NCBI GenBank assembly: GCA_035533475.1
Contig: DATLTS010000025.1
Coordinates: 124,001-188,000, forward strand
DNA length: 64,000 nt
Reading direction: 5' to 3'
Source: Mycobacteriales bacterium
GTDB lineage: Bacteria; Actinomycetota; Actinomycetes; DATLTS01
Made by a program: the position numbers and the translations under genes. Under the pieces are notes generated by a model. It did no database searches. It worked only from the letters and a program-made list of their open reading frames with translations, and was not told the origin of the DNA. This document shows, piece by piece, positions 1-64,000 of this stretch; the stretch's first letter is position 1, and every line of letters begins with the position of its first letter.

Positions 1-8
1 GGAGTCGC

Positions 9-95
9 ACGGGAGCCCGGTGCCATCGGGCTGAGAGGGCGGGCTTGCGAGCCCCCGACCGTCAGACCTGATCCGGGTAATGCCGGCGCAGGGAG
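9..95 (+). promoter_or_regulatory. TPP (THI-element) riboswitch
   Basis: The conserved blocks of the thiamine pyrophosphate aptamer are visible in order: CTGAGAGGG at 31-39 (pyrimidine-sensing helix), ACCTGATC at 65-72, then GGGTAATGCCGGCG and CAGGGAGG to about 95. It lies directly upstream of thiO-thiS-thiG, the usual target. TPP binding would reduce expression of the thiazole genes. The element may begin slightly before base 9, and an upstream promoter is outside the window. Confidence 0.95.
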
Positions 96-129
96 GGTCG
101 TCGATCGCCGCGTCGTGAGGAGTCCCCGG

Positions 130-3291
<3,162 letters not shown>

Positions 3292-3330
3292 CGCCCCCGT
3301 CGCTGACCGTGGTGCCCGCTCCCGGCTTTC

Positions 3331-3367
3331 GTCACTCTTGTCACATTGGTCACAGAAGGACTATCCT
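3331..3367 (+). promoter_or_regulatory. Promoter with three phased GTCAC repeats (MtrA-like boxes)
   Basis: Three GTCAC copies begin at 3331, 3340 and 3349, exactly 9 nt apart. A sigma-70-like promoter overlaps them: TTGTCA at 3338-3343, an 18-nt spacer and TATCCT at 3362-3367. Nine-bp GTCAC direct repeats are the known type of site for the MtrA response regulator of actinobacteria, which controls cell-wall hydrolases. The gene driven here is a LysM/transglycosylase. The assignment to MtrA is inference. Confidence 0.6.
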
Positions 3368-3401
3368 GCCTCTTTCTTCTCTCGGAAGGTGGGCACCGGC
3401 C

Positions 3402-4292
3402 ATGCCGCTGGGGCGCCGACCCGGCCGCCGAATCCGAACCGGCATCGCCTCGGTGGCGACGCCGGTCCTCGTGGCGGCGGTGGTCATGGTCAGCGCGCCC
3501 GGGTGGATCCCGATCCGGATCCACTGGGGCGACACACTGAGCACCCTCGCCGCCCGCTACCACACCACCGTGGCGGAGCTCATCGCGCTCAACCACCTGC
3601 CGGGCAACGGTGACCTCATCTACGCCGGCCAGCAGTTGCTCGTCCCGGGCGGACCGGCGCCACACCAAGGGCCGCACTCGGTGCTGCGTTGGGTGCCGTA
3701 CCGGGTCGTCGAAGGGGACAGCCTCGACGCCATCGCCGCGCGATTCCACGCCGACCCGCGGTCGATCGCGCGGCACAACCACCTGCCGTCCTCACTCATC
3801 GTGCAACTCGGCCAGACGCTCTACATCCCGCGGATCGAACGCGTCGGCGGGCCGCCGCCGCGGCGCCGCCTCGTCGCCCCCACCGGGGGCCTGCCGCGCG
3901 GGGCGGTCCGGGCCCTGATCATCCGGACCGCCCGGCACTACGGCGTCGACCCCGCGCTGGCGCTGGCCATCTCCTGGCAGGAGTCCGGCTTCAACCAGGA
4001 CGTCGTCTCCAGCGCGGACGCGGTCGGCGCGATGCAGGTCCTCCCGTCGACCGCGGCATTCGTCTCGGCCTACCTCGTGCACCGTCGGCTCGACATCTAC
4101 AACACTGCGGACAACATCGTGGCCGGGGTGGCGCTGCTGGGCCTGCTGACCCGCGACGCGCGCCTGCCGGAGGCCGTGGCCGGCTACTACCAGGGCCTCG
4201 GTTCGGTGCGGACACACGGGGCGTACCCGGATACCCGTCGCTACGTCGCGGACGTGCTCGCGCTCCGCCATCGGTTCGCCGCGCAGCTGTGA
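3402..4292 (+). CDS. LysM domain lytic transglycosylase (cell-wall hydrolase)
   Basis: Secreted peptidoglycan hydrolase (296 aa). A basic N-terminus and hydrophobic stretch at about residues 13-33 form a signal peptide or anchor. Two LysM motifs follow at about 38-82 and 99-143, then a transglycosylase SLT domain (165-290) with the catalytic glutamate E194 in SWQESGF and the GAMQVLP motif. The ATG at 3402 follows GGAAGG. An open frame continues far upstream but that part is antisense to the dehydrogenase gene and lacks protein-like composition. The promoter just upstream carries MtrA-like boxes, consistent with growth- or division-linked control. Confidence 0.88.
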   Translation: MPLGRRPGRRIRTGIASVATPVLVAAVVMVSAPGWIPIRIHWGDTLSTLAARYHTTVAELIALNHLPGNGDLIYAGQQLLVPGGPAPHQGPHSVLRWVPYRVVEGDSLDAIAARFHADPRSIARHNHLPSSLIVQLGQTLYIPRIERVGGPPPRRRLVAPTGGLPRGAVRALIIRTARHYGVDPALALAISWQESGFNQDVVSSADAVGAMQVLPSTAAFVSAYLVHRRLDIYNTADNIVAGVALLGLLTRDARLPEAVAGYYQGLGSVRTHGAYPDTRRYVADVLALRHRFAAQL

Positions 4293-4354
4293 TCTGCGGC
4301 CCGCCGCGGGGATTCGGGCCAGCGCGGCGACACGGGGCGATCCTGGTCGGAACG

Positions 4355-4367
4355 TAGACTCGCGCTG
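4355..4367 (+). promoter_or_regulatory. -10 element of a leaderless promoter
   Basis: TAGACT at 4355-4360 is followed by 7 nt and then the kinase ATG at 4368. There is no purine-rich ribosome site, so transcription probably starts at or next to the A of the ATG. Confidence 0.6.
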
Positions 4368-6245
4368 ATGGACACCACCCTGACCGACCGCCTCGTCGGG
4401 CGGGTCCTCGACGGTCGCTACCGGATCGAGACACGGATCGCCCGCGGCGGGATGGCTAGCGTCTACGCGGCCACGGACACCCGCCTCGAGCGAACGGTCG
4501 CCGTGAAGGTCATGCACGCCGCCCTCGCCGACGACCGGGAGTTCGTCGCCCGATTCATCCGCGAGGCGCATGCCGCCGCCCGCCTGTCGCACCCGAACGT
4601 CGTCGCGGTCTACGACCAGGGCGCCGACGGCGACTGCGTGTTCCTGGTCATGGAATACGTCGCCGGGCACACCCTGCGCGACCTGCTGCGCGAGCAGGGC
4701 CGGCTCCGCCACGGCGCGGCCCTGGCGGTCGCCGAGCCCGTGCTCGCCGCACTCGCGGCGGCGCACGACGCCGGGCTCGTTCACCGCGACGTCAAGCCGG
4801 AGAACGTCCTGATCGCGCCGGACGGTCGGGTGAAGGTGGCCGACTTCGGGCTGGCCCGGGCGGTCGCCGAAGCAACCCTCACCGGAACCGCCGGGGTGCT
4901 GATCGGAACCGTCGCCTACCTGGCGCCCGAACAGGTTGAGCACGGAACCGCGGACGCCCGCTCCGACGTCTACGCAGCCGGCGTCATGCTGTTCGAGATG
5001 CTGACCGGGAGGGCGGCGTTCGAGGGGGAAACCCCACTGGCCGTCGCCTACCGCCACGTTCACGAGGACGTGCCGGCGCCGTCCACCATCGAACCCACGG
5101 TCCCCCAAGCGGTCGACGAACTCGTGCTGCGGGCAACCGCACGTGACCCGTTCCGTCGCCCGGTCGACGCCGGTGCGCTGCTCGTCGCCGTGGCCTCCGT
5201 GCGCGACGAGCTGGGGTGCACGGATCGGGTGCCGCTTCCCAGTGCCGCCCCCACGACCGATTACGCCAACCCGACGACCGGCCTCGGGGCGACGACCGCC
5301 GTGGTGCCGGATGGCGCCACCCGGGTCCTCGGGCCGGCCCCGGCCGCACCGGTGCCGGCGCGGCGGCGCCGGTGGCCGTTCGTCGTCATCCCGCTCGCTA
5401 TCGCGGCCGTGCTTGCCGGGGCGCTGGGCTGGTGGTTCGGTGCCGGTCGCTACGTCAACACGCCCGGCCTGCTCGACGACACCTGGGCGCAGGCCAGCGC
5501 GGTGGCCTCCCACGAGGGCCTGCACCTGCGGCAGGGACCGGCCGTGTACAGCGACGCCGTCCGGCGCGGAGCGGTCGCCACCCAGTCCCCGCTGCCAAAC
5601 CGCAGCGTGCGGCGCGGCGGGCTCGTCACGGTCGACCTCTCGCTCGGCGTCGAGGCGCACCCCGTCCCGACCGTGACCAACGAGACGCCCGCCCAGGCCG
5701 CCATCGCCCTCGCCGCGGTCAAGCTCGTGGTGGGCCAGACCAGCGCGGTCTACGACCCCGCGATCCGGGCCGGGCGCGTCATCGGCACCCGACCGGCCGC
5801 GGGCACCGTCCTTCGGCACGGCAGCGCGGTGACGCTGCTGGTCAGCAAGGGACCGCAGCCGGTGGCCGTACCGAACGTCCGGGGAGAGCCGCTCGAGCAA
5901 GCCACCCAGGTTCTCACCCAGGCCGGCTTCGTCTTCACGACGCCGAACTCGGCATACAGCGACACCGTCCCGAAGGGCGCGGTCATGGCGGAAAGTCCGG
6001 CGGCTGGCACGCTCGTGCCCCCCGGCTCGACCATCGCGCTCACGATCTCCCGCGGTGCGCAGACCTTCCCGGTTCCCAACGTGGTCGGCATGCCGGTGGA
6101 CGCCGCGGTCGCGTTGCTCGAGCGGGACGGATTCGTCGCGAGCGTCAGCGAGTTCCCCGGCGGACCGGGCGACGTGTTGTCGCAGAACCCGTCCGGTGGC
6201 ACGCCGGCCCGCCACGGGGCTACGGTCCTGCTCTACGCGTTCTAG
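4368..6245 (+). CDS. Ser/Thr protein kinase with four PASTA domains (PknB/PknL class)
   Basis: Transmembrane eukaryotic-type kinase (625 aa). The kinase domain spans about 15-275 with the glycine loop ARGGMASV, ATP lysine K47, HRD-type catalytic loop VHRDVKPEN (D141) and DFG at 159-161. A Pro/Thr-rich juxtamembrane segment leads to one membrane helix at about 337-357. The extracellular part holds four PASTA repeats (363-625), which in this family bind muropeptides or lipid II. It probably senses wall status and phosphorylates division or wall-synthesis targets. M. tuberculosis has PknL near a similar gene set, but PknL lacks PASTA repeats. Confidence 0.93.
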   Translation: MDTTLTDRLVGRVLDGRYRIETRIARGGMASVYAATDTRLERTVAVKVMHAALADDREFVARFIREAHAAARLSHPNVVAVYDQGADGDCVFLVMEYVAGHTLRDLLREQGRLRHGAALAVAEPVLAALAAAHDAGLVHRDVKPENVLIAPDGRVKVADFGLARAVAEATLTGTAGVLIGTVAYLAPEQVEHGTADARSDVYAAGVMLFEMLTGRAAFEGETPLAVAYRHVHEDVPAPSTIEPTVPQAVDELVLRATARDPFRRPVDAGALLVAVASVRDELGCTDRVPLPSAAPTTDYANPTTGLGATTAVVPDGATRVLGPAPAAPVPARRRRWPFVVIPLAIAAVLAGALGWWFGAGRYVNTPGLLDDTWAQASAVASHEGLHLRQGPAVYSDAVRRGAVATQSPLPNRSVRRGGLVTVDLSLGVEAHPVPTVTNETPAQAAIALAAVKLVVGQTSAVYDPAIRAGRVIGTRPAAGTVLRHGSAVTLLVSKGPQPVAVPNVRGEPLEQATQVLTQAGFVFTTPNSAYSDTVPKGAVMAESPAAGTLVPPGSTIALTISRGAQTFPVPNVVGMPVDAAVALLERDGFVASVSEFPGGPGDVLSQNPSGGTPARHGATVLLYAF

Positions 6246-6278
6246 AAGTGCCGGCCGGACCGGCGGGAAGGCTGTGCC

Positions 6279-7124
6279 ATGCCGCCCCGCAAGCCCTCAC
6301 CGGTCGGCGCCCACGTGCCCGGTGGGCTCGGACTCGGTTACGCCCGTGAGGTCGGGGCCGAGGCCGTCCAGGTCTTCGTGTCGAACCCTCGCGGCTGGGC
6401 CCTGTCGGCCGGCGAGCCAGATCGTGACGAGGCGTTCCGTGCCGCCTGCACCGACGCCCGGATCCCGGTGTTCGTCCACGCCCCGTACCTGGTCAACCTG
6501 GCTTCCCCGAGCGAGGCCACCCGGGAACGTTCGAGCATCACGCTGCGGCACTCGCTCGACCGCGGGCGGCGACTCGGGGCCCGGGGCGTGGTCGTGCACG
6601 CCGGATCCGCGGTGGATACCGACAGCCGGCAGATCGGGCTCGAGCGGCTGCGCGCCGGCCTGCTCCCGGTGCTCGACGGCGTCGGCGAGGGCCCGATGGT
6701 GCTAATCGAGCCGACCGCCGGTAGCGGTCAGTCGGTCGCGTCCACGGTGGCGGAACTCGGGCCCGTCTTCGCGGCACTCGAAGACCACCCCCGGCTCGGC
6801 GTGTGCCTCGACACGTGCCACGCGTTCGCCGCCGGCCATGACCTGGCCACCCCCGGCGGGGTTCGACAGCTGCTCAACGCCCTGGTGAAGACGATCGGGC
6901 GGGGGCGGCTTCAGCTGGTGCACGCCAACGACTCGCGAGACCCGCTGGGCTCGCGTCGGGACCGGCACGCGAACATCGGCGCGGGGACGATCGGGGCCGA
7001 GCCGTTCGCGGAACTGTTCCGTCACCCGGCCACCTCCGGGGTGCCGGTCGTCGTCGAAACGCCCGGCAGCGGTGCCGGCCAGAGTCAAGACATAGCCCTG
7101 CTCAAGCTGCTCCGCGACCGCTGA
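6279..7124 (+). CDS. nfo: Deoxyribonuclease IV (AP endonuclease, Nfo)
   Basis: Zinc-dependent apurinic/apyrimidinic endonuclease for base excision repair (281 aa). It shows the family signature blocks in order: GAHV near the start, HAPYLVNLAS, VVHAGS, LIEPTAGSG, CLDTCHAFAAGHD and HANDSRDPLGSRRDRHANIG, which carry the trinuclear zinc ligands. The ATG at 6279 follows GGGAAGG. It is 33 nt downstream of the kinase gene and may be read from the same transcript. Confidence 0.93.
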   Translation: MPPRKPSPVGAHVPGGLGLGYAREVGAEAVQVFVSNPRGWALSAGEPDRDEAFRAACTDARIPVFVHAPYLVNLASPSEATRERSSITLRHSLDRGRRLGARGVVVHAGSAVDTDSRQIGLERLRAGLLPVLDGVGEGPMVLIEPTAGSGQSVASTVAELGPVFAALEDHPRLGVCLDTCHAFAAGHDLATPGGVRQLLNALVKTIGRGRLQLVHANDSRDPLGSRRDRHANIGAGTIGAEPFAELFRHPATSGVPVVVETPGSGAGQSQDIALLKLLRDR

Positions 7125-7144
7125 CCCGCCGGCGCGAGGACCGG

Positions 7145-8584
7145 TCACGCCGAGCCGACCGGCCGCCGTGGGGTCGGCGTCCGGGCGATGCGACCCACGG
7201 TCACCTGGGTGACGCTCGCCGCGACGATCGGCGCGAACGCCAGCACCAACGTCTGGTCCTCGACGGAGAAAGCGTCGACCGCGACCGAGTCGATCTGCAG
7301 TACCCCGATGATCCGCCCACCCGCGATCAGCGGGGCGGCGAAATACGAACGGACGCCTCCGGAGACCGTCGCCGCCCGACGACTCGCCGGCACGTCCGCG
7401 TCGACGGTGATGTCGGGGATGTAGCGGGGCTCGCCGGTCGCGGCGATGAGGCCACCCACGCCTTGGCCGATCGGCACCCGGGCCCCCAGGGCCTCTGTGG
7501 TGGCCGGCGGGTCGGTCGCGGCGAGGGCGAGCATTCCCGCGTCGAGCAGCTGGATCGATCCGCCGGTAAAGCGGAGCAGCCGGCGCAGGGCTTCGAAGCT
7601 CAGCCGCAGGACCGCGTCGAGGTCCGGCGCCGCGGTGATGTCGCGGGCAACGTCGATGAGCAGTCGATAGCGCCGGGCGGGGTCGACCGGCGTCGGTTCG
7701 GGCGCCCGAACCTGGCGGGTCCGGCGACCCGCCAGCTCCACCGGCCACGGAATGGTGTTCGCGACGAGCTGGTGCGCCGCGTCGGACTGGGCAGCCGGGG
7801 CGAACAGGAATCCCTGGGCGGCGTCGACACCGGCGTCGAGCAGCGCCTCCAGCTGCTCCAGCGTCTCGACGCCCTCGGCGGTCACCGTCATCCCCAGGGC
7901 GTGGGCCATCGCGGCGACCGACTGGACGATGACCAGCGAGCGCCGATCGGTCGCCAGGTCCCGGATGAACGTCTGGTCGATCTTGACATCGTCGACCGGG
8001 AAGCGGGCCAGGTAGGTCAGGGAGGCGTGACCGCTCCCGAAATCATCGATGGCCAGCCGAACCCCTCGCTGCCGCAGATCCCGCAGTGCCCGCACGATCG
8101 GCTCGACGACGTCGACGAGGGCCGTCTCGGTGACCTCGAGGCAGAGCCGCTGCGGGTCCAGCCCGTACTCGGCCAGCACTGCGGAGACCTGGGCGCCGAA
8201 GCCCGGGTGGAGCAGCTGACGCGGGCTGACGTTCACGGCCACGACGATGTCCGGCCGGTCGGGGCCACCCGACGGCCACCCGGTGGTGTCCCGGATCGCG
8301 GCGTCGAGAACCCACCGCCCTACGTCATGGATCAGCGCGCTGGTCTCGGTAACCGGGATGAAGTCAGCCGGTGAGAGCTCACCGAGCGGGCTGGCCGGGC
8401 AGCGGAGCAACGCCTCCACACCAGCGAAGCGCCCAGTGTGCAGGTTGACAACCGGCTGGTAGACGAGCGCAAGGCCGCCGGTCGTCAGCACCTGCCGGAT
8501 GGCGCGGGTGACGCCGAGCCGGCGTCGCTCAGCAGCCGAGGACCGGCGAGCGGCGCTCGGCATCGGGGCATCGGATGTGCGCAC
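7145..8584 (-). CDS. EAL-domain c-di-GMP phosphodiesterase with C-terminal GAF domain
   Basis: Cytoplasmic signalling protein (479 aa). An EAL domain (about 25-275) contains EALLR with E57, NVSPRQL, EVTET, IDDFGSG, VKIDQTF, TAEGVET and QGFLFA, so all metal-binding and catalytic residues of active phosphodiesterases are present. A GAF domain (about 310-470) follows, which is the reverse of the more common sensor-first order. No GGDEF domain is seen. It should hydrolyse c-di-GMP to pGpG under control of a ligand or redox signal bound by GAF. The GTG start at 8584 has GGGAAGGG just upstream. No membrane segments. Confidence 0.88.
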   Translation of the reverse strand: MRTSDAPMPSAARRSSAAERRRLGVTRAIRQVLTTGGLALVYQPVVNLHTGRFAGVEALLRCPASPLGELSPADFIPVTETSALIHDVGRWVLDAAIRDTTGWPSGGPDRPDIVVAVNVSPRQLLHPGFGAQVSAVLAEYGLDPQRLCLEVTETALVDVVEPIVRALRDLRQRGVRLAIDDFGSGHASLTYLARFPVDDVKIDQTFIRDLATDRRSLVIVQSVAAMAHALGMTVTAEGVETLEQLEALLDAGVDAAQGFLFAPAAQSDAAHQLVANTIPWPVELAGRRTRQVRAPEPTPVDPARRYRLLIDVARDITAAPDLDAVLRLSFEALRRLLRFTGGSIQLLDAGMLALAATDPPATTEALGARVPIGQGVGGLIAATGEPRYIPDITVDADVPASRRAATVSGGVRSYFAAPLIAGGRIIGVLQIDSVAVDAFSVEDQTLVLAFAPIVAASVTQVTVGRIARTPTPRRPVGSA

Positions 8585-8780
8585 GCACCCTTCCCGCCCG
8601 CTGGGGGACAGCGGAACTTGCGATCACGCTACGCCCGCGGCCGCCGGGACGCGGGCGGTTCGTCCGTCTCGCCGCCCGTTCACCCATTTGCCGAGCCGGC
8701 CGATCGGGCTCCGCCCGGGGACATCGGCCCGTGCCAGACTGCGCCGATCGATGGTCTTGGTCGGCGAGGGGGAAGGCATT

Positions 8781-9548
8781 GTGGGCGGGAAAGACCGTCG
8801 CGCCTGGGAGGACTGGGCCCGGGTCGACCCGCTGTGGTCGGTGCTCACCGAGCCGTCGCTTCGGTTCGGCGGCTGGGACCCGGAAGTGTTCTTCACCACC
8901 GGCCGCGAGGCCATCGACGAGCTGTGGGCCCGCGCCGCCGGGCACGGGCTTCCGCAGCGCCGCGAATCTGGACTCGATTTCGGTTGCGGGGTCGGCCGGC
9001 TGACCCGGGCCTTGGCCCGGTACGTGCGGGTCGTAGTCGGGCTGGACATCGCCGCCCCGATGATCGAGCAGGCCAGGCGATGGAACCAGGACGTGGCGGG
9101 CTGCGAGTTCGCCGTGCACACCGGCACCGACCTCCGCGGGTTCGACACCGCGAGCATGGACGTGGTCTGCAGCCTCTTCGTGCTCCAACACCTGGCGTCC
9201 GTACCCGCCATCGAGACTTATCTGCGCGAGTTTCTTCGGGTGCTCCGTCCCGGCGGCGTCGTCATGCTGCAGCTTCCGTGTTACGTCCCACCGCCGGCAC
9301 CGCGGGTCACGCCACGGGAACGTTTGGCGTTGCGCCATCGCGGCACGGCCAGCCTCCGCCGGCTCGGCATCCCAGCCGGCTTCCTCTACCGGCGACTGGG
9401 GTGGACCCCACCGATGCCGATGACCGCCCTCCCCGACGACCGGGTGACGGCGGTTGCGGCCGCGGCGGGTGGGCGAACCGTTTGGACCAGCGAGGTCGTG
9501 ACCGATCACGGTGGCGTCCGGTCCCGCTACTACCTCATCTCGCGCTAG
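8781..9548 (+). CDS. Class I SAM-dependent methyltransferase
   Basis: Cytoplasmic methyltransferase of the Methyltransf_11/25 type (255 aa from GTG 8781). Motif I is LDFGCGVGRLTRAL, followed by the acidic VGLDIAAPMIEQA and a motif III region FLRVLRPGGVVMLQLP. The substrate cannot be predicted. GTG 8781 is preferred because GAGGGGGAAGG lies just upstream, but an in-frame ATG at 8751 is possible. It is divergent from the EAL gene with a 196-nt gap; I see no other gene in that gap. Confidence 0.8.
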   Translation: MGGKDRRAWEDWARVDPLWSVLTEPSLRFGGWDPEVFFTTGREAIDELWARAAGHGLPQRRESGLDFGCGVGRLTRALARYVRVVVGLDIAAPMIEQARRWNQDVAGCEFAVHTGTDLRGFDTASMDVVCSLFVLQHLASVPAIETYLREFLRVLRPGGVVMLQLPCYVPPPAPRVTPRERLALRHRGTASLRRLGIPAGFLYRRLGWTPPMPMTALPDDRVTAVAAAAGGRTVWTSEVVTDHGGVRSRYYLISR

Positions 9549-9663
9549 CCGCGGCAGCTCCCGGGCACGTCCGCGGCCAACTCAAGGGAGGCTCGCCGGC
9601 CAGATCGGGGTTCAACCCCGCCCGAAGGGGGACATCGCAAGGGTCACCGTAAGGAGGCGACAG

Positions 9664-9861
9664 ATGCGGATCGGTGCGGCACTGCTCGTCATCTGGCTCG
9701 TCATCGGGGCGATCGCCGCCGGCCAGCGCCACTACTTCAGCGGGACGGCCACGAACTGCGCCCGTGCCGGCACGATCGCCGCGACCGTGCTCGCCGGCCC
9801 GCTCAATTACGTCGGGGTCAACCCGAAGATCTCCTGCCGGGTACCCCAGCCCAGCCACTGA
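9664..9861 (+). CDS. Small single-pass membrane protein, unknown function
   Basis: A 65-residue protein with an excellent AAGGAGG site 6 nt before the ATG. Residues 4-20 form a membrane helix (IGAALLVIWLVIGAIAA), followed by a short tail with two cysteines (TNCARAG and KISCRV) that could form a disulfide outside the cell. I do not recognise a named family, although proteins of this shape are common in actinomycetes. It follows the methyltransferase gene in the same direction after 115 nt. Confidence 0.6.
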   Translation: MRIGAALLVIWLVIGAIAAGQRHYFSGTATNCARAGTIAATVLAGPLNYVGVNPKISCRVPQPSH

Positions 9862-9871
9862 CGGGCCGGGG

Positions 9872-10048
9872 TCAGCCCGAACTGCGGTGCCCCACGACGC
9901 CCAGCCGGATCAGCTGGTCGACGTCGTCGTCCCGGCACGCTCGCACAACCTGGACCAAAAGCAGCAAATCCTCGACCAGCCGGTCTTCGTACAGGGAGCC
10001 GAGCGGGATGCGACGGAAGTCCAGCGGGAGAGACAGCGGCGCCGACAT
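9872..10048 (-). CDS. Small acidic protein, unknown function
   Basis: A 58-residue open frame starting MSAPLSLPLDFRRIPLG and containing a helical acidic stretch (YEDRLVEDLLLL, RDDDVDQLIRL). It is shorter than usual gene-finder limits, but has protein-like composition, a sensible ATG and a leaderless-type -10 (TAAACT) 9 nt upstream. It is divergent from the EamA permease gene, 75 nt away. No family recognised and no functional clue. Confidence 0.5.
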   Translation of the reverse strand: MSAPLSLPLDFRRIPLGSLYEDRLVEDLLLLVQVVRACRDDDVDQLIRLGVVGHRSSG

Positions 10049-10063
10049 GATCCGATAAGTTTA
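10049..10063 (-). promoter_or_regulatory. -10 element of a leaderless promoter (58-aa gene)
   Basis: On the minus strand TAAACT occupies 10063-10058 and is separated by 9 nt from the ATG at 10048. Confidence 0.45.
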
Positions 10064-10110
10064 CCGTCGCGCCGCCGGGACGGCATGGCGCCGGGCGGGT
10101 GAAGCACCTC

Positions 10111-10123
10111 TACGCTCCCTGGG
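10111..10123 (+). promoter_or_regulatory. -10 element of a leaderless promoter
   Basis: TACGCT at 10111-10116, then 7 nt, then the GTG start of the permease at 10124. No Shine-Dalgarno sequence is present. Confidence 0.55.
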
Positions 10124-11026
10124 GTGAGTCTGCGGGCCAATCGCGTCCTTGCGGTGCTCGCGCTGCTCGCAGTCTGCGCTATCTGGGGCGCCACCTTCGT
10201 GGTGGTCAAGGACGCGATCGCGCGGATGTCCGTGGCGGACTTCCTGGCCTGGCGCTTCGCGCTGGCCGCGGTGGCCATGGTGGCGCTGCGCCCGAACGCG
10301 GTCCGCCAGCTCGGCGCGGTGGGGCGTCGCGATGGCGTACTGCTCGGGCTCGCCCTGGGTGCCGGCTACCTGTTGCAGACCTACGGCCTGCGCTCCACGC
10401 CGGCCTCGGTGTCTGGCTTCATCACCGGGATGTTCGTGGTCTTCACACCGCTCGGCGCCGGCATCCTGCTCCGTCGCCCGGTCGGGCCGATGGCGTGGCT
10501 GGCCGTCGTCGTCGCGACCGTGGGCCTGGGCCTGCTGGCGCTTCGCGGCTTCGCGGTCGGTACCGGCGAGCTGCTGACGCTCGGGTGCGCGCTCGCCTTC
10601 GCCATCCACATCGTCGGGCTCGGCGAGTGGTCGGCGGGAAGAAACCCGGTGGCACTCGCCGTGGTCCAGCTCGCCACGGTAGCCGCGCTCGGCGCGGTCG
10701 CGGCGCTACTCGCCGGCGGTGCCGTCGGGCTGCGGCCGCCGCCCGACGCCGGCGTCTGGGGGGCGCTCGCGCTCACCGCACTGGCTGCCACCGCCCTGGC
10801 CTTCGTCGTCCAGACCTGGGCCCAGTCCCTGCTCTCCCCGACCCGAGCTGCGGTGGTGATGACCACGGAGCCGGTGTTCGCCGGCATCTTCGGCGTCGCC
10901 CTGGCCGGTGACCAGCTCGGCTGGCGTCAGCTGGCCGGGGCCGGGCTCGTCCTCATCGCCATGCTCCTCGTGGAAGCGCGCCCCCGACGGTTCGCGGGCG
11001 AACAGATCCGCCGGTTGGAGATCTGA
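10124..11026 (+). CDS. EamA/DMT-family transporter
   Basis: Inner-membrane permease of the drug/metabolite transporter superfamily (300 aa) with about ten predicted helices arranged as two EamA repeats. The first repeat shows AIWGATFVVVKDAI and FLAWRFALAA; the second ends AAVVMTTEPVFAGIFGVALAGD, a typical EamA block. Probably exports a small metabolite or amino acid; the substrate is not predictable. GTG 10124 is chosen because of the leaderless -10 element. Confidence 0.87.
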   Translation: MSLRANRVLAVLALLAVCAIWGATFVVVKDAIARMSVADFLAWRFALAAVAMVALRPNAVRQLGAVGRRDGVLLGLALGAGYLLQTYGLRSTPASVSGFITGMFVVFTPLGAGILLRRPVGPMAWLAVVVATVGLGLLALRGFAVGTGELLTLGCALAFAIHIVGLGEWSAGRNPVALAVVQLATVAALGAVAALLAGGAVGLRPPPDAGVWGALALTALAATALAFVVQTWAQSLLSPTRAAVVMTTEPVFAGIFGVALAGDQLGWRQLAGAGLVLIAMLLVEARPRRFAGEQIRRLEI

Positions 11027-11085
11027 GGCCGACTTAGGCCGTCCGGCCGATCAACCGGATCCGCCAACGCGCCGATCGGTCGGGG

Positions 11086-12396
11086 GTGGAGGACCGCTGC
11101 CAAACCTGCCGTGCCAAGCTGCCGAGCAGGGCAGCCTGGTGCGGGCAGTGCTTCGCCCCGGTCGGGCCGCCGCGGGCATCGATCGCCGCGCCCCTGACCG
11201 AGCGGCGGGGCACGTCCGGCTATCCGGCCACGAGTCCGGTGGCGCTGCTCGAAGCACCGCCCGCCGCGCCGCCGCGCGCCGTTCCGGTCCCGGGGCGACC
11301 CCCCGGCGGTCCCGACCCCGCCCGCTCGCGCATCGGGTGGACGACCGTCCTGGTGGTGGGAGCGATCCTGCTCGGGGCCCTGCTCCTCGAAGTCGTCATG
11401 CCGCTGCTCGACTCGAGAAACCGGCTCGAGTCCGACGCGGCGATGCGCTACGGCATCGTCCTGACCGTCCTGCTCTACGCGCTGGTCGGCTCCGCCGTGC
11501 TGGTTTATCTGCACCGGACCGGTCATCGACTGCGCTGGCGTTGCGGACCGCCCTGGCGGGGGGTCCTGCTCGGGGTGGCCTGCGGCGGGGCTGCGGTTGG
11601 TCTGCTCCTCATCTTGACCAGTGCGATCACCGGGCACGTCACCACCGATCCCCGGATCACCCAGCTCGTCAGCGACGGCAGCGTCTCCCGGATCCTCGCC
11701 GCCGTGCTCATCACGGTGGTCGCGGCGCCGCTGGTCGAGGAGACCCTGTTCCGCGGGGTGTTCGCCGAGTCGCTTCGCCCGCGCGGCACCGCCGCGGCGA
11801 TCGCGGCCTCGGCGTTCGCCTTCGCCGCGTGGCACCTCAACCCGACGGCGTTGCGCTACTACGCCCTGATGGGGGTGCTGTTCGGCCTGCTGTACTGGCG
11901 GCGCGGCCTGTTCGCATCGATCGCCGCGCACGCCACCTTCAACGGCGTCCTCACCGCGATCGCCATTGCCGGGGTCCTCGGTCCGGCCCATTCCTACTCG
12001 GTCGATGGGCTCACCCTGCAGGCGCCCGCCGGCTGGTCCGAGGTGTCGTCACCGCAGGTCGGCCTCGAACTCACCGGGCCGTCCGGCGCCGCCCTGGGCA
12101 TCGCCGTGGAGCCGGACGGAAATGCGCAGCCCAGTCCCGGGGACATCCTGGCCAGGCTCGAGCAGAGTCGGGGGTCCAACCCGATTCTGGAGTCGGCGGA
12201 CCTAGCCGGCGCGGAACAGCTCGATCTGCCGGCGGGTGTCGCACTCGACGTCACTTCCAGCCTGGGCGGCCACCCCTTGCAGATCGTCTACCTGCCCGAG
12301 CCCGGCACGATGTACGTGATCACCGTTGCGACCGAGGGAAATGTCCGGGCGGAAGCCGACGCCCCCGACATCCTCCGGTCCGTACGCATCGCCTGA
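11086..12396 (+). CDS. CPBP-family intramembrane metalloprotease with N-terminal zinc ribbon
   Basis: Multi-pass membrane protein (436 aa). A four-cysteine zinc ribbon (C5, C8, C19, C22) precedes a Pro-rich linker. The CPBP/Abi core spans about 85-300 with the motif pair EETLFRG (E218, E219), WHLNPTA (H250) and AHATFN (H282), which form the catalytic metal site of this family. A C-terminal domain of about 120 residues starting near VDGLTLQAPAGWSEV resembles small soluble lipoprotein-like modules and is not part of standard CPBP proteins. Function may be processing of a membrane or secreted protein. The GTG start has only a weak ribosome site. Confidence 0.8.
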   Translation: MEDRCQTCRAKLPSRAAWCGQCFAPVGPPRASIAAPLTERRGTSGYPATSPVALLEAPPAAPPRAVPVPGRPPGGPDPARSRIGWTTVLVVGAILLGALLLEVVMPLLDSRNRLESDAAMRYGIVLTVLLYALVGSAVLVYLHRTGHRLRWRCGPPWRGVLLGVACGGAAVGLLLILTSAITGHVTTDPRITQLVSDGSVSRILAAVLITVVAAPLVEETLFRGVFAESLRPRGTAAAIAASAFAFAAWHLNPTALRYYALMGVLFGLLYWRRGLFASIAAHATFNGVLTAIAIAGVLGPAHSYSVDGLTLQAPAGWSEVSSPQVGLELTGPSGAALGIAVEPDGNAQPSPGDILARLEQSRGSNPILESADLAGAEQLDLPAGVALDVTSSLGGHPLQIVYLPEPGTMYVITVATEGNVRAEADAPDILRSVRIA

Positions 12397-12552
12397 CCGG
12401 GGGTCCGGCCCCGCGCTGCGCTATCGTGCGCCGCAGGCCGCCAGATCCGGTACCGGCCCGCGCCGATCGGGCGCGGACCCGCCGCTTCGGCCGATCTGCC
12501 AAGACCACCGAGCAAACGAGACCCGGGTCTCGGCGTCCAGGGAGCGACGGAC

Positions 12553-13578
<1,026 letters not shown>

Positions 13579-13582
13579 CTCG

Positions 13583-14632
13583 TCAGTCGGCCGAACGAAG
13601 GGTCCGGCAGATGACGTCCGCGGCCCGGTTCGTACCGGCGTCGTCCACATCCAGGTGGGTGACCAGCCGGACCCGGCGCGGTCCGAACACGGAGATCAGC
13701 ACACCCTCGGCCCGGCACCGATCACCGAGTCGGGCCGCGTCCACCGGGTGCCGGGTGAGGTCGATCGTCACGATGTTCGTTTCGACGTCGGCGGGGGCCA
13801 CGACCTCGGGGGCGGCGTCGGCGATCCGATCGGCTAGCCGCCGGGCGCGGGCGTGGTCGTCCGCGAGCCGGTCGAGGTGATGGGCCAGTGCGTAGCGACC
13901 GGCGGCGGCAAGGACGCCGGCTTGGCGCATGCCCCCGCCGAGCGCCCGGCGCAGGGTCCTGGCCCTGGGGAGCACGCCGGCATCGCTGAACACGGCCACC
14001 GATCCGACCGGAGCGCCCAGACCCTTGGACAGGCACACCGACAGCGTGTCGAACAGGGCCCCGTAAGTCGCGTAGGGCACCCGTGACGCGACCGCCGCAT
14101 TCCAGATCCGCGCCCCGTCGCAATGCAGCGCGACCCGGTGCTCGGTGGTCAGCGCCCGGAGCGCCTCGAGTCGGTCCAGCGGGTACACCGCTCCGCCGCC
14201 CCGATTGTGCGTCTGTTCGATCGCCAGCGCCCGCGTGGGGACCATGAAGTAGCCGTCCGGGCGCAGCTGCGCACCGACCAGCTCGGGGTCGAGACGACCG
14301 CGCACCGCGGGCAGGGTCCGGGTCTGAATGCCGCCGTGCATCGCCGCGCCAGCGCCTTCGTAGGTGACCACATGCGCGTCGGTGTCGCATAGCAGCTCCT
14401 CACCGGGGGCGACGAGCAGCCGCAGGCAGAGTTGGTTGCCCATCGTCCCGCTCGGCACGAACAGCGCGGCGGGCTTGCCGAACAACCCGGCGACCTCGGC
14501 TTCCAGGGCCGCGACCGTCGGGTCCTCCGCGTAGACGTCGTCGCCGACCTCCGCGGCCGCCATGGCGGCCCGCATCTCCGGCGTCGGTCGGGTCACGGTG
14601 TCGGAACGCAGGTCGACGACGTCGGCGACCAC
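13583..14632 (-). CDS. ltaE: Low-specificity L-threonine aldolase
   Basis: PLP enzyme (349 aa) cleaving L-threonine or allo-threonine to glycine and acetaldehyde. Motifs: DLRSDTVTRPT at the N-terminus, VPSGTMGNQL, DGARIWNAAVAS and the PLP-lysine segment VCLSKGLGAPVGS. GTG 14632 is chosen because AGGGGAGG lies just upstream and the protein then begins at the conserved DLRSDT region; a longer in-frame reading has no family similarity. A -10 TACTTT lies about 43 nt upstream and overlaps the divergent promoter of the next gene. Confidence 0.88.
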   Translation of the reverse strand: MVADVVDLRSDTVTRPTPEMRAAMAAAEVGDDVYAEDPTVAALEAEVAGLFGKPAALFVPSGTMGNQLCLRLLVAPGEELLCDTDAHVVTYEGAGAAMHGGIQTRTLPAVRGRLDPELVGAQLRPDGYFMVPTRALAIEQTHNRGGGAVYPLDRLEALRALTTEHRVALHCDGARIWNAAVASRVPYATYGALFDTLSVCLSKGLGAPVGSVAVFSDAGVLPRARTLRRALGGGMRQAGVLAAAGRYALAHHLDRLADDHARARRLADRIADAAPEVVAPADVETNIVTIDLTRHPVDAARLGDRCRAEGVLISVFGPRRVRLVTHLDVDDAGTNRAADVICRTLRSAD

Positions 14633-14673
14633 GGCACCTCCCCTGAACTCGTCCACGCGATGATCCGGCCACC

Positions 14674-14685
14674 TAAAGTATCCGC
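14674..14685. promoter_or_regulatory. Overlapping divergent -10 elements
   Basis: The heptamer TAAAGTA at 14674-14680 reads TAAAGT on the plus strand, 6 nt before the GTG at 14686 (leaderless), and TACTTT on the minus strand (14680-14675), from which the threonine aldolase leader with its GGAGG site would start near 14668. The two RNA polymerases cannot occupy the site together. Confidence 0.5.
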
Positions 14686-16047
14686 GTGGCGGACCGTTCG
14701 ACTGCGCTGGTCTCGGCGCAGGACTACGTCGCCGTCGTCCGCAGCTATGCGGATCGGGTGCACGACCTGCTGCGCCGGACCGGATGCCCACCGGACGCGG
14801 CTGCCGAGATCACCCAGATCAGCGCCGTCGAGCTCGCCGGGGCGCTGGCGAACGACCCGTCGAGGGTCTCGGACCTGGTCGGATGGTGGGTCGACCGGGC
14901 ATTGCGGCTGGCCCGGCGGGTGGCGGAGCAGGCGCCGACGACGCCCGGCCGGGCCCGCTCGCAGCCCACCGGGGTGCTCGCCGGAACCACCGACGAGACG
15001 GAGCTGAGCGCGACCCTCGATCGGCTCCCGACGCGCGAGCGGATCGCCGTTCTGCTCCGGGACGCCTACGACCTGCCGTCGACCAGCGTCGGCGTGGCGC
15101 TATCCGCCACCGAGGACGTGGCCTCGGCAACGGTGACCCGGGGCCGGCTCGCACTGGCCGGTGCCGGCGCACCGGTGCCCGACCTGGGCGACCATGCGGC
15201 CCGGCCGGCCGTCACCCTGGGCGCTCTCGGCCGGCTGGCCGACGGCTCCCTGCCGAGCGTCCAAGCGAACTCGCTGCGCCGCCACGTCGCGACCTGCGCG
15301 GCGTGCTCCGCCATCGTGGCCGCGGCGACCACGGGCCGTCGACTCGCCGCCGGCCTGCCGGTACTCGCCTTGTCGGACGAGGATCGGGACGAACTGCTGG
15401 CCGAGGTCGGCAAGCGGGCCGCCGGGCAGTTGCCGAGCGCGGAGGAGATCGCACTCGCCCGGGAGGAGGCGGCGCGACCACGAACGATGTCGGCCGGCAT
15501 GATCGCCGGCAGCATCGCACTCGCGCTGGCACTAGGGGTGATCGTCGCCTACGCCACCCGACCCTCGGCAACCCCACCGGCGGCGGGATTCGGTTCCTCG
15601 CCGGGTGCCGCCGCCACGTCGAGTCCCACCCCGTCCGGCACGCCCAGCCACCGGCCCAGCGCGAGCGCTGACCGCAGCCCCGGGCCGGCCCCCTCGACCC
15701 CGCCGGCCGGGCAGGGCCCGGCCACCTCGGGACCGCCCAGACCCCCGACCAGCTCCCCGCGTCCCAACGGACCGGCCGCGATCACGATCAGCCCGACCAG
15801 CGGGCCGAACGGGACCGTGGTCAGCGTGACCGGCGACGGATGGTCGCCGAACAGCCCGGTCACCGTCTCATTCATCGACCACACCGGGGTGACCCGTTCG
15901 GTGAGCACGGTGAGCGCGGACTCGAACGGCGCGTTCACCGCGACCGTGACGGCGACCGGGGACCCGGGGCTTCTCCCCTCGACCTGCACGGTCCGCGCCA
16001 CCGGATCCGGCCGGACCGCCAGCCAACGCTTCAACCGGACCCTGTGA
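14686..16047 (+). CDS. Membrane protein with sigma-70-like, zinc-finger and Ig-like domains
   Basis: A 453-residue fusion I cannot assign to a named family. Residues about 10-160 resemble a diverged ECF sigma factor: a region-2-like helix set (AAEITQIS, LVGWWVDRALRLARRV) and a region-4-like segment (LDRLPTRERIAVLLRDAYDL). Next comes HVATCAAC, an HxxxCxxC zinc motif like those of ZAS anti-sigma factors (H200, C204, C207). One membrane helix lies at about 271-290, followed by a Pro/Ser/Thr-rich linker and an IPT/Ig-like domain (about 365-453) outside the cell. It may be a membrane-bound regulator or a degenerate sigma/anti-sigma pair now in one chain. Leaderless promoter at 14674. Confidence 0.7.
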   Translation: MADRSTALVSAQDYVAVVRSYADRVHDLLRRTGCPPDAAAEITQISAVELAGALANDPSRVSDLVGWWVDRALRLARRVAEQAPTTPGRARSQPTGVLAGTTDETELSATLDRLPTRERIAVLLRDAYDLPSTSVGVALSATEDVASATVTRGRLALAGAGAPVPDLGDHAARPAVTLGALGRLADGSLPSVQANSLRRHVATCAACSAIVAAATTGRRLAAGLPVLALSDEDRDELLAEVGKRAAGQLPSAEEIALAREEAARPRTMSAGMIAGSIALALALGVIVAYATRPSATPPAAGFGSSPGAAATSSPTPSGTPSHRPSASADRSPGPAPSTPPAGQGPATSGPPRPPTSSPRPNGPAAITISPTSGPNGTVVSVTGDGWSPNSPVTVSFIDHTGVTRSVSTVSADSNGAFTATVTATGDPGLLPSTCTVRATGSGRTASQRFNRTL

Positions 16048-16053
16048 CGGGGG

Positions 16054-17526
16054 CTAGGACCGGGCCCAGCCGCCGGCCCGGCGGACCGCCGCCTGCCAAC
16101 GCCGGTACCCGGCGTCCTCGGGCGCCCCGGGATCGAAACGACGATCGAGCTGCCAGGTCTGGCCGAGTTCGTCGGTCGACCCCCACACCCCGGTGGCGAG
16201 GCCCGCCAGGAACGCCGCGCCCAGACCGGTCGTCTCGAGCATCTTCGGCCGGGACACCGGGATCTGAAGCGTGGTGGCTTGCAGGCCGCAGAGCAGATCG
16301 TTGGCGGCGGCGCCCCCGTCGACCGTCAGCTCCGGAACCGGCAGGCCGGCGTCTCGCACCATGACGTCCACCACGTCCCGAACCTGGTAGGCGATCGCCT
16401 CCAGGGTGGCCCGCACCACGTGCGCCCGGGTTGTGCCCCGGGTCAGCCCGAACAACGTCCCACGCGCCTCCGGGTCCCAGTGCGGCGCACCGAGACCGGT
16501 CAGGGCGGGGACGAAGACCACGCCGCCGCTGTCTGGAACGCTGCGGGCCAGGGCGTCGCTGTCGGCCGCGGCGTCGATGATGCGCAGCCCGTCGCGCAGC
16601 CATTGCACCGCGGCCCCGGTGGCGAAGATGGCCCCCTCGAGCGCGTAGCGGGGACCGTCCCCGAGGTCCCAGGCGACGGTCGTGAGCAGCCCGGCCGGGG
16701 AGCGGGCGATCGTCCGACCGGTGTTGACCAGGACGAACGACCCGGTCCCGTACGTGCATTTCGACCTGCCCTCGGTGAAACAGGCCTGCCCGAACAGGGC
16801 GGCCTGCTGATCGCCGGCGACCCCGGCGATCGGCAGGTCGAGGCCGAGAAAGGCTTCCGGATCGGTCCGCCCGAAATCACCGGAGGACGGCCGGATCTGT
16901 GGCAACGCGGCGCGCGGGACGCCGAACAGGTCGAGAAGCTCATCCGACCAGTCGTTGGCCTCGAGCCCGTAGAGCAACGTCCGGGAGGCGTTGGACGGAT
17001 CGGTCGCGTGGACCCGGCCGGCGGTGAGCCGGGCGACGAGGTAGCTGTCCACGGTGCCCAGGGCGAACCGCCCGTCGCGGACCCCGGACCAGGTCGCTGG
17101 GTCGTGCTCGGCGAGCCACGCGAGCTTCGTGGCGGTGAAGTACGGGTCCAGCCGCAGACCGGTGAGCTGCGCCACCCGCGCCTCGTGTCCCGCCTCCTGC
17201 AACCCTCGGCACACGTCGGTGCTCCGCCGGTCCTGCCAGACCACCGCCGGCCGAGGCGCCGCGAGCGAGCCGCGGTCCCACACGACCGCGGTCTCCCGCT
17301 GGTTGGTGATCCCCACCGCTACCGGCGGGTGGGGGCCGGCCTCGACGGCCTCCCGGCAGGCGGCGAGCACGGCCTGCCAGATCTGCTCGGGGTCGTGCTC
17401 CACCCAACCGGGCCGGGGGAAATGCTGCGGGAACTCCCGGTACCCCCTGGCCACCACCCCGCCGTCGGGAGCGACGAGCAGCGCGGTGACACCGGTCGTG
17501 CCGGCGTCGATGGCGAGCACGCTCAC
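16054..17526 (-). CDS. glpK: Glycerol kinase
   Basis: FGGY-family kinase (490 aa) phosphorylating glycerol to glycerol 3-phosphate. It has the ATP-binding start VLAIDAGTTGVTALL, the substrate blocks GITNQRETAVVWD and VVWQDRR, GVAGDQQAALFGQ, TYGTGSFVLVNTG and the C-terminal VDGGAAANDLLCGLQA. The length matches GlpK. No glpF or glpD is adjacent. A leaderless -10 (TAGGGT) lies 8 nt upstream of the GTG. It shares the minus strand with the RlpA-like gene, 22 nt away, but has its own promoter. Confidence 0.92.
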   Translation of the reverse strand: MSVLAIDAGTTGVTALLVAPDGGVVARGYREFPQHFPRPGWVEHDPEQIWQAVLAACREAVEAGPHPPVAVGITNQRETAVVWDRGSLAAPRPAVVWQDRRSTDVCRGLQEAGHEARVAQLTGLRLDPYFTATKLAWLAEHDPATWSGVRDGRFALGTVDSYLVARLTAGRVHATDPSNASRTLLYGLEANDWSDELLDLFGVPRAALPQIRPSSGDFGRTDPEAFLGLDLPIAGVAGDQQAALFGQACFTEGRSKCTYGTGSFVLVNTGRTIARSPAGLLTTVAWDLGDGPRYALEGAIFATGAAVQWLRDGLRIIDAAADSDALARSVPDSGGVVFVPALTGLGAPHWDPEARGTLFGLTRGTTRAHVVRATLEAIAYQVRDVVDVMVRDAGLPVPELTVDGGAAANDLLCGLQATTLQIPVSRPKMLETTGLGAAFLAGLATGVWGSTDELGQTWQLDRRFDPGAPEDAGYRRWQAAVRRAGGWARS

Positions 17527-17540
17527 GGCGCGAAACCCTA
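17527..17540 (-). promoter_or_regulatory. -10 element of a leaderless promoter (glpK)
   Basis: Minus-strand TAGGGT at 17540-17535 followed by 8 nt and the GTG at 17526. It lies in the short gap after the RlpA-like gene. Confidence 0.5.
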
Positions 17541-17548
17541 TGGCAGGG

Positions 17549-18580
17549 TCAGCCGGTCGGGGTCAGCACGGTGATCTGCACCTGGGCCAGGCCGTCGTAG
17601 CCGAGCGCGCGCGACCCGGCGCGCGACATGTCGATGACCCGCCCGGCGACGTACGGCCCGCGGTCATCGACGAGGCAGTTGACCGCGCGCCCGTTGGCGG
17701 TCACGTGCACGACCGTCTCGAGCGGGACAGTGAGCATCGCGCAGGTCAGCTTCTCCGGGTCGTACGGCGCACCGGAGGCGGTCAGACTTCCGACGAAACC
17801 GGGTCCGTACCAGGACGCGACGCCGGTGATCACCGCGCCGCTCGGGGCGTAGCCGGCGGGAATCCCCGGTCCAGCGGCATCGAGAACGGCGAGCACCGGG
17901 GCCTCAGCACGCTCGACGGCCAGGCCGGATGGCCCGACCTCGATCGCAACCGAGTTGGTCACCTGGGCGGAGAGCTGCGCCAGGGCCGCCCGGGCGGCGG
18001 CCTGCTGCACGCCGTACACCGCCTGCTCCTCGTCGAGGACCGCGATCGCCTTCTCGACCGCGGACTCGGCGGCCATCGCCGGCCCGAGCAGCTGACGGCG
18101 CAGGGCTTCGAGGCGCACCCGGAGCTGACCGACCGCCGAATCGGCCCGGTCGACCTCCGCGACCAGCGAGTCGTCGACCGCCACCTGATTCTGCGCGGAC
18201 AGGGCAAGGACCTGGACGTCGGTGGGGGCGAGACCCGCGATCAGGGCACTGAACGGATCGGGCTGATCGGCCTCGTAGACCCGTCGGATCTCCGCGTTGA
18301 GCCGGTCCTGGAGCGCGGCCCGGGCTGCGAGCAGCCGATCGTAGGACACCCGGAGGGACTCGGACCGGGCGACCGCGACCTCCAGCAGACCGGCGGCCTG
18401 GTCGGCCTGCACCCGAAGAGCCCCGACCTGGGCGGAAAGCGACGCGAGGTCACCGACCGTGACCGGCTGGCCGGCCGGTGGGGCCGGCGGGGGGCCGGCG
18501 GCGTGCGCTCCCGCCGCCGGCCCCAGCGCGAGTCCCGCGGCGGTTGCGCCGGCCACGACGGCCCGCGTGATCAGTCCCAC
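17549..18580 (-). CDS. Secreted coiled-coil protein with RlpA-like double-psi beta-barrel domain
   Basis: Exported protein (343 aa). A signal peptide (about 1-27, ending GAHA-AG) is followed by a long Ala/Leu/Glu coiled coil (about 45-220) and an RlpA-like DPBB domain (about 245-340) with ASWYGPGFVGSLTASG and DRGPYVAGRVIDMSRAG, the latter containing the acidic residue conserved in RlpA and 3D proteins. Architecture resembles actinobacterial coiled-coil cell-wall hydrolases. RlpA-family members cleave or bind naked glycan strands; whether this one is active is not clear. The GTG at 18580 has no strong ribosome site. Confidence 0.8.
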   Translation of the reverse strand: MGLITRAVVAGATAAGLALGPAAGAHAAGPPPAPPAGQPVTVGDLASLSAQVGALRVQADQAAGLLEVAVARSESLRVSYDRLLAARAALQDRLNAEIRRVYEADQPDPFSALIAGLAPTDVQVLALSAQNQVAVDDSLVAEVDRADSAVGQLRVRLEALRRQLLGPAMAAESAVEKAIAVLDEEQAVYGVQQAAARAALAQLSAQVTNSVAIEVGPSGLAVERAEAPVLAVLDAAGPGIPAGYAPSGAVITGVASWYGPGFVGSLTASGAPYDPEKLTCAMLTVPLETVVHVTANGRAVNCLVDDRGPYVAGRVIDMSRAGSRALGYDGLAQVQITVLTPTG

Positions 18581-18656
18581 CTGGGGGACGTCGGCGGATC
18601 CAGGCTCCGGCTTGACCGGCGGCTACGCTCCCAGCCGCAGAGCTAAGGAGGGTCTC

Positions 18657-21048
<2,392 letters not shown>

Positions 21049-21056
21049 CCTCGCGG

Positions 21057-21800
21057 TCAGCTCGCCTTGCGGCCCGCCGTCACCGGAGTGTCGGCGACGG
21101 GCGCTTCGCCCGCGGCGGTGCGGGCTTCCTCGAGTTCCGCCTTCGCCTTGGTGGCGTACTGGTCGACGTACTCCTGCCCGGAGAGCAGCATGAGCTCGTA
21201 CATGATCTCGTCGGTGACTGACCGCAGGACGAAGCGGTCGCTGGCCAATCCCCGGTAACGGGAGAAGTCCAGCGGCTCGCCGATGCGCACCCCGATCCGT
21301 CTGATCTTCGGGATCACCTTGCCCGGCGGCTGGACTTCGAAGGTGTCGATCATCGCGACCGGGATGACCGGCACCCCCGCCTCGAGCGCCATCCGCGCGA
21401 CGCCGGTCTTGCCGCGGTACAGACGCCCGTCGGGGGAGCGGGTGCCCTCCGGATAGATGCCGAGCAGCTCGTCCTTGGCCAGGATCCGCAGCGCGGTGCG
21501 CAGCGCCGCGTCACTGGCGCGGCCGCCGCTGCGGTCGACGGGGACCTGACCGACCCCGCGGAAGAACGACGCGGTGAGCCGGCCGCGCACCGATCGTCCG
21601 GTGAAGTAGTCCGACTTGGCGAGGAACGTGATCCGGCGCGGTACGACGAGCGGCAGGAAGATGGAGTCCGAGAAGGACAGGTGGTTGCTGGCGAGGATCA
21701 CCGGTCCGTCGGTCGGAACGTTCTCCAGCCCCTCCACCCAGGGACGGAACAGCAGGCGCAGGATCGGGGTCAAGATCGCCTTGACGATCCAGTAGCCCAC
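21057..21800 (-). CDS. plsC: 1-acyl-sn-glycerol-3-phosphate acyltransferase (PlsC-type)
   Basis: Membrane-associated acyltransferase (247 aa) that would convert lysophosphatidate to phosphatidate. The catalytic HX4D motif is NHLSFSD (H40, D45) and the phosphate-binding motif is YPEGTRS, with a later PVIPVAM block. GTG 21800 follows GGGAGG at 5 nt; the frame continues upstream without family similarity. The C-terminal 40 residues are Ala/Glu-rich. It converges with aroG (8 nt gap) and is divergent from a lipase-like hydrolase; the 174 nt between the starts hold no other gene I can see. Confidence 0.9.
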   Translation of the reverse strand: MGYWIVKAILTPILRLLFRPWVEGLENVPTDGPVILASNHLSFSDSIFLPLVVPRRITFLAKSDYFTGRSVRGRLTASFFRGVGQVPVDRSGGRASDAALRTALRILAKDELLGIYPEGTRSPDGRLYRGKTGVARMALEAGVPVIPVAMIDTFEVQPPGKVIPKIRRIGVRIGEPLDFSRYRGLASDRFVLRSVTDEIMYELMLLSGQEYVDQYATKAKAELEEARTAAGEAPVADTPVTAGRKAS

Positions 21801-21974
21801 CGTCGCCTCCCGCCGCTGCCGCGCCACCGCGACCTGGGTCCCCCCGGGCGCTCCAGGGCGACTTCCGGCCCTCCGGCCGGGTTCGCTGCAGCCTACCGTC
21901 GCGGGACCGTGCGCGACATGCGACGATCGGCCGGACGCGGCCGGCGCGGGCGGCCCGGGTGGATGGGAGGACCA

Positions 21975-22745
21975 GTGCCGGGAACCGGGATCATGCCAGG
22001 CGCCGAGCCGTTCTCGGCCGATGGCGAACCGGTGGGTGTGCTGCTCGTCCACGGTTTCACGGGCACACCGCAGAGCCTGCGGCCATGGGCCGAGTACCTC
22101 GCGGCGGCCGGGCTGACGGTGCGCCTGCCGCGGCTTCCCGGCCACGGCACCAAGTGGTCCGACCTGAACCGAACCACCTGGGAGGACTGGTACGGGGAGG
22201 CCGAGCGCGGGCTGGACGAACTGCACGAGCGCTGCGCCGCCGTGTTCGCCATGGGCCTGTCCATGGGCGGCACCGTCGTGCTGCGGCTGGCCGAGCGGCG
22301 CGGTGCCGATCTTGCCGGCGTGGTCGTCGTCAACCCCTCCGTTCTCACTTTGCGCAAGGACGCCAAGCTCCTGCCGCTTTTCCGATTGCTCGTTCCGTCC
22401 TTTCCGGGGATCGCCAGCGATATCAAGAAGCCGGGCAGCGTCGAGCTCGCCTACGACCGGACGCCGCTCCGGGGCGCCTACTCCCTGTCCCGGTTGTGGC
22501 GGCTGGTCCGCGCCGACCTCGCCTCGGTCACGCTGCCCCTGCTGCTGATCACCAGCCGGGACGACCACGTCGTCGAGCCGAAGAACGGCGAGGTGGTCTG
22601 GGCCGGCATCTCCTCGTCCGACCGCCGGCGTCTCGTGCTCGACAACAGCTACCACGTCGCCACTCTGGACAACGACGCGGAGACGATCTTCACCGAGAGC
22701 CTGGCATTCGTTCGCGACCAAGTCGCCACCCGGCCGGCCGGCTGA
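21975..22745 (+). CDS. Alpha/beta hydrolase (monoacylglycerol lipase/carboxylesterase type)
   Basis: Cytoplasmic alpha/beta hydrolase (256 aa). The oxyanion-hole segment VLLVHGFTGTPQSLRPWA, nucleophile S96 in AMGLSMGG, an aspartate in ITSRDDHVVEP and the catalytic His in NSYHVATLDND give a complete triad. The pattern, including the HGFTGTPQS start, matches thermostable esterases/monoacylglycerol lipases. GTG 21975 follows GGGAGG at 4 nt; ATG 21963 is an alternative. Next to plsC this suggests glycerolipid turnover. The following gene starts 1 nt after its stop. Confidence 0.82.
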   Translation: MPGTGIMPGAEPFSADGEPVGVLLVHGFTGTPQSLRPWAEYLAAAGLTVRLPRLPGHGTKWSDLNRTTWEDWYGEAERGLDELHERCAAVFAMGLSMGGTVVLRLAERRGADLAGVVVVNPSVLTLRKDAKLLPLFRLLVPSFPGIASDIKKPGSVELAYDRTPLRGAYSLSRLWRLVRADLASVTLPLLLITSRDDHVVEPKNGEVVWAGISSSDRRRLVLDNSYHVATLDNDAETIFTESLAFVRDQVATRPAG

Positions 22746-22746
22746 C

Positions 22747-23514
22747 ATGCCCGACGGCATCGACGAGACGGGCCGACCGGCGGCCCGGAGCAACGGGCTA
22801 CGGGCCAGCCGGTACACCCCGATCGCCGATCTCGATCCGCGGGTCGCCGAGGAGCTGCTCGGCCAACTCGAGGCCGTCGGGATCGCCGCCTACGTCCAGC
22901 CGACCCCGGGCGCGTCCGGCGCGTACTTCGAGATGCGCCTACCCAGCCGGCCCACCGACCGACTCTTCGTCGACAGCACCGCGATAGACCCGGCCCGGGA
23001 CGTGCTGTCAGCCGAGGTCCCGGACGAGGCCCGGGTCGCCACCCCGACCGCCGAGCCGCCGCCCGGGCCCGCCGGCCCCCCGGGGCCCGGCAACGCGCAG
23101 AGCGACGAGGAGCGCTGGATCGATCTGGTCGCCGCCCTGTCCCAGCCGACTGGGCCGGGCCCGCGGAGCTGGCCGGCCGCGGAGGACGTAGGGGAAGAGC
23201 CGCCGCCCGTGGCTGCGCCGCTGACCCCGGTCCCCTTTCGGACCTGGTCCCCGCCGGAGGACCCCCTGGACGAGCATTTCGTCCCGCCGGACCCGCCTCC
23301 CCTGCCGCGACCGAGCCCCGCGACGCTCTGGGCACTACTCGGGATGATCGGGGGCGGTGGCCTGCTCATCATCCCGGCATTCCTCGGCCGACCGCTGAGC
23401 GGCGGCCTCGCGAGCATCGCCGTCGTCGTCGTGATCGCCGGATTCCTCAGCCTGATCGTGCGGATGCGTGACTCACGTCCCACCGACGACGACGACGACG
23501 GCGCCGTCGTCTGA
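22747..23514 (+). CDS. Conserved actinobacterial membrane protein, unknown function
   Basis: A 255-residue protein. The N-terminal 85 residues form a small alpha/beta module (YTPIADLDPRVAEELLGQL, then AAYVQPTPG) like a signal-transducing DUF seen beside lipase genes in actinomycetes. A Pro/Glu-rich middle (about 95-190) leads to two membrane helices (about 198-240) and an acidic Asp-rich tail (TDDDDDGAVV). It begins 1 nt after the hydrolase stop and is surely in its operon. No enzymatic motif is seen. Confidence 0.72.
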   Translation: MPDGIDETGRPAARSNGLRASRYTPIADLDPRVAEELLGQLEAVGIAAYVQPTPGASGAYFEMRLPSRPTDRLFVDSTAIDPARDVLSAEVPDEARVATPTAEPPPGPAGPPGPGNAQSDEERWIDLVAALSQPTGPGPRSWPAAEDVGEEPPPVAAPLTPVPFRTWSPPEDPLDEHFVPPDPPPLPRPSPATLWALLGMIGGGGLLIIPAFLGRPLSGGLASIAVVVVIAGFLSLIVRMRDSRPTDDDDDGAVV

Positions 23515-23518
23515 CCCG

Positions 23519-24754
23519 GTGAGCATCTCCGAGACCGTCGAGATCTCCGGTCACCTGATGGACACCGGAGTCCTGGCGCGCATCCTCGACGACGTCCTGG
23601 ACTACGGATGCGACTACACGATCGGACGACTCGACGTGGGCAAGACTCACGCCGACACGTCCTATGTCCGCGTCGAGCTCTCGGCCAGCTCGGAGGAGAC
23701 CCTGGCCCGACTGCTCATGCGTCTGCAAACCCATGGGGTCAATGCGGTCGACCCCGGCGAGGCCACCTGTTCCCCGGCGCCGCGGGACGGCGTGTTCCCC
23801 GACGACTTCTACTCGACGACGAACCTGGAAACCCTGGTCCGGGTCAACGGCCATTGGATCCAAGTGGAGTCCCCGGAGATGGACTGCGGACTCGTCGTGA
23901 CTGGCGGACGGGTGCACACGGTTCCGGTCAGCGATGTGCGGGAAGCCGACCAGATCGTCTGCGGCGCGCGCGGGGTCCGGGTGGTCCTGCCACCACGTGA
24001 ACACTCCGCCGTTGCGGACGACAGCTTCGAGTTCATGTCCTCGGCGATCTCCAGCGAGAAGCCCCAGGCGCTGCTCGTCCGGCAGATCGCCGACCAGATG
24101 CGCGACACGAAGAGCCAGGGCGGCCGGATCCTCTGGGTGGCTGGACCGGCCGTGGTGCACACCGGGGCGTCCCCGGCGATGGTCGCGCTCGTCGAGTCGG
24201 GTTACCTCGACGTGCTGTTCGCGGGCAACGCCCTCGCCACGCACGACATCGAGTCGGCGCTGTTCGGAACCTCGCTCGGCGTGGACCTGGCCAAAGGCAA
24301 GGGCGTCGAACACGGCCACGAACATCACATCCGCGCGATCAACACGATCCGACGCTGCGGATCGATCGCGGCCGCCGTCGAGTCGGGCGTGCTGACCAGC
24401 GGGGTGATGCACGCGGTCGTCCGCGCCGCCAAGCCGTTCGTCCTCGTCGGCTCGGTCCGCGACGACGGACCGCTACCGGACGTCTACACCGACGTCATCG
24501 CCGGCCAGCGGGCGATGCGCGCCCAGCTGCCAGGCGTCGGCTTCGCCCTCATGGTGGCCACGATGCTGCACTCGATTGCGACCGGCAACCTGCTCCCCGC
24601 GTCGGTCCCCCTGGTCTGCGTGGACATCAACCCGGCCACGGTGACGAAGCTCGCCGACCGCGGCTCCGCGCAGGCCGCCGGGATCGTTACGGACGTCGGT
24701 CTGTTCCTCGAGCAGCTGGCCCGGGAACTCGTAGCCGATTTCGGCGGTCGGTGA
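23519..24754 (+). CDS. TIGR00300-family protein (ornithine cyclodeaminase/arginine dihydrolase C-terminal type)
   Basis: A 411-residue protein of the LOR/SDH bifunctional conserved-domain family. The N-terminus ETVEISGHLMDTG and the central blocks VAGPAVVHTGASPAMV, GNALATHDIES and GTSLGVDLAKGKG are characteristic. Archaeal homologues are NAD-dependent ornithine cyclodeaminases and a cyanobacterial fusion acts in arginine breakdown, so ornithine-to-proline conversion is a reasonable guess. GTG 23519 directly follows the previous stop and gives the conserved N-terminus; GTG 23468 would overlap the upstream gene. Confidence 0.78.
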   Translation: MSISETVEISGHLMDTGVLARILDDVLDYGCDYTIGRLDVGKTHADTSYVRVELSASSEETLARLLMRLQTHGVNAVDPGEATCSPAPRDGVFPDDFYSTTNLETLVRVNGHWIQVESPEMDCGLVVTGGRVHTVPVSDVREADQIVCGARGVRVVLPPREHSAVADDSFEFMSSAISSEKPQALLVRQIADQMRDTKSQGGRILWVAGPAVVHTGASPAMVALVESGYLDVLFAGNALATHDIESALFGTSLGVDLAKGKGVEHGHEHHIRAINTIRRCGSIAAAVESGVLTSGVMHAVVRAAKPFVLVGSVRDDGPLPDVYTDVIAGQRAMRAQLPGVGFALMVATMLHSIATGNLLPASVPLVCVDINPATVTKLADRGSAQAAGIVTDVGLFLEQLARELVADFGGR

Positions 24755-24770
24755 CCGCGCTTTCGCGGTC
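24753..24770. terminator. Hairpin between convergent genes
   Basis: GACCGCG at 24753-24759 pairs perfectly with CGCGGTC at 24764-24770 across a CTTT loop. It sits in the 19-nt gap between two convergent genes and could end transcripts from both sides. There is no T-tract, which is usual in high-GC actinomycetes. Confidence 0.5.
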
Positions 24771-24773
24771 CGG

Positions 24774-25445
24774 TCAGCGCTGACGCAGTTCGGCGAGCAC
24801 CGGCAGGTGGTCGGTGGCCAGCTCGCGGCCCCCGATGACGGGGACCGAGCACGAGACGACCTCCACCCCAGGGTCGGCGAAGACCGCGTCGATCCGCCGG
24901 GTCGGGCGGCGCGCGCTCGACGTCTCGCCCGGCCCGGTGCCGGCGACCGCGTACGCGTCCTGGAGCCGTGCGGACAGGGCCGCCCAGGCCGGCTCGCCGG
25001 CCTCCTCGTTCACGTCACCCGCGAGGACGAGCGGTGTCGGGTGATCGGCCACGACGGCGAAGATCTCCGCGACGTGCCGGCGTCGTTCGACGGGGTCCAA
25101 GCCGAGGTGCATCGAGGCCACGGTCCAGGTGCCGCCATCGAGCTCGAGCACGCCGATCGCGAGCCCGCGCTGGTGCAGACCCTGTTGTCTGGGCAGGCGC
25201 AGGTCCCGGGTCCCCAGCACCCGGGTCCGCAGACTGGCCAGCAGCAGCACGCCTCCCGCGGTCCGGCCCCCGGTCACCACGAGCAGGCCGGACTCCCGGG
25301 CCAGCGCGGCGCACTTGGACCGCCAGCGCAGGAATCGCGGGGCTTCCTGGATGCAGACGACGTCGGGTTCGCAGGACCGGATGACCCGGGCCACGGCCTG
25401 CGGGTCGTCGCGGAGCGAGCGCACGTTGTAGCTGAGGACACGCAT
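24774..25445 (-). CDS. Endonuclease/exonuclease/phosphatase family protein
   Basis: Metal-dependent phosphoesterase-fold protein (223 aa). Motifs: LSYNVRSLRDD at the N-terminus, VCIQEAPR (metal-binding glutamate), SMHLGL, LAGDVNEEAGE and the C-terminal DHLPVLAEL (catalytic His-Asp context). It could act on nucleic acid, phosphoinositides or another phosphodiester; sequence does not say which. The ATG at 25445 is used; an in-frame TTG two codons earlier is less likely. It may be read with the downstream end of the glucokinase operon, 78 nt away. Confidence 0.8.
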   Translation of the reverse strand: MRVLSYNVRSLRDDPQAVARVIRSCEPDVVCIQEAPRFLRWRSKCAALARESGLLVVTGGRTAGGVLLLASLRTRVLGTRDLRLPRQQGLHQRGLAIGVLELDGGTWTVASMHLGLDPVERRRHVAEIFAVVADHPTPLVLAGDVNEEAGEPAWAALSARLQDAYAVAGTGPGETSSARRPTRRIDAVFADPGVEVVSCSVPVIGGRELATDHLPVLAELRQR

Positions 25446-25523
25446 CGTCAACGCCCTGCCGTCATCGCCGGGCCGGACCGGCCATCGAACGCCGCGCGCG
25501 CATCAGCCAGGGCGATCACGGCC

Positions 25524-26444
25524 CTATCCCCGACGCCGGGCGAGATCGGCCGCCCCGACGAGCCCCGCCTCGGTCCCCAATTCGGCCGCGCAGATCCGGG
25601 CCAACGGCCGGTGCCCGCTCCCGGTCAGTACCGACTCGAACGTCCGGCGTGCCGTCGCCAGAAGCAGCTCCCCGGCCTCGGCCACCCCGCCACCGATGAC
25701 GAAGCAGGTCGGGTCGAACGCGGCGGCCAGGTCCGCCAAGCCCTGGCCCAGCCATCGGCCGAGCTCGGTGACGCACTCGGTCGCGGTCGGGTCGCCTTCC
25801 AGGGCGGCCCGGGTGATCGCCGGGCCGCCCAGCGTCTCGAGATCCCCACCGGCGAGCTCGGTGATGTGCCGGGCGATGGCCTCGCGCAGCAGGGCCGGGC
25901 CACTGCAGTATTGCTCCCAGCAGCCCCGGTTGCCGCAGCCGCAGGGCCGGCCATCCGGGACGACCCGCAGGTGACCGAACTCCCCGGCGATGCCGAAGCC
26001 ACCGCGATAAAGACGCCCATCCCACACGACGCCCCCGCCGATTCCGGTGCCGATCGTCAACGCGAGCAGGCACGCCTCACCGCGTCCGGCGCCGAACCGG
26101 TATTCCCCCCAGGCCATCGCGTTCGCGTCGTTCTCGACCACCACCGGCAAGCCGACCCGGTCCCGGATGTTGTCCCGCAGCGGCTCGTCGCGCCAGGCGA
26201 GGTTGGGGGCGAACCGCACCGTCGAACGCTCGGCGTCGACGAACCCGGCGGCACCGATCCCCACCGCCTCGACCGCGTGTCCGGAACGCAGTTCGTCCAC
26301 GACCGAGGCGATCGTTATGACGATGTCTGACGGGGACAGGCTGGGCGTCGGGCGTCGCACCAGCGCCAGCACCGCTCCGGCGTCATCGACGACCCCGCCG
26401 GCCACCTTCGTGCCGCCGATGTCGATCCCGATGGTCAGAGCCAC
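25524..26444 (-). CDS. glk: ROK-family glucokinase
   Basis: Cytoplasmic ATP-dependent glucokinase (306 aa) making glucose 6-phosphate. It has the phosphate loop IGIDIGGTKVAGGVVD, the sugar-binding VVENDANAMAWGEYRFG, TIGTGIGGGVV, GEFGHLRVV and the ROK zinc signature CGCGNRGCWEQYCSG. Homologous to GlkA of Streptomyces, which also carries out glucose repression. The GTG at 26444 is inferred from the family start; no ribosome site is obvious, so it is probably translated by coupling with the 98-aa gene 7 nt upstream. Confidence 0.93.
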   Translation of the reverse strand: MALTIGIDIGGTKVAGGVVDDAGAVLALVRRPTPSLSPSDIVITIASVVDELRSGHAVEAVGIGAAGFVDAERSTVRFAPNLAWRDEPLRDNIRDRVGLPVVVENDANAMAWGEYRFGAGRGEACLLALTIGTGIGGGVVWDGRLYRGGFGIAGEFGHLRVVPDGRPCGCGNRGCWEQYCSGPALLREAIARHITELAGGDLETLGGPAITRAALEGDPTATECVTELGRWLGQGLADLAAAFDPTCFVIGGGVAEAGELLLATARRTFESVLTGSGHRPLARICAAELGTEAGLVGAADLARRRG

Positions 26445-26451
26445 GCGGCAA

Positions 26452-26748
26452 TCAACCGATGTCGATGCGCTCGACGCCGCGGCCAGAATGCGAAGCGGCG
26501 GCGTGCACCTCCAGGGCGCTCCGCAGGGCGGCTGTGATCGATTCGGCTGCGTCGAGCAGATACTCGAAAGTCTGGGGTTGCGCGCCGCGGACCGCCCCGA
26601 GGAGCAGGCAGACCGGGCAGAGCCGGCACTCCGGGGCACCGTTCGCGATCCGGTCGCAACCTTGGCCGGAAGTCGCCCCCCGGGCCCAGGTCTGAAGGGC
26701 CTCGATGAGGCGAACGGCCTCCTCCGCAAGCGTTCCGGTCTCGCTCAC
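26452..26748 (-). CDS. Conserved small cysteine-containing protein coupled to the ArsA-type ATPase
   Basis: A 98-residue protein beginning at GTG 26748 (VSETGTLAEEAVRLIEAL). The centre holds three closely spaced cysteines, PECRLCPVC, plus an earlier GCDR, suggesting metal binding. The rest is helical. The start overlaps the ATPase stop by one base (TAGTG), so translation is coupled. A similar small gene sits beside the ArsA-like ATPase gene in mycobacteria and streptomycetes, which points to a partner protein. Function unknown. Confidence 0.7.
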   Translation of the reverse strand: MSETGTLAEEAVRLIEALQTWARGATSGQGCDRIANGAPECRLCPVCLLLGAVRGAQPQTFEYLLDAAESITAALRSALEVHAAASHSGRGVERIDIG

Positions 26749-27938
26749 TATGGGGACGTCCACAACGACGGATCCGGCTGAAAGCGCACCCGCAGGTGCC
26801 CGTCGAGCATGGTCGCGCCAGTCACCAGGCACCTGCGCAGCGCGCTCGGCAGCGCAAACAGCCGGCGCCGGCCCCCCACCGTAATCACCAGGTCGTCGCC
26901 GCTGCGCGCGAGATCGACGTCGTCGCGGCCGGCGTGCGGCAGCTCGACGACCAGGTCGAACTCGTCACCGTCCCGCTCGACCCGCAGCGGCTCGGGTCCC
27001 CTCGGCAGGGCGAAGGCATCGGCGTCGCGGTAGGTCTCCGCGGCCATGGCCGCCAACTCCGGCAGGCCAACCGGCTCGGACCGCCGATAGGGAGTCCGGT
27101 AGATCGGCAGGGGGGCGAACGAGGCCGCCACCTCGGCGAGCTGCCCGGCCTGTGCGGCCACCCAACCGGCCCGCCACGGATCGGCACCGTCGTCGTCCGG
27201 GAACACCCGGTTGACGATGACCGCGTCCACCCGGTAGCCGTAGAGGCTCACGCTCGTCAACGTCCGTCGGGCCTCAGCGAGGACCACCGCCTCCGGCGTC
27301 AGGACCAGGCGAACCGACGCCGACGCCGGGTCGGTGAGCACCTGGCGGACCTCGCTCAGTTCCTGATGAAGCCGCTCGAGTGCCGCGAAGACGCGGTCCT
27401 GCGGGAGAGGAACCCCTGCCGCCCGGGTGAGAACCGGGCGAAGTGAGCGGAGCATCCGGCGCTGGACCGGGAAGACCCGCTCGACGTACCACGACAGCGC
27501 CTCCGGAAGAGCCAGCAACCTCAAGGTCTCGGCGGTGGGCGCGCAGTCGACGACGACCAAGTCCCAGATCCCGGATCGCACCTGGGCCCGGACTTCGAGC
27601 AGGGCGAGAACCTCGTCCGCGCCGGGAAGAACGGTGAGCTCCTCCGCCTCGATCGGGTCGACCCCCGCGGCGTCGAGCACAGTGCGCAGATAGGCCTGCA
27701 CCTCACGCCAGGCCTTCTCGAACCGGAGCTGGGTATCGACCTGCTGGCCGTACAGGCCGGTATCGAGCTCGGTGGGCTCCGGACCGAGCGGGCTGCCGAA
27801 CGCGTCGCCGAGCGAATGCGCCGGGTCGGTCGACAGCACCAGGGTCTTGCGCCCCCGCGCCGCGGCCAGCGTCGCGGTCGCGGCCGCGGTCGTGGTCTTC
27901 CCCACGCCACCTTTGCCGGTGAAGAGGACGACGCGCAC
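26748..27938 (-). CDS. ArsA-family ATPase with C-terminal HSP20-like domain
   Basis: P-loop ATPase (396 aa) of the ArsA/GET3 class. Walker A is FTGKGGVGKTT (K14), the switch region is STDPAHSLGDAFG and VVDCAPTAETLRLL contains the Walker B aspartate. The last 85 residues (from about PEPLRVERDGDEF) form a small beta-sandwich resembling alpha-crystallin/HSP20, typical of the single-ATPase bacterial ArsA homologues. No arsenic genes are nearby, so a chaperone-like role in delivering membrane proteins or cofactors is more likely than arsenite export. Leaderless promoter TAGCCT. Confidence 0.87.
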   Translation of the reverse strand: MRVVLFTGKGGVGKTTTAAATATLAAARGRKTLVLSTDPAHSLGDAFGSPLGPEPTELDTGLYGQQVDTQLRFEKAWREVQAYLRTVLDAAGVDPIEAEELTVLPGADEVLALLEVRAQVRSGIWDLVVVDCAPTAETLRLLALPEALSWYVERVFPVQRRMLRSLRPVLTRAAGVPLPQDRVFAALERLHQELSEVRQVLTDPASASVRLVLTPEAVVLAEARRTLTSVSLYGYRVDAVIVNRVFPDDDGADPWRAGWVAAQAGQLAEVAASFAPLPIYRTPYRRSEPVGLPELAAMAAETYRDADAFALPRGPEPLRVERDGDEFDLVVELPHAGRDDVDLARSGDDLVITVGGRRRLFALPSALRRCLVTGATMLDGHLRVRFQPDPSLWTSP

Positions 27939-27950
27939 CCGGAAAGGCTA
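27939..27950 (-). promoter_or_regulatory. -10 element of a leaderless promoter (ArsA-type ATPase)
   Basis: Minus-strand TAGCCT at 27950-27945, then 6 nt, then GTG at 27938. It probably also serves the 98-aa gene and glucokinase downstream. Confidence 0.55.
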
Positions 27951-27964
27951 CCGGCGGCGGCCGG

Positions 27965-28396
27965 TTACCTTTCCACCCGCTTCTTGAGGCCCTTGAGGGC
28001 GGTGTCCATGATGGTGCCCTGCGCCTTGCGCTTGATCAGACCGGGAATCGGCATGGAGGTCTCGATCTCCAGTTCGTACACCACCTCGGTGCGACCGCCG
28101 GCGCCGGTGGCGAGCCGGTAGCTGCCCTCCTGGTGTTTCTGCGCCTTGGCCTCGATCAGATGCCAGCTCACCCCGGACTCGTCCCAGTCGTAGGCCAGGG
28201 TGTACTCGTCCTTGATGATGCCGGCGTCGAGGCCGAAAGCGACCAGGGTGGCGCGGCCATCTTCGCCGGTCTCGAGAATCTGCGCGCGCTTGATGCCACC
28301 CGCCCACTGGGGATAGGCGTCGAAGTCCGCGATCACCGCCAGAACCTCGTCCCGCGTCGCGTCGATCGTGATGCTGGCAGTGGCCCGGTCGACCAT
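27965..28396 (-). CDS. SRPBCC-family protein (polyketide cyclase/START-like)
   Basis: A 143-residue START-fold protein: TASITIDATRDEVLAVIADFDAYPQW is the typical helix-grip N-terminus, and a long C-terminal helix ends LKKRVER. These proteins bind lipids or other hydrophobic ligands. The ATG at 28396 has a perfect AGGAGG 6 nt upstream and a -10 (TAGCCT) at 28430-28425. A homologue lies next to the ArsA-type ATPase and FadD15 genes in mycobacteria, so a role in lipid handling is plausible but unproven. Confidence 0.82.
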   Translation of the reverse strand: MVDRATASITIDATRDEVLAVIADFDAYPQWAGGIKRAQILETGEDGRATLVAFGLDAGIIKDEYTLAYDWDESGVSWHLIEAKAQKHQEGSYRLATGAGGRTEVVYELEIETSMPIPGLIKRKAQGTIMDTALKGLKKRVER

Positions 28397-28424
28397 CACA
28401 GACCTCCTCGATCTTCGAGGCCGC

Positions 28425-28430
28425 AGGCTA
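28425..28430 (-). promoter_or_regulatory. -10 element upstream of the SRPBCC gene
   Basis: Minus-strand TAGCCT, giving a transcript start near 28418 and a leader of about 22 nt that contains the AGGAGG site. Confidence 0.45.
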
Positions 28431-28465
28431 CCTCGCCGGCCTGGCTCCGACCGGGGCACGTTTGG

Positions 28466-29233
28466 CTACCACTGGAGCACGTACGGCGTGCCACGACCGC
28501 GGAAATGTCCGACGTTCACGCACTCGGTGCGACCGACCCGGGTTCGCCCGGCCAGTGGGTTGTGCACATGACCGAACAGCATGAATTCCGGCTGGCTTCG
28601 CCGAACCAGGGCTAGCAAGGCCGCGCTCCCCCGTTCCATCCGTCGGCCCACGACGTCGTAGAGCAACTCCGGGATAGCCGGCGGTATGTGGCTGCACAGC
28701 ACGTCCACATCGCCGATCGCCGCGACCTTCGCGTCGAAGACGTCCTCGTCGATCTCGTAGGGCGTCCGCATCGGCGTCCGCAGGCCGCCGCCGACGAACC
28801 CGAACCTCCGGCCCCCGATCTCGACGGCCTGCCCGTCGAGGACATGCAAGCCGTCACGAAGGAACCGCGGCCACATCGCCGGCACGTCCACGTTTCCGTA
28901 GGTCAGGTAGGTGGGTGTCGGGAGAACCTCGAAGAGCCGCTCGTACTGACGAAAGATCGCCTCCTCGATGACGCTCCCGCGGTCGGCACCGAAGCGGGCC
29001 CACAGGCCTGCGGAGAACGCCCGCGCATCTTCGAAGCGCCGCGCGGTGCGCAAGGCGATCAGGCGCGACGCGGCATCCGAGCCGAACAGGTCGGCGAAGA
29101 TGCCCTGGCGATGGTCGTCGTAGTCGAGGAACAGCACGAGGTCGCCGAGACACACCAGGGCATCCGCCCCGTCGCCGGCACGGGCCAGCGCCTCGACACT
29201 GCCGTGGACATCGGAAACGACGTGGAGCCGCAC
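28466..29233 (-). CDS. Metallophosphoesterase
   Basis: Calcineurin-like phosphoesterase (255 aa) with all five metal blocks: VVSDVHGS, CLGDLVLF, TYGNVDVP (GNxD variant of GNHD), CSHIPP and FGHVHNP. It therefore should bind two metals and hydrolyse a phosphomonoester or phosphodiester; the substrate is unknown. It is not fused to other domains. A leaderless -10 (TACCCT) is 7 nt upstream of the GTG at 29233. Confidence 0.83.
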   Translation of the reverse strand: MRLHVVSDVHGSVEALARAGDGADALVCLGDLVLFLDYDDHRQGIFADLFGSDAASRLIALRTARRFEDARAFSAGLWARFGADRGSVIEEAIFRQYERLFEVLPTPTYLTYGNVDVPAMWPRFLRDGLHVLDGQAVEIGGRRFGFVGGGLRTPMRTPYEIDEDVFDAKVAAIGDVDVLCSHIPPAIPELLYDVVGRRMERGSAALLALVRRSQPEFMLFGHVHNPLAGRTRVGRTECVNVGHFRGRGTPYVLQW

Positions 29234-29246
29234 CCGTTCGAGGGTA
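29234..29246 (-). promoter_or_regulatory. -10 element of a leaderless promoter (metallophosphoesterase)
   Basis: Minus-strand TACCCT at 29246-29241, then 7 nt, then GTG at 29233. Confidence 0.55.
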
Positions 29247-29266
29247 GTGGGCGGCGCCCGACCGGG

Positions 29267-29827
29267 TCAGACGACCGAGCCGACTATGTAGAACAGGGCC
29301 ACCAGCACAGCGGTGCAGCAGAGCATGCCGCCGATCATGAGCATGATCTTGTTGGCGTCGCTGATCCCACGCAGGTCCGGCAGCCGGCGCCCGCCGACCT
29401 GTACGTAGCCCGGCTCCATGGCAAGGAAGGGTCGAGCGCAGCCCGGGCAGACGTCGAGATCGAAGCTCACGAGCTCGCCACACCCGAGGCAGGGCCAGTT
29501 GGCCACCTCCGGCTCCGGCCCGGGCTCGAGGCCCGCGGCGCCTGTAGGGGCTGCCGGGGCTAGCGGGGCTGTCGGGGCTGCCGCGCTGCGGATTCGCGCG
29601 GTCGACTCGCCCGGCGTCGGGTCGAGCAGGGCAAGTGGGCCGGTCAACGGATCTATCGTCGCGAGCCCGGTCTCCGCGTTGCGCCCGGCTGGGTCGCCGC
29701 TGCCCAGCCCGGGCGAGGACGGCACGGTGACCAGGGCTGGTTGGCGCAGCACGGCGTAGCACAACGAACACCAGTCCGCCCCTTCGGGGACGGTGGCGGC
29801 GCAGCTCGGACAACGCTGGGTGCTCAC
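29267..29827 (-). CDS. Double zinc-ribbon membrane protein
   Basis: A 186-residue protein with two four-cysteine zinc ribbons: CPSCAATV...WCSLC near the N-terminus and CLGCGELV...CPGCARP near residue 120. Between them is a low-complexity Ala/Pro/Gly region. A C-terminal membrane helix (about 163-184, IMLMIGGMLCCTAVLVALF) anchors the chain with both ribbons in the cytoplasm. The GTG at 29827 follows GAGGAGA. No enzymatic domain; could be an adaptor. Divergent from the acyl-CoA ligase gene. Confidence 0.72.
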   Translation of the reverse strand: MSTQRCPSCAATVPEGADWCSLCYAVLRQPALVTVPSSPGLGSGDPAGRNAETGLATIDPLTGPLALLDPTPGESTARIRSAAAPTAPLAPAAPTGAAGLEPGPEPEVANWPCLGCGELVSFDLDVCPGCARPFLAMEPGYVQVGGRRLPDLRGISDANKIMLMIGGMLCCTAVLVALFYIVGSVV

Positions 29828-29878
29828 GGGTGTCTCCTCGGCAGATCCGGCCGGTCGCTGAAGAGTCGGCTGGTCGCG

Positions 29879-29884
29879 TACGAT
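29879..29884 (+). promoter_or_regulatory. -10 element upstream of the acyl-CoA ligase gene
   Basis: TACGAT, giving a start near 29891 and a short leader with GAGGAG at 29904-29909, 7 nt before GTG 29917. No recognisable -35 at 17 nt. Confidence 0.4.
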
Positions 29885-29916
29885 CCGCCGCATCCGGCTG
29901 CGCGAGGAGCTGACCA

Positions 29917-31707
29917 GTGGTCGAAGTATCGGTTCCGGTGACCATCAAGATCCCGGAAGACGCCAACCTGACCGATGCGGTGTTCCGCAACGCGGCGGAA
30001 CACCCCGATGCGGTGAGCTTCGCCCGCAAGGTGTCTGGGAGCTGGCAACCGATCAGCGCGAAGGACTTCGCCGAACAGGTGCGGAGCCTGGCGGCCGGGT
30101 TGATCGCGAGCGGTGTCCAACCGGGCGAACGCGTCGGCCTGATGTCCGCCACCCGATTCGAATGGACCCTGATCGACTACGCGATCTGGACAGCGGGCGC
30201 GGTCACCGTGCCGATCTACGAGACGTCCTCGGCGGAGCAGGTCCAGTGGATACTCTCGGACTCGGAGGCGACCGCCGTCTTTCTCGAGGGCGAATCCCAC
30301 CAGAAGACGTTCGCGTCGGTGTCTGCCTCCCTGCCGAACGTCGTCCGAACCTGGACCATCGAGGGCGGCGGCCTCGAGCAGCTGGTCGAGGGCGGAAAGT
30401 CGATCAGCTCGGCGGAGATCGACGAGCGCCGCCGCACGCTGAACGCGGCCAGCACCGCCACGATCATCTACACCTCTGGCACGACCGGACGCCCAAAGGG
30501 CTGCGAGCTGACCCACCGCAATTTCCTCTTCGACGCGACTACCACCACCGAAGGGCTCGACGAGTTGTTCGGCAGCGACGGCTCGACGCTGCTGTTTCTT
30601 CCCCTCGCTCATGTCTTCGCCCGAATCATCCAGGTCGGCTGCGTGGAGAACCGGGTCCGGATGGGTCATACCCACGACATCAAGAACCTGATGTCGGACT
30701 TCGCCTTGTTCAAGCCGACGTTCATTCTTTCGGTGCCCCGGGTCTTCGAGAAGGTCTACAACACCGCCAAGCAGAAGGCGCACGCCAGCGGCAAGGGCGC
30801 GATCTTCGATCGTGCTGAGCGGGTAGCGATCGCCTACAGCGAGGGGATCGAGCGCGGTGGCGCAGGGCCGCTGGTACGCGGTCAGCACGCACTTTTCGAT
30901 CGGCTCGTGTACAGCAAATTGCGCGAGGCCCTCGGTGGGCGGGTGGAATACGCGGTGTCCGGTGGCGCCCCGCTCGGCACCCGCCTCGGCCATTTCTTCC
31001 GAGGCATCGGGGTCACCGTTCTCGAGGGCTACGGGCTGACCGAGACCACCGCTGGAGCGACGCTCAACCTGCCGGACGCGATCAAGGTCGGCACGGTGGG
31101 ACGGCCGATCCCCGGGGCGTCGGTGCGGATCGCCGACGACGGGGAGATCCTGCTCAAGGGCGACAACGTGTTCACCGGTTACTGGCACAACGCGGATGCG
31201 ACCGGGGAGGCACTCGCCGACGGCTGGTTCCGTACCGGAGACCTCGGCGAACTCGACTCCGAAGGGTTCCTCACGATCACCGGGCGCAAGAAGGATCTGA
31301 TCGTCACCGCCGGTGGCAAGAACGTGGCCCCGGCTGTGCTCGAGGACCGCCTGCGAGCCCACCCGCTGATCAGCCAGGCGATGGTGGTCGGTGACCAGCG
31401 CCCGTTCATCGCCTGCCTGGTGACCATCGATGAAGAGGCATTGCCGGCGTGGAAGTCCCGGAATGGGAAGCCGGAGAGCGCAACCGTCTCCGACCTGGCG
31501 GACGACGAAGCGCTCCGCGCCGAAATCCAGGGTGCCATCGACGAGGCGAACAAGGCCGTGTCCCGGGCCGAGGCGATCCGCACCTTCCGGATCCTCGGTG
31601 TCGATTTCACCGAGGAGGGCGGTCAGCTCACCCCGAGCCTGAAGGTGAAACGCGCCGTTGTGACCAAGGAGTTCGCGGAGGACATCGAGGCGCTCTACAG
31701 CAGGTGA
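29917..31707 (+). CDS. fadD15: Long-chain fatty-acid-CoA ligase (FadD15-like)
   Basis: AMP-forming acyl-CoA synthetase (596 aa). The adenylation motif is IIYTSGTTGRPKGCELTH, followed by FLPLAHVFARI, the fatty-acid binding region VLEGYGLTETTAGATLN, the hinge GWFRTGDLGELDSEGFLTI and the catalytic lysine near TPSLKVKRAVV. Similar to mycobacterial FadD15, which lies in the same neighbourhood beside a SRPBCC gene. GAGGAG precedes the GTG by 7 nt. Its stop overlaps the sensor kinase start (GTGA), tying fatty-acid activation to a two-component system. Confidence 0.92.
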   Translation: MVEVSVPVTIKIPEDANLTDAVFRNAAEHPDAVSFARKVSGSWQPISAKDFAEQVRSLAAGLIASGVQPGERVGLMSATRFEWTLIDYAIWTAGAVTVPIYETSSAEQVQWILSDSEATAVFLEGESHQKTFASVSASLPNVVRTWTIEGGGLEQLVEGGKSISSAEIDERRRTLNAASTATIIYTSGTTGRPKGCELTHRNFLFDATTTTEGLDELFGSDGSTLLFLPLAHVFARIIQVGCVENRVRMGHTHDIKNLMSDFALFKPTFILSVPRVFEKVYNTAKQKAHASGKGAIFDRAERVAIAYSEGIERGGAGPLVRGQHALFDRLVYSKLREALGGRVEYAVSGGAPLGTRLGHFFRGIGVTVLEGYGLTETTAGATLNLPDAIKVGTVGRPIPGASVRIADDGEILLKGDNVFTGYWHNADATGEALADGWFRTGDLGELDSEGFLTITGRKKDLIVTAGGKNVAPAVLEDRLRAHPLISQAMVVGDQRPFIACLVTIDEEALPAWKSRNGKPESATVSDLADDEALRAEIQGAIDEANKAVSRAEAIRTFRILGVDFTEEGGQLTPSLKVKRAVVTKEFAEDIEALYSR

Positions 31708-33347
31708 GCGACGACCTCCTCACCCCGACCACCGGGCCGACCCGGCGGCTCAGCGTCCTCACCCGGGGGGGGTTGCTAGTCCTCTGTGGCGTCCTCAACG
31801 CCGCGCACGGCGACCTGCTGAGCGGCTACCTCTGGGTCGCCGCCCTCGCGGTCGCCGCCGCCGCAGTCACGCTCGGCCCGAGCGGGCGGCGGGCCGGCCG
31901 GGCAGGGCGCCTCGCCGAGTCAGCGATCGCGGCCGTGGGCATCGTCGCAACCGGTGGATCGACCAGCCCGCTGTTCCCCTACCTGCTCGCACCCGCCTTC
32001 GTCGGTGGCCTCAGCGACGAGGTGGAGGCCGCGCTGGCCCCCGCCGGCGTCGCGATCGCGGTGCTCGCGGTCGGGCGGATAGTGGCCGACCAGCGTGACC
32101 AGCTGTCCGGATACGCGGCGACCGGAGCCGAATGGTGCCTGATGGCCGTTGCGCTGGTCCTGGTCGCCGCCTGGATCCAGCGGCTGCTCCAACCCCCTGG
32201 CGCGGAGCCACAGAACTCATACGTGACGGCCTATCGGCTGCTGGCCCAGCTCCGGACCGTAGCCCGGCAGCTGTCCGTCGGTCTGGACACCTTGACCCTC
32301 GCCGACGGTCTGCTCACCGGCATCGGCGCAGTCGCTCGATACGACCGGGCCGCGGTGTTCGTCCGGTCCCGCGGCGAGCACGTACTCCAACTCGCTCACC
32401 GCGGTGATCGCGGTGAGCCGCTCGACTGGCGGCCGGACCTGGGCGGCGAGAACCCATTCGCCGATGCCTGGCTGTCCCAGCAGCCCCAGGTCGTGGGTAG
32501 TCAACTGAGCGCCGGCCGGCCCGGCAGCGCCCTCGTGCTACCGCTCCGGCTCGGGTTGCGCACATTCGGCTTGGTCGCCGTAGAGATCGGCGCTAGTGGG
32601 GCGTACCCGGCGACGCTCGTCCGCACCATCGAGCCCATCGTCGCGGACGCGTCGCTTCGATTGAGCGCGGCCATGCTTTTCGACGAGATCCGCGAATTCG
32701 CCACGGTAGAGGAACGGCGCCGGCTGGCCCGCGAGATCCACGACGGCATCGCCCAGGAGCTGGCCTCGATCGGCTACTTCGTCGACGGACTGACCGCCGA
32801 GGCCCGCGGCACCGAGTTGGAAGCCCATCTGCGCGAGCTGCGCCGCGAGGTCAGTCGGATCATCAGCGAGTTGCGGCTGTCCATCTTCGACCTGCGCAGC
32901 GACGTCGAGCAGCACGGCGGACTCGGCGCCGCACTATCCGAGTACGTGCGGGCCGTAGGGGCTAGTAGTCCGTTCACCGTTCACCTGTCCCTGGACGAAG
33001 GGCCGGTCCGGCTGCCCGCAGACGTCGAGGCCGAGCTACTCCGGATCGCCCAGGAGGCCATCACCAATGCCCGCAAGCACGCCAACGCACGAAACCTCTG
33101 GGTCGACTGCACGGTGGATCCACCGCACGCCCGGCTGCGGGTCGACGACGACGGCGCCGGGCTCAGCCCGGGCCGGGACGACAGCTTCGGACTCGAGATC
33201 ATGCGGGAGCGAGCCGCGCGGCTTCGCGCCCGGCTGTCGATCGTCGGTCGCCAGCCGACCGGCACGTCGGTCGAGGTGGTTCTCGGCGTCGCGCCGGAAA
33301 TCGTTACGGTAGGTGACGAACAGCGAGCGGCGCCCACGGGGAGGTGA
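31704..33347 (+). CDS. Sensor histidine kinase, NarL/DesK type with GAF domain
   Basis: Membrane histidine kinase (547 aa). About five or six hydrophobic segments occupy residues 20-165. A GAF-like domain follows (about 180-335), then the HisKA_3 dimerisation helix with the phosphorylated His in LAREIHDGIAQELASIGYF, and an HATPase domain with EAITNARKHANA and VDDDGAGL. Start GTG 31704 overlaps the ligase stop by 4 nt. The response regulator starts 2 nt after its stop. The signal is unknown; membrane state or a fatty-acyl product is plausible given the operon. Confidence 0.88.
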   Translation: MSDDLLTPTTGPTRRLSVLTRGGLLVLCGVLNAAHGDLLSGYLWVAALAVAAAAVTLGPSGRRAGRAGRLAESAIAAVGIVATGGSTSPLFPYLLAPAFVGGLSDEVEAALAPAGVAIAVLAVGRIVADQRDQLSGYAATGAEWCLMAVALVLVAAWIQRLLQPPGAEPQNSYVTAYRLLAQLRTVARQLSVGLDTLTLADGLLTGIGAVARYDRAAVFVRSRGEHVLQLAHRGDRGEPLDWRPDLGGENPFADAWLSQQPQVVGSQLSAGRPGSALVLPLRLGLRTFGLVAVEIGASGAYPATLVRTIEPIVADASLRLSAAMLFDEIREFATVEERRRLAREIHDGIAQELASIGYFVDGLTAEARGTELEAHLRELRREVSRIISELRLSIFDLRSDVEQHGGLGAALSEYVRAVGASSPFTVHLSLDEGPVRLPADVEAELLRIAQEAITNARKHANARNLWVDCTVDPPHARLRVDDDGAGLSPGRDDSFGLEIMRERAARLRARLSIVGRQPTGTSVEVVLGVAPEIVTVGDEQRAAPTGR

Positions 33348-33349
33348 CC

Positions 33350-33994
33350 ATGGCGACGAGCGTGCTTCTCATCGACGACCACGACCTGATCCGGCAGGGC
33401 CTACGCCACGCGTTCGAGCGCGACCAGGGCTTCACCGTCGTCGGCGAGGCGGGAACGATCGCGGAGGGGCTGGAGCTGGCGAGCGCGCTCGAGCCGGACG
33501 TCGTGATCATGGACCTCCGGCTCCCGGACGGCAATGGCCTAGAAGCGACGCGGAAGCTGCGCGAGCTCTCCCCCACCTGCGGGATCGTGGTTCTCACGAT
33601 GTACGCCGGCGACGAGCAGCTGTTCGGCGCCCTGGAAGCCGGCGCGTCCGCCTTCGTGGCGAAGGACGCCCCCGCCGAAGACGTCGTCGCGGCGGCCCGG
33701 CACGCGGCCTCGTCCCCGTCGGCGTTCACCGCGTCCGATCTCGCGGACGCGATGCGCCGCCGCCTGTCCCCGAGTGGCCCGCAGCTCAGCCCGCGCGAGA
33801 AGCAGGTCCTCAGGCTGCTGGCCGACGGCCTCGCCGTGGCGCAGATCGCCCGACAGCTCTACATCAGCGAGTCCACGGCGAAGACCCACATCTCCAAGCT
33901 CTACGAGAAGCTCGGCGCCGGAAACCGGGCCACCGCGCTGATGACCGCCATGCGGTTGGGGCTGATCCGGTCCGAGAGCGGAGAACGGCCCTGA
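33350..33994 (+). CDS. LuxR/NarL-family response regulator
   Basis: Two-component output protein (214 aa). The receiver has the acidic pair in LLIDDHD, phospho-acceptor D55 in VVIMDLRLPDG, T in VLTMYAG and K in FVAKDAP. The C-terminal LuxR helix-turn-helix (about 148-208) contains LSPREKQVLRLLADGLAVAQI and ESTAKTHISKLYEKL. ATG 33350 follows GGGGAGG at 5 nt; an upstream GTG overlapping the kinase stop is less likely. Cognate partner of the preceding kinase. Convergent with the glycosyltransferase gene after 3 nt. Confidence 0.92.
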   Translation: MATSVLLIDDHDLIRQGLRHAFERDQGFTVVGEAGTIAEGLELASALEPDVVIMDLRLPDGNGLEATRKLRELSPTCGIVVLTMYAGDEQLFGALEAGASAFVAKDAPAEDVVAAARHAASSPSAFTASDLADAMRRRLSPSGPQLSPREKQVLRLLADGLAVAQIARQLYISESTAKTHISKLYEKLGAGNRATALMTAMRLGLIRSESGERP

Positions 33995-33997
33995 CCG

Positions 33998-35113
33998 TCA
34001 GGATCCGGCGAGCAGCCCCTCGAGCCGGGCGGTAAGAACGTCCCAACGCCAATCCGTCCGCACCCACTCTCGACCGACCTCACCCATCGCCCGAGCCTGC
34101 GCCGGGTTCGCCAGCAGGCCGACGATGCGATCGGAGACCTCGTCGAGGGAGCGCCCGTCGACTAGATGTCCGGTGCGGCCGTCGAGCACCGCGTCCGGAG
34201 AGCCGCCGGAGCGGCCGGCGACGACCGGCAGCCCGGTCGCGGACGCCTCGAGAAACACCAGCCCGAGGCCTTCGACCTCGAGCCCGGCGCGCCGGGTCCG
34301 GCACGGCATGGCGAACACGTGGCCGGCAGCGTAGTGAGCGGGCAGTTCGGCCCACGGCACCGACCCGGTGAACACGACGTCACGGGCGACCCCGTGCCGC
34401 TCGGCGAGTCCGGCCAGCCGGTCCCGGTCCGGGCCGCCCCCGACCAGAAGGAGCGCAGTGCCCGCGACGCGACGGCGGATGCCCGGCAACGCCCGGATCA
34501 GCATGTCCTGGCCCTTGCGTCGCACCAGGCGTGAGACGCAGACCACCACCGGACGCCCAGCCAACCCGTGCCGTACCCGGACCTCCTCGCCGCCGGCTTC
34601 CGGTCGGAAGGCCCCCAGGTCCACCCCCGGTGGCAGCTGGACGAGCCGGGCCGCCGGCCCGAGCGCACCGGCCAACCGGCTCCGGGTGTACTCGCCCAGG
34701 TAGGTAACGACATCGACGGTCGAGCCGATCCGGCGCAACGCCTGACGGCCGCCCGGCACGAGCGCCCAGCCGACCTCGTGTCCGTGGGTGGAAGCGACGA
34801 AACGGCGGACGCCGGCCCGCCGCAACCCACCCGCGAGCAGGGCTAGCGGCGCCGCGGCCCCGAACCAGGCGGCGTCGCACCCCTCGGCTCGGGCGATCTC
34901 CCGGGCCCGCCGCGCCACCCGGCCGGTCGGCAGCAACAGGCTGGACTTGTCGCGGATCACGGGAAAGGGCTGGGCCGCATCGAACTCGCGGGCACCTCGC
35001 CAGTCCGATGCATAGACGACGACGTCGGGAAGGCGGGTCGCGTAGGCGTGCACGTAGGCCTGGATGCCACCCGGTCGGGGCGGGAAATCGTTGCTCACGA
35101 TGAGCGCCTTCAC
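33998..35113 (-). CDS. pimB: GT4 glycosyltransferase (PimB-like mannosyltransferase)
   Basis: Glycosyltransferase family 4 enzyme (371 aa). N-terminal VSNDFPPRPGGIQAYVHAY, the GDP-sugar site VCVSRLVRRKGQDMLIRALP, and the EX7E motif region EVEGLGLVFLEASATGLPVVAG are all present. It closely resembles PimB of mycobacteria and corynebacteria, which adds the second mannose to phosphatidylinositol mannoside, and it sits next to fadD15 as in mycobacteria. The exact acceptor cannot be proven from sequence. Confidence 0.85.
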   Translation of the reverse strand: MKALIVSNDFPPRPGGIQAYVHAYATRLPDVVVYASDWRGAREFDAAQPFPVIRDKSSLLLPTGRVARRAREIARAEGCDAAWFGAAAPLALLAGGLRRAGVRRFVASTHGHEVGWALVPGGRQALRRIGSTVDVVTYLGEYTRSRLAGALGPAARLVQLPPGVDLGAFRPEAGGEEVRVRHGLAGRPVVVCVSRLVRRKGQDMLIRALPGIRRRVAGTALLLVGGGPDRDRLAGLAERHGVARDVVFTGSVPWAELPAHYAAGHVFAMPCRTRRAGLEVEGLGLVFLEASATGLPVVAGRSGGSPDAVLDGRTGHLVDGRSLDEVSDRIVGLLANPAQARAMGEVGREWVRTDWRWDVLTARLEGLLAGS

Positions 35114-35150
35114 CCGCCCGGCGCCCCGTCCCGCCGGCCGGTGGCGAGGC

Positions 35151-36332
35151 TCACGATCCGCGGCCGGCCCGCTGCCGGGCGGTGCCCTGCGTGGTCGCTG
35201 CCGGGCCGCCTAGCAGCACGTCCGCCCAGGACGGCACCGTGGCCCGTCCCTTGCGCCCGCCCGTAGCCCCCGGGCCCGGCCGGGCCCGCGGCAGTGTCGC
35301 GGGCACCGGGGCCGCCGCAACCGCGCCTACCGGCTCCCGGGCGGGCGCCTTGACGGCCGTGACCGTCCTGGGAGGGCTCTTCGCCGCCCCGGCCTTGCGG
35401 GTTCGGGTCACCGCCGGGGCGGCGGCCTTGCGAGGTGCGCGGGTTCGGGTCACCGCCGGGGCGGCAGCCTTGCGGGTTCGGGTCACCGCCGGGGCGGCAG
35501 CCTTGCGAGGTGCGCGGGTCCGGGTCACCGCCGGGGCGGCAGCCTTGCGAGGTGCGCGGGTCCGGGGCACCGCCGGGGCGGCAGCCTTGCGAGGTGCGCG
35601 GGTCCGGCCGACGCTCTTGGGCGGCGGCGGCACCGCGGTACGGGGCTTGCGGCCGGGGGTCGGTTTCGCGGCTTTTCCGGCCGGAACGCGCTTCGGCCGA
35701 CCCGTCGCCTTGCGCCGGCGCACCGGCTCACTCGCGGCGGGTCGCACCGCCGTGGTGCGTTCGTCGACGTAGCCCAGCGACGTCGCCGTCGCATCCAGCG
35801 GTTCGAGATGACGCTCGACGGGGTGCCAGAGCCACTCCACGTGGCGACGGCGGGCCCGGGAGATGTAGCTAACCTCGACCACCCAGCGGCTGTCGTCCCG
35901 GCGCCAGGCCCGCCATTGGATGGTCTCGGCACGCAGTCCGGAGACCGCCCCGAGATGGGTGGCGACCGCCTCGCCGAGCGGCCTGGCCGAGAGCCCCCGC
36001 CGAGCCCGGGCCATCCGCGCGGCCCAGGCCTCGTCGAGCACCCGCTCCCGCTCGGAGAGCACGGGGCCGGCGTAGCGCAGGACCCGGGTGACCGGCACCC
36101 CGGCCGCCCGGGCGATTTCCTCGGGGCTGCCGCCGGCGCGCAGCCGGGCCTGGATCTCCCGGGGGGTGAGGGCGCTCTCCGCCGCCGACTCGCCCGGCGG
36201 TCCGAGCTCGCCCCGGATGGCCGCCCTGAGCCGCTCGTCGACCGCCAGCCGGTGGCTCGGTCGACCGGCGCCAGCGCCGAGCAGGACGTGCTCCCCGTCG
36301 GCTGTCACTCCGAGGACCCGCAGGTCGCGCAC
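35151..36332 (-). CDS. sepH: Septation protein SepH
   Basis: Cell-division protein (393 aa) that in Streptomyces and mycobacteria binds FtsZ and promotes Z-ring assembly. The conserved N-terminal DUF3071 region (1-190) begins RDLRVLGVTADGEHVLL and contains a helix-turn-helix-like stretch, LTPREIQARLRAGGSPEEIA. The middle is a basic Ala/Pro/Lys/Arg linker made of 14-residue repeats. The C-terminus keeps the short VPSWADVLLGG motif typical of SepH. GTG 36332 has AGAGGGGA 5 nt upstream and gives the family N-terminus; a GTG at 36353 would add seven residues. Confidence 0.9.
   Translation of the reverse strand: MRDLRVLGVTADGEHVLLGAGAGRPSHRLAVDERLRAAIRGELGPPGESAAESALTPREIQARLRAGGSPEEIARAAGVPVTRVLRYAGPVLSERERVLDEAWAARMARARRGLSARPLGEAVATHLGAVSGLRAETIQWRAWRRDDSRWVVEVSYISRARRRHVEWLWHPVERHLEPLDATATSLGYVDERTTAVRPAASEPVRRRKATGRPKRVPAGKAAKPTPGRKPRTAVPPPPKSVGRTRAPRKAAAPAVPRTRAPRKAAAPAVTRTRAPRKAAAPAVTRTRKAAAPAVTRTRAPRKAAAPAVTRTRKAGAAKSPPRTVTAVKAPAREPVGAVAAAPVPATLPRARPGPGATGGRKGRATVPSWADVLLGGPAATTQGTARQRAGRGS
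35404..35608. repeat. Tandem 42-bp repeat inside sepH
   Basis: Five units begin at 35404, 35446, 35479, 35521 and 35563. Four are 42 bp and one (35446) is 33 bp, lacking three codons. On the coding strand they encode the basic linker motif RTRAPRKAAAPAVT. Near identity at third positions shows recent expansion, so copy number probably varies between strains. Confidence 0.85.
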
Positions 36333-36384
36333 GGCCGTCCCCTCTCGTGACACGCCCCGGCGGTGCGCGGTGCGGGACGCCAGG

Positions 36385-37395
36385 TTACGGCCGACCGGCG
36401 TCCGTGTACCCGCTTATCGAATCGATCTCGACGTTCGTTCCGGAGTGCAGCGCGTTGATCATCTGCCCGTTGCCGATGTAGATGCCGACGTGATAGGCGG
36501 GATAGCCGAAAAAGATCAGGTCTCCGGGTTCGAGGTTTCCGCCTGATACGGGGGTCGTCGAGGACTGCTGGCTGGCCGCGTAGTGGTCGAGCGCCACCCC
36601 GGCTGCCGCCCAGGCCTGCATGGTCAGGCCGGAGCAGTCGTAGCTGTCCGGTCCGGATCCGCCCCACTGGTAGGGCTTACCGATCTGGGCGTAGGCGAAC
36701 CGGACCGCGATCGCGGCCCGGCCGTCGACCGGGATGTTGAAGCTGAGTGGGGCTCGGGCCTCCGATCGCGAGGCCGCCACCGGGGCGACCGCCGCCTGCT
36801 GCGCGGCGGTGAGCCGGCTCAGCAGCGCCCGTTCCGCGGTGATCGTGGACTCGATTCGCCCCCGGGCCGCCGCGATCTGCCGGGTCTGCCAAGCCTGGAC
36901 CTCGGTGGCGTGGCGGACATCGGCTTGGGCCTGGGTGAGCTCGGCGAGGGTCGACACGAACGCGTCCAGCGCCGCCGTCTGGTTGCGGGAGATCTGTTCG
37001 AGGTCTGACGCCTGGGTGAGGAAGGACGCGGGATCGCTCGAGGTGAGGACCGACATTTCCTGACCGAACCCGCCGCTCCGGTAGGCGGCCGAGACCAGGG
37101 CGGCGATGCCCGCACGCGCCTTCGTGGTGGCCGCGAGCTGCCGGGTCACCCGGTCTTGCAGCTCCCGAACTCGCTGCTCGGCTGCCGCCAGCTCGACCTG
37201 GGACCGGTCGTAGGCCTCGGTGAACTGCTCCTCCTGGACGGTCAGCGCGGCAATCTGGGCACGCACCTGCCCAATCGAGGCGGCGGGTGCGGCACCGGCG
37301 GTCGCCGGCAAGACGGCTGCCACCATCGCCGCGCAGGCCAGCGCGGAGAGAACGGAAAGTGGACGGACAGCAAGCGACGATCGGCGCCAGGACAC
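36385..37395 (-). CDS. NlpC/P60 peptidoglycan endopeptidase with coiled coil (RipC-like)
   Basis: Secreted D-Glu-diaminopimelate endopeptidase (336 aa). The signal peptide (about 1-36) is followed by a long coiled coil (40-205) of the type that keeps such hydrolases inactive until FtsX or other partners release them. The NlpC/P60 domain (about 222-336) has C254 in YDCSGLT, H302 in AYHVGIYIG and the third polar residue H317. The GTG start has AAGGGG upstream. A c-di-AMP riboswitch and a consensus-like promoter precede it, linking wall turnover to osmotic or potassium status. The C-terminus ends soon after the catalytic domain. Confidence 0.93.
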   Translation of the reverse strand: MSWRRSSLAVRPLSVLSALACAAMVAAVLPATAGAAPAASIGQVRAQIAALTVQEEQFTEAYDRSQVELAAAEQRVRELQDRVTRQLAATTKARAGIAALVSAAYRSGGFGQEMSVLTSSDPASFLTQASDLEQISRNQTAALDAFVSTLAELTQAQADVRHATEVQAWQTRQIAAARGRIESTITAERALLSRLTAAQQAAVAPVAASRSEARAPLSFNIPVDGRAAIAVRFAYAQIGKPYQWGGSGPDSYDCSGLTMQAWAAAGVALDHYAASQQSSTTPVSGGNLEPGDLIFFGYPAYHVGIYIGNGQMINALHSGTNVEIDSISGYTDAGRP

Positions 37396-37412
37396 GGCGG
37401 CGTCACCCCTTC

Positions 37413-37547
37413 TTCCTCGACGCCTACCGGGTGAGCTGACGGGTTCGGGCGGGAAGGTCGCCCTACGGTGCGCGAGCGCACCGATTCACCCCAGGGGATG
37501 TGGGTCCCCGGCTCCGGCAGGTCGCCCTGCCGAGATTCGGCGTGACC
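37413..37547 (-). promoter_or_regulatory. c-di-AMP riboswitch (ydaO/yuaA type)
   Basis: Read on the minus strand the leader of the NlpC/P60 gene contains the conserved blocks of the ydaO aptamer in order: CCGAATCTCGGCAGGGCGA, GCCGGAGCCGGGGACCCA, TGGGGTGAATCGG, a variable hairpin (GTGCGC-TCG-CGCAC), TAGGGCGACCTTCC, CGCCCGAACCCGTCAGCTC, then ACCCGGTAGGCGTCGAGGAAG. NlpC/P60 and Rpf genes are the usual actinobacterial targets. Binding of c-di-AMP would lower expression. The ribosome site lies immediately downstream. Confidence 0.92.
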
Positions 37548-37594
37548 GCGCGCCCCCGCCCGGCGGGCGGGAATCGAGGCGTGCGGTCTCCGCG

Positions 37595-37623
37595 ACCTTA
37601 GTGACCAAGCACCGGGGGTGCAA
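37595..37623 (-). promoter_or_regulatory. Promoter of the c-di-AMP riboswitch/NlpC-P60 transcript
   Basis: Minus-strand TTGCAC (37623-37618), a 17-nt spacer and TAAGGT (37600-37595). The start would be near 37588, about 40 nt before the aptamer. A GTCAC (37605-37601) and a GTCGC (37596-37592), 9 nt apart, overlap the -10 and could be a degenerate MtrA-like site. Confidence 0.6.
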
Positions 37624-37638
37624 ATGCGCCATCCACAG

Positions 37639-37690
37639 CCCGGCAATGTCCCCGGCATCGCTCCCCGGCAATATCCCCGGCAATATCCCC
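37639..37690. repeat. Short tandem repeat, 12-bp unit CCCCGGCAATAT
   Basis: Four imperfect to perfect copies in the 309-nt non-coding stretch between the 63-aa gene and the NlpC/P60 gene: CCCGGCAATGTC, CCCGGCATCGCT, CCCCGGCAATAT, CCCCGGCAATAT. It lies just upstream of the riboswitch promoter. The rest of this stretch is occupied by the promoter and riboswitch. Confidence 0.7.
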
Positions 37691-37704
37691 GACCGATCCG
37701 GACC

Positions 37705-37896
37705 TCACCCGGCTGCGGCATCCGGGAGCACGAGCCGCAGCGGAGGCACCAGCCCGGACCCGGCGAGCACGTCCAGTGCGGCCCGCTCGTCGTCGTCGAC
37801 CTGCAATACACCTGGTGGGCTGGCCAGGAGCACGCCTACCACGCAGTCGGCGCAAGCCGCGCCGCGAACCTGGCAGCTGTCGCAATCGATGATCAT
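37705..37896 (-). CDS. Small conserved cysteine-rich actinobacterial protein
   Basis: A 63-residue protein starting MIIDCDSCQVRGAACADC, with four cysteines in a CxxC...CxxC arrangement that suggests zinc or Fe-S binding. The rest is a short amphipathic region (VLQVDDDERAALDVLAG) ending GLVPPLRLVLPDAAAG. AAGGAA precedes the ATG by 7 nt. Similar small proteins occur next to NlpC/P60 genes in streptomycetes and relatives; function unknown. Confidence 0.65.
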   Translation of the reverse strand: MIIDCDSCQVRGAACADCVVGVLLASPPGVLQVDDDERAALDVLAGSGLVPPLRLVLPDAAAG

Positions 37897-38006
37897 CGAA
37901 GGGTTCCTTCCGAGTCGGCCGGCGGACCGGCGCGGCGGGTGCCACCACCGGCCTCGGGCCGACGCTAGCCGCCATCGGTGACAGTTCCCGGTGAGCGGCC
38001 CGGCGC

Positions 38007-38240
38007 TCACTCCGCCGGCCGGGTCACCACCTCGACGACGTCCTCGGCGTTGCACCAGCGACAACGAACGTGCTCGACCCGGTCGGCGAGAACCTGCTCC
38101 TCCTCGACCGTGGGCTGCCCGGAGAGCTCGACGTGAACGTACTGTCGGGTCCGGGTCGTTCGGGTGACGTCGAAGCGGGTGAGGTTGCCGCACAGCGTGC
38201 ACCGCCAACGCTCGTGCTCGCCGGGCACCGGAATCGGCAC
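38007..38240 (-). CDS. Small zinc-ribbon protein, unknown function
   Basis: A 77-residue protein with two CxxC pairs, WRCTLCGN near residue 14 and VRCRWCNAED near 60, which together form a zinc ribbon. Between them lies a beta-strand-rich region (TRTTRTRQYVHVELSG). The GTG at 38240 has GGAGGA about 7 nt upstream. It precedes the small cysteine-rich gene on the same strand with a 110-nt gap. Found widely in actinomycetes; no known role. Confidence 0.7.
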   Translation of the reverse strand: MPIPVPGEHERWRCTLCGNLTRFDVTRTTRTRQYVHVELSGQPTVEEEQVLADRVEHVRCRWCNAEDVVEVVTRPAE

Positions 38241-38278
38241 GGAACGCTCCTCCGAGTCTGCGCGACGCGCGGGTGGGG

Positions 38279-39844
38279 TCAGACGGGGACGACGCCGCGC
38301 TTGCGGGCCGGCCGCAGCACGCGCTTGCGGGCCGCGAGCTCCAGGCCCGTGGCGATGTGCCGCCGGGTGTCAGCCGGGTCGATGATGTCGTCGACGAACC
38401 CCATCTTCGCCGAGAGCATCGGATCGATCTGGGCGCGTACCCCGGCGACGAGTTCCGCGCGCAGCGCCTCCCGCTCGGACTCCGTCCCGGCCGCGGCCAA
38501 CTGCTTGCGGAACAAGATGTTCACGGCGCCTTCGGGCCCCATGACGGAGAATTCCGCGGACGGCCACGCAATCAGGTGGTCGCTCTCGTACTGCCTCCCA
38601 GCCATAACGAAGTACCCCGCCCCATACGCCTTGCGTAGCACGACTGTGATCTTGGGTACGGTCGCTTCGCTGACGTTGAACAGCATCTTCGCGCCGTGCC
38701 GAATGATCCCCTTGTGTTCGACCTCCTTGCCGACCACGAAGCCCGGCACGTCCACGAGGAACACCAGCGGCAGGTCGAAGGAGTCGCAGAGGTTGATGAA
38801 CCGGGCAGCCTTGTCGGCGGCGTCGATCCCGAGGGAACCAGCCATGACCATCGGCTGCGAGGCGAGGATCCCCACCGGCCGACCGTCGATGTGCGCGAAC
38901 CCGGTGAGGACCGATCTCGCCCAGTCCGGCTTCATCGCAAAGAAGCGGCCGTCGTCGACGAGCAGCCGGATGACCTTGCGCATGTCGTAGGCCTGGCGCG
39001 GGTTCGCCGGCACGATCTCGTAAAGCTCCTCCGCCCGGCGGTCGACCGGGTCGTCGCTCGGCTGCGTCGGCGGGGCGTCCCCGTACCGGCTGGGGAAGAA
39101 CGACAGGTACTCGCGGACGACGGCCAGGCATTCGGCGTCGTCCGCGCACTCCCGGTCGGCGACCCCGGAGATTTTGTTGTGCACCCCCGAGCCGCCCATC
39201 TCCTCCTCGGTGACCTCCTCTCCGGTGGCCGCCCGGACCAGGTGCACCCCGGCGAGCGCCATCGAACTGGTGCCTTTCACCATCGGCACGAAGTCGCACA
39301 GCGCGGGGATGTAAGCGGTCCCCGCCGAGCAGGGGCCCAGCATCGCCGCCACCTGCGGGATCACCCCGCTCATCGTCGTCATCTCGCGGAACAGGTCGCC
39401 CGCCCCAGCGAAGGCCGCACCGACGCTCTCGGTGACCCGGGCCCCCGCGGAGTCCAGTAGGTAGACGATCGCAGTGCCGTGCTTGACCGCGAAGTCCCGG
39501 GCCCTAGCCGCCTTGCGCTCGCCGTGCATGCCGATCGAACCGGCAAGGACGGTGAAGTCGTAGGCGACGACGGATACCAGCCGGCCGTCGACCTTGCCGA
39601 CTCCGGTGAGACACCCGTCGCCGGGGGTGCGCTTGTTCTGTGACTGCGGCGAGTCGACCGCCTGCGCGTACAGGCCGGTCTCGACGAAGCTGCCCGGATC
39701 GAAGAGCAGATCGAGCCGTTCCCGGACGGTGAGCTTGCCCAGGCTGTGCTGGCGGGCGACGAGATCAGGGCCGCCCATGCCGAGGAAGTCCGCCCGGATC
39801 CCCGCCAGCTGCTCGGCTCGCTGGCGGAGCGTGTCATCGGTCAT
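38279..39844 (-). CDS. Acyl-CoA carboxylase beta (carboxyltransferase) subunit
   Basis: Carboxyltransferase component (521 aa) of an acetyl-/propionyl-CoA carboxylase. N-terminal LGKLTVRERLDLLFDPGSF, the acyl-CoA oxyanion region LDSAGARVTESVGAAFAGAG and the biotin-site block VDVPGFVVGKEVEHKGIIRHGAKML are clear. The alpha (biotin) subunit is not in this window. Methylmalonyl-CoA decarboxylase subunits look alike, so direction is not certain. The ATG at 39844 gives the family start; it is divergent from the exonuclease fusion with 101 nt between them. Confidence 0.9.
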   Translation of the reverse strand: MTDDTLRQRAEQLAGIRADFLGMGGPDLVARQHSLGKLTVRERLDLLFDPGSFVETGLYAQAVDSPQSQNKRTPGDGCLTGVGKVDGRLVSVVAYDFTVLAGSIGMHGERKAARARDFAVKHGTAIVYLLDSAGARVTESVGAAFAGAGDLFREMTTMSGVIPQVAAMLGPCSAGTAYIPALCDFVPMVKGTSSMALAGVHLVRAATGEEVTEEEMGGSGVHNKISGVADRECADDAECLAVVREYLSFFPSRYGDAPPTQPSDDPVDRRAEELYEIVPANPRQAYDMRKVIRLLVDDGRFFAMKPDWARSVLTGFAHIDGRPVGILASQPMVMAGSLGIDAADKAARFINLCDSFDLPLVFLVDVPGFVVGKEVEHKGIIRHGAKMLFNVSEATVPKITVVLRKAYGAGYFVMAGRQYESDHLIAWPSAEFSVMGPEGAVNILFRKQLAAAGTESEREALRAELVAGVRAQIDPMLSAKMGFVDDIIDPADTRRHIATGLELAARKRVLRPARKRGVVPV

Positions 39845-39931
39845 GGGCCAGATTGTCCGGACCCGGGCCTCGGCCCGGTGACCCGGGTCGCGACAGGTGT
39901 GTCGCCGACCGGAAATGTCGGTGCTGAGGCC

Positions 39932-39945
39932 TAGCGTCGGCAGGC
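39932..39945 (+). promoter_or_regulatory. -10 element of a leaderless promoter
   Basis: TAGCGT at 39932-39937, then 8 nt, then ATG 39946. The same hexamer and spacing recur before the gene at 41758. Confidence 0.5.
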
Positions 39946-41712
39946 ATGACGACGGGGCAGCAGACGGTCGCCCGGCAGGCCAGTTTCGCCGATCTCGGCA
40001 CACTGCTCGTCGACGTCACCTTCGTCGTCGTCGACCTCGAGACGACCGGCGGGTCCCCGGCCGCCGCCGCGATCACCGAGATCGGGGCGGTGAAGGTCCG
40101 TGGCGGGGAACCGCTCGGCGAGTTCCACACCCTGGTCAACCCGCAGACCTCGATCCCCCCATTCATCGCGGTACTCACCGGGATCACCGAGGCGATGGTG
40201 GCCACGGCGCCCGGACTGGCCGCCGTGCTCCCGGATTTTCTCGGCTGGGCCGGAACGTCGGTTCTGGTCGCACACAACGCGCCGTTCGACCTCGGGTTCC
40301 TCCGGGCCGGTTGCAGCCGCCTCGACCTGGCCTGGCCAGGTTTCGACTCGGTCGACACTGCCCGGCTCGCCCGGCGGGTACTGACCCGCGACGAGGCGCC
40401 GGATTGCCGGCTCGCGACGCTGGCCCGGCTCTTCCGGACCTCCGCCACCCCCACCCACCGGGCCCTCGACGACGCCCGGGCAACGGTCGACGTGTTGCAC
40501 GGGCTGATCGCCCGGCTCGGCGGCCTCGGCGTGCACACGCTCGAGGAGCTGCGCGCCTTCTCCTCGCTGGTCACGCCGGCCCTTCGACGCAAGCGCCGGC
40601 TCGCCGAAGGCCTACCGCATGCCCCCGGGGTCTACATGTTCCGCGACGGACGGGGCCGCATCCTCTATGTCGGCAAGAGCCGGGACGTGGCCACCCGGGT
40701 CCGCAGCTACTTCGCCGGCTCCGAGCGCAGGGCCCGGATCGCGGAAATGGTCGGGATCGCCGAGCGGGTGGACTACCTGCCCTGCGCGCACGGTCTCGAG
40801 GCCGATGTCCGGGAGCTGCGCCTGATCGCCGAACACAAACCGCCGTACAACAAGCGCTCGCGCTTCCCCGAGCGCGCCAGCTACCTCGTTCTCACCGACG
40901 AGCCGTTCCCTCGGCTGAGCATCCTGCGCCGGTCGCCGGCGACGGACACGGTCTGGCTCGGCCCATTTCCGTCCGCCCGGGCCGCGGAGCTGGCCCGGGA
41001 CGCGGTGCACGAGACCTTCCCGCTCCGCCGCTGCACGCCTCGGCTCGCCCGGGGGCGCCCGCGCCCCCGCTGCGCCCTCGCCGACCTCGGCCGGTGCCCG
41101 GCGCCGTGCGACGGCGAGCTCGAGGTCGAGGACTACCGGCCGCTCGTCGACGCGGTCGCCGGCGCGATGCGCGCGGACCCCGAGCCGGTGATCGATGCCA
41201 CGCGGGCCCGGATCCGAGAGCTGGTGTCGGCCGAGCGTTTCGAGGAAGCGGGCTCCGCCCGGGACCGGCTCGCCTGTTTCCTGCGCGCCGCCGTCCGCCG
41301 GCAACGGCTCACCGGGCTGCTGGCCGTGGGCCGGCTCGTGGCCGCCCAACCGGCCGACGGCGGCTACGACTTCGCCGTCGTCGAGGCCGGCCGGCTGATC
41401 GCGGCGGATGCGTCGCCCGCGGGGTCACCCCCGGCCCGGCACTTGACGGCGCTTCTCGCGTCACTCCCGGCGGTACGGACGAGTGACGGCTCGTCCGCCG
41501 GGCCGCCGGGTGCCGACGGCTCGGCCGAGGAGATGGAGTGTGTCCTGAGCTGGCTGGAGCGGCCGGGGACGCGGCTCGTCCAGCTCGACGGGGTGTACGC
41601 GTGCCCGCTCCAGGGCCCGCTGCGCTGGCGCGGCTGGCTGGAGCAGCTCGCCGGAGCGGCCGGAGCCGCGGATCCGCTCGCCGACCGTCGCCGGATCCGC
41701 CCGCAACGCTGA
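39946..41712 (+). CDS. DEDD exonuclease - GIY-YIG endonuclease fusion (DnaQ/UvrC-Cho-like)
   Basis: Two-nuclease protein (588 aa). Residues 25-190 form a DnaQ-type 3'-5' exonuclease with FVVVDLETTGG (ExoI), LVAHNAPFDLGFLR (ExoII) and HRALDDARATVDVL (ExoIII). From about 220 a UvrC-like GIY-YIG domain follows: APGVYMFRDGRGRILYVGKS and ELRLIAEHKPPYN with the metal-binding glutamate. A UVR-like helix pair is at about 425 (RFEEAGSARDRL). The RNase H-like and helix-hairpin-helix parts of UvrC are missing, so it resembles Cho fused to an exonuclease. Probably acts in DNA repair. Homologous to mycobacterial Rv2191. Confidence 0.88.
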   Translation: MTTGQQTVARQASFADLGTLLVDVTFVVVDLETTGGSPAAAAITEIGAVKVRGGEPLGEFHTLVNPQTSIPPFIAVLTGITEAMVATAPGLAAVLPDFLGWAGTSVLVAHNAPFDLGFLRAGCSRLDLAWPGFDSVDTARLARRVLTRDEAPDCRLATLARLFRTSATPTHRALDDARATVDVLHGLIARLGGLGVHTLEELRAFSSLVTPALRRKRRLAEGLPHAPGVYMFRDGRGRILYVGKSRDVATRVRSYFAGSERRARIAEMVGIAERVDYLPCAHGLEADVRELRLIAEHKPPYNKRSRFPERASYLVLTDEPFPRLSILRRSPATDTVWLGPFPSARAAELARDAVHETFPLRRCTPRLARGRPRPRCALADLGRCPAPCDGELEVEDYRPLVDAVAGAMRADPEPVIDATRARIRELVSAERFEEAGSARDRLACFLRAAVRRQRLTGLLAVGRLVAAQPADGGYDFAVVEAGRLIAADASPAGSPPARHLTALLASLPAVRTSDGSSAGPPGADGSAEEMECVLSWLERPGTRLVQLDGVYACPLQGPLRWRGWLEQLAGAAGAADPLADRRRIRPQR

Positions 41713-41743
41713 GGAGTCCGCACCGGAAGACCGGGCGGCGTCG

Positions 41744-41757
41744 TAGCGTGGGCGGGG
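41744..41757 (+). promoter_or_regulatory. -10 element of a leaderless promoter
   Basis: TAGCGT at 41744-41749, then 8 nt, then ATG 41758. Confidence 0.5.
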
Positions 41758-42105
41758 ATGGCGACGCGCAAGGAGTGCGAACGGGCGATCGGGCAGCTCT
41801 GCGACGCGTTGGAGCAGCTCGATCCGGAGGTCCGCCGGAACCACCTCCCGGAGCGCCAGCTGTCCCTAGTCGTCACCGACCTCGACCTCGCCTACGTCGG
41901 CCGCTTGGATGGCGACGGTCTGCATGGAGTGGTACCGGCCGCCATGGAGGACGCGAAACAGGCGCACGTCCGCTTCACCGCGACCAGCGACGACCTGGTC
42001 GCGATCGGCCGGCACCCGCCCGCCTTCCCCGGCGCGTGGATCCGGGGCCGGGTGGCCGTACACGCGAGCTTCCGGGACCTACTAGAGCTGCGCCGGCTGC
42101 TGTGA
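41758..42105 (+). CDS. SCP2-like (sterol carrier fold) protein
   Basis: A 115-residue protein. The C-terminal half, VRFTATSDDLVAIG followed by WIRGRVAVHASFRDLL, matches the SCP2 lipid-binding fold, in which a short acidic strand is followed by a glycine turn and a final helix. The N-terminal 40 residues are helical. It may bind a hydrophobic ligand. A homologue lies next to the Lrp-type gene in streptomycetes. Leaderless start at ATG 41758. Confidence 0.6.
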   Translation: MATRKECERAIGQLCDALEQLDPEVRRNHLPERQLSLVVTDLDLAYVGRLDGDGLHGVVPAAMEDAKQAHVRFTATSDDLVAIGRHPPAFPGAWIRGRVAVHASFRDLLELRRLL

Positions 42106-42130
42106 CGCCGGTCCGTCGCGAGGAGAACCG

Positions 42131-42412
42131 ATGATCACCGCCATCGTGCTCGTCAAGGCCGCCGTCGATCGGATCCCCGAGGTGGCCGAAGCGATCTCCG
42201 CCCTGCCGTCGGTGAGTGAGGTGTACTCGGTAACCGGCGAGTTCGACCTCATCGTCATGGTCCGGGTCCGGCAACACGACGAGCTCGCCGAGGCGATCGC
42301 CGACCGGCTCAACAAGGTGGCCGGCATCACCTCCACCGAAACCCACGTCGCCTTCCGGTCCTACAGTCGCCACGACCTCGAAGCCGCCTTCGCCCTCGGC
42401 TCCGACGGCTGA
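42131..42412 (+). CDS. Stand-alone Lrp/AsnC ligand-binding domain protein
   Basis: A 93-residue RAM domain: ITAIVLVKAAVDRIPEVAEA, then VYSVTGEFDLIVMVRV with the conserved G-x-x-D of the effector site, and VAGITSTETHVAFRSY. There is no helix-turn-helix, so it cannot bind DNA alone; such proteins form octamers with full Lrp regulators or sense amino acids. AGGAGA lies 4 nt before the ATG. Adjacent to trpD, with which it converges after 5 nt. Confidence 0.87.
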   Translation: MITAIVLVKAAVDRIPEVAEAISALPSVSEVYSVTGEFDLIVMVRVRQHDELAEAIADRLNKVAGITSTETHVAFRSYSRHDLEAAFALGSDG

Positions 42413-42417
42413 CCGGT

Positions 42418-43458
42418 TCAGGCGTCGGCCGCGTCGCGGCTGGCGGCGACCCACCGTTCGAGCGCGTCGGCCGCCGCCCCGGAGTCGACCGAGGCGGTCG
42501 CCCGGGCCACGCCGTCGGCGAGCTGCTCGAGCAGGCTGTCGACCCGGGGGCCGTCGAGGGCGACGAGCGCGGCCGCCGTGTTGAGCAGGACCGCGTCGCG
42601 CACCGGACCCCTGGCCCCGCCGAACACGCCCCGCGCCACCTCGGCGTTGTCCGCCGCGCTCCCCCCGGTCAAAGCCCCGGGCGGCGGGGCGGCGAACCCG
42701 AGCCGAGCGGGGTCGAGCGTCGCCTCGACCACCTCGCCGCCGGCCACCACCCAGACCCGCGACGAGGTGGTCGTGGTCAGCTCGTCGAGACCGTCCTCGC
42801 CGCGGAACACCAGCGCCGCAACCCCCCGGGCGGCGAGAACCCCAGCCACCACGCCGGCCATCCGGGCATCCGAGACCCCCACGGCTTGCGCGCCCGGAAG
42901 CGCCGGATTGGTCAACGGCCCGAGGAAGTTGAACACCGTCGGGATACCCAGCTCGCGGCGCGCCGCTGACGTGTGCCGCAGCGCTGGGTGAAACACCGGG
43001 GCGAAACAGAAGCCGATGCCGGTCTCGGCGACGCACCGCGCGACGCCGTCCGGCGCCAGGTCGACGACGACGCCCAGGGCCTCGAGCAGGTCAGCGGACC
43101 CGCAGGCGGAGGAAGCCGCCCGGTTGCCGTGCTTGACCACCGTCGCGCCGGCGCCGCGGGCCACCACGGCCGCCATCGTCGAGATGTTCACCGTGTGCGC
43201 ACGGTCGCCGCCGGTCCCGCAGGTGTCCACGGCCGGACCGGGCACCCGGAGCGGAGCAACCTCGGCGAGCATGGCCGCGACGAGCCCGGCGACCTCCTCG
43301 GCGGTCTCGCCCTTGGCCCGTAGGGCCACCGCGAACCCCGCGACCTGGGCCGGTGTCGCCTCCCCGCTCATGATCTCGCGCATCGCCCAGGTGGTGTCCG
43401 TGGCCGCGAGTGAGCGCCCCTCGATCAAGGTCGCGAGCAGTTCCGCCCAGCCGGGCAC
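42418..43458 (-). CDS. trpD: Anthranilate phosphoribosyltransferase
   Basis: Tryptophan-pathway enzyme (346 aa) transferring phosphoribosyl from PRPP to anthranilate. It shows the PRPP loop [17 protein letters not shown], the [21 protein letters not shown] block and the metal/hinge region [20 protein letters not shown]. No other trp genes are adjacent; in actinomycetes this copy is often found next to ctaE-qcrCAB, as here. A 16-nt gap separates it from an upstream orphan receiver gene and they probably share a transcript. Confidence 0.94.
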
Positions 43459-43474
43459 AGGGGACCCGGGCGAA

Positions 43475-43891
43475 TCAGCGGCGGGCGGGAAAACGCCGCA
43501 GCAGGTCGGTGACCGCCGCGGTCAGCCGGACCGCGTCGATCGGGTGCGGGACCGCTGCCTCGGCCCGCGACCAGGTGGCCAACCACGCGTCGTCCGGGCG
43601 GCCGGTGAGCAGCAGAACCGGCGGCGGCGTCGCCAGCTCGTCCCGCAACTGCCGGCAGATCCCCATGCCGCCGGTTGGCCACGCCTCCCCGTCGAGGATC
43701 GCGAGATCGATCCCGCCGGCATCGCAGCGGGCGACGACCCCGCCGCCGGTCGCCTCCTCGATGTAGGCGATCGGCGGCAGCGCCCGGTCCGGACGATGCC
43801 CGACGGCTAGCCGCACCTGCTCGCGGATGACCGGATCGTGGCTGTACACGAGCACGGTGAGCTGCTCGCCGCCCGGCTGATCCTCGGTCAC
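43475..43891 (-). CDS. Orphan receiver-like domain protein
   Basis: A 138-residue CheY-like domain without output domain. The first strand reads TVLVYSHDP, where one of the usual acidic pair is replaced, the phospho-acceptor site is [22 protein letters not shown] holds the threonine, and the usual lysine near the end is replaced ([11 protein letters not shown]). Loss of these residues suggests a phosphorylation-independent or diverged receiver. The GTG at 43891 follows a leaderless -10 (TACCAT, 6 nt). It precedes trpD and has counterparts next to trpD in streptomycetes. Confidence 0.75.
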
Positions 43892-43903
43892 CGAGGCATG
43901 GTA
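43892..43903 (-). promoter_or_regulatory. -10 element of a leaderless promoter (receiver-trpD)
   Basis: Minus-strand TACCAT at 43903-43898, then 6 nt, then GTG at 43891. Probably drives both the receiver gene and trpD. Confidence 0.5.
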
Positions 43904-43937
43904 CCGACCGTGGCTGGAGGGTCGGCCCGGTCGACGT

Positions 43938-44117
43938 CTAGGAGCGGGGTTTCACCGCGGGGCCGCGCCACGGGATCTCGGCGGTGTGCGCGTAGCAATT
44001 CGGGCCGGGATTGTAGGAGGAGAGCCGCTCGCGGCACACCGGGCAACGACGCCGGGTGTCGCCGGCCCTGGGGACCGGCTTGGACGTCGAGCCGATCAGC
44101 CTGGTGCCAACGGTCAT
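43938..44117 (-). CDS. Small zinc-finger-like protein
   Basis: A 59-residue basic protein with RRCPVCRERL and a following NCYAH, giving C-x2-C and C-x2-H, enough for one zinc finger. GGAGG is 5 nt before the ATG, and a -10 (TAGGGT, 44157-44152) lies further upstream. Divergent from ctaE. Similar proteins are common in actinomycetes, but no function is known. Confidence 0.6.
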   Translation of the reverse strand: MTVGTRLIGSTSKPVPRAGDTRRRCPVCRERLSSYNPGPNCYAHTAEIPWRGPAVKPRS

Positions 44118-44294
44118 CCGCCCCTCCGTCCCGGCTCGGTACGCCCTCTCGACCCTAGGAGCGGCACCGGGGCAGGTCAACGGACGTCCGGCACCGACCT
44201 CGGGCTCCGCAGTCCGGTCCGCGATCATTCGGAGCCGAATCCGAGCACCTTCCGTCGGGGGGTCGCGGCACGGGCCCGACCGGCGGCTGGTTGA

Positions 44295-44897
44295 ATGCAC
44301 GCCGTGGCCACCGCTGCCGCCCTCGACGGCGCCCCCCCGCACGGGTCGTTGTCCCGCCCGAACATGACCAGCGTCGGGACCATCGTCTGGCTGTCCAGCG
44401 AGTTGATGTTCTTCGCCGCGCTTTTCGCGATGTATTTCACCGTCCGCAGCGTCAGTACGGTGTGGCCCGCGCACGGTGTCGTTCTCGATATCAAGGCCGC
44501 CGCCCCGTTCACGATCGTCCTCGTGCTCTCCAGCGTCACCTGCCAGCTGGGCGTGTTCGCGGCCGAGCGTGGGGACATTGCCGGCCTGCGTTTCTGGTTC
44601 ATCGTCACGTTCTTCATGGGGTCGGTGTTCATCGGCGGCCAGGCCTACGAATACTTCGTGCATAACCAGTTCTCGCTCGCCAGCCACCCGTACGGCTCGG
44701 TGTACTACGTGACCACCGGGTTCCACGGGCTGCATGTGCTCGGCGGCCTGGTCGCGTTCGTCTTCGTCCTTCTGCGCACCAGTTTCGGACGTTTCACCCC
44801 GGAGAAGGCCACCACCGCGATCGTCGTTTCGTATTACTGGCACTTCGTCGATGTGGTGTGGATCGGACTGTTCACCACGATCTACCTGATCCGTTGA
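44295..44897 (+). CDS. ctaE: Cytochrome c oxidase subunit III
   Basis: Five-helix subunit III (200 aa) of the aa3 oxidase. Conserved segments: [46 protein letters not shown] and [16 protein letters not shown]. It starts the ctaE-qcrC-qcrA-qcrB operon, the usual arrangement in actinomycetes, where bc1 and aa3 form a supercomplex. ATG 44295 aligns with homologues; a GTG at 44304 is also possible. There is no ribosome site. The 177-nt gap to the divergent small gene holds no further gene. Confidence 0.94.
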
Positions 44898-44920
44898 GCG
44901 CGAGCCGTCGGGAGCCCGCC

Positions 44921-45754
44921 GTGACCCGTGAACCTGGGGAGCCGACCGTGACGTCCAGCCGGCCCGCAGACGCTTCGGGCCGCGGCCGGCGGTCCCGGCG
45001 GCTGTCGAGCTACGGGGTCCTGCTCGTCTCGCTCGCTGCCCTCGGTGGCCTCTACGCGGCGGTCGCGCCCAGCGGGAACGCCGCGAATCGCCTACCCGGT
45101 GTCGGCGCGCAGACCGTTAGCTATGGGCGTCAGCTCTACGAAGTGAGCTGCGCCAGCTGCCACGGGCTCAACGCGGAGGGTGGAAGCAACGCACCGAGCC
45201 TCATCGGGGTCGGTGCGGCCGCGGTCGACTTCCAGGTCGGGACCGGCCGAATGCCCGCCGCCACCCATCAGGCCGCCGAGGAGCCCCGCAAGCCGCCCCG
45301 GTTCAGCCAGGACCAGATCCACGCGCTCGCCGCCTATGTCGCCTCGCTAGCGCCCGGGCCGGCGATTCCCAGCGACCTGAACTACCAGGCGACGGACCCG
45401 GCGCTCGGTGGGGATCTGTTCCGGACGAACTGCGCGGCCTGTCACAACGCGATCGGCTCGGGGGGCGACCTAACCTACGGGGCGTACGCACCGTCGCTCA
45501 GCCAGGCGACGCCCACCCAGATCTACGAGGCCATGCTCACCGGGCCGGAGCAGATGCCGCCGTTCTCGAACAGCCAACTCTCCAGCCGCGAAAAGCTCTC
45601 GATCATCAACTACCTCATGACCACGCGGAACGAGGCCAACCCCGGGGGCAACGGACTCGGTCGGATCGGGCCGATTCCGGAAGGTGCGGTCGGCTGGATC
45701 GCCGGGATCGGGCTCCTCGTCGGGGTCACCGTGTGGATCGGGGCCCGGGCATGA
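44921..45754 (+). CDS. qcrC: Diheme cytochrome c subunit of the bc1 complex
   Basis: Membrane-anchored cytochrome cc (277 aa) that replaces soluble cytochrome c between bc1 and aa3. An N-terminal helix (YGVLLVSLAALGGLYAAVA) and a C-terminal helix (VGWIAGIGLLVGVTVWIG) flank two heme c sites, CASCH and CAACH. Two starts are possible, GTG 44921 and GTG 44948, both with GGGAG-type sites 6 nt upstream. The stop overlaps the qcrA start (ATGA). Confidence 0.93.
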   Translation: MTREPGEPTVTSSRPADASGRGRRSRRLSSYGVLLVSLAALGGLYAAVAPSGNAANRLPGVGAQTVSYGRQLYEVSCASCHGLNAEGGSNAPSLIGVGAAAVDFQVGTGRMPAATHQAAEEPRKPPRFSQDQIHALAAYVASLAPGPAIPSDLNYQATDPALGGDLFRTNCAACHNAIGSGGDLTYGAYAPSLSQATPTQIYEAMLTGPEQMPPFSNSQLSSREKLSIINYLMTTRNEANPGGNGLGRIGPIPEGAVGWIAGIGLLVGVTVWIGARA

Positions 45755-46809
45755 CGGACGAGCAGCCCCCACCGGTGCGCCGACCGGGGCCGCTGCGCCG
45801 GATCGGCCGCCGCGCCGAGCCGGCGGCACCCATGCCTGCGCCCAACCGGGCGGCGGAGGCGCAAACCCCCGACCCGCTCGCGCACGTCACCGTCTACTCG
45901 CGAACCGACGACGACCCGATCGAGGCCAAGCGCGGGGAACGGATCGTGGCGGCGCTGTTCCTGCTCTCCGCGATCGGCTCGCTGGGTTTCTGTGCCATCT
46001 GGTTTTTCACCAGCGTGAGCGGGGCCAACCTGGCACACCTGCGCCGGGTCAACTTCCTCATGGGCGCCGCACTGGGCGCGGCGTTGTGCGGGACCGGGGC
46101 CGCGTTCATCGTCTGGGCGAAGCGGCTCATGCCGCACGTGAAGTACGTCCAGGAGCGCGAGCCGATGCACTCCACGCCCGAGGACGAGCTCGCGGCGGAG
46201 AAGGTTGTCCTCGACGGCGCCACCTCGATGGGCATCGCTCGCCGGCCCCTCGTCCTGCGCTCCGCCGGGCTCGCGCTCGGCGTCCTCGGGCTGCCGGCGA
46301 TCGTCGCTCTCCGTGACATGGGCCCGGCGCTGAAGGACACGCTGCGGACGACCGCCTGGACGGCGGGCGACCGGATGGTCGACATCAACACCGGTCGACC
46401 GATCATGCTCGGCGACCTGGAGATGGGCGGGTACGTCACGGTGATGCCCGAGGGCAGCACCGACACGAACGCCAACGCACTGACCCCGACCCTGCTGATC
46501 CGGCTACGACCCGGCGAGAACCGGCCGCTGCCGGGCCGCGAGTCGTGGGCGGCCGCGGACCACGTGGCCTACTCGAAGATCTGCACACACGCCGGATGCC
46601 CGATCGGTCTGTACGAGGAGCAGACGCATCACATGCTCTGCCCCTGCCACCAGTCCACCTTCCTCGCCACCGAGGGCGCGAAGGTCATCTTCGGGCCGGC
46701 GGCGCGCTCCCTGCCGCAGCTGCCGATCATGCTCGACGCCGCCGGCTACTTCCGGGCCCAGAGCCCCTTCCACGAGCCCTGCGGACCGAGCTTCTGGGAG
46801 CGCGGGTGA
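45751..46809 (+). CDS. qcrA: Rieske iron-sulfur subunit of the bc1 complex
   Basis: Actinobacterial Rieske protein (352 aa) with three predicted membrane helices in the N-terminal half instead of one (around AALFLLSAIGSLGFCAIWFF, NFLMGAALGAALCGTGAAF and LRSAGLALGVLGLPAIVAL). The [2Fe-2S] ligands are in KICTHAGCPIGL and CPCHQSTF, with the two further cysteines forming the stabilising disulfide. ATG 45751 overlaps the qcrC stop and the gene end overlaps the qcrB GTG. Confidence 0.95.
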   Translation: MTDEQPPPVRRPGPLRRIGRRAEPAAPMPAPNRAAEAQTPDPLAHVTVYSRTDDDPIEAKRGERIVAALFLLSAIGSLGFCAIWFFTSVSGANLAHLRRVNFLMGAALGAALCGTGAAFIVWAKRLMPHVKYVQEREPMHSTPEDELAAEKVVLDGATSMGIARRPLVLRSAGLALGVLGLPAIVALRDMGPALKDTLRTTAWTAGDRMVDINTGRPIMLGDLEMGGYVTVMPEGSTDTNANALTPTLLIRLRPGENRPLPGRESWAAADHVAYSKICTHAGCPIGLYEEQTHHMLCPCHQSTFLATEGAKVIFGPAARSLPQLPIMLDAAGYFRAQSPFHEPCGPSFWERG

Positions 46810-48434
46810 CCTCGCCCGCGGAGACCGCTACCCGCAAGACCTTGCGGGTGGTCGACGACCGTTTCGGCAGCGCCAACTTCCTCCGGCGCAACCTCAACAA
46901 GGTCTTCCCGGACCACTGGTCTTTCATGCTGGGCGAGATCGCCCTGTACAGCTTCGTCATCCTGCTGCTCACCGGCACCTACCTCAGCTTGTTCTTCAGG
47001 GCCAGCAGCCAGGAGGTGTTCTACAACGGCAGCTACGCGCCCCTTCGCGGGCTGAAGATGTCCGAGGCCTACGCCTCCACGCTGCACATCAGCTTCGACG
47101 TCCGGGCCGGCCTGATCATCCGGCAGATCCACCACTGGGCAGCCCTGATCTTCGTATCCGCGATCTTCGTGCACCTCATGCGGGTGTACTTCACGGGCGC
47201 CTACCGCAAGCCACGGGAGATCAACTGGCTGATCGGTGTCGGTTTGCTGACCCTGGCCATCCTGGAAGGGTTCGCCGGATACTCGCTGCCGGACGACCTG
47301 CTCTCCGGCACGGGCATCCGGATCGCTTACTCGGTGCTCGAGTCGATCCCGCTGGTCGGGACCTGGCTGGCCTTCTTCGTGTTCGGCGGCGCGTTCCCGG
47401 GCCAGGACTTCATCCCAAGGCTGTACATCGCCCACATCTTGCTCGTGCCCGGGCTTCTGCTCGCCCTGATCACCGCCCACATGATGATCTTGTGGCATCA
47501 GAAGCACACCGACTTCGCGGGACCTGACAAGACCGAGCACAACGTCATCGGCTCGACGATCTGGCCCGGCTTCGCCTGGAAGACGCAGGGATTCCTCTTC
47601 CTCGTCTTCGGCGTCTCCGCGCTGCTCGGCGGCTTCGCCCAGATCAACCCGATCTGGCTCTACGGTCCGTACAACCCGGCGGTGGTCAGCGCCGGCTCCC
47701 AGCCGGACTGGTACATCGGGTTCCTCGAGGGGTCGCTGCGGTTGATGCCGAACATCGAGTGGAACCTGTTCGGCCACACGATCGACCTGAACGTCCTGTT
47801 CCCGGGGATCATTCTGCCCGGAATCATGTTCACCCTCCTCGGGCTGATCCCGTGGCTGGAGCGATGGAAGACCAAGGACCACGCTTACCACAACGTGCTC
47901 GACCGGCCGCGGAACAAGGCGAACCGGACAGCGGCCGGGGTCCTCGCGATCGTCTTCTACCTGGTGCTGCTCGTCGGGGGCGGCAACGACGTGCTGGCGA
48001 AGACCTTCGATTGGTCGCTCCAGGGCACGACCTGGGCACTGCGCGTGTTGATCATCGTCCTGCCGCTGCTGTCGTTCTACGTCACGAAGCGAATCTGTCT
48101 CGGGTTGCAGCACAGCGACGCGGATCTGCTCCACCACGGCATCGAGTCCGGGATCATCGTCCGGCTCCCCTCCGGGGCCTTCATCGAACCGACGAAGCCG
48201 CTGCCGGCGCACCGACGGCCGCTGCTCGAGTCCGGGCCCGCCGGGCATGCCGAGCCGGCGATCCCGTACGGGCATGCGGCGCCGAATGGCCATGCGCAGC
48301 CGGCGGTCGGGACGGGTGCGCAGGCAGATCCGGCGGACGGCGGGGCGCTCTCGGCCGCCGGGCGCGCGATCAAGGACTTCTTCACCGAGCCCGCCAGCGG
48401 GCCCGAGTCCCCGGAGGACCCGGGCCAACCCTGA
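46806..48434 (+). CDS. qcrB: Cytochrome b subunit of the bc1 complex
   Basis: Cytochrome b (542 aa) with eight to nine helices. Heme-b histidines lie in IRQIHHWAALIFVSAIFVHLMR and in the later AHILLVPGLLLALITAHM; the quinol-site PDWY equivalent is QPDWYIGFLEG. The hydrophilic C-terminal extension (about 440-542) is typical of actinobacterial QcrB and here ends with Ala/Gly/His-rich sequence. GTG 46806 overlaps the qcrA stop (GTGA). It is the last gene of the operon; the island begins 90 nt after it. Confidence 0.96.
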   Translation: MTSPAETATRKTLRVVDDRFGSANFLRRNLNKVFPDHWSFMLGEIALYSFVILLLTGTYLSLFFRASSQEVFYNGSYAPLRGLKMSEAYASTLHISFDVRAGLIIRQIHHWAALIFVSAIFVHLMRVYFTGAYRKPREINWLIGVGLLTLAILEGFAGYSLPDDLLSGTGIRIAYSVLESIPLVGTWLAFFVFGGAFPGQDFIPRLYIAHILLVPGLLLALITAHMMILWHQKHTDFAGPDKTEHNVIGSTIWPGFAWKTQGFLFLVFGVSALLGGFAQINPIWLYGPYNPAVVSAGSQPDWYIGFLEGSLRLMPNIEWNLFGHTIDLNVLFPGIILPGIMFTLLGLIPWLERWKTKDHAYHNVLDRPRNKANRTAAGVLAIVFYLVLLVGGGNDVLAKTFDWSLQGTTWALRVLIIVLPLLSFYVTKRICLGLQHSDADLLHHGIESGIIVRLPSGAFIEPTKPLPAHRRPLLESGPAGHAEPAIPYGHAAPNGHAQPAVGTGAQADPADGGALSAAGRAIKDFFTEPASGPESPEDPGQP

Positions 48435-48524
48435 CCGGTAGCGGTCTTCAGCGAGATCGAGGCGAGATCTTCCGCGGAACCAGCCGTTGTGTGGGCATAG
48501 GCACCTGCGCGGCGAGGAGGACCC

Positions 48525-49478
48525 GTGAGGAAGATCTCGAGTGCGCTGGTCGCGGTTGCGGCCACAGCCACGGCGGCCCTGGGGCTGGCCACCCAGGCCC
48601 AGGCTGCCGACGTCGGCGGAGCCGGGAACCCGCACGTCCACCTGCTGCTCACCCGGCAGGCGGTGCAGCACACCCTCGGGGTCTCCACGGGATGCCTCGG
48701 CACGGGGAGCCCGGGCTGTATTCCGATCCCGCTCCAGTACAACGGCGGCCCGGTGGAACAGGCTGGCACGACCAACTACGCGATCTTCTGGGAGCCCACG
48801 GGTTCATTCGTCGCGCCGACCTACAACAGCTTGATCCAACGCTTCTTCGGCGACATCGGCGGGAGCGGTCTCTACGGGGTCGCGACCCAGTACTACCAGA
48901 GCGTCGGCAGCCAGAACCAGGACATCGTCAACAGCTCGCACTTCGGCGGTAGCTGGGTGGACACCGCCCCGTACCCCCCGTCGGCCGTGCAGGACATTGA
49001 CCTCCAGGCCGAAGTGGCAAAGGCGATGACGGCCAACGGCTGGACCGGCGGCATCGGTCACCAGTTCTACGTCTACCTGGCCAAGGGCGAGAGCCAGTGC
49101 AACGCCGGTGCATGCTCGTTCTCCACCTATTGCGCATATCACGGAGACTTCGGCTCCAACGGCCAAACCGTGCTGTACGCCTCGATGCCCTACGACGGGA
49201 CGAACCTCGCGGCCTGCGGGACGCAGTCGAGCGCCAGCCCGAACAACGACATCGACGCTGATGCGGAGATCAGCACCACCTCGCACGAACTCATGGAGAC
49301 GGTCACCGATCCGACGATCAGCGCCTGGTACGACGCGACCGGATCCGAGATCGGCGACAAGTGCGCCTACACCTACGGTCCGACCTCGCCGAACGGGGCG
49401 GACATCACGATGAACGGCAACCCGTACATCGTTCAGGAGGAGTTCAGCAACTCGGCGCTCGGCTGCACCCTGAGCTGA
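48525..49478 (+). CDS. Secreted EXORDIUM/phosphate-induced-like protein with HE motif
   Basis: Exported protein (317 aa) with signal peptide MRKISSALVAVAATATAALG cleaved after AQA. The mature part contains NYAIFWEPTGSF, NSSHFGGSWVD and the motif TTSHELMETVTDP, which resembles the HE-containing block of plant EXORDIUM/phosphate-induced proteins and their bacterial relatives. Whether it is a metallopeptidase is unknown. GAGGAGG lies 4 nt before GTG 48525. It is the first gene of an accessory block inserted after qcrB. Confidence 0.65.
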   Translation: MRKISSALVAVAATATAALGLATQAQAADVGGAGNPHVHLLLTRQAVQHTLGVSTGCLGTGSPGCIPIPLQYNGGPVEQAGTTNYAIFWEPTGSFVAPTYNSLIQRFFGDIGGSGLYGVATQYYQSVGSQNQDIVNSSHFGGSWVDTAPYPPSAVQDIDLQAEVAKAMTANGWTGGIGHQFYVYLAKGESQCNAGACSFSTYCAYHGDFGSNGQTVLYASMPYDGTNLAACGTQSSASPNNDIDADAEISTTSHELMETVTDPTISAWYDATGSEIGDKCAYTYGPTSPNGADITMNGNPYIVQEEFSNSALGCTLS

Positions 49479-49487
49479 GCCGGGAGA

Positions 49488-49507
49488 CCGATCCGACCCC
49501 AGATCGG
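49488..49507 (+). terminator. Possible hairpin terminator
   Basis: CCGATC at 49488-49493 pairs with GATCGG at 49502-49507 across an 8-nt loop, just after the stop of the secreted protein gene. The stem is short and there is no T-tract. Confidence 0.3.
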
Positions 49508-49603
49508 CTGGACGAACCGAAGGAACGTTTTCGAGGCACCCGTCTCTTGCGGTCGGGTTGCTCGTTGTAAGGCCGTCGATGCGTCCGGCTGAGGGGAACT
49601 GCC

Positions 49604-49957
49604 GTGTTCTTGATCTTCGGTTTTCGGAGCCGCTCCAAGGTCCTGACTCGGCTGCTGCTGGTGTGCGGGACCTGTCAGAAGCCGGCGGCACAGACGCTGA
49701 TCCTGCGGGTGCGCTGGTTCACGCTGTTCTTCATCCCGGTGATCCCATTTGCGCGAAAGCACCTCATGCAGTGCGCCCTGTGCGGGAGCGTGAGCAAGAT
49801 CACCAAGGAAGAGGCCGCCCGACTGTCGGCGATGCCTCAGGAGACGGCACCCGCGCAGGCGGGGTCTCCGCAGGCGCCGCGTGCGCAGACTGTGCTACCG
49901 GGAAGCACCATGGATGCCCGTCTTGGTGCAAACTCGCGGGATGGTGACCATCGATGA
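49604..49957 (+). CDS. Zinc-ribbon protein with hydrophobic segment
   Basis: A 117-residue protein. LLLVCGTCQKPAAQ and MQCALCGSVSK give two CxxC pairs flanking a hydrophobic stretch (VRWFTLFFIPVIPFARK), a layout shared with the zinc-ribbon family of small membrane-associated proteins. The C-terminal 40 residues are low complexity. GAGGGGA lies upstream of GTG 49604. It overlaps the next gene by 17 nt. The 125 nt before it hold only the weak hairpin described separately. Confidence 0.65.
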   Translation: MFLIFGFRSRSKVLTRLLLVCGTCQKPAAQTLILRVRWFTLFFIPVIPFARKHLMQCALCGSVSKITKEEAARLSAMPQETAPAQAGSPQAPRAQTVLPGSTMDARLGANSRDGDHR

Positions 49958-50297
49958 TGTGCGCTCCATAGCGTCTCGGTTACCGCGCTCCTACGAAGCG
50001 CTAGTCCATGATCGAGTCAGGTTTCGCGTCGGTCGAATCGTGTATCTCGCCTTCTCCCGCGATGAGACGGAGATGGGGTTCGCCTTCCCCAAGGACGAGC
50101 GCGAGGCTCTCGTCGCCTCCGAGCCCGGGAAATTCCGGATGCCCGGCCTGTCGGACCTTCGTTACAACTGGGTCGCGGTACGCCTCGGGGCACTCGAGCC
50201 CAGCGAGATGCGCGAACTCGTCCTCGACGCCTGGCGCATGGTCGTGCCGAAGGGGGTGGCAGCCGCATACCTCGGTGGGGCGCCGGCCTCGGCCTAG
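49941..50297 (+). CDS. MmcQ/YjbR-family protein
   Basis: A 118-residue protein of the MmcQ/YjbR-like (DUF419-type) fold: MVTIDDVRSIASRLPRSYEA, then VGRIVYLAFSRDETEMGFAFPKD and a C-terminal helix block ELVLDAWRMVVPKGVAAAYL. These proteins have a DNA-binding-like alpha/beta fold but no established activity. ATG 49941 gives the family start; no good ribosome site is visible, so it may be coupled to the overlapping zinc-ribbon gene. Confidence 0.75.
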   Translation: MVTIDDVRSIASRLPRSYEALVHDRVRFRVGRIVYLAFSRDETEMGFAFPKDEREALVASEPGKFRMPGLSDLRYNWVAVRLGALEPSEMRELVLDAWRMVVPKGVAAAYLGGAPASA

Positions 50298-50361
50298 CCT
50301 GGTCGCCGTCCACCGGAAATTCACTGGCTCGTCGGTCATGGGGCGCAGAGAATGTCGCCCG

Positions 50362-50957
50362 ATGTCCTCGCTACAGCTACAGCTCCGGTTCGCCGGCGCC
50401 GCCGACGCCGACGCCGTCGCGGGCCTGCACGCCGATAGTTGGCGTCGCCATTTCGGGGTGCGTATTCCGACGCCTTCCTGGACGGCGACGTGACCTCAGA
50501 TCGCCAAGGGGTCTGGAGCAAGCGACTGCGAAAGACGTCCGAGCGCGCTTGCACCATCGTTGCTGAAGCCGACGGAGCCATCGTCGGCTTCGCGCACACA
50601 GTCCTCGACGAGAGCCGCAGGTGGGGAGCTCTCCTGGACAACCTTCATGTCGTCGAGAGCCACCAGCGCCGGGGCATCGGAGCCCTACTCTTGGGCCGAA
50701 GCGCCGGCGTCGTGGTCAAGAGACGGCCTGGCTCGGGACTTCATCTGTGGGTCCTGGAAGGGAACGTCTCGGCCCAACGCTTCTATCAAGCTCTCGGTGG
50801 GCGAAGCGTCGAAGTGGCGGACGTGCCACCTGTGGGCGGCGTTCCCGGTCGGCTCGAGGGCTCCCCGGCGAGGCTGCGCTACGCCTGGCCCGATCCCGGT
50901 GTCCTCATGCGGTTCGTCGAAGGTCCAGAGGGCCGCCCGCGACCCGAGGGGCGGTAG
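50362..50957 (+). pseudogene. GNAT-family N-acetyltransferase, frameshifted
   Basis: The first part reads LQLRFAGAADADAVAGLHADSWRRHF, a normal GNAT start, and then runs into a stop at about 50493. The rest continues in the next frame from about 50455 as RGAYSDAFLDGD, with the acetyl-CoA site VVESHQRRGIGALLLG and a full C-terminus to 50957. The two parts join exactly at the family motif SWRRHFRGAYSDAF if one base is added near 50451-50456. One missing base, by mutation or by sequencing error, explains the break. Not translated as one chain as written. Confidence 0.8.
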
Positions 50958-51110
50958 TTGCCCGTCGCCCGGAAGAACCCGGCGTTCCGTTCGGACTACC
51001 CCCAACCCCGGCTCCCGGGCAATGCGCCGATCCGGCTCCAGCTCTACGACCTGGCTGGCGATCTCGAAGTCGCCCATCTCGCCGCCGTGCTGGCGACGGC
51101 GAAGACGTGA
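50958..51110 (+). CDS. Short hypothetical reading frame
   Basis: A 50-codon frame from TTG 50958, directly after the acetyltransferase stop, reading ARKNPAFRSDYPQPRLPGN and ending DLEVAHLAAVLATAKT. Composition is protein-like but no start signal or family is recognised. It could be a remnant of a longer gene in this accessory block. Confidence 0.2.
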   Translation: MPVARKNPAFRSDYPQPRLPGNAPIRLQLYDLAGDLEVAHLAAVLATAKT

Positions 51111-51114
51111 GCAG

Positions 51115-52593
51115 CTACCCGGGACGGCAACCGGCCGCGCCGAGCCGGCAGCGCTCGCTGACGTAGCCGACAAACGACGCATCCTGCGCCGCATGGCCGC
51201 CGTCGCTCGTGTACGCGATGGAGGTCAGGCCGGTACGCGGACTGATCGCGACCCCGAAGTCGTCGTAGAGGTTGCGGTCACCGTCGAGTCCGTTGCAGGT
51301 GCTTCCGCCGGTGCACACCAGGCCCAGGTGGATCACCCCGGTCATGCGGTCCTGATGCCAGGTCCGTCCGGAGTCGGTGGAGGTCGCCAGGAAGACGTAC
51401 CAGGCGGCGCCATGCGCCGAGCCCGGCTTACCCATCCGGGCCGCCTGGTCGTGACCGCCCGTGGCATTGGTGCCGTACCAGGCAAGCGACACCTGACCGG
51501 CGGCCCCGCCGGCCACGGTCGGGTAGACGGTGGTCCGTGCCGGGGGCAGGTTGACCCGGCGCGGCGCGGACCAGGTCGTCCCACCATTGCGGGACGAGGA
51601 GAGATAGGTCTGATCCTTGCCTTCCCAGGCGAAGTAGACCGTGCCCGCCGCGTCGACCCCCACCGTGCTCCCCCACACCGGGAGTGCCGGATCCGGGCTC
51701 GGCGCGACCAGGTGGACATGGAAGATCCGGCCCCCGTCCGAGCTCACCCCGACCGCATGGGTCGTCTTCGCGCACGAGGTCGCCGTCTCCTGGGCAACGG
51801 TGACCGGGCTGCCGCCGGCATCGCACAGGTCGAGCGGCACGTAGATGTTCCCCCGGGTCCGCGACCTCGGCGAGTTGTCCACCACGAGCTTGTTGAACGA
51901 GTTGCCGGCGACCTGGTCCTCGAACACCACCGCGCTCGATACCGGGTCGATGCTGGCGCCGATGGTGTCGCTAGTCGGGCTGCACAAGTTGTACGTGTTG
52001 AGCACCGGCTCGAACGCCGGCAGCTGGTGGTAGAGCAGGTCCACGGTGCACGCTCCGCTTGCCGCTACCCACGGCCGGTCCTGGGCCGGAACGCCGCCGA
52101 GGTACTGAACCGACCAGGTCCGTCCACCGTCCTGCGAGTAGGCGATCGCGGTGGCGCCGAGCCACAAGCTGACGGCATAGACGTTGTAGAAGCCCGCCGA
52201 GTTCTTCACCGTCGCGGCGGCCATGTCGGTGTCCTCGCCGCCCAAGCCGGGGTTCTTCCGGGCCAGCGTCGAGAGCGGACTGGCGACCCAGCTGAAGTGG
52301 CGCCCGCCGTCAGTCGAACGCCAGACGTCCTCGCCGGTAAGCAGCTTGCCGGACGACCGGGCATCGGTTGTCTCGTTAGGGCTGATGTCTCCGGCGATCC
52401 AGACCGTGCCGCCACCGTCGATCGCCAACCCCGGCTCGGCATCGAAGTTGCGGGAGATCCCGACCCCGGGCGCCGGCGGCAGCGCCTGCCCCCCGGTCGA
52501 ATGCGGCAGCCCGGTACCGGCAAGCGCGACCGGAGCCAACACCGCCGCCACCACCGCCGTGAGGACCCCCGCGGTCAGCTGAACCCGCCCCAT
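51115..52593 (-). CDS. Secreted BNR/sialidase-like repeat protein
   Basis: Exported beta-propeller protein (492 aa). The signal peptide is about residues 1-27 (VQLTAGVLTAVVAAVLAPVALAG). At least four Asp-box-like repeats are visible: STDGGRHFSW, SQDGGRTWSV, SRNGGTTWSA and STDSGRTWH, the pattern of sialidases and related glycan-binding propellers. The catalytic arginine triad of sialidases cannot be assigned with confidence, so enzyme activity is uncertain. The ATG at 52593 follows GGGGGAG. Part of the island after qcrB, opposite in direction to its neighbours. Confidence 0.75.
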   Translation of the reverse strand: MGRVQLTAGVLTAVVAAVLAPVALAGTGLPHSTGGQALPPAPGVGISRNFDAEPGLAIDGGGTVWIAGDISPNETTDARSSGKLLTGEDVWRSTDGGRHFSWVASPLSTLARKNPGLGGEDTDMAAATVKNSAGFYNVYAVSLWLGATAIAYSQDGGRTWSVQYLGGVPAQDRPWVAASGACTVDLLYHQLPAFEPVLNTYNLCSPTSDTIGASIDPVSSAVVFEDQVAGNSFNKLVVDNSPRSRTRGNIYVPLDLCDAGGSPVTVAQETATSCAKTTHAVGVSSDGGRIFHVHLVAPSPDPALPVWGSTVGVDAAGTVYFAWEGKDQTYLSSSRNGGTTWSAPRRVNLPPARTTVYPTVAGGAAGQVSLAWYGTNATGGHDQAARMGKPGSAHGAAWYVFLATSTDSGRTWHQDRMTGVIHLGLVCTGGSTCNGLDGDRNLYDDFGVAISPRTGLTSIAYTSDGGHAAQDASFVGYVSERCRLGAAGCRPG

Positions 52594-52748
52594 GCCCGCT
52601 CCCCCGCTCCGTCGGGTCCGCACCGGCCCGATCCGGCTGCAGACCAGGAACAGTTCGTGACCGAGGCGGTGGACTCCTGCTGCCGAGGCGGGCGCGGCAT
52701 CATCACCCACCCCGGTGGAAAGTCACTTTTCCTGTCGGTAGCGGCCGT

Positions 52749-52754
52749 TAGTAT
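52749..52754 (+). promoter_or_regulatory. -10 element upstream of hicA
   Basis: TAGTAT, about 45 nt before the AGGAGG site of hicA, in a locally AT-richer stretch. No good -35 is visible. The 220 nt between the BNR gene and hicA hold nothing else I can support. Confidence 0.4.
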
Positions 52755-52813
52755 GGGTTCATGGTTGCTGAAGTGCATTAGCCAGTGATGTGTGACAGGA
52801 GGCAGCCGAGTCG

Positions 52814-53089
52814 GTGGCGAAAAGGCGTGGGGAGTTACCGAGGACCCTGTGCCAGACTTCGGCTCAGCACTTGCTGGAGGAGAACGGTTGGACCCGCTCC
52901 CTTGGCGGGAAGCACAACGTGAAGATGACCAAGGAAGGGAAGCGACCCATCACTCTGCCGCACCACAGGGGGCAGGATTACGGACAAGGCCTGCGGGACG
53001 CGATCTTGACCCAGGCCGGGCTCAAGGGCCAGGCCCCTGAGGTCGATGCGACCAAGCAAACGGGAACGGAGGCACGGGATGAGGGATAG
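52814..53089 (+). CDS. hicA: HicA-type mRNA interferase toxin
   Basis: A 91-residue double-stranded-RNA-binding-fold toxin. The family core is visible: LLEENGWTRSLGGKHNVKM with the catalytic His, then ITLPHHRGQDYGQG and LRDAILTQAGL. It cleaves mRNA and is neutralised by HicB. The C-terminal 20 residues are extra. AGGAGG is 11 nt upstream of GTG 52814. The gene overlaps hicB by 11 nt and is in the usual toxin-first order. Codon use is less GC-extreme than the flanking respiratory genes, which fits recent acquisition. Confidence 0.82.
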   Translation: MAKRRGELPRTLCQTSAQHLLEENGWTRSLGGKHNVKMTKEGKRPITLPHHRGQDYGQGLRDAILTQAGLKGQAPEVDATKQTGTEARDEG

Positions 53090-53411
53090 GGCTATGCAGA
53101 ACAAGTTCACCCTCAAGATCTCCGAAGATACCGATGGCATGCTCTGGGCTCAGGTCGAGGACCTCCCGGGATGCTTTGCATCCGGTCAGAACCTTGACAC
53201 GCTCATGGAAGCAGCCGCCGAGGCAATCGGGCTCTACCTGTCTGAGGAGGGGCCCGAGATCCGCGTCGGGCTCACGCCACTCCCCGAGCCCGACGACAGC
53301 CGGGTACTCAGCCTCGGCCGTCGCCGACGTGAACCTGAGCGCAAGCATGAGTCGGTCGCGCCGACCGCCCACTACAGCGTGGACAGCGCCGAGCTTCTGA
53401 TCGAGGCCTGA
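53079..53411 (+). CDS. hicB: HicB-type antitoxin
   Basis: A 110-residue antitoxin with the partially degraded RNase H-like HicB fold: FTLKISEDTDGMLWAQVEDLPG, then GQNLDTLMEAAAEAIGLYLSEEG. A C-terminal DNA-binding domain is not obvious; the tail is basic then acidic. It should bind HicA and may repress the operon. ATG 53079 has GGAGG upstream; ATG 53094 is a second possible start. Confidence 0.8.
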   Translation: MRDRAMQNKFTLKISEDTDGMLWAQVEDLPGCFASGQNLDTLMEAAAEAIGLYLSEEGPEIRVGLTPLPEPDDSRVLSLGRRRREPERKHESVAPTAHYSVDSAELLIEA

Positions 53412-53534
53412 GCCCCCGGGTCACTCCGGTGTTGCTGCGCGGGTTGGTCCTTCGCTTGGCCCAGGGCACCGTCGTCTGTTTTGTCCGGCTTGACCGCGAG
53501 CAGCACCCGTAGGACCGTCTCCGACGGCACCCCG
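53412..53534 (-). mobile_element. Probable remnant of an ISAs1-type transposase gene
   Basis: Read on the minus strand, about 40 codons give GVPSETVLRVLLAVKPDKTD followed by DGALGQAKDQPAQQH. This resembles the N-terminal block of ISAs1-family transposases (PSE-T-RRVL-VD-DALD-A-G). There are no flanking ends, no terminal inverted repeats I can see, and no remaining catalytic part. It lies between hicB and ctaF, consistent with decay at the edge of the accessory block. The match is by eye and weak. Confidence 0.35.
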
Positions 53535-53558
53535 CAGCAACCGCCGTAGGAGGGCGGC

Positions 53559-53957
53559 TCAGAAGTCGTAGTTCGGGTTGGCGTAGTACTCGAGGATGAG
53601 CCCGGCCACCGAGCCGATGAGGAAGACCATCCCGATGAGGAACAGCCACCAACCGAAGATCCAGCCCACCGCAACCAGGGCCGCGGAGAACGCCGTCGGC
53701 AGCGGCCACCAGCTGTGCGGACTGAAGAAACCGACCTCACCGGCGGCGTCGGCGATTTCGCCGTCGACCAGGTCCTCGGGGCGCATGCCGGTGCGGCGGC
53801 CGGTGACCAGCGCGTAGCTCCCGATGATGATCGACATTCCGCAGGCCAGGGCGATCGCCGTGGTGCCCGTGGGGTCGTAGGACATGAACCAGTAAACGAC
53901 GTCGCACAGGGCCAGGAAGACCGCGACGAAAGCGAACAGATACGCCTCGATCCGCAT
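53559..53957 (-). CDS. ctaF: Cytochrome c oxidase subunit IV (actinobacterial CtaF)
   Basis: A 132-residue membrane subunit with about four helices: EAYLFAFVAVFLALCDVVYW, GTTAIALACGMSIIIGSYAL, PTAFSAALVAVGWIFGWWLF and MVFLIGSVAGLILEYY. The central loop MRPEDLVDGEIADAAGEVGFFSPHSWWPL is the family hallmark. It lies 11 nt downstream of ctaD in the ctaC-ctaD-ctaF operon. Confidence 0.93.
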   Translation of the reverse strand: MRIEAYLFAFVAVFLALCDVVYWFMSYDPTGTTAIALACGMSIIIGSYALVTGRRTGMRPEDLVDGEIADAAGEVGFFSPHSWWPLPTAFSAALVAVGWIFGWWLFLIGMVFLIGSVAGLILEYYANPNYDF

Positions 53958-53968
53958 GGCTGCCTACC

Positions 53969-55648
53969 TCAACCGATTTCCGGCGTGGGACGGTGCTCGA
54001 CGGCGGCCACGGCCTGCGGATAGTGCAGGTCGAAGGCCGGGCGCTCGGAACGGATCCGCGGCACCGACTCGAAGTTGTGCCGCGGCGGCGGGCACGACGT
54101 CGCCCACTCGAGCGAGTTCCCGTAGCCCCACGGATCGTCGGCGAAGACTCGGACGTTGCGGCCGCGCCAAGACCGGTAGGCGTTCCACATGAACGGGAAC
54201 GTGGACGCCCCCAACAGGTAGGCGCCGATCGTCGACACCGTGTTGAGCGTCGTGAACCCGTCGCTCGGCAGGTAGGTGGGCACCCGGCGGGGCATCCCCT
54301 GGACCCCGAGCCAGTGTTGGACCAGGAACGTGAGGTGGAAGCCGACGAACAGGGTCCAGAAGTGGATCTTCCCGAGTCGCTCGTTGAGCATGGTGCCGGT
54401 CATCTTTGGCCACCAGAAGTAGAAGCCGGCGAACATCGAGAAGACGACCGTGCCGAACAGCACGTAGTGGAAGTGTGCGACCACGAAGTAGGTGTCGGTG
54501 ACGTGGAAGTCGATCGGCGGGCTGGCCAGCAGCACCCCGGACAGGCCGCCGATGAGGAACGTCACGAGGAAACCGACCGCGAACAGCATCGGGGTGTCGA
54601 AGGTGATCTGGCCGCGCCACATCGTGCCGATCCAGTTGAAGAACTTCACGCCGGTCGGCACCGCGATCAGGAAGGACAGGAAGGAGAAGAACGGCAGGAG
54701 CACCGCGCCGGTCGAGAACATGTGGTGCGCCCACACCGTAATCGACAGACCGGCGATCGAGGTCGTCGCGAAGACGAGCCCCTTGTAGCCGAACAGCGGC
54801 TTGCGGCTGAACACGGGCAGGACCTCGGTGACGATCCCGAAGAACGGCAGCGCGACGATGTACACCTCGGGATGGCCGAAGAACCAGAACAGGTGCTGCC
54901 AGAGGATCGCGCCACCGTTGGCGGCATCGAACAGGTGCGCCCCGAACTTGCGGTCGAGCTCCAGGCCGAGCAGCGCGGCGGTGAGCACGGGAAACGCGAC
55001 GAGCACCAACACGCTGGTCAGCAGGATGTTCCAGGTGAAGATCGGCATCCGGAACATGGTCATGCCGGGCGCGCGGAGGCAGAAGATCGTCGTGATGAAG
55101 TTGACCGCGCCGAGGATGGTGCCGAGCCCGGCGATGACGAGCCCGAGGATCCACAGGTCGCCGCCGACCCCCGCGGAGTGCACCGCGTTGGTCAGCGGCG
55201 AGTAGGCATACCAGCCGAAGTCCGCGGCCCCGCCCGGGGTGAGGAAGCCGGACAGCACGATCAGCCCGCCGAACAGGAACAGCCAGTACGAGAACATGTT
55301 CAGCCGGGGGAACGCCACGTCCGGTGCGCCGATCTGCAGCGGCATGATCTCGTTGGCGAAGCCCACGAAAAGCGGCGTGGCGAAGAGCAGCAGCATGATC
55401 GTGCCGTGCATCGTGAACAGCTGGTTGTACTGCTCGTTCGACACGAAGTTGTTGCTCGGGCGGGCCAGCTGGGTTCGCATGAGCTCCGCGAGCAGGCCGC
55501 CGACCAGGAAGAACCCGAACGAGGTGATCAGGTAGAAGTGCCCGATCACCTTGTGGTCGGTGCTGGTGATCCAGTTGACGATCCGCCGACCCGGTTCGAC
55601 CACGACGCGCCGTTGCCCGACCCGGGGGCCGGCCTCGATGTAGGTCAC
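53969..55648 (-). CDS. ctaD: Cytochrome c oxidase subunit I
   Basis: Catalytic subunit (559 aa) of the aa3 oxidase. Heme a and CuB ligands are seen in [32 protein letters not shown] (His-Tyr cross-link), WAHHMFSTG and [12 protein letters not shown]. The K- and D-channel residues appear in context. GTG 55648 overlaps the ctaC stop (GTGA). M. tuberculosis keeps ctaD elsewhere; here it remains in the operon, as in streptomycetes. Confidence 0.96.
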
Positions 55649-56532
55649 TGCGCGCCCCCGTAGCCGCTGCCGGTGCCGGTCGCCGAGCTGGAGCTGGACG
55701 AGACCAACGTATACATCGGATTCGTGCCGCTCGCGGCGAGTGCCTTCGTCTGCTGGAGAAAGGTCTGGTACTGCGGCCAGGTGACCGCGTGGACCTCGAA
55801 CCGCATCAGCGCATGGTCCACGCCGCACAGCTCGGTGCACTTGCCCTGGAACCAGCCGGTCTGCGTGACCGTGACCTCGAACCGGTTCTCCCGGCCGGGG
55901 ATCACGTCCCGCTTGAACAGGAACGGGATCACCCAGAACGAGTGCACGACGTCCGGCGAGGTCTCCACGAACTGGATGGTCTTGCCGACCGGGATCGTCA
56001 ACGTCGGGTCCTGCCCGGGCCGACCGGTGATCTGCAGGCCCTGACCTTCATAGTTGAACTGCCAGTCCCACTGGAACCCGACGACGTGGATCGTCACGTC
56101 CGGGTTCGCGGACAGGTTGTCCTCGAAGTTCTCGTCGATGACCGTGAAGTAGAACAGGATCGAAACGATCACCATGGGCACGACGGTGTAGACGATCTCG
56201 ATCGGCAGGTTGTAGCGCACCTGTCGGGGCAGTTCGTCGCTGCGCTTGCGGTAGGCGAAGCTCGCGAACAGGATGAGTAACAGGACGAACGCCCCGACCA
56301 GCAGCGCCGCGAGCAGCCCGCCCTGCCACAGCTTGAGGATCCGCTTGCCCTGCACCGTGACCGGGGCCGGCCAACCGCCGCGCGCCCACACCGCCGCGTT
56401 GCACCCGGCGAGGCTCAGGCCGACCAGCGCGAGGAGACCGAGCCGGGCCACCAGTCGCGGGGCCGACCAGCGCCTCGCCGTCGAGCGGGTCGGTGCCACG
56501 TTCGCCTTCCTCGGCCGGACGGAGTCGGTCAT
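55645..56532 (-). CDS. ctaC: Cytochrome c oxidase subunit II (lipoprotein)
   Basis: Subunit II (295 aa). Lipobox LVGLSLAGC with lipidated C44, two membrane helices (about 70-93 and 113-132), and the CuA centre [12 protein letters not shown] with the upstream histidine in VVHSFWV. The segment [12 protein letters not shown] is the electron-entry aromatic patch. The tail is Ser/Gly-rich. A leaderless -10 (TAGGGT) precedes the ATG at 56532. First gene of the ctaCDF operon, divergent from the cysteine desulfurase gene. Confidence 0.96.
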
Positions 56533-56547
56533 CCGGCGGCAACCCTA
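56533..56547 (-). promoter_or_regulatory. -10 element of a leaderless promoter (ctaCDF)
   Basis: Minus-strand TAGGGT at 56547-56542, then 9 nt, then the ctaC ATG at 56532. Confidence 0.5.
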
Positions 56548-56585
56548 ACGCAGCCCGGGCCGGTGCCCCGCTGGGGGTGGGGCGC

Positions 56586-56597
56586 TAGTTTTCGGGC
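56586..56597 (+). promoter_or_regulatory. -10 element of a leaderless promoter (cysteine desulfurase)
   Basis: TAGTTT at 56586-56591, then 6 nt, then GTG 56598. It lies 39 nt from the divergent ctaC -10. Confidence 0.5.
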
Positions 56598-57749
56598 GTG
56601 TCCGGCTACCTCGATGCAGCATCGGCGGTCCCGCTGCATCCGGCCGCCCGGGCGGCGTTGGAGCGCGCCCTGGCCGAGGGATGGACCGACCCCGCCCGGC
56701 TGTACGGGGCCGCCCGGCGGGTCCGGATCCGGCTCGACGAGGCGCGCGCCACGGTCGCCCGCGCACTCGGCGCCGAGCCGGAGGAGGTGAGCTTCACCGC
56801 CTCCGGAACCCAGGCCAACCACCTCGCAGTGCTCGGCGCCGCGGCCGGCCGGTGGCGGGCGGGCCGCCGGATCGTCGCCGGCGCGGTCGAGCACTCCAGC
56901 GTCCTCGCGGCCGCCGACCGACTGGCGAACGATCCGGCCGTCGCCGTCGACCTGATCGGGGTGGACCACACCGGCCGCGTCGACGTCGAGGCCTTCCGCG
57001 CGGCCCTAGGCCCGGACACCGCGCTCGCCTGCCTACAGACCGCGAACCATGAGGTCGGCACCCTTCAGCCGGTAGAGGAGATCTCGCCCGGGTGCGCGGC
57101 GGCAGGTGTCCCGTTGCTGATCGACGCCGCCCAGTCGGTGGGCCGCGTTCCGGTGGACGTGGACCGGCTCGGTGCCGGGCTGCTCACGGCGAGTGCCCAC
57201 AAGTGGGGCGGTCCACCGGGCGTCGGGATCCTCGTGGTGCGGCGTGGGGTGCGGTGGCGCTCACCGTTGCCCTCGGACGAACGGGAAAACGGTCGGGTGC
57301 CGGGGGCGGAGAACGTGCCCGCGATCCTCGCCGCCGCCGCCGCCCTGGATGCCCGCCTCGGCGAGATGGAGGCGGAAGGCACCCGGCTGCGCCGCCTCGT
57401 CGACCGGATCCGCGGCACAGTGCTCGACCGGATCCCGGACGTCGAGATCCTCGGCGACCCGGTCCGGCGGCTCCCGCACCTGGTGACGTTCTCCTGCCTC
57501 TACGTCGAGGGCGAGGCGTTGCTCGGCGAGCTGGACCGGGCCGGCTTCGCGGTGTCTTCCGGCTCCTCGTGCACCGCGGCCACCCGAAGCCCGTCGCACG
57601 TCCTCGAGGCGATGGGTGCCCTGACCCACGGCAACATCCGGGTGTCGCTGCACGCCGGCACGGACGACGCGGACGTCGACCGGTTCCTCGACCTTCTGCC
57701 GGTAGCCGTCGCCCGGCTGCGCCGCATCGCCGGCGCGGATCGGCTGTGA
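56598..57749 (+). CDS. Cysteine desulfurase (IscS/NifS family)
   Basis: PLP enzyme (383 aa) that mobilises sulfur from cysteine. The PLP lysine is K202 in LTASAHKWGGPPGVG, the conserved TANHEVGTLQPVEEI block binds PLP, and the persulfide-forming cysteine is C325 in SSGSSCTAATRSPSHV. The TusA-like gene starts inside its stop (TGATG), so the two are coupled and probably form a sulfur relay. Leaderless start. Confidence 0.93.
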   Translation: MSGYLDAASAVPLHPAARAALERALAEGWTDPARLYGAARRVRIRLDEARATVARALGAEPEEVSFTASGTQANHLAVLGAAAGRWRAGRRIVAGAVEHSSVLAAADRLANDPAVAVDLIGVDHTGRVDVEAFRAALGPDTALACLQTANHEVGTLQPVEEISPGCAAAGVPLLIDAAQSVGRVPVDVDRLGAGLLTASAHKWGGPPGVGILVVRRGVRWRSPLPSDERENGRVPGAENVPAILAAAAALDARLGEMEAEGTRLRRLVDRIRGTVLDRIPDVEILGDPVRRLPHLVTFSCLYVEGEALLGELDRAGFAVSSGSSCTAATRSPSHVLEAMGALTHGNIRVSLHAGTDDADVDRFLDLLPVAVARLRRIAGADRL

Positions 57750-57976
57750 TGGCCGACCTCACCCTGGACACCCGCGGCCGGCGGTGCCCGTTCCCGGTCA
57801 TCGAGCTGGCCCGCCGGATCGGCGAGCTCGCCCCCGGTGACGTCGTAGCCGTCGTCTCCGACGACGCCGCCGCCGGCCCGGACATCCGCGCCTGGTGCCG
57901 TCTCCGGGGGCAGGACTACGTCGGCGCCGAGGAGGAGCCGCCCGGCGCCGTCACGTACCGGGTGCGCCGGCGCTGA
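57749..57976 (+). CDS. tusA: TusA-like sulfurtransferase
   Basis: A 75-residue TusA/SirA-fold protein with the active-site motif CPFPVIEL (C13, CPxP). It receives persulfide sulfur from cysteine desulfurases, here the enzyme encoded directly upstream with a one-base overlap. Its last 26 nt overlap the end of the convergent PfkB-family kinase gene, so the two genes share coding sequence at their 3' ends. Confidence 0.88.
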   Translation: MADLTLDTRGRRCPFPVIELARRIGELAPGDVVAVVSDDAAAGPDIRAWCRLRGQDYVGAEEEPPGAVTYRVRRR

Positions 57977-58952
57977 CCCCGACCAGGTGCGGGCGCACCT
58001 CGTCCGCGGCGGCCGGCCCGTAGTTCTCCCCGAGTCGCTCCAGGAAGCGGGCCGGCTCGACGTCGTACTCCTGCGTACCGACGGTTTCCAGCACGAGGGT
58101 GGCCAGCAGGCAGCCCACCTGAGCCGAGCGCACGTGGTCGAGCTGCCAGCCCCGCGCGCTCAGGTAGCCGGCCCGGAAGGCGTCGCCGACCCCGGTCGGA
58201 TCGGCCTTGCGCAGCTCCGCGGCGGTCGGCACCTGGATCGGCTGGCCGGCTCGGAAGTCGATGACCACCCCCGCTGCCCCCTGGGTCGTGACCCGAACCC
58301 CGACCCGGTCGAGGACCTCGGCCGAGGACCAGCCGGTCTTGTCGAGCAGCAGGGCCAACTCGTACTGGTTGGTGAACAGGTAGGCGGCCCCGTCGACCAA
58401 CCGGCGGATCTGGTCACCATCGAGGCTGGACAGCTGTTGGGACGGGTCGGCGACGAATGCCAGCCCCTCGCCGCGGCACTCGTCGGTGTGGCGGAGCATG
58501 GCTTCGGGATCGTTGGGGCCGATGACCACGAGGTCGAGACCGCCGAGCCGTCGGCCGACCGGGGAGAGCGCGATCTCCCTGGCCTCCGCCATGGCCCCGG
58601 GGTAGAACGAGGCGATCTGGTTCTGGTCCCGGTCGGTGGTGCACAGGAACCGGGCGGTGTGCGCCACCTCGGACACGTGCACGCTGGACGTGTCGACCCC
58701 GTGCCGGTCCAGCCAGGAGCGGTAGTCATCGAAGTCGGCGCCGACCGCGCCGACCAGGGCGGGGCGGCCCCCGAGCTGGGCCATCCCGTAGCAGATGTTC
58801 GCGGCGACCCCCCCGCGGCGCACCACCAGCTCGTCCACGAGGAACGACAGCGACACGTGTCCGAGCTGATCGGGCAGCAACTGGTCGGCGAAACGACCGG
58901 GGAAGGTCATCAGATGGTCGGTGGCGATCGAGCCGGTGACCGCGACACGCAC
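57951..58952 (-). CDS. PfkB-family carbohydrate/nucleoside kinase (adenosine kinase-like)
   Basis: Ribokinase-fold kinase (333 aa). It starts VAVTGSIATDHLMTFPGRF, contains RRGGVAANICYGMAQLG near residue 45 and the catalytic DPTGVGDAFRAGYL with the base aspartate. It resembles the mycobacterial adenosine kinase AdoK, which lies beside ctaC and an IscA-like gene in the same way. The GTG at 58952 has GAGGAG 6 nt upstream. The substrate is inferred from context. Confidence 0.87.
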   Translation of the reverse strand: MRVAVTGSIATDHLMTFPGRFADQLLPDQLGHVSLSFLVDELVVRRGGVAANICYGMAQLGGRPALVGAVGADFDDYRSWLDRHGVDTSSVHVSEVAHTARFLCTTDRDQNQIASFYPGAMAEAREIALSPVGRRLGGLDLVVIGPNDPEAMLRHTDECRGEGLAFVADPSQQLSSLDGDQIRRLVDGAAYLFTNQYELALLLDKTGWSSAEVLDRVGVRVTTQGAAGVVIDFRAGQPIQVPTAAELRKADPTGVGDAFRAGYLSARGWQLDHVRSAQVGCLLATLVLETVGTQEYDVEPARFLERLGENYGPAAADEVRPHLVGVSAGAPGT

Positions 58953-59130
58953 GCGTTACTCCTCGAGGCTGGCTGCCGCGAGCGTAACGACCCCGGCCGG
59001 GGCGTCCGCCCGGGGCTCGGCCGGAAACGGGCGAAACTACCGCTGGGTAGGGCTATCCGACGCGGACGTCGGCTCCTACTGTGGGTAGACAACCGGAGCG
59101 CCGCCCACGGCCGAAGGAGCCTTTCCGTCC

Positions 59131-59337
59131 ATGACCACGCATCGCCAGATGCCGTCCGAAGTCGAGCCGGATGCCTTGATCGACCTCGTCGCCGACTGCG
59201 CCGAGATGCCGCCGGCGATGCTGCGCGGCGTCCGGGGTCGCCTCCCGCTGCCCACCCCCCGCCAGGTCGTCGACCTCGGCGAGCTGCTCACCGACCGCGT
59301 GATCCGGCTCGCCGACCGGGCCCAGACCTACCTCTGA
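59131..59337 (+). CDS. Small hypothetical protein
   Basis: A 68-residue, mostly helical acidic protein (DALIDLVADCAEMPPAML, QVVDLGELLTDRVIRLADR). AAGGAG lies upstream of ATG 59131 and a possible -10 (TACTGT) near 59079. No family is recognised. Its final codons and stop fall in the first unit of a 16-bp tandem repeat, so the C-terminus depends on repeat phase. The 178 nt before it contain only the short inverted repeat CTACC-GCTG-GGTAG. Confidence 0.5.
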   Translation: MTTHRQMPSEVEPDALIDLVADCAEMPPAMLRGVRGRLPLPTPRQVVDLGELLTDRVIRLADRAQTYL

Positions 59338-59390
59338 CCGGGCCTACCTCTGACCGGGCCTACCTCTGACCGGGCCGACCTCTGACCGGG
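59327..59390. repeat. 16-bp tandem repeat (four units)
   Basis: Units of CCTACCTCTGACCGGG at 59327, 59343 and 59359 are identical; the fourth (59375) has CCGACC in place of CCTACC, and a partial fifth follows. Each unit contains a TGA, and the first supplies the stop codon of the 68-aa gene. Sixteen bp is not a multiple of three, so each unit presents a different frame. Confidence 0.85.
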
Positions 59391-59412
59391 CCGACCGGGG
59401 CCTAGCCGCCGG

Positions 59413-59760
59413 TCAGTGGAACGAGTCGCCGCAGGCGCACGAACCGCCGGCGTTCGGGTTGTCGATCGTGAAGCCCTGCTTCTCGATGGTGTCCACGAAG
59501 TCGATGACCGCGCCGCTGAGGTAGGGCCCGCTCATCCGGTCGATCACCACGGACACGCCGCCGAAGTCGACGACGCTGTCACCGTCGAGGCTGCGCTCGT
59601 CGAAGAACAGCTGGTAGCGCAGGCCGGAGCAGCCACCGGGCTGAACGGCGACCCGCAGCGCCAGGTCGGCGCGCCCCTCCTGCTCGAGCAGCGTCTTGAC
59701 CTTGCCTGCCGCTGCATCGGTGAGAACCACGGTCTGCGGCGCGGTGTCCTGCACGGTCAT
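59413..59760 (-). CDS. erpA: A-type iron-sulfur carrier (IscA/ErpA-like)
   Basis: Fe-S cluster carrier (115 aa) with the three conserved cysteines C44 (PGGCSGLRYQ) and C108/C110 (GGSCACGDSFH). It hands [2Fe-2S] or [4Fe-4S] clusters to target proteins. The neighbouring divergent gene encodes NadA, a [4Fe-4S] enzyme, which is an obvious client. AGGAG lies 9 nt before the ATG at 59760. The 147 nt to nadA hold no further gene. Confidence 0.92.
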   Translation of the reverse strand: MTVQDTAPQTVVLTDAAAGKVKTLLEQEGRADLALRVAVQPGGCSGLRYQLFFDERSLDGDSVVDFGGVSVVIDRMSGPYLSGAVIDFVDTIEKQGFTIDNPNAGGSCACGDSFH

Positions 59761-59907
59761 CTGTGTCGCTCCTGCTCGTCGGCCCATCTTCCACTTCAAC
59801 GACGGATCGCCCCGCCCGATTCCGTGGCGCTCATCGTCCCACATGCCCGGCGCCTTCGCCGGACTAGTCGACCGGTTCGGGCATCGACCATATGCGACGA
59901 TCACGGG

Positions 59908-61068
59908 GTGACGACAGTCGAAGCGCGAACCGCGCTGCCGCTGTTCGTCCTCGGGCAGGAGGCGGCGGCGGAGGTCGAGCTCGGCACCGACTGCCCCGGC
60001 GAACTCCCCCCCGCGTCCGATCCGTCCCTGGTCGAGCGGGCCCGGGTGGCGAAGGCCGCCCTGGGCGAGCGGGTGTTCATCCTCGGGCATCACTACCAGC
60101 GGGACGAGGTCATCGCTTTCGCCGATGTCACCGGCGACTCGTTCCGCCTGGCCCGGGAGGCCGCCGGACGCCCGCAGGCGGACTACGTCGTGTTCTGTGG
60201 CGTGCATTTCATGGCCGAGTCCGCGGACATCCTCACCGCCGACCACCAGCAGGTGGTCCTTCCCGACCTGGCCGCCGGCTGCTCCATGGCGGACATGGCC
60301 CGCCTCGACGACGTCGAGGACTGCTGGGACAACCTCGCCGACGCCGGTATCGACGACTCGACCGTGCCGGTGACCTACATGAACTCGGCGGCCGACATCA
60401 AGGCGTTCACCGGCCGGCACGGCGGCACCGTGTGCACCTCGTCCAACGCCGGCCGGGCGCTACGCTGGGCCTTCGAGCGCGGCGAGCGGGTGCTGTTCCT
60501 CCCCGACCAGCACCTCGGGCGGAACACCGCGGTCCGAGACCTCGGACTCGACCTCGACGACTGCGTGGTCTACGACCCGCATCGGCCCGGCGGCGGGGCC
60601 ACCGCGGCGGAGCTACGCCGTGCCCGGATGATCCTCTGGCGCGGCCACTGCTCGGTGCACGGCCGGTTCGGGGTCGAGGCGGTGAACGAGGTCCGGGCCC
60701 GAGTCCCGGGTGTGCAGGTTCTCGTCCACCCGGAGTGCCGGCACGAGGTGGTGAACGCGGCCGACCTGGTGGGCTCCACCGAGTTCATCATCCGCACGGT
60801 CGAGGCGGCCCCGCCCGGCTCACGATGGGCGATCGGCACGGAGCTCAACCTCGTGCAGCGGCTCGCGGCGAACCACCCGGAGCAGACCATCGTCTTCCTC
60901 GACCGAACCGTCTGCTTCTGCTCGACGATGAACCGGATCGACCTGCCACATCTCGTCTGGGCCCTCGAATCCCTCGCCTCGGGTCGGCTGGTCAACCGGA
61001 TCCGGGTGGACGATCGGACCGCCACCGAGGCCCGTGCGGCGCTCGAGCAGATGCTCGCCCTGCCCTGA
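59908..61068 (+). CDS. nadA: Quinolinate synthase
   Basis: [4Fe-4S] enzyme (386 aa) that condenses iminoaspartate and dihydroxyacetone phosphate to quinolinate for NAD synthesis. Conserved blocks: ILGHHYQRDEVIAFAD, VFCGVHFMAESADIL, TYMNSAADIKAF, LPDQHLGRNTA, WRGHCSVHGRF and RTVCFCSTMNRI, whose cysteines include the three cluster ligands. GTG 59908 matches family starts; the frame continues upstream over the iscA region but without similarity. nadB and nadC are not adjacent. Ends 6 nt before the convergent pspAB stop. Confidence 0.94.
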   Translation: MTTVEARTALPLFVLGQEAAAEVELGTDCPGELPPASDPSLVERARVAKAALGERVFILGHHYQRDEVIAFADVTGDSFRLAREAAGRPQADYVVFCGVHFMAESADILTADHQQVVLPDLAAGCSMADMARLDDVEDCWDNLADAGIDDSTVPVTYMNSAADIKAFTGRHGGTVCTSSNAGRALRWAFERGERVLFLPDQHLGRNTAVRDLGLDLDDCVVYDPHRPGGGATAAELRRARMILWRGHCSVHGRFGVEAVNEVRARVPGVQVLVHPECRHEVVNAADLVGSTEFIIRTVEAAPPGSRWAIGTELNLVQRLAANHPEQTIVFLDRTVCFCSTMNRIDLPHLVWALESLASGRLVNRIRVDDRTATEARAALEQMLALP

Positions 61069-61074
61069 CCACGG

Positions 61075-61638
61075 TTACAGGCCGGGTGCCCCGTAGACCG
61101 GGAACCAGCGGGTCAGGTCCTCCTCGACCTTGAGGTCGGTGCCGATGGCCGCCCGGATCTCGAGTTCGAGTGCGTTGTCCCGCCGTTCCGGTCCGGTCGG
61201 CGCAAACGGGTACCACGTCCCCCGCTTGAACAGGTACACCAGGCCGAGCTTGCGGCTGCCGTCACCGAACGCGACCACCGTGCACAGCAACGCCGGGCCG
61301 AACCCGGCGTCGGCGATCGTCGAGTTCGCGGCATGCAGATCGGTGACGAGGGCCTCGACATCGACCGGCTGGGTGTGGCGGACCAGCCAGGTGAACCCGA
61401 AGGCGTCGGCTGTCTCGTCGAACTTGCCGGAGTCGAGGGCGAGCAACTTCTCGACCTCGTCACGCAGCCCGGCGAACGCCCCGCCCTCCGGGGATTTGAA
61501 GCAGACCGCGCCAACGCCGGTGGGGGTGAACGCGGTGCCGGCCTCGAGGGTGATCGCGGCGGACGGGACCGCGAACAGCTGGTCGAGATCGGGCTGGGCG
61601 GCCTTCGACCGGCCGAGAAGAACGTCGAGGAAACCCAC
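61075..61638 (-). CDS. pspAB: PspA-associated protein PspAB
   Basis: A 187-residue soluble protein that begins GFLDVLLGRSKAAQPDLDQLF and contains ITLEAGTAFTPTGVGAVCF, characteristic of PspAB, an actinobacterial partner of PspA. Its GTG start overlaps the htpX stop by one base (TAGTG). It is last in the pspA-pspAA-htpX-pspAB operon. Its molecular role is unknown; it is thought to act in envelope-stress signalling. Confidence 0.85.
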   Translation of the reverse strand: MGFLDVLLGRSKAAQPDLDQLFAVPSAAITLEAGTAFTPTGVGAVCFKSPEGGAFAGLRDEVEKLLALDSGKFDETADAFGFTWLVRHTQPVDVEALVTDLHAANSTIADAGFGPALLCTVVAFGDGSRKLGLVYLFKRGTWYPFAPTGPERRDNALELEIRAAIGTDLKVEEDLTRWFPVYGAPGL

Positions 61639-62561
61639 TAGACCGGCTGGCCGAGCTGCTGCGAGATGTGCGCCAGCTGGCGCAACCGGACCTCCAGCGA
61701 GGGGTGGGTGGAGAACAACGACGAGATGCTGAACCCCTGGGACAGCGCCGGCGCGAAGAAGAACGCGTTGAAGGCCTCAGCGTGGCGCAGGTCGCGCGAC
61801 GGGATCCGGGACATCTCGCCCGTGACCTTGGTCAGCGCGGACGCGAGCGCGGAGGGCCGGCCGGTGAGCAGCGCCCCGGAGCGGTCCGCGGACAGCTCCC
61901 GGTAGCGCGAGAGCGCGCGGGTGAGCACGAACGAGATCGCGTAGATGACCATGGAGAACAGCAGCACGACGAAGACCACGGCGACGCCGCCACCCTGGTC
62001 GTTGTTGTTGGAGCGGCGGTTGAACCCACCGAACATCTCCGAGTACAGCGCGAACCGGGTGACGAACCCGGCGGCCACGCCGAGGAACGAAGCCACCGTC
62101 ATCACCGCGACGTCCCGGTGCGCGACATGGGAGAGCTCGTGGGCGAGCACCCCTTCGAGCTCCTCGGTGTCGAGCCGGCGCAGGATCCCGGTGGTGGCGC
62201 AGACCACGGCCCGTTTCGGGCTGCGGCCGGTGGCGAAGGCGTTCGGCAGGTCGACGTCGGCGATCGCGACCGCCGGCTTCGGCATGTCGGCGAGGGCGCA
62301 GAGCCGGTCGACCACCGCATGCAGCTGCGGCGCCTCCTCCGGGGTCACGATCCGCCCGTTCATCGAGAACAGCGCGATCCGGTCGGAGAACCAGTACTGG
62401 CTGAACAGCAGGACGACGGCGATCACGAGGACGAGTCCGAGCTGGACATGCGCCAGCAGCAGGGCGGTGATTACGACGGCGTAGAGGGCGCCGAGGAGGA
62501 ACGCGGTCACGACCATCCTGGTCGCGAGCCCGCGATCCTGCGGGAAGCGGTTGCGTGCCAC
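61638..62561 (-). CDS. htpX: Membrane zinc metalloprotease HtpX
   Basis: M48-family membrane protease (307 aa) that degrades damaged membrane proteins. Two N-terminal helices (about 15-55), the zinc site HELSHVAHRD (H141, E142, H145), a second pair of hydrophobic segments around residues 155-225 and the third ligand glutamate in YRELSADRSGALL. GTG 62561 gives the family start (NRFPQDRGLATRMVV); the open frame continues upstream antisense-free but dissimilar. Placed between pspAA and pspAB. Confidence 0.92.
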   Translation of the reverse strand: MARNRFPQDRGLATRMVVTAFLLGALYAVVITALLLAHVQLGLVLVIAVVLLFSQYWFSDRIALFSMNGRIVTPEEAPQLHAVVDRLCALADMPKPAVAIADVDLPNAFATGRSPKRAVVCATTGILRRLDTEELEGVLAHELSHVAHRDVAVMTVASFLGVAAGFVTRFALYSEMFGGFNRRSNNNDQGGGVAVVFVVLLFSMVIYAISFVLTRALSRYRELSADRSGALLTGRPSALASALTKVTGEMSRIPSRDLRHAEAFNAFFFAPALSQGFSISSLFSTHPSLEVRLRQLAHISQQLGQPV

Positions 62562-62568
62562 GGCCGGC

Positions 62569-62847
62569 CTAACCCGCGACCAGGCCCTCGTCACCGAGGA
62601 GCTCGCGGACCTCGGCGAGCCCGGCGTCGGCGGAGGGGAGGACGAGATCGGAGGGGACCAGCAGGTCGTCGGCGAGTGGCGTGCCCAGCTGGCGGACCCG
62701 GTCGAGCAGCGCTGCGTGCGCCGCCCGGAAGGCGGCCTCGTCGTCGGCTTCGACCGCACGGAGCAAGGCGTTGTCGAGGGAGTTCAGTTCGTCGACCTCG
62801 GATTCGTCGACCTCGACCTGGCCCTCGCCGAGGATGCGGACGATCAT
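62569..62847 (-). CDS. pspAA: PspA-associated protein PspAA
   Basis: A 92-residue protein starting MIVRILGEGQVEVDESEVDEL, the signature of PspAA. The remainder is helical and acidic (AVEADDEAAFRAAHAALLDRV). Its ATG overlaps the pspA stop by 4 nt (ATGA), and htpX begins 7 nt after its stop. The family is found only with PspA and is proposed to modulate it. Confidence 0.88.
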   Translation of the reverse strand: MIVRILGEGQVEVDESEVDELNSLDNALLRAVEADDEAAFRAAHAALLDRVRQLGTPLADDLLVPSDLVLPSADAGLAEVRELLGDEGLVAG

Positions 62848-63608
62848 GACGAGCCCTCGGGCTGCGCGGCCGGCGCACCGGATGACTCGATCGCCGCCGC
62901 CGGTGTGCCGCTGCCAACCGCACCCTTGAGCTTCGCCAGCTCGAGTTCGACGTCGGACTGCGAGGACATCCGGTCGAGCTCGCTCTGGATGTCGTCCTTG
63001 GTCGTGCCGCTGGCGTCCTCGAGCGCCCCCGAGGCGATCAGCTCGTCGAGGGCACCGGCCCGGGCCTGGAGCTGAGCGGTCTTGTCCTCGGCGCGCTGCA
63101 TGGCCAGGCCGACGTCGCTCATCTCCTCGGAGATGCCGGAGAACGCCTCCCCGATCTTCGTCTGCGCCTCCGCCGCGGTGTAGGTCGCCTTGATCGTCTC
63201 CTTCTTCGTCCGGAAGGAGTCGACCTTGGTCTGCAGCCGCTGGCTGGCGAGGGTCAGCTTCTCCTCCTCGGCCTGGAGCTGCGCGTGCTGCGTCTCGAGG
63301 TCGGAGACCTGCGAGGTGACCGCGGAACGGCGGCTCAGCGCCTCCCGGGCCAGGTCGTCGCGACCGGCGGCGACCGCCTGGCTGGCCTGCGCCTGAAGCT
63401 TGTCCCCCGAGGCCTGGAGTTGCTGCATCTGAAGTTCGATGCGCTTGCGGCTGGTCGCGACGTCGGCGACCCCCCGGCGCACCTTCTGGAGCAACTCCAG
63501 CTGCTTCTGATAGGAGTAGTCCAAGGTTTCGCGCGGGTCCTCCGCACGGTCGAGCGCCTTGTTCGCTTTGGCCTTGAAGATCAAGGCGATTCGTCGCGTG
63601 ATGGCCAT
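62844..63608 (-). CDS. pspA: Phage shock protein A (PspA/IM30/Vipp1 family)
   Basis: Membrane-stabilising ESCRT-III-like protein (254 aa). It is almost entirely helical coiled coil: an amphipathic N-terminal helix (ITRRIALIFKAKANKALDRA), then ETLDYSYQKQLELLQKVRRG and the long hairpin to about residue 200, ending in a disordered Ser/Ala/Gly tail. First gene of the psp operon. A -10 (TAGGCT) lies at 63651-63646. Divergent from the DUF3043 gene. Confidence 0.93.
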   Translation of the reverse strand: MAITRRIALIFKAKANKALDRAEDPRETLDYSYQKQLELLQKVRRGVADVATSRKRIELQMQQLQASGDKLQAQASQAVAAGRDDLAREALSRRSAVTSQVSDLETQHAQLQAEEEKLTLASQRLQTKVDSFRTKKETIKATYTAAEAQTKIGEAFSGISEEMSDVGLAMQRAEDKTAQLQARAGALDELIASGALEDASGTTKDDIQSELDRMSSQSDVELELAKLKGAVGSGTPAAAIESSGAPAAQPEGSS

Positions 63609-63645
63609 GCCCGCTCAACGCCCTTCGATCGCGGTTCGTGCCTCC

Positions 63646-63651
63646 AGCCTA
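63646..63651 (-). promoter_or_regulatory. -10 element upstream of pspA
   Basis: Minus-strand TAGGCT, giving a start near 63639 and a leader of about 31 nt. It lies 19 nt from the divergent -10 of the DUF3043 gene. Confidence 0.4.
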
Positions 63652-63669
63652 AGCGACGATGGCGGCCCG

Positions 63670-63682
63670 TACCCTGGCAGCC
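63670..63682 (+). promoter_or_regulatory. -10 element of a leaderless promoter
   Basis: TACCCT at 63670-63675, then 7 nt, then GTG 63683. Confidence 0.5.
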
Positions 63683-64000
63683 GTGGGGCTTCTGCGCAGA
63701 ACGACCGAACCCGGGCCGGCGGTAGAGGTCGCCCCGGCGCCGGCGCAACCGCCGGTCGGCAAGGGTCGGCCGACCCCGAAGCGCCGGGAAGCCGAGCGCA
63801 CCCGCCGGGCCGCCGTCCCCGCCCCGGCCACCCGGCGCGAGGCCTACCGCCGGCGGCGGAGCGAGATCAAAGGCGAGCGGCGGACGATGCGCCGGGCACT
63901 GGCGACCGGCGACGAGAAGAACCTGCCGCCGCGCGACGCGGGGCCGGTCCGACGCCATGTCCGGGACGTCGTGGACTCCCGGCGCAATGTCGGCGGCCTT
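63683..64000 (+). CDS. DUF3043 membrane protein, 5' part
   Basis: The first 106 codons of a conserved actinobacterial protein, cut by the window end. The basic N-terminus with GKGRPTPKRREAERTRR and the later TGDEKNLPPRDAGPVRRHVRD is the DUF3043 signature; in complete members a set of membrane helices follows. It sits beside pspA in streptomycetes too. Function unknown. Start chosen from the leaderless -10 and family N-terminus. Confidence 0.8.
   Translation, partial: MGLLRRTTEPGPAVEVAPAPAQPPVGKGRPTPKRREAERTRRAAVPAPATRREAYRRRRSEIKGERRTMRRALATGDEKNLPPRDAGPVRRHVRDVVDSRRNVGGL

Follow-up and report, generated by a model that had tools for sequence, protein, structure and literature searches.

The gene and its family

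The window, by which we mean the whole 64,000-nucleotide stretch of DNA that we analysed, carries at 14686-16047 on the plus strand an open reading frame of 453 amino acids that begins with GTG. The first-pass annotation had described it as a sigma-like part, a zinc finger, a membrane helix and an Ig-like domain, in that order. The order holds, as does the proposal that sigma-like and anti-sigma-like modules share one chain. The features, with the evidence for each, are as follows.

13583..14632, minus strand: ltaE/GntG-family threonine-aldolase-like PLP enzyme, the divergent neighbour (conserved beside the gene in the relatives examined)
14674..14680, plus strand: predicted symmetric -10 element, TAAAGTA, whose TAAAGT ends 6 nt before the GTG (conservation of TANNNTA)
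14686..16047, plus strand: the whole gene, a single-chain sigma-like / zinc anti-sigma / TM / Ig-like protein (ORF, relatives, alignments)
14716..14931, plus strand: sigma2-like domain, residues 11-82, three helices (AlphaFold, Foldseek, hhalign with shuffles, dN/dS)
14989..15159, plus strand: sigma4-like domain, residues 102-158, four helices, lacking the recognition-helix signature (Pfam Sigma70_r4_2, hhalign, AlphaFold)
15193..15351, plus strand: zinc anti-sigma domain (ZASD/ASDI), residues 170-222, three-helix bundle (zf-HC2, invariant ligands, HMM matches)
15376..15474, plus strand: post-zinc helices, residues 231-248 and 252-263 (AlphaFold; helix 231-248 matches anti-sigma helix 4)
15493..15558, plus strand: single TM helix, residues 270-291 (hydropathy, AlphaFold helix)
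15559..15765, plus strand: Pro/Ser/Thr/Ala-rich external linker, residues 292-360, disordered and fast evolving (composition, pLDDT, dN/dS)
15766..16044, plus strand: external Ig/TIG-like domain, residues 361-453 (AlphaFold, Foldseek, TIG matches)

The GTG start is backed by the family alignment and by a -10 hexamer that lies 6 nt upstream here and in most relatives. Of 395 Actinomycetes genomes sampled in a class-wide search with the single protein, 18, from six family-level groups, gave relatives at E < 1e-20; the family is present in at least 18 genomes of the class. In a pattern scan, the named records with the family were all Frankiales or Frankiaceae MAGs. A second match in the window's own genome (G000:C64) proved to be an ordinary ECF sigma and was set aside.

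We aligned 11 and then 18 members, and counted residues and domains on 17 complete relatives. Invariant in both alignments are D23, D27, R31, G33, D63, G66 and W68 in the sigma2-like part, A121, L124, D126, Y128-P131, A138-L139 and R154-L155 in the sigma4-like part, and H170, H200, C204 and C207 in the zinc part. No NCBIfam model scored above its cut-off for the window protein. The family is unclassified, clade-restricted and monophyletic; as far as these searches show, it and the extent of its erosion, described below, are new. The gene is real and under purifying selection. Elsewhere in the window, at 10908-13880 and similar places, very long antisense ORFs (up to 990 aa) overlie real genes; these are probably an effect of high G+C and not genes.

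A predicted leaderless promoter and a probably inserted gene

In family loci the divergent gene next door is ltaE, followed by aroG1 wherever the contig extends far enough; aroF2 (a class II DAHP synthase) and pfkA lie close by. At nine outgroup loci (L205, L207, L211-L215, L217 and L220), aroF2 directly neighbours ltaE on the same strand, with 0 to 180 bp between them, and no sigma-like gene that could be ancestral was found there. This is most simply explained by a single insertion, in antisense orientation between aroF2 and ltaE, that preceded the radiation of the clade. Among the genes adjoining the sigma-like gene we found no partner sigma or anti-sigma gene. The window has a rearrangement of its own, at 12553-21048, where the glpK-pfkA-aroF2 segment runs in the opposite orientation to that of the relatives.

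Upstream of the gene, TANNNTA occurs in 16 of 18 members against 0.5 expected by shuffling, a count on related and not independent sequences. In the same number, a near-symmetric -10 (TAAAGTA or TAAGGTA) sits between the gene and the divergent ltaE (window 14632-14686). Its near-symmetry means that it could also drive ltaE; bidirectional promoters have been traced to symmetric -10 elements before (PMC12825309). In 15 members 6-7 nt separate the TANNNT from the start codon (L037 counted from a GTG one codon downstream), which implies that the mRNA is leaderless. In L033-L035 the start codon is an ATG, the element is 29-32 nt upstream, and a purine-rich, Shine-Dalgarno-like stretch precedes the ATG; this leader looks like a later addition. 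By eye, the upstream alignment holds no conserved GGAAC of the kind expected of an ECF-type autoregulatory promoter. The predicted promoter is a housekeeping-type -10 with, in most members, a leaderless mRNA.

Two sigma-like halves, unequally diverged

Would the N-terminal part match sigma-70 proteins in a profile search, as the first-pass annotation had proposed to ask? It does. The family profile is co-linear with Mycobacterium tuberculosis SigE over residues 18-159 (E 7e-4), and hhalign matches the family to 33 canonical ECFs with a probability of 97% (E 8e-11, a single-template E-value). Against ECF52-like proteins the probability is 97.9% (E-values again single-template), with a match that spans the zinc domain.

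The sigma4 half is clear by profile: searched alone against 7145 ORFs it finds ECF sigmas throughout its top matches, and Pfam Sigma70_r4_2 matches 9 of 11 members. No Pfam region-2 model matches any of these 11, and the sigma2 profile alone finds nothing significant among the 7145 ORFs, which makes sigma2 the more diverged half by sequence. Its profile-profile scores, 23.7 and 26.1 in two tests, do lie above those of all 30 column-shuffled controls run for each, which peak at 16.1 and 19.1. The identity of sigma2 rests on domain order, this weak profile signal with its shuffle controls, and the predicted fold. Profile homology in the ECF order, sigma2 then sigma4, is thus present, with sigma2 weak by itself. 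The first-pass annotation had singled out region 4 as diverged; its signature is indeed lost, but region 2 has diverged further. A side effect of the Pfam model surfaced in the genome scan, where the helix-turn-helix of a NarL/MadR-type response regulator (window 33344-33994) scores as Sigma70_r4_2, so that sigma counts made with this model are too high.

AlphaFold places the sigma2-like helices at residues 11-31, 36-56 and 64-82. The first-pass annotation would have abandoned the sigma assignment had residues 1-160 not been helical; they are predicted to be helical and sigma-folded. Confidence is good for the full chain (pLDDT 82) and better for residues 1-292 modelled with 18 sequences (pLDDT 90, pTM 0.82). 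Each of the 26 best Foldseek matches in the PDB is an ECF sigma or a PhyR sigma-like domain (2lfw, target TM 0.58, and RT-PhyR among the latter), with modest E-values (0.004 and up) and high probabilities for most. Wrapped inhibitor-bound forms (CnrH-CnrY, SigW-RsiW, RpoE-NepR and PhyR-NepR) reach target TM 0.58-0.66 to the model, and polymerase-bound ECF forms 0.30-0.37. Sandwich-type complexes (SigmaE-RseA, AlgU-MucA) are also low, at 0.34-0.37, so the closed state modelled is of the wrapped kind. The model, then, resembles a closed, anti-sigma-bound state.

From the zinc domain to the cell exterior

The HxxxCxxC motif noticed in the first pass is HVATCAAC at residues 200-207, and it recurs in 18 of 18 relatives; the invariant H170 is a possible fourth zinc ligand. 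Pfam zf-HC2 matches all 11 members tested, and the zinc-part profile alone, run against the 7145 ORFs, has free-standing anti-sigma-like ORFs as its best matches. With helices predicted at 178-186, 191-203, 205-222 and 231-248, the domain has what defines a class I zinc anti-sigma factor: HxxxCxxC, an upstream His, a three-helix bundle and then helix 4. In known complexes helix 4 contacts sigma2 (PMC7406223).

There is one membrane helix, as first annotated. The Kyte-Doolittle profile (19-residue window) peaks at 2.3 at residue 270, its runner-up reaches 1.2, and AlphaFold draws a helix at 270-291. The linker that follows is 75% P/S/T/A, with a pLDDT of about 35-47. Beyond it AlphaFold builds an 8-strand Ig-like beta sandwich over residues 365-452, with pLDDT mostly about 95. 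Its PDB matches are neocarzinostatin (1nco, E 2e-4) and a carbohydrate-binding module (8wae, E 1e-3); TIG is matched in 3 of 11 members. The extracellular Ig-like domain of the first annotation is therefore there in the window protein, but it is not a fixture of the family. Linker and domain are found in 14 of the 17 complete relatives. In the remaining three (L027, L032 and L037) the protein stops shortly past the TM helix, and downstream of L027 and L032 no Ig-like domain was found. With the external domain optional, the conserved unit is sigma-like part, zinc domain and TM helix.

Eroded contacts, constrained sigma2

The positions that we take to be equivalent to sigma70 D403, Q406 and E407 were read off the hhalign columns. 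Among 33 canonical ECFs they hold D in 29, Q in 28 and an acid in 30. In the family the first is still acidic in 16 of 17 (E 14, D 2), the second is Q in 1/17 and E in 15/17, and the third is an acid in none of the 17; ECF52-like proteins have D at 407 in 21/21. The recognition-helix signature T-V-K fares no better: canonical ECFs have T in 23, V/I in 32 and K/R in 29 of 33, and the family has T in 2, V/I in 0 and K/R in 0 of 17. The region 2.3-2.4 stretch has a mean net charge of +3.0 in canonical ECFs and one of +3.7 in ECF52-like proteins, and members of the family range from -1 to +3 (mostly 0 to +2). For the region 4.2 stretch the figures are +4.0, +1.0 and 0 to +2. The recognition-helix and core-contact residues by which a canonical ECF sigma is recognised are, in short, largely missing. 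Judged by sequence, the family has lost the recognition-helix signature, much of the basic charge of 2.3-2.4 and 4.2, and the E407-type acid, and promoter reading may have gone with them. Loss in the recognition helix alone is no disqualification, because ECF52-like proteins also lack the signature and the charge.

None of this looks like neglect by selection. Across the cytoplasmic part dN is well under dS, lowest in sigma2, and the stalk and Ig domain drift fastest. In close pairs sigma2 is mostly the best conserved segment (identity 79-96%, dN 0.02-0.14, dS 0.22-0.67), and in all eight its dN is lower than or equal to that of the zinc and post-zinc segments. Were docking to its own inhibitor the sole task of sigma2, roughly equal constraint on both would be expected. 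That sigma2 is held at least as tightly as this inhibitor in 8/8 pairs suggests that it may bind a partner besides the built-in one.

How the protein might work

The computations yield the domain order, the conservation, the predicted closed fold, the eroded contacts, the leaderless housekeeping-type promoter and the position between aroF2 and ltaE. The reading we favour, tentatively and at somewhat less than even odds, is a one-component, self-inhibited, membrane-tethered ECF-type regulator that is released by proteolysis. The diverged sigma2-sigma4 would be held closed by the zinc anti-sigma domain that follows it C-terminally, and one TM helix would anchor the whole chain. The external stalk and its Ig/TIG domain, where present, would take up an envelope signal, which would trigger a cleavage that removes the anti-sigma part and frees the sigma module. 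The freed module could then dock on RNA polymerase by way of sigma2, which is strongly conserved, and alter transcription from a small number of unusual promoters. The window's genome encodes M50 site-2-type proteases, as do almost all bacteria.

This reading draws on the layout shared with ECF48, ECF52 and ECF53, for which proteolytic release is the published expectation (PMC8999054, PMC5826349), on a profile match to ECF52-like proteins that runs from end to end and takes in the zinc domain, on a model closest to inhibitor-bound and not polymerase-bound ECFs, and on the constraint on sigma2. It is weakened by the lost core-contact and recognition-helix residues and the lowered charge of region 2.3-2.4, by the lack of a visible ECF-type autoregulatory promoter in the upstream alignment, and by the three relatives without an external domain. 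Those eroded contacts make another account nearly as likely, and we rank it second: a clade-fixed, membrane-anchored sigma mimic that kept fold and inhibitor, lost promoter reading and acts by binding proteins. A PhyR-like module would mask the fused anti-sigma domain or bind another anti-sigma factor, and an envelope signal would expose either part and so tune a different ECF sigma in trans. That the recognition-helix residues, much of the positive charge of regions 2 and 4 and the E407-type acid are gone from all members under purifying selection, that PhyR domains are among the structural matches and offer a precedent for an ECF-like domain without sigma activity (PMC4598750), and that a housekeeping-like -10 drives the gene all speak for a mimic. 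Against it stand the absence of an adjoining partner sigma or anti-sigma gene, the acid still kept at the D403 equivalent, and ECF52, which also lacks the recognition-helix signature and whose member SCO4117 nevertheless affects transcription genetically (PMC5826349). The first-pass annotation had offered both a self-inhibited regulator and a non-transcriptional derivative, and both have survived.

We think it unlikely that the family is simply a diverged part of ECF52, descended from the fusion event that produced SCO4117 and working alike. The shared domain order and the profile match across sigma and zinc domains fit such an origin, and an AU test that forces the family together with the ECF52-like proteins does not reject the joint clade (p 0.35). 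In the sigma-domain tree, however, each is monophyletic and they stand apart (99/98 and 100/100); the family's sigma HMM scores free-standing ECFs above every ECF52-like protein, its zinc domain likewise prefers free-standing anti-sigma-like ORFs, and it lacks the basic R-x-W-L-Y that ECF52-like proteins keep in region 2.3-2.4 and their acid at 407. A decaying or non-functional gene is very improbable: the window protein's Pfam and NCBIfam scores all fall under curated cut-offs, but no fewer than 18 genomes, spread over six family-level groups, keep the frame intact, the zinc ligands are invariant and the promoter is conserved. These data would at most leave room for a recent loss of function in this one genome. 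A chance ORF or pseudogene is rejected on that conservation and on dN/dS.

The short list of one-component ECF sigma factors gains an unclassified family here, and with it comes a testable question: how far can the DNA- and polymerase-contact code erode before a sigma is reduced to a protein-binding module? With sigma2 more constrained than its built-in inhibitor, the family is also a good case for finding sigma2's other partners.

Comparison with known systems

The first-pass annotation saw here a candidate for an undescribed system, and that must be withdrawn for the architecture, which is of a known, ECF52-like kind. Actinobacterial proteins that join ECF sigma, zinc anti-sigma, TM and external domains are already on record as ECF48, ECF52 and ECF53 (PMC8999054, PMC5826349), and SCO4117 of Streptomyces coelicolor (ECF52) has been studied genetically (PMC5826349). 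Our 21 comparators, alike in layout, are called ECF52-like for their architecture and not on the strength of the official group model; in the window's own genome no such protein was found at E 1e-6. One other genome carries two in tandem (L160, G048:C1:4896829-4899237).

The family shares with these groups its actinobacterial setting, the ECF sigma, zinc domain and TM helix in one chain, the proline-rich external stretch leading to an external domain, and a recognition helix of reduced charge. It differs in opening directly with sigma2, in forming a separate clade in the tree, in the greater erosion of region 2.3-2.4 and of the core-contact residues (ECF52-like proteins keep both the basic motif and the acid at 407), and in its external domain, Ig/TIG-like and optional where that of ECF52 is of a carbohydrate-binding type.

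SigW-RsiW and other ECF and class I zinc pairs have the same closed sigma, HxxxCxxC bundle with helix 4 and membrane anchor, and RsiW is released by RIP (PMC4598750). They are encoded by two genes and keep canonical DNA- and core-contact residues, whereas the family has one chain and eroded residues. PhyR, the alphaproteobacterial sigma mimic, has an ECF-like sigma2-sigma4 fold and, in 2lfw, a similar closed shape. It is cytoplasmic, with a receiver domain and without zinc, TM or external domains; Pfam and NCBIfam scans of the window protein found no receiver domain, and in this it departs from the PhyR type. Its eroded contact residues would fit a sigma-like domain that binds an anti-sigma but not promoters. 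IutY of Pseudomonas putida (ECF243) likewise fuses sigma and membrane anti-sigma in one protein, a likeness we draw without sequence comparison, and intramembrane proteolysis has been shown to activate it (PMC8999054). Unlike the family, it serves iron-siderophore surface signalling in a Gram-negative bacterium.
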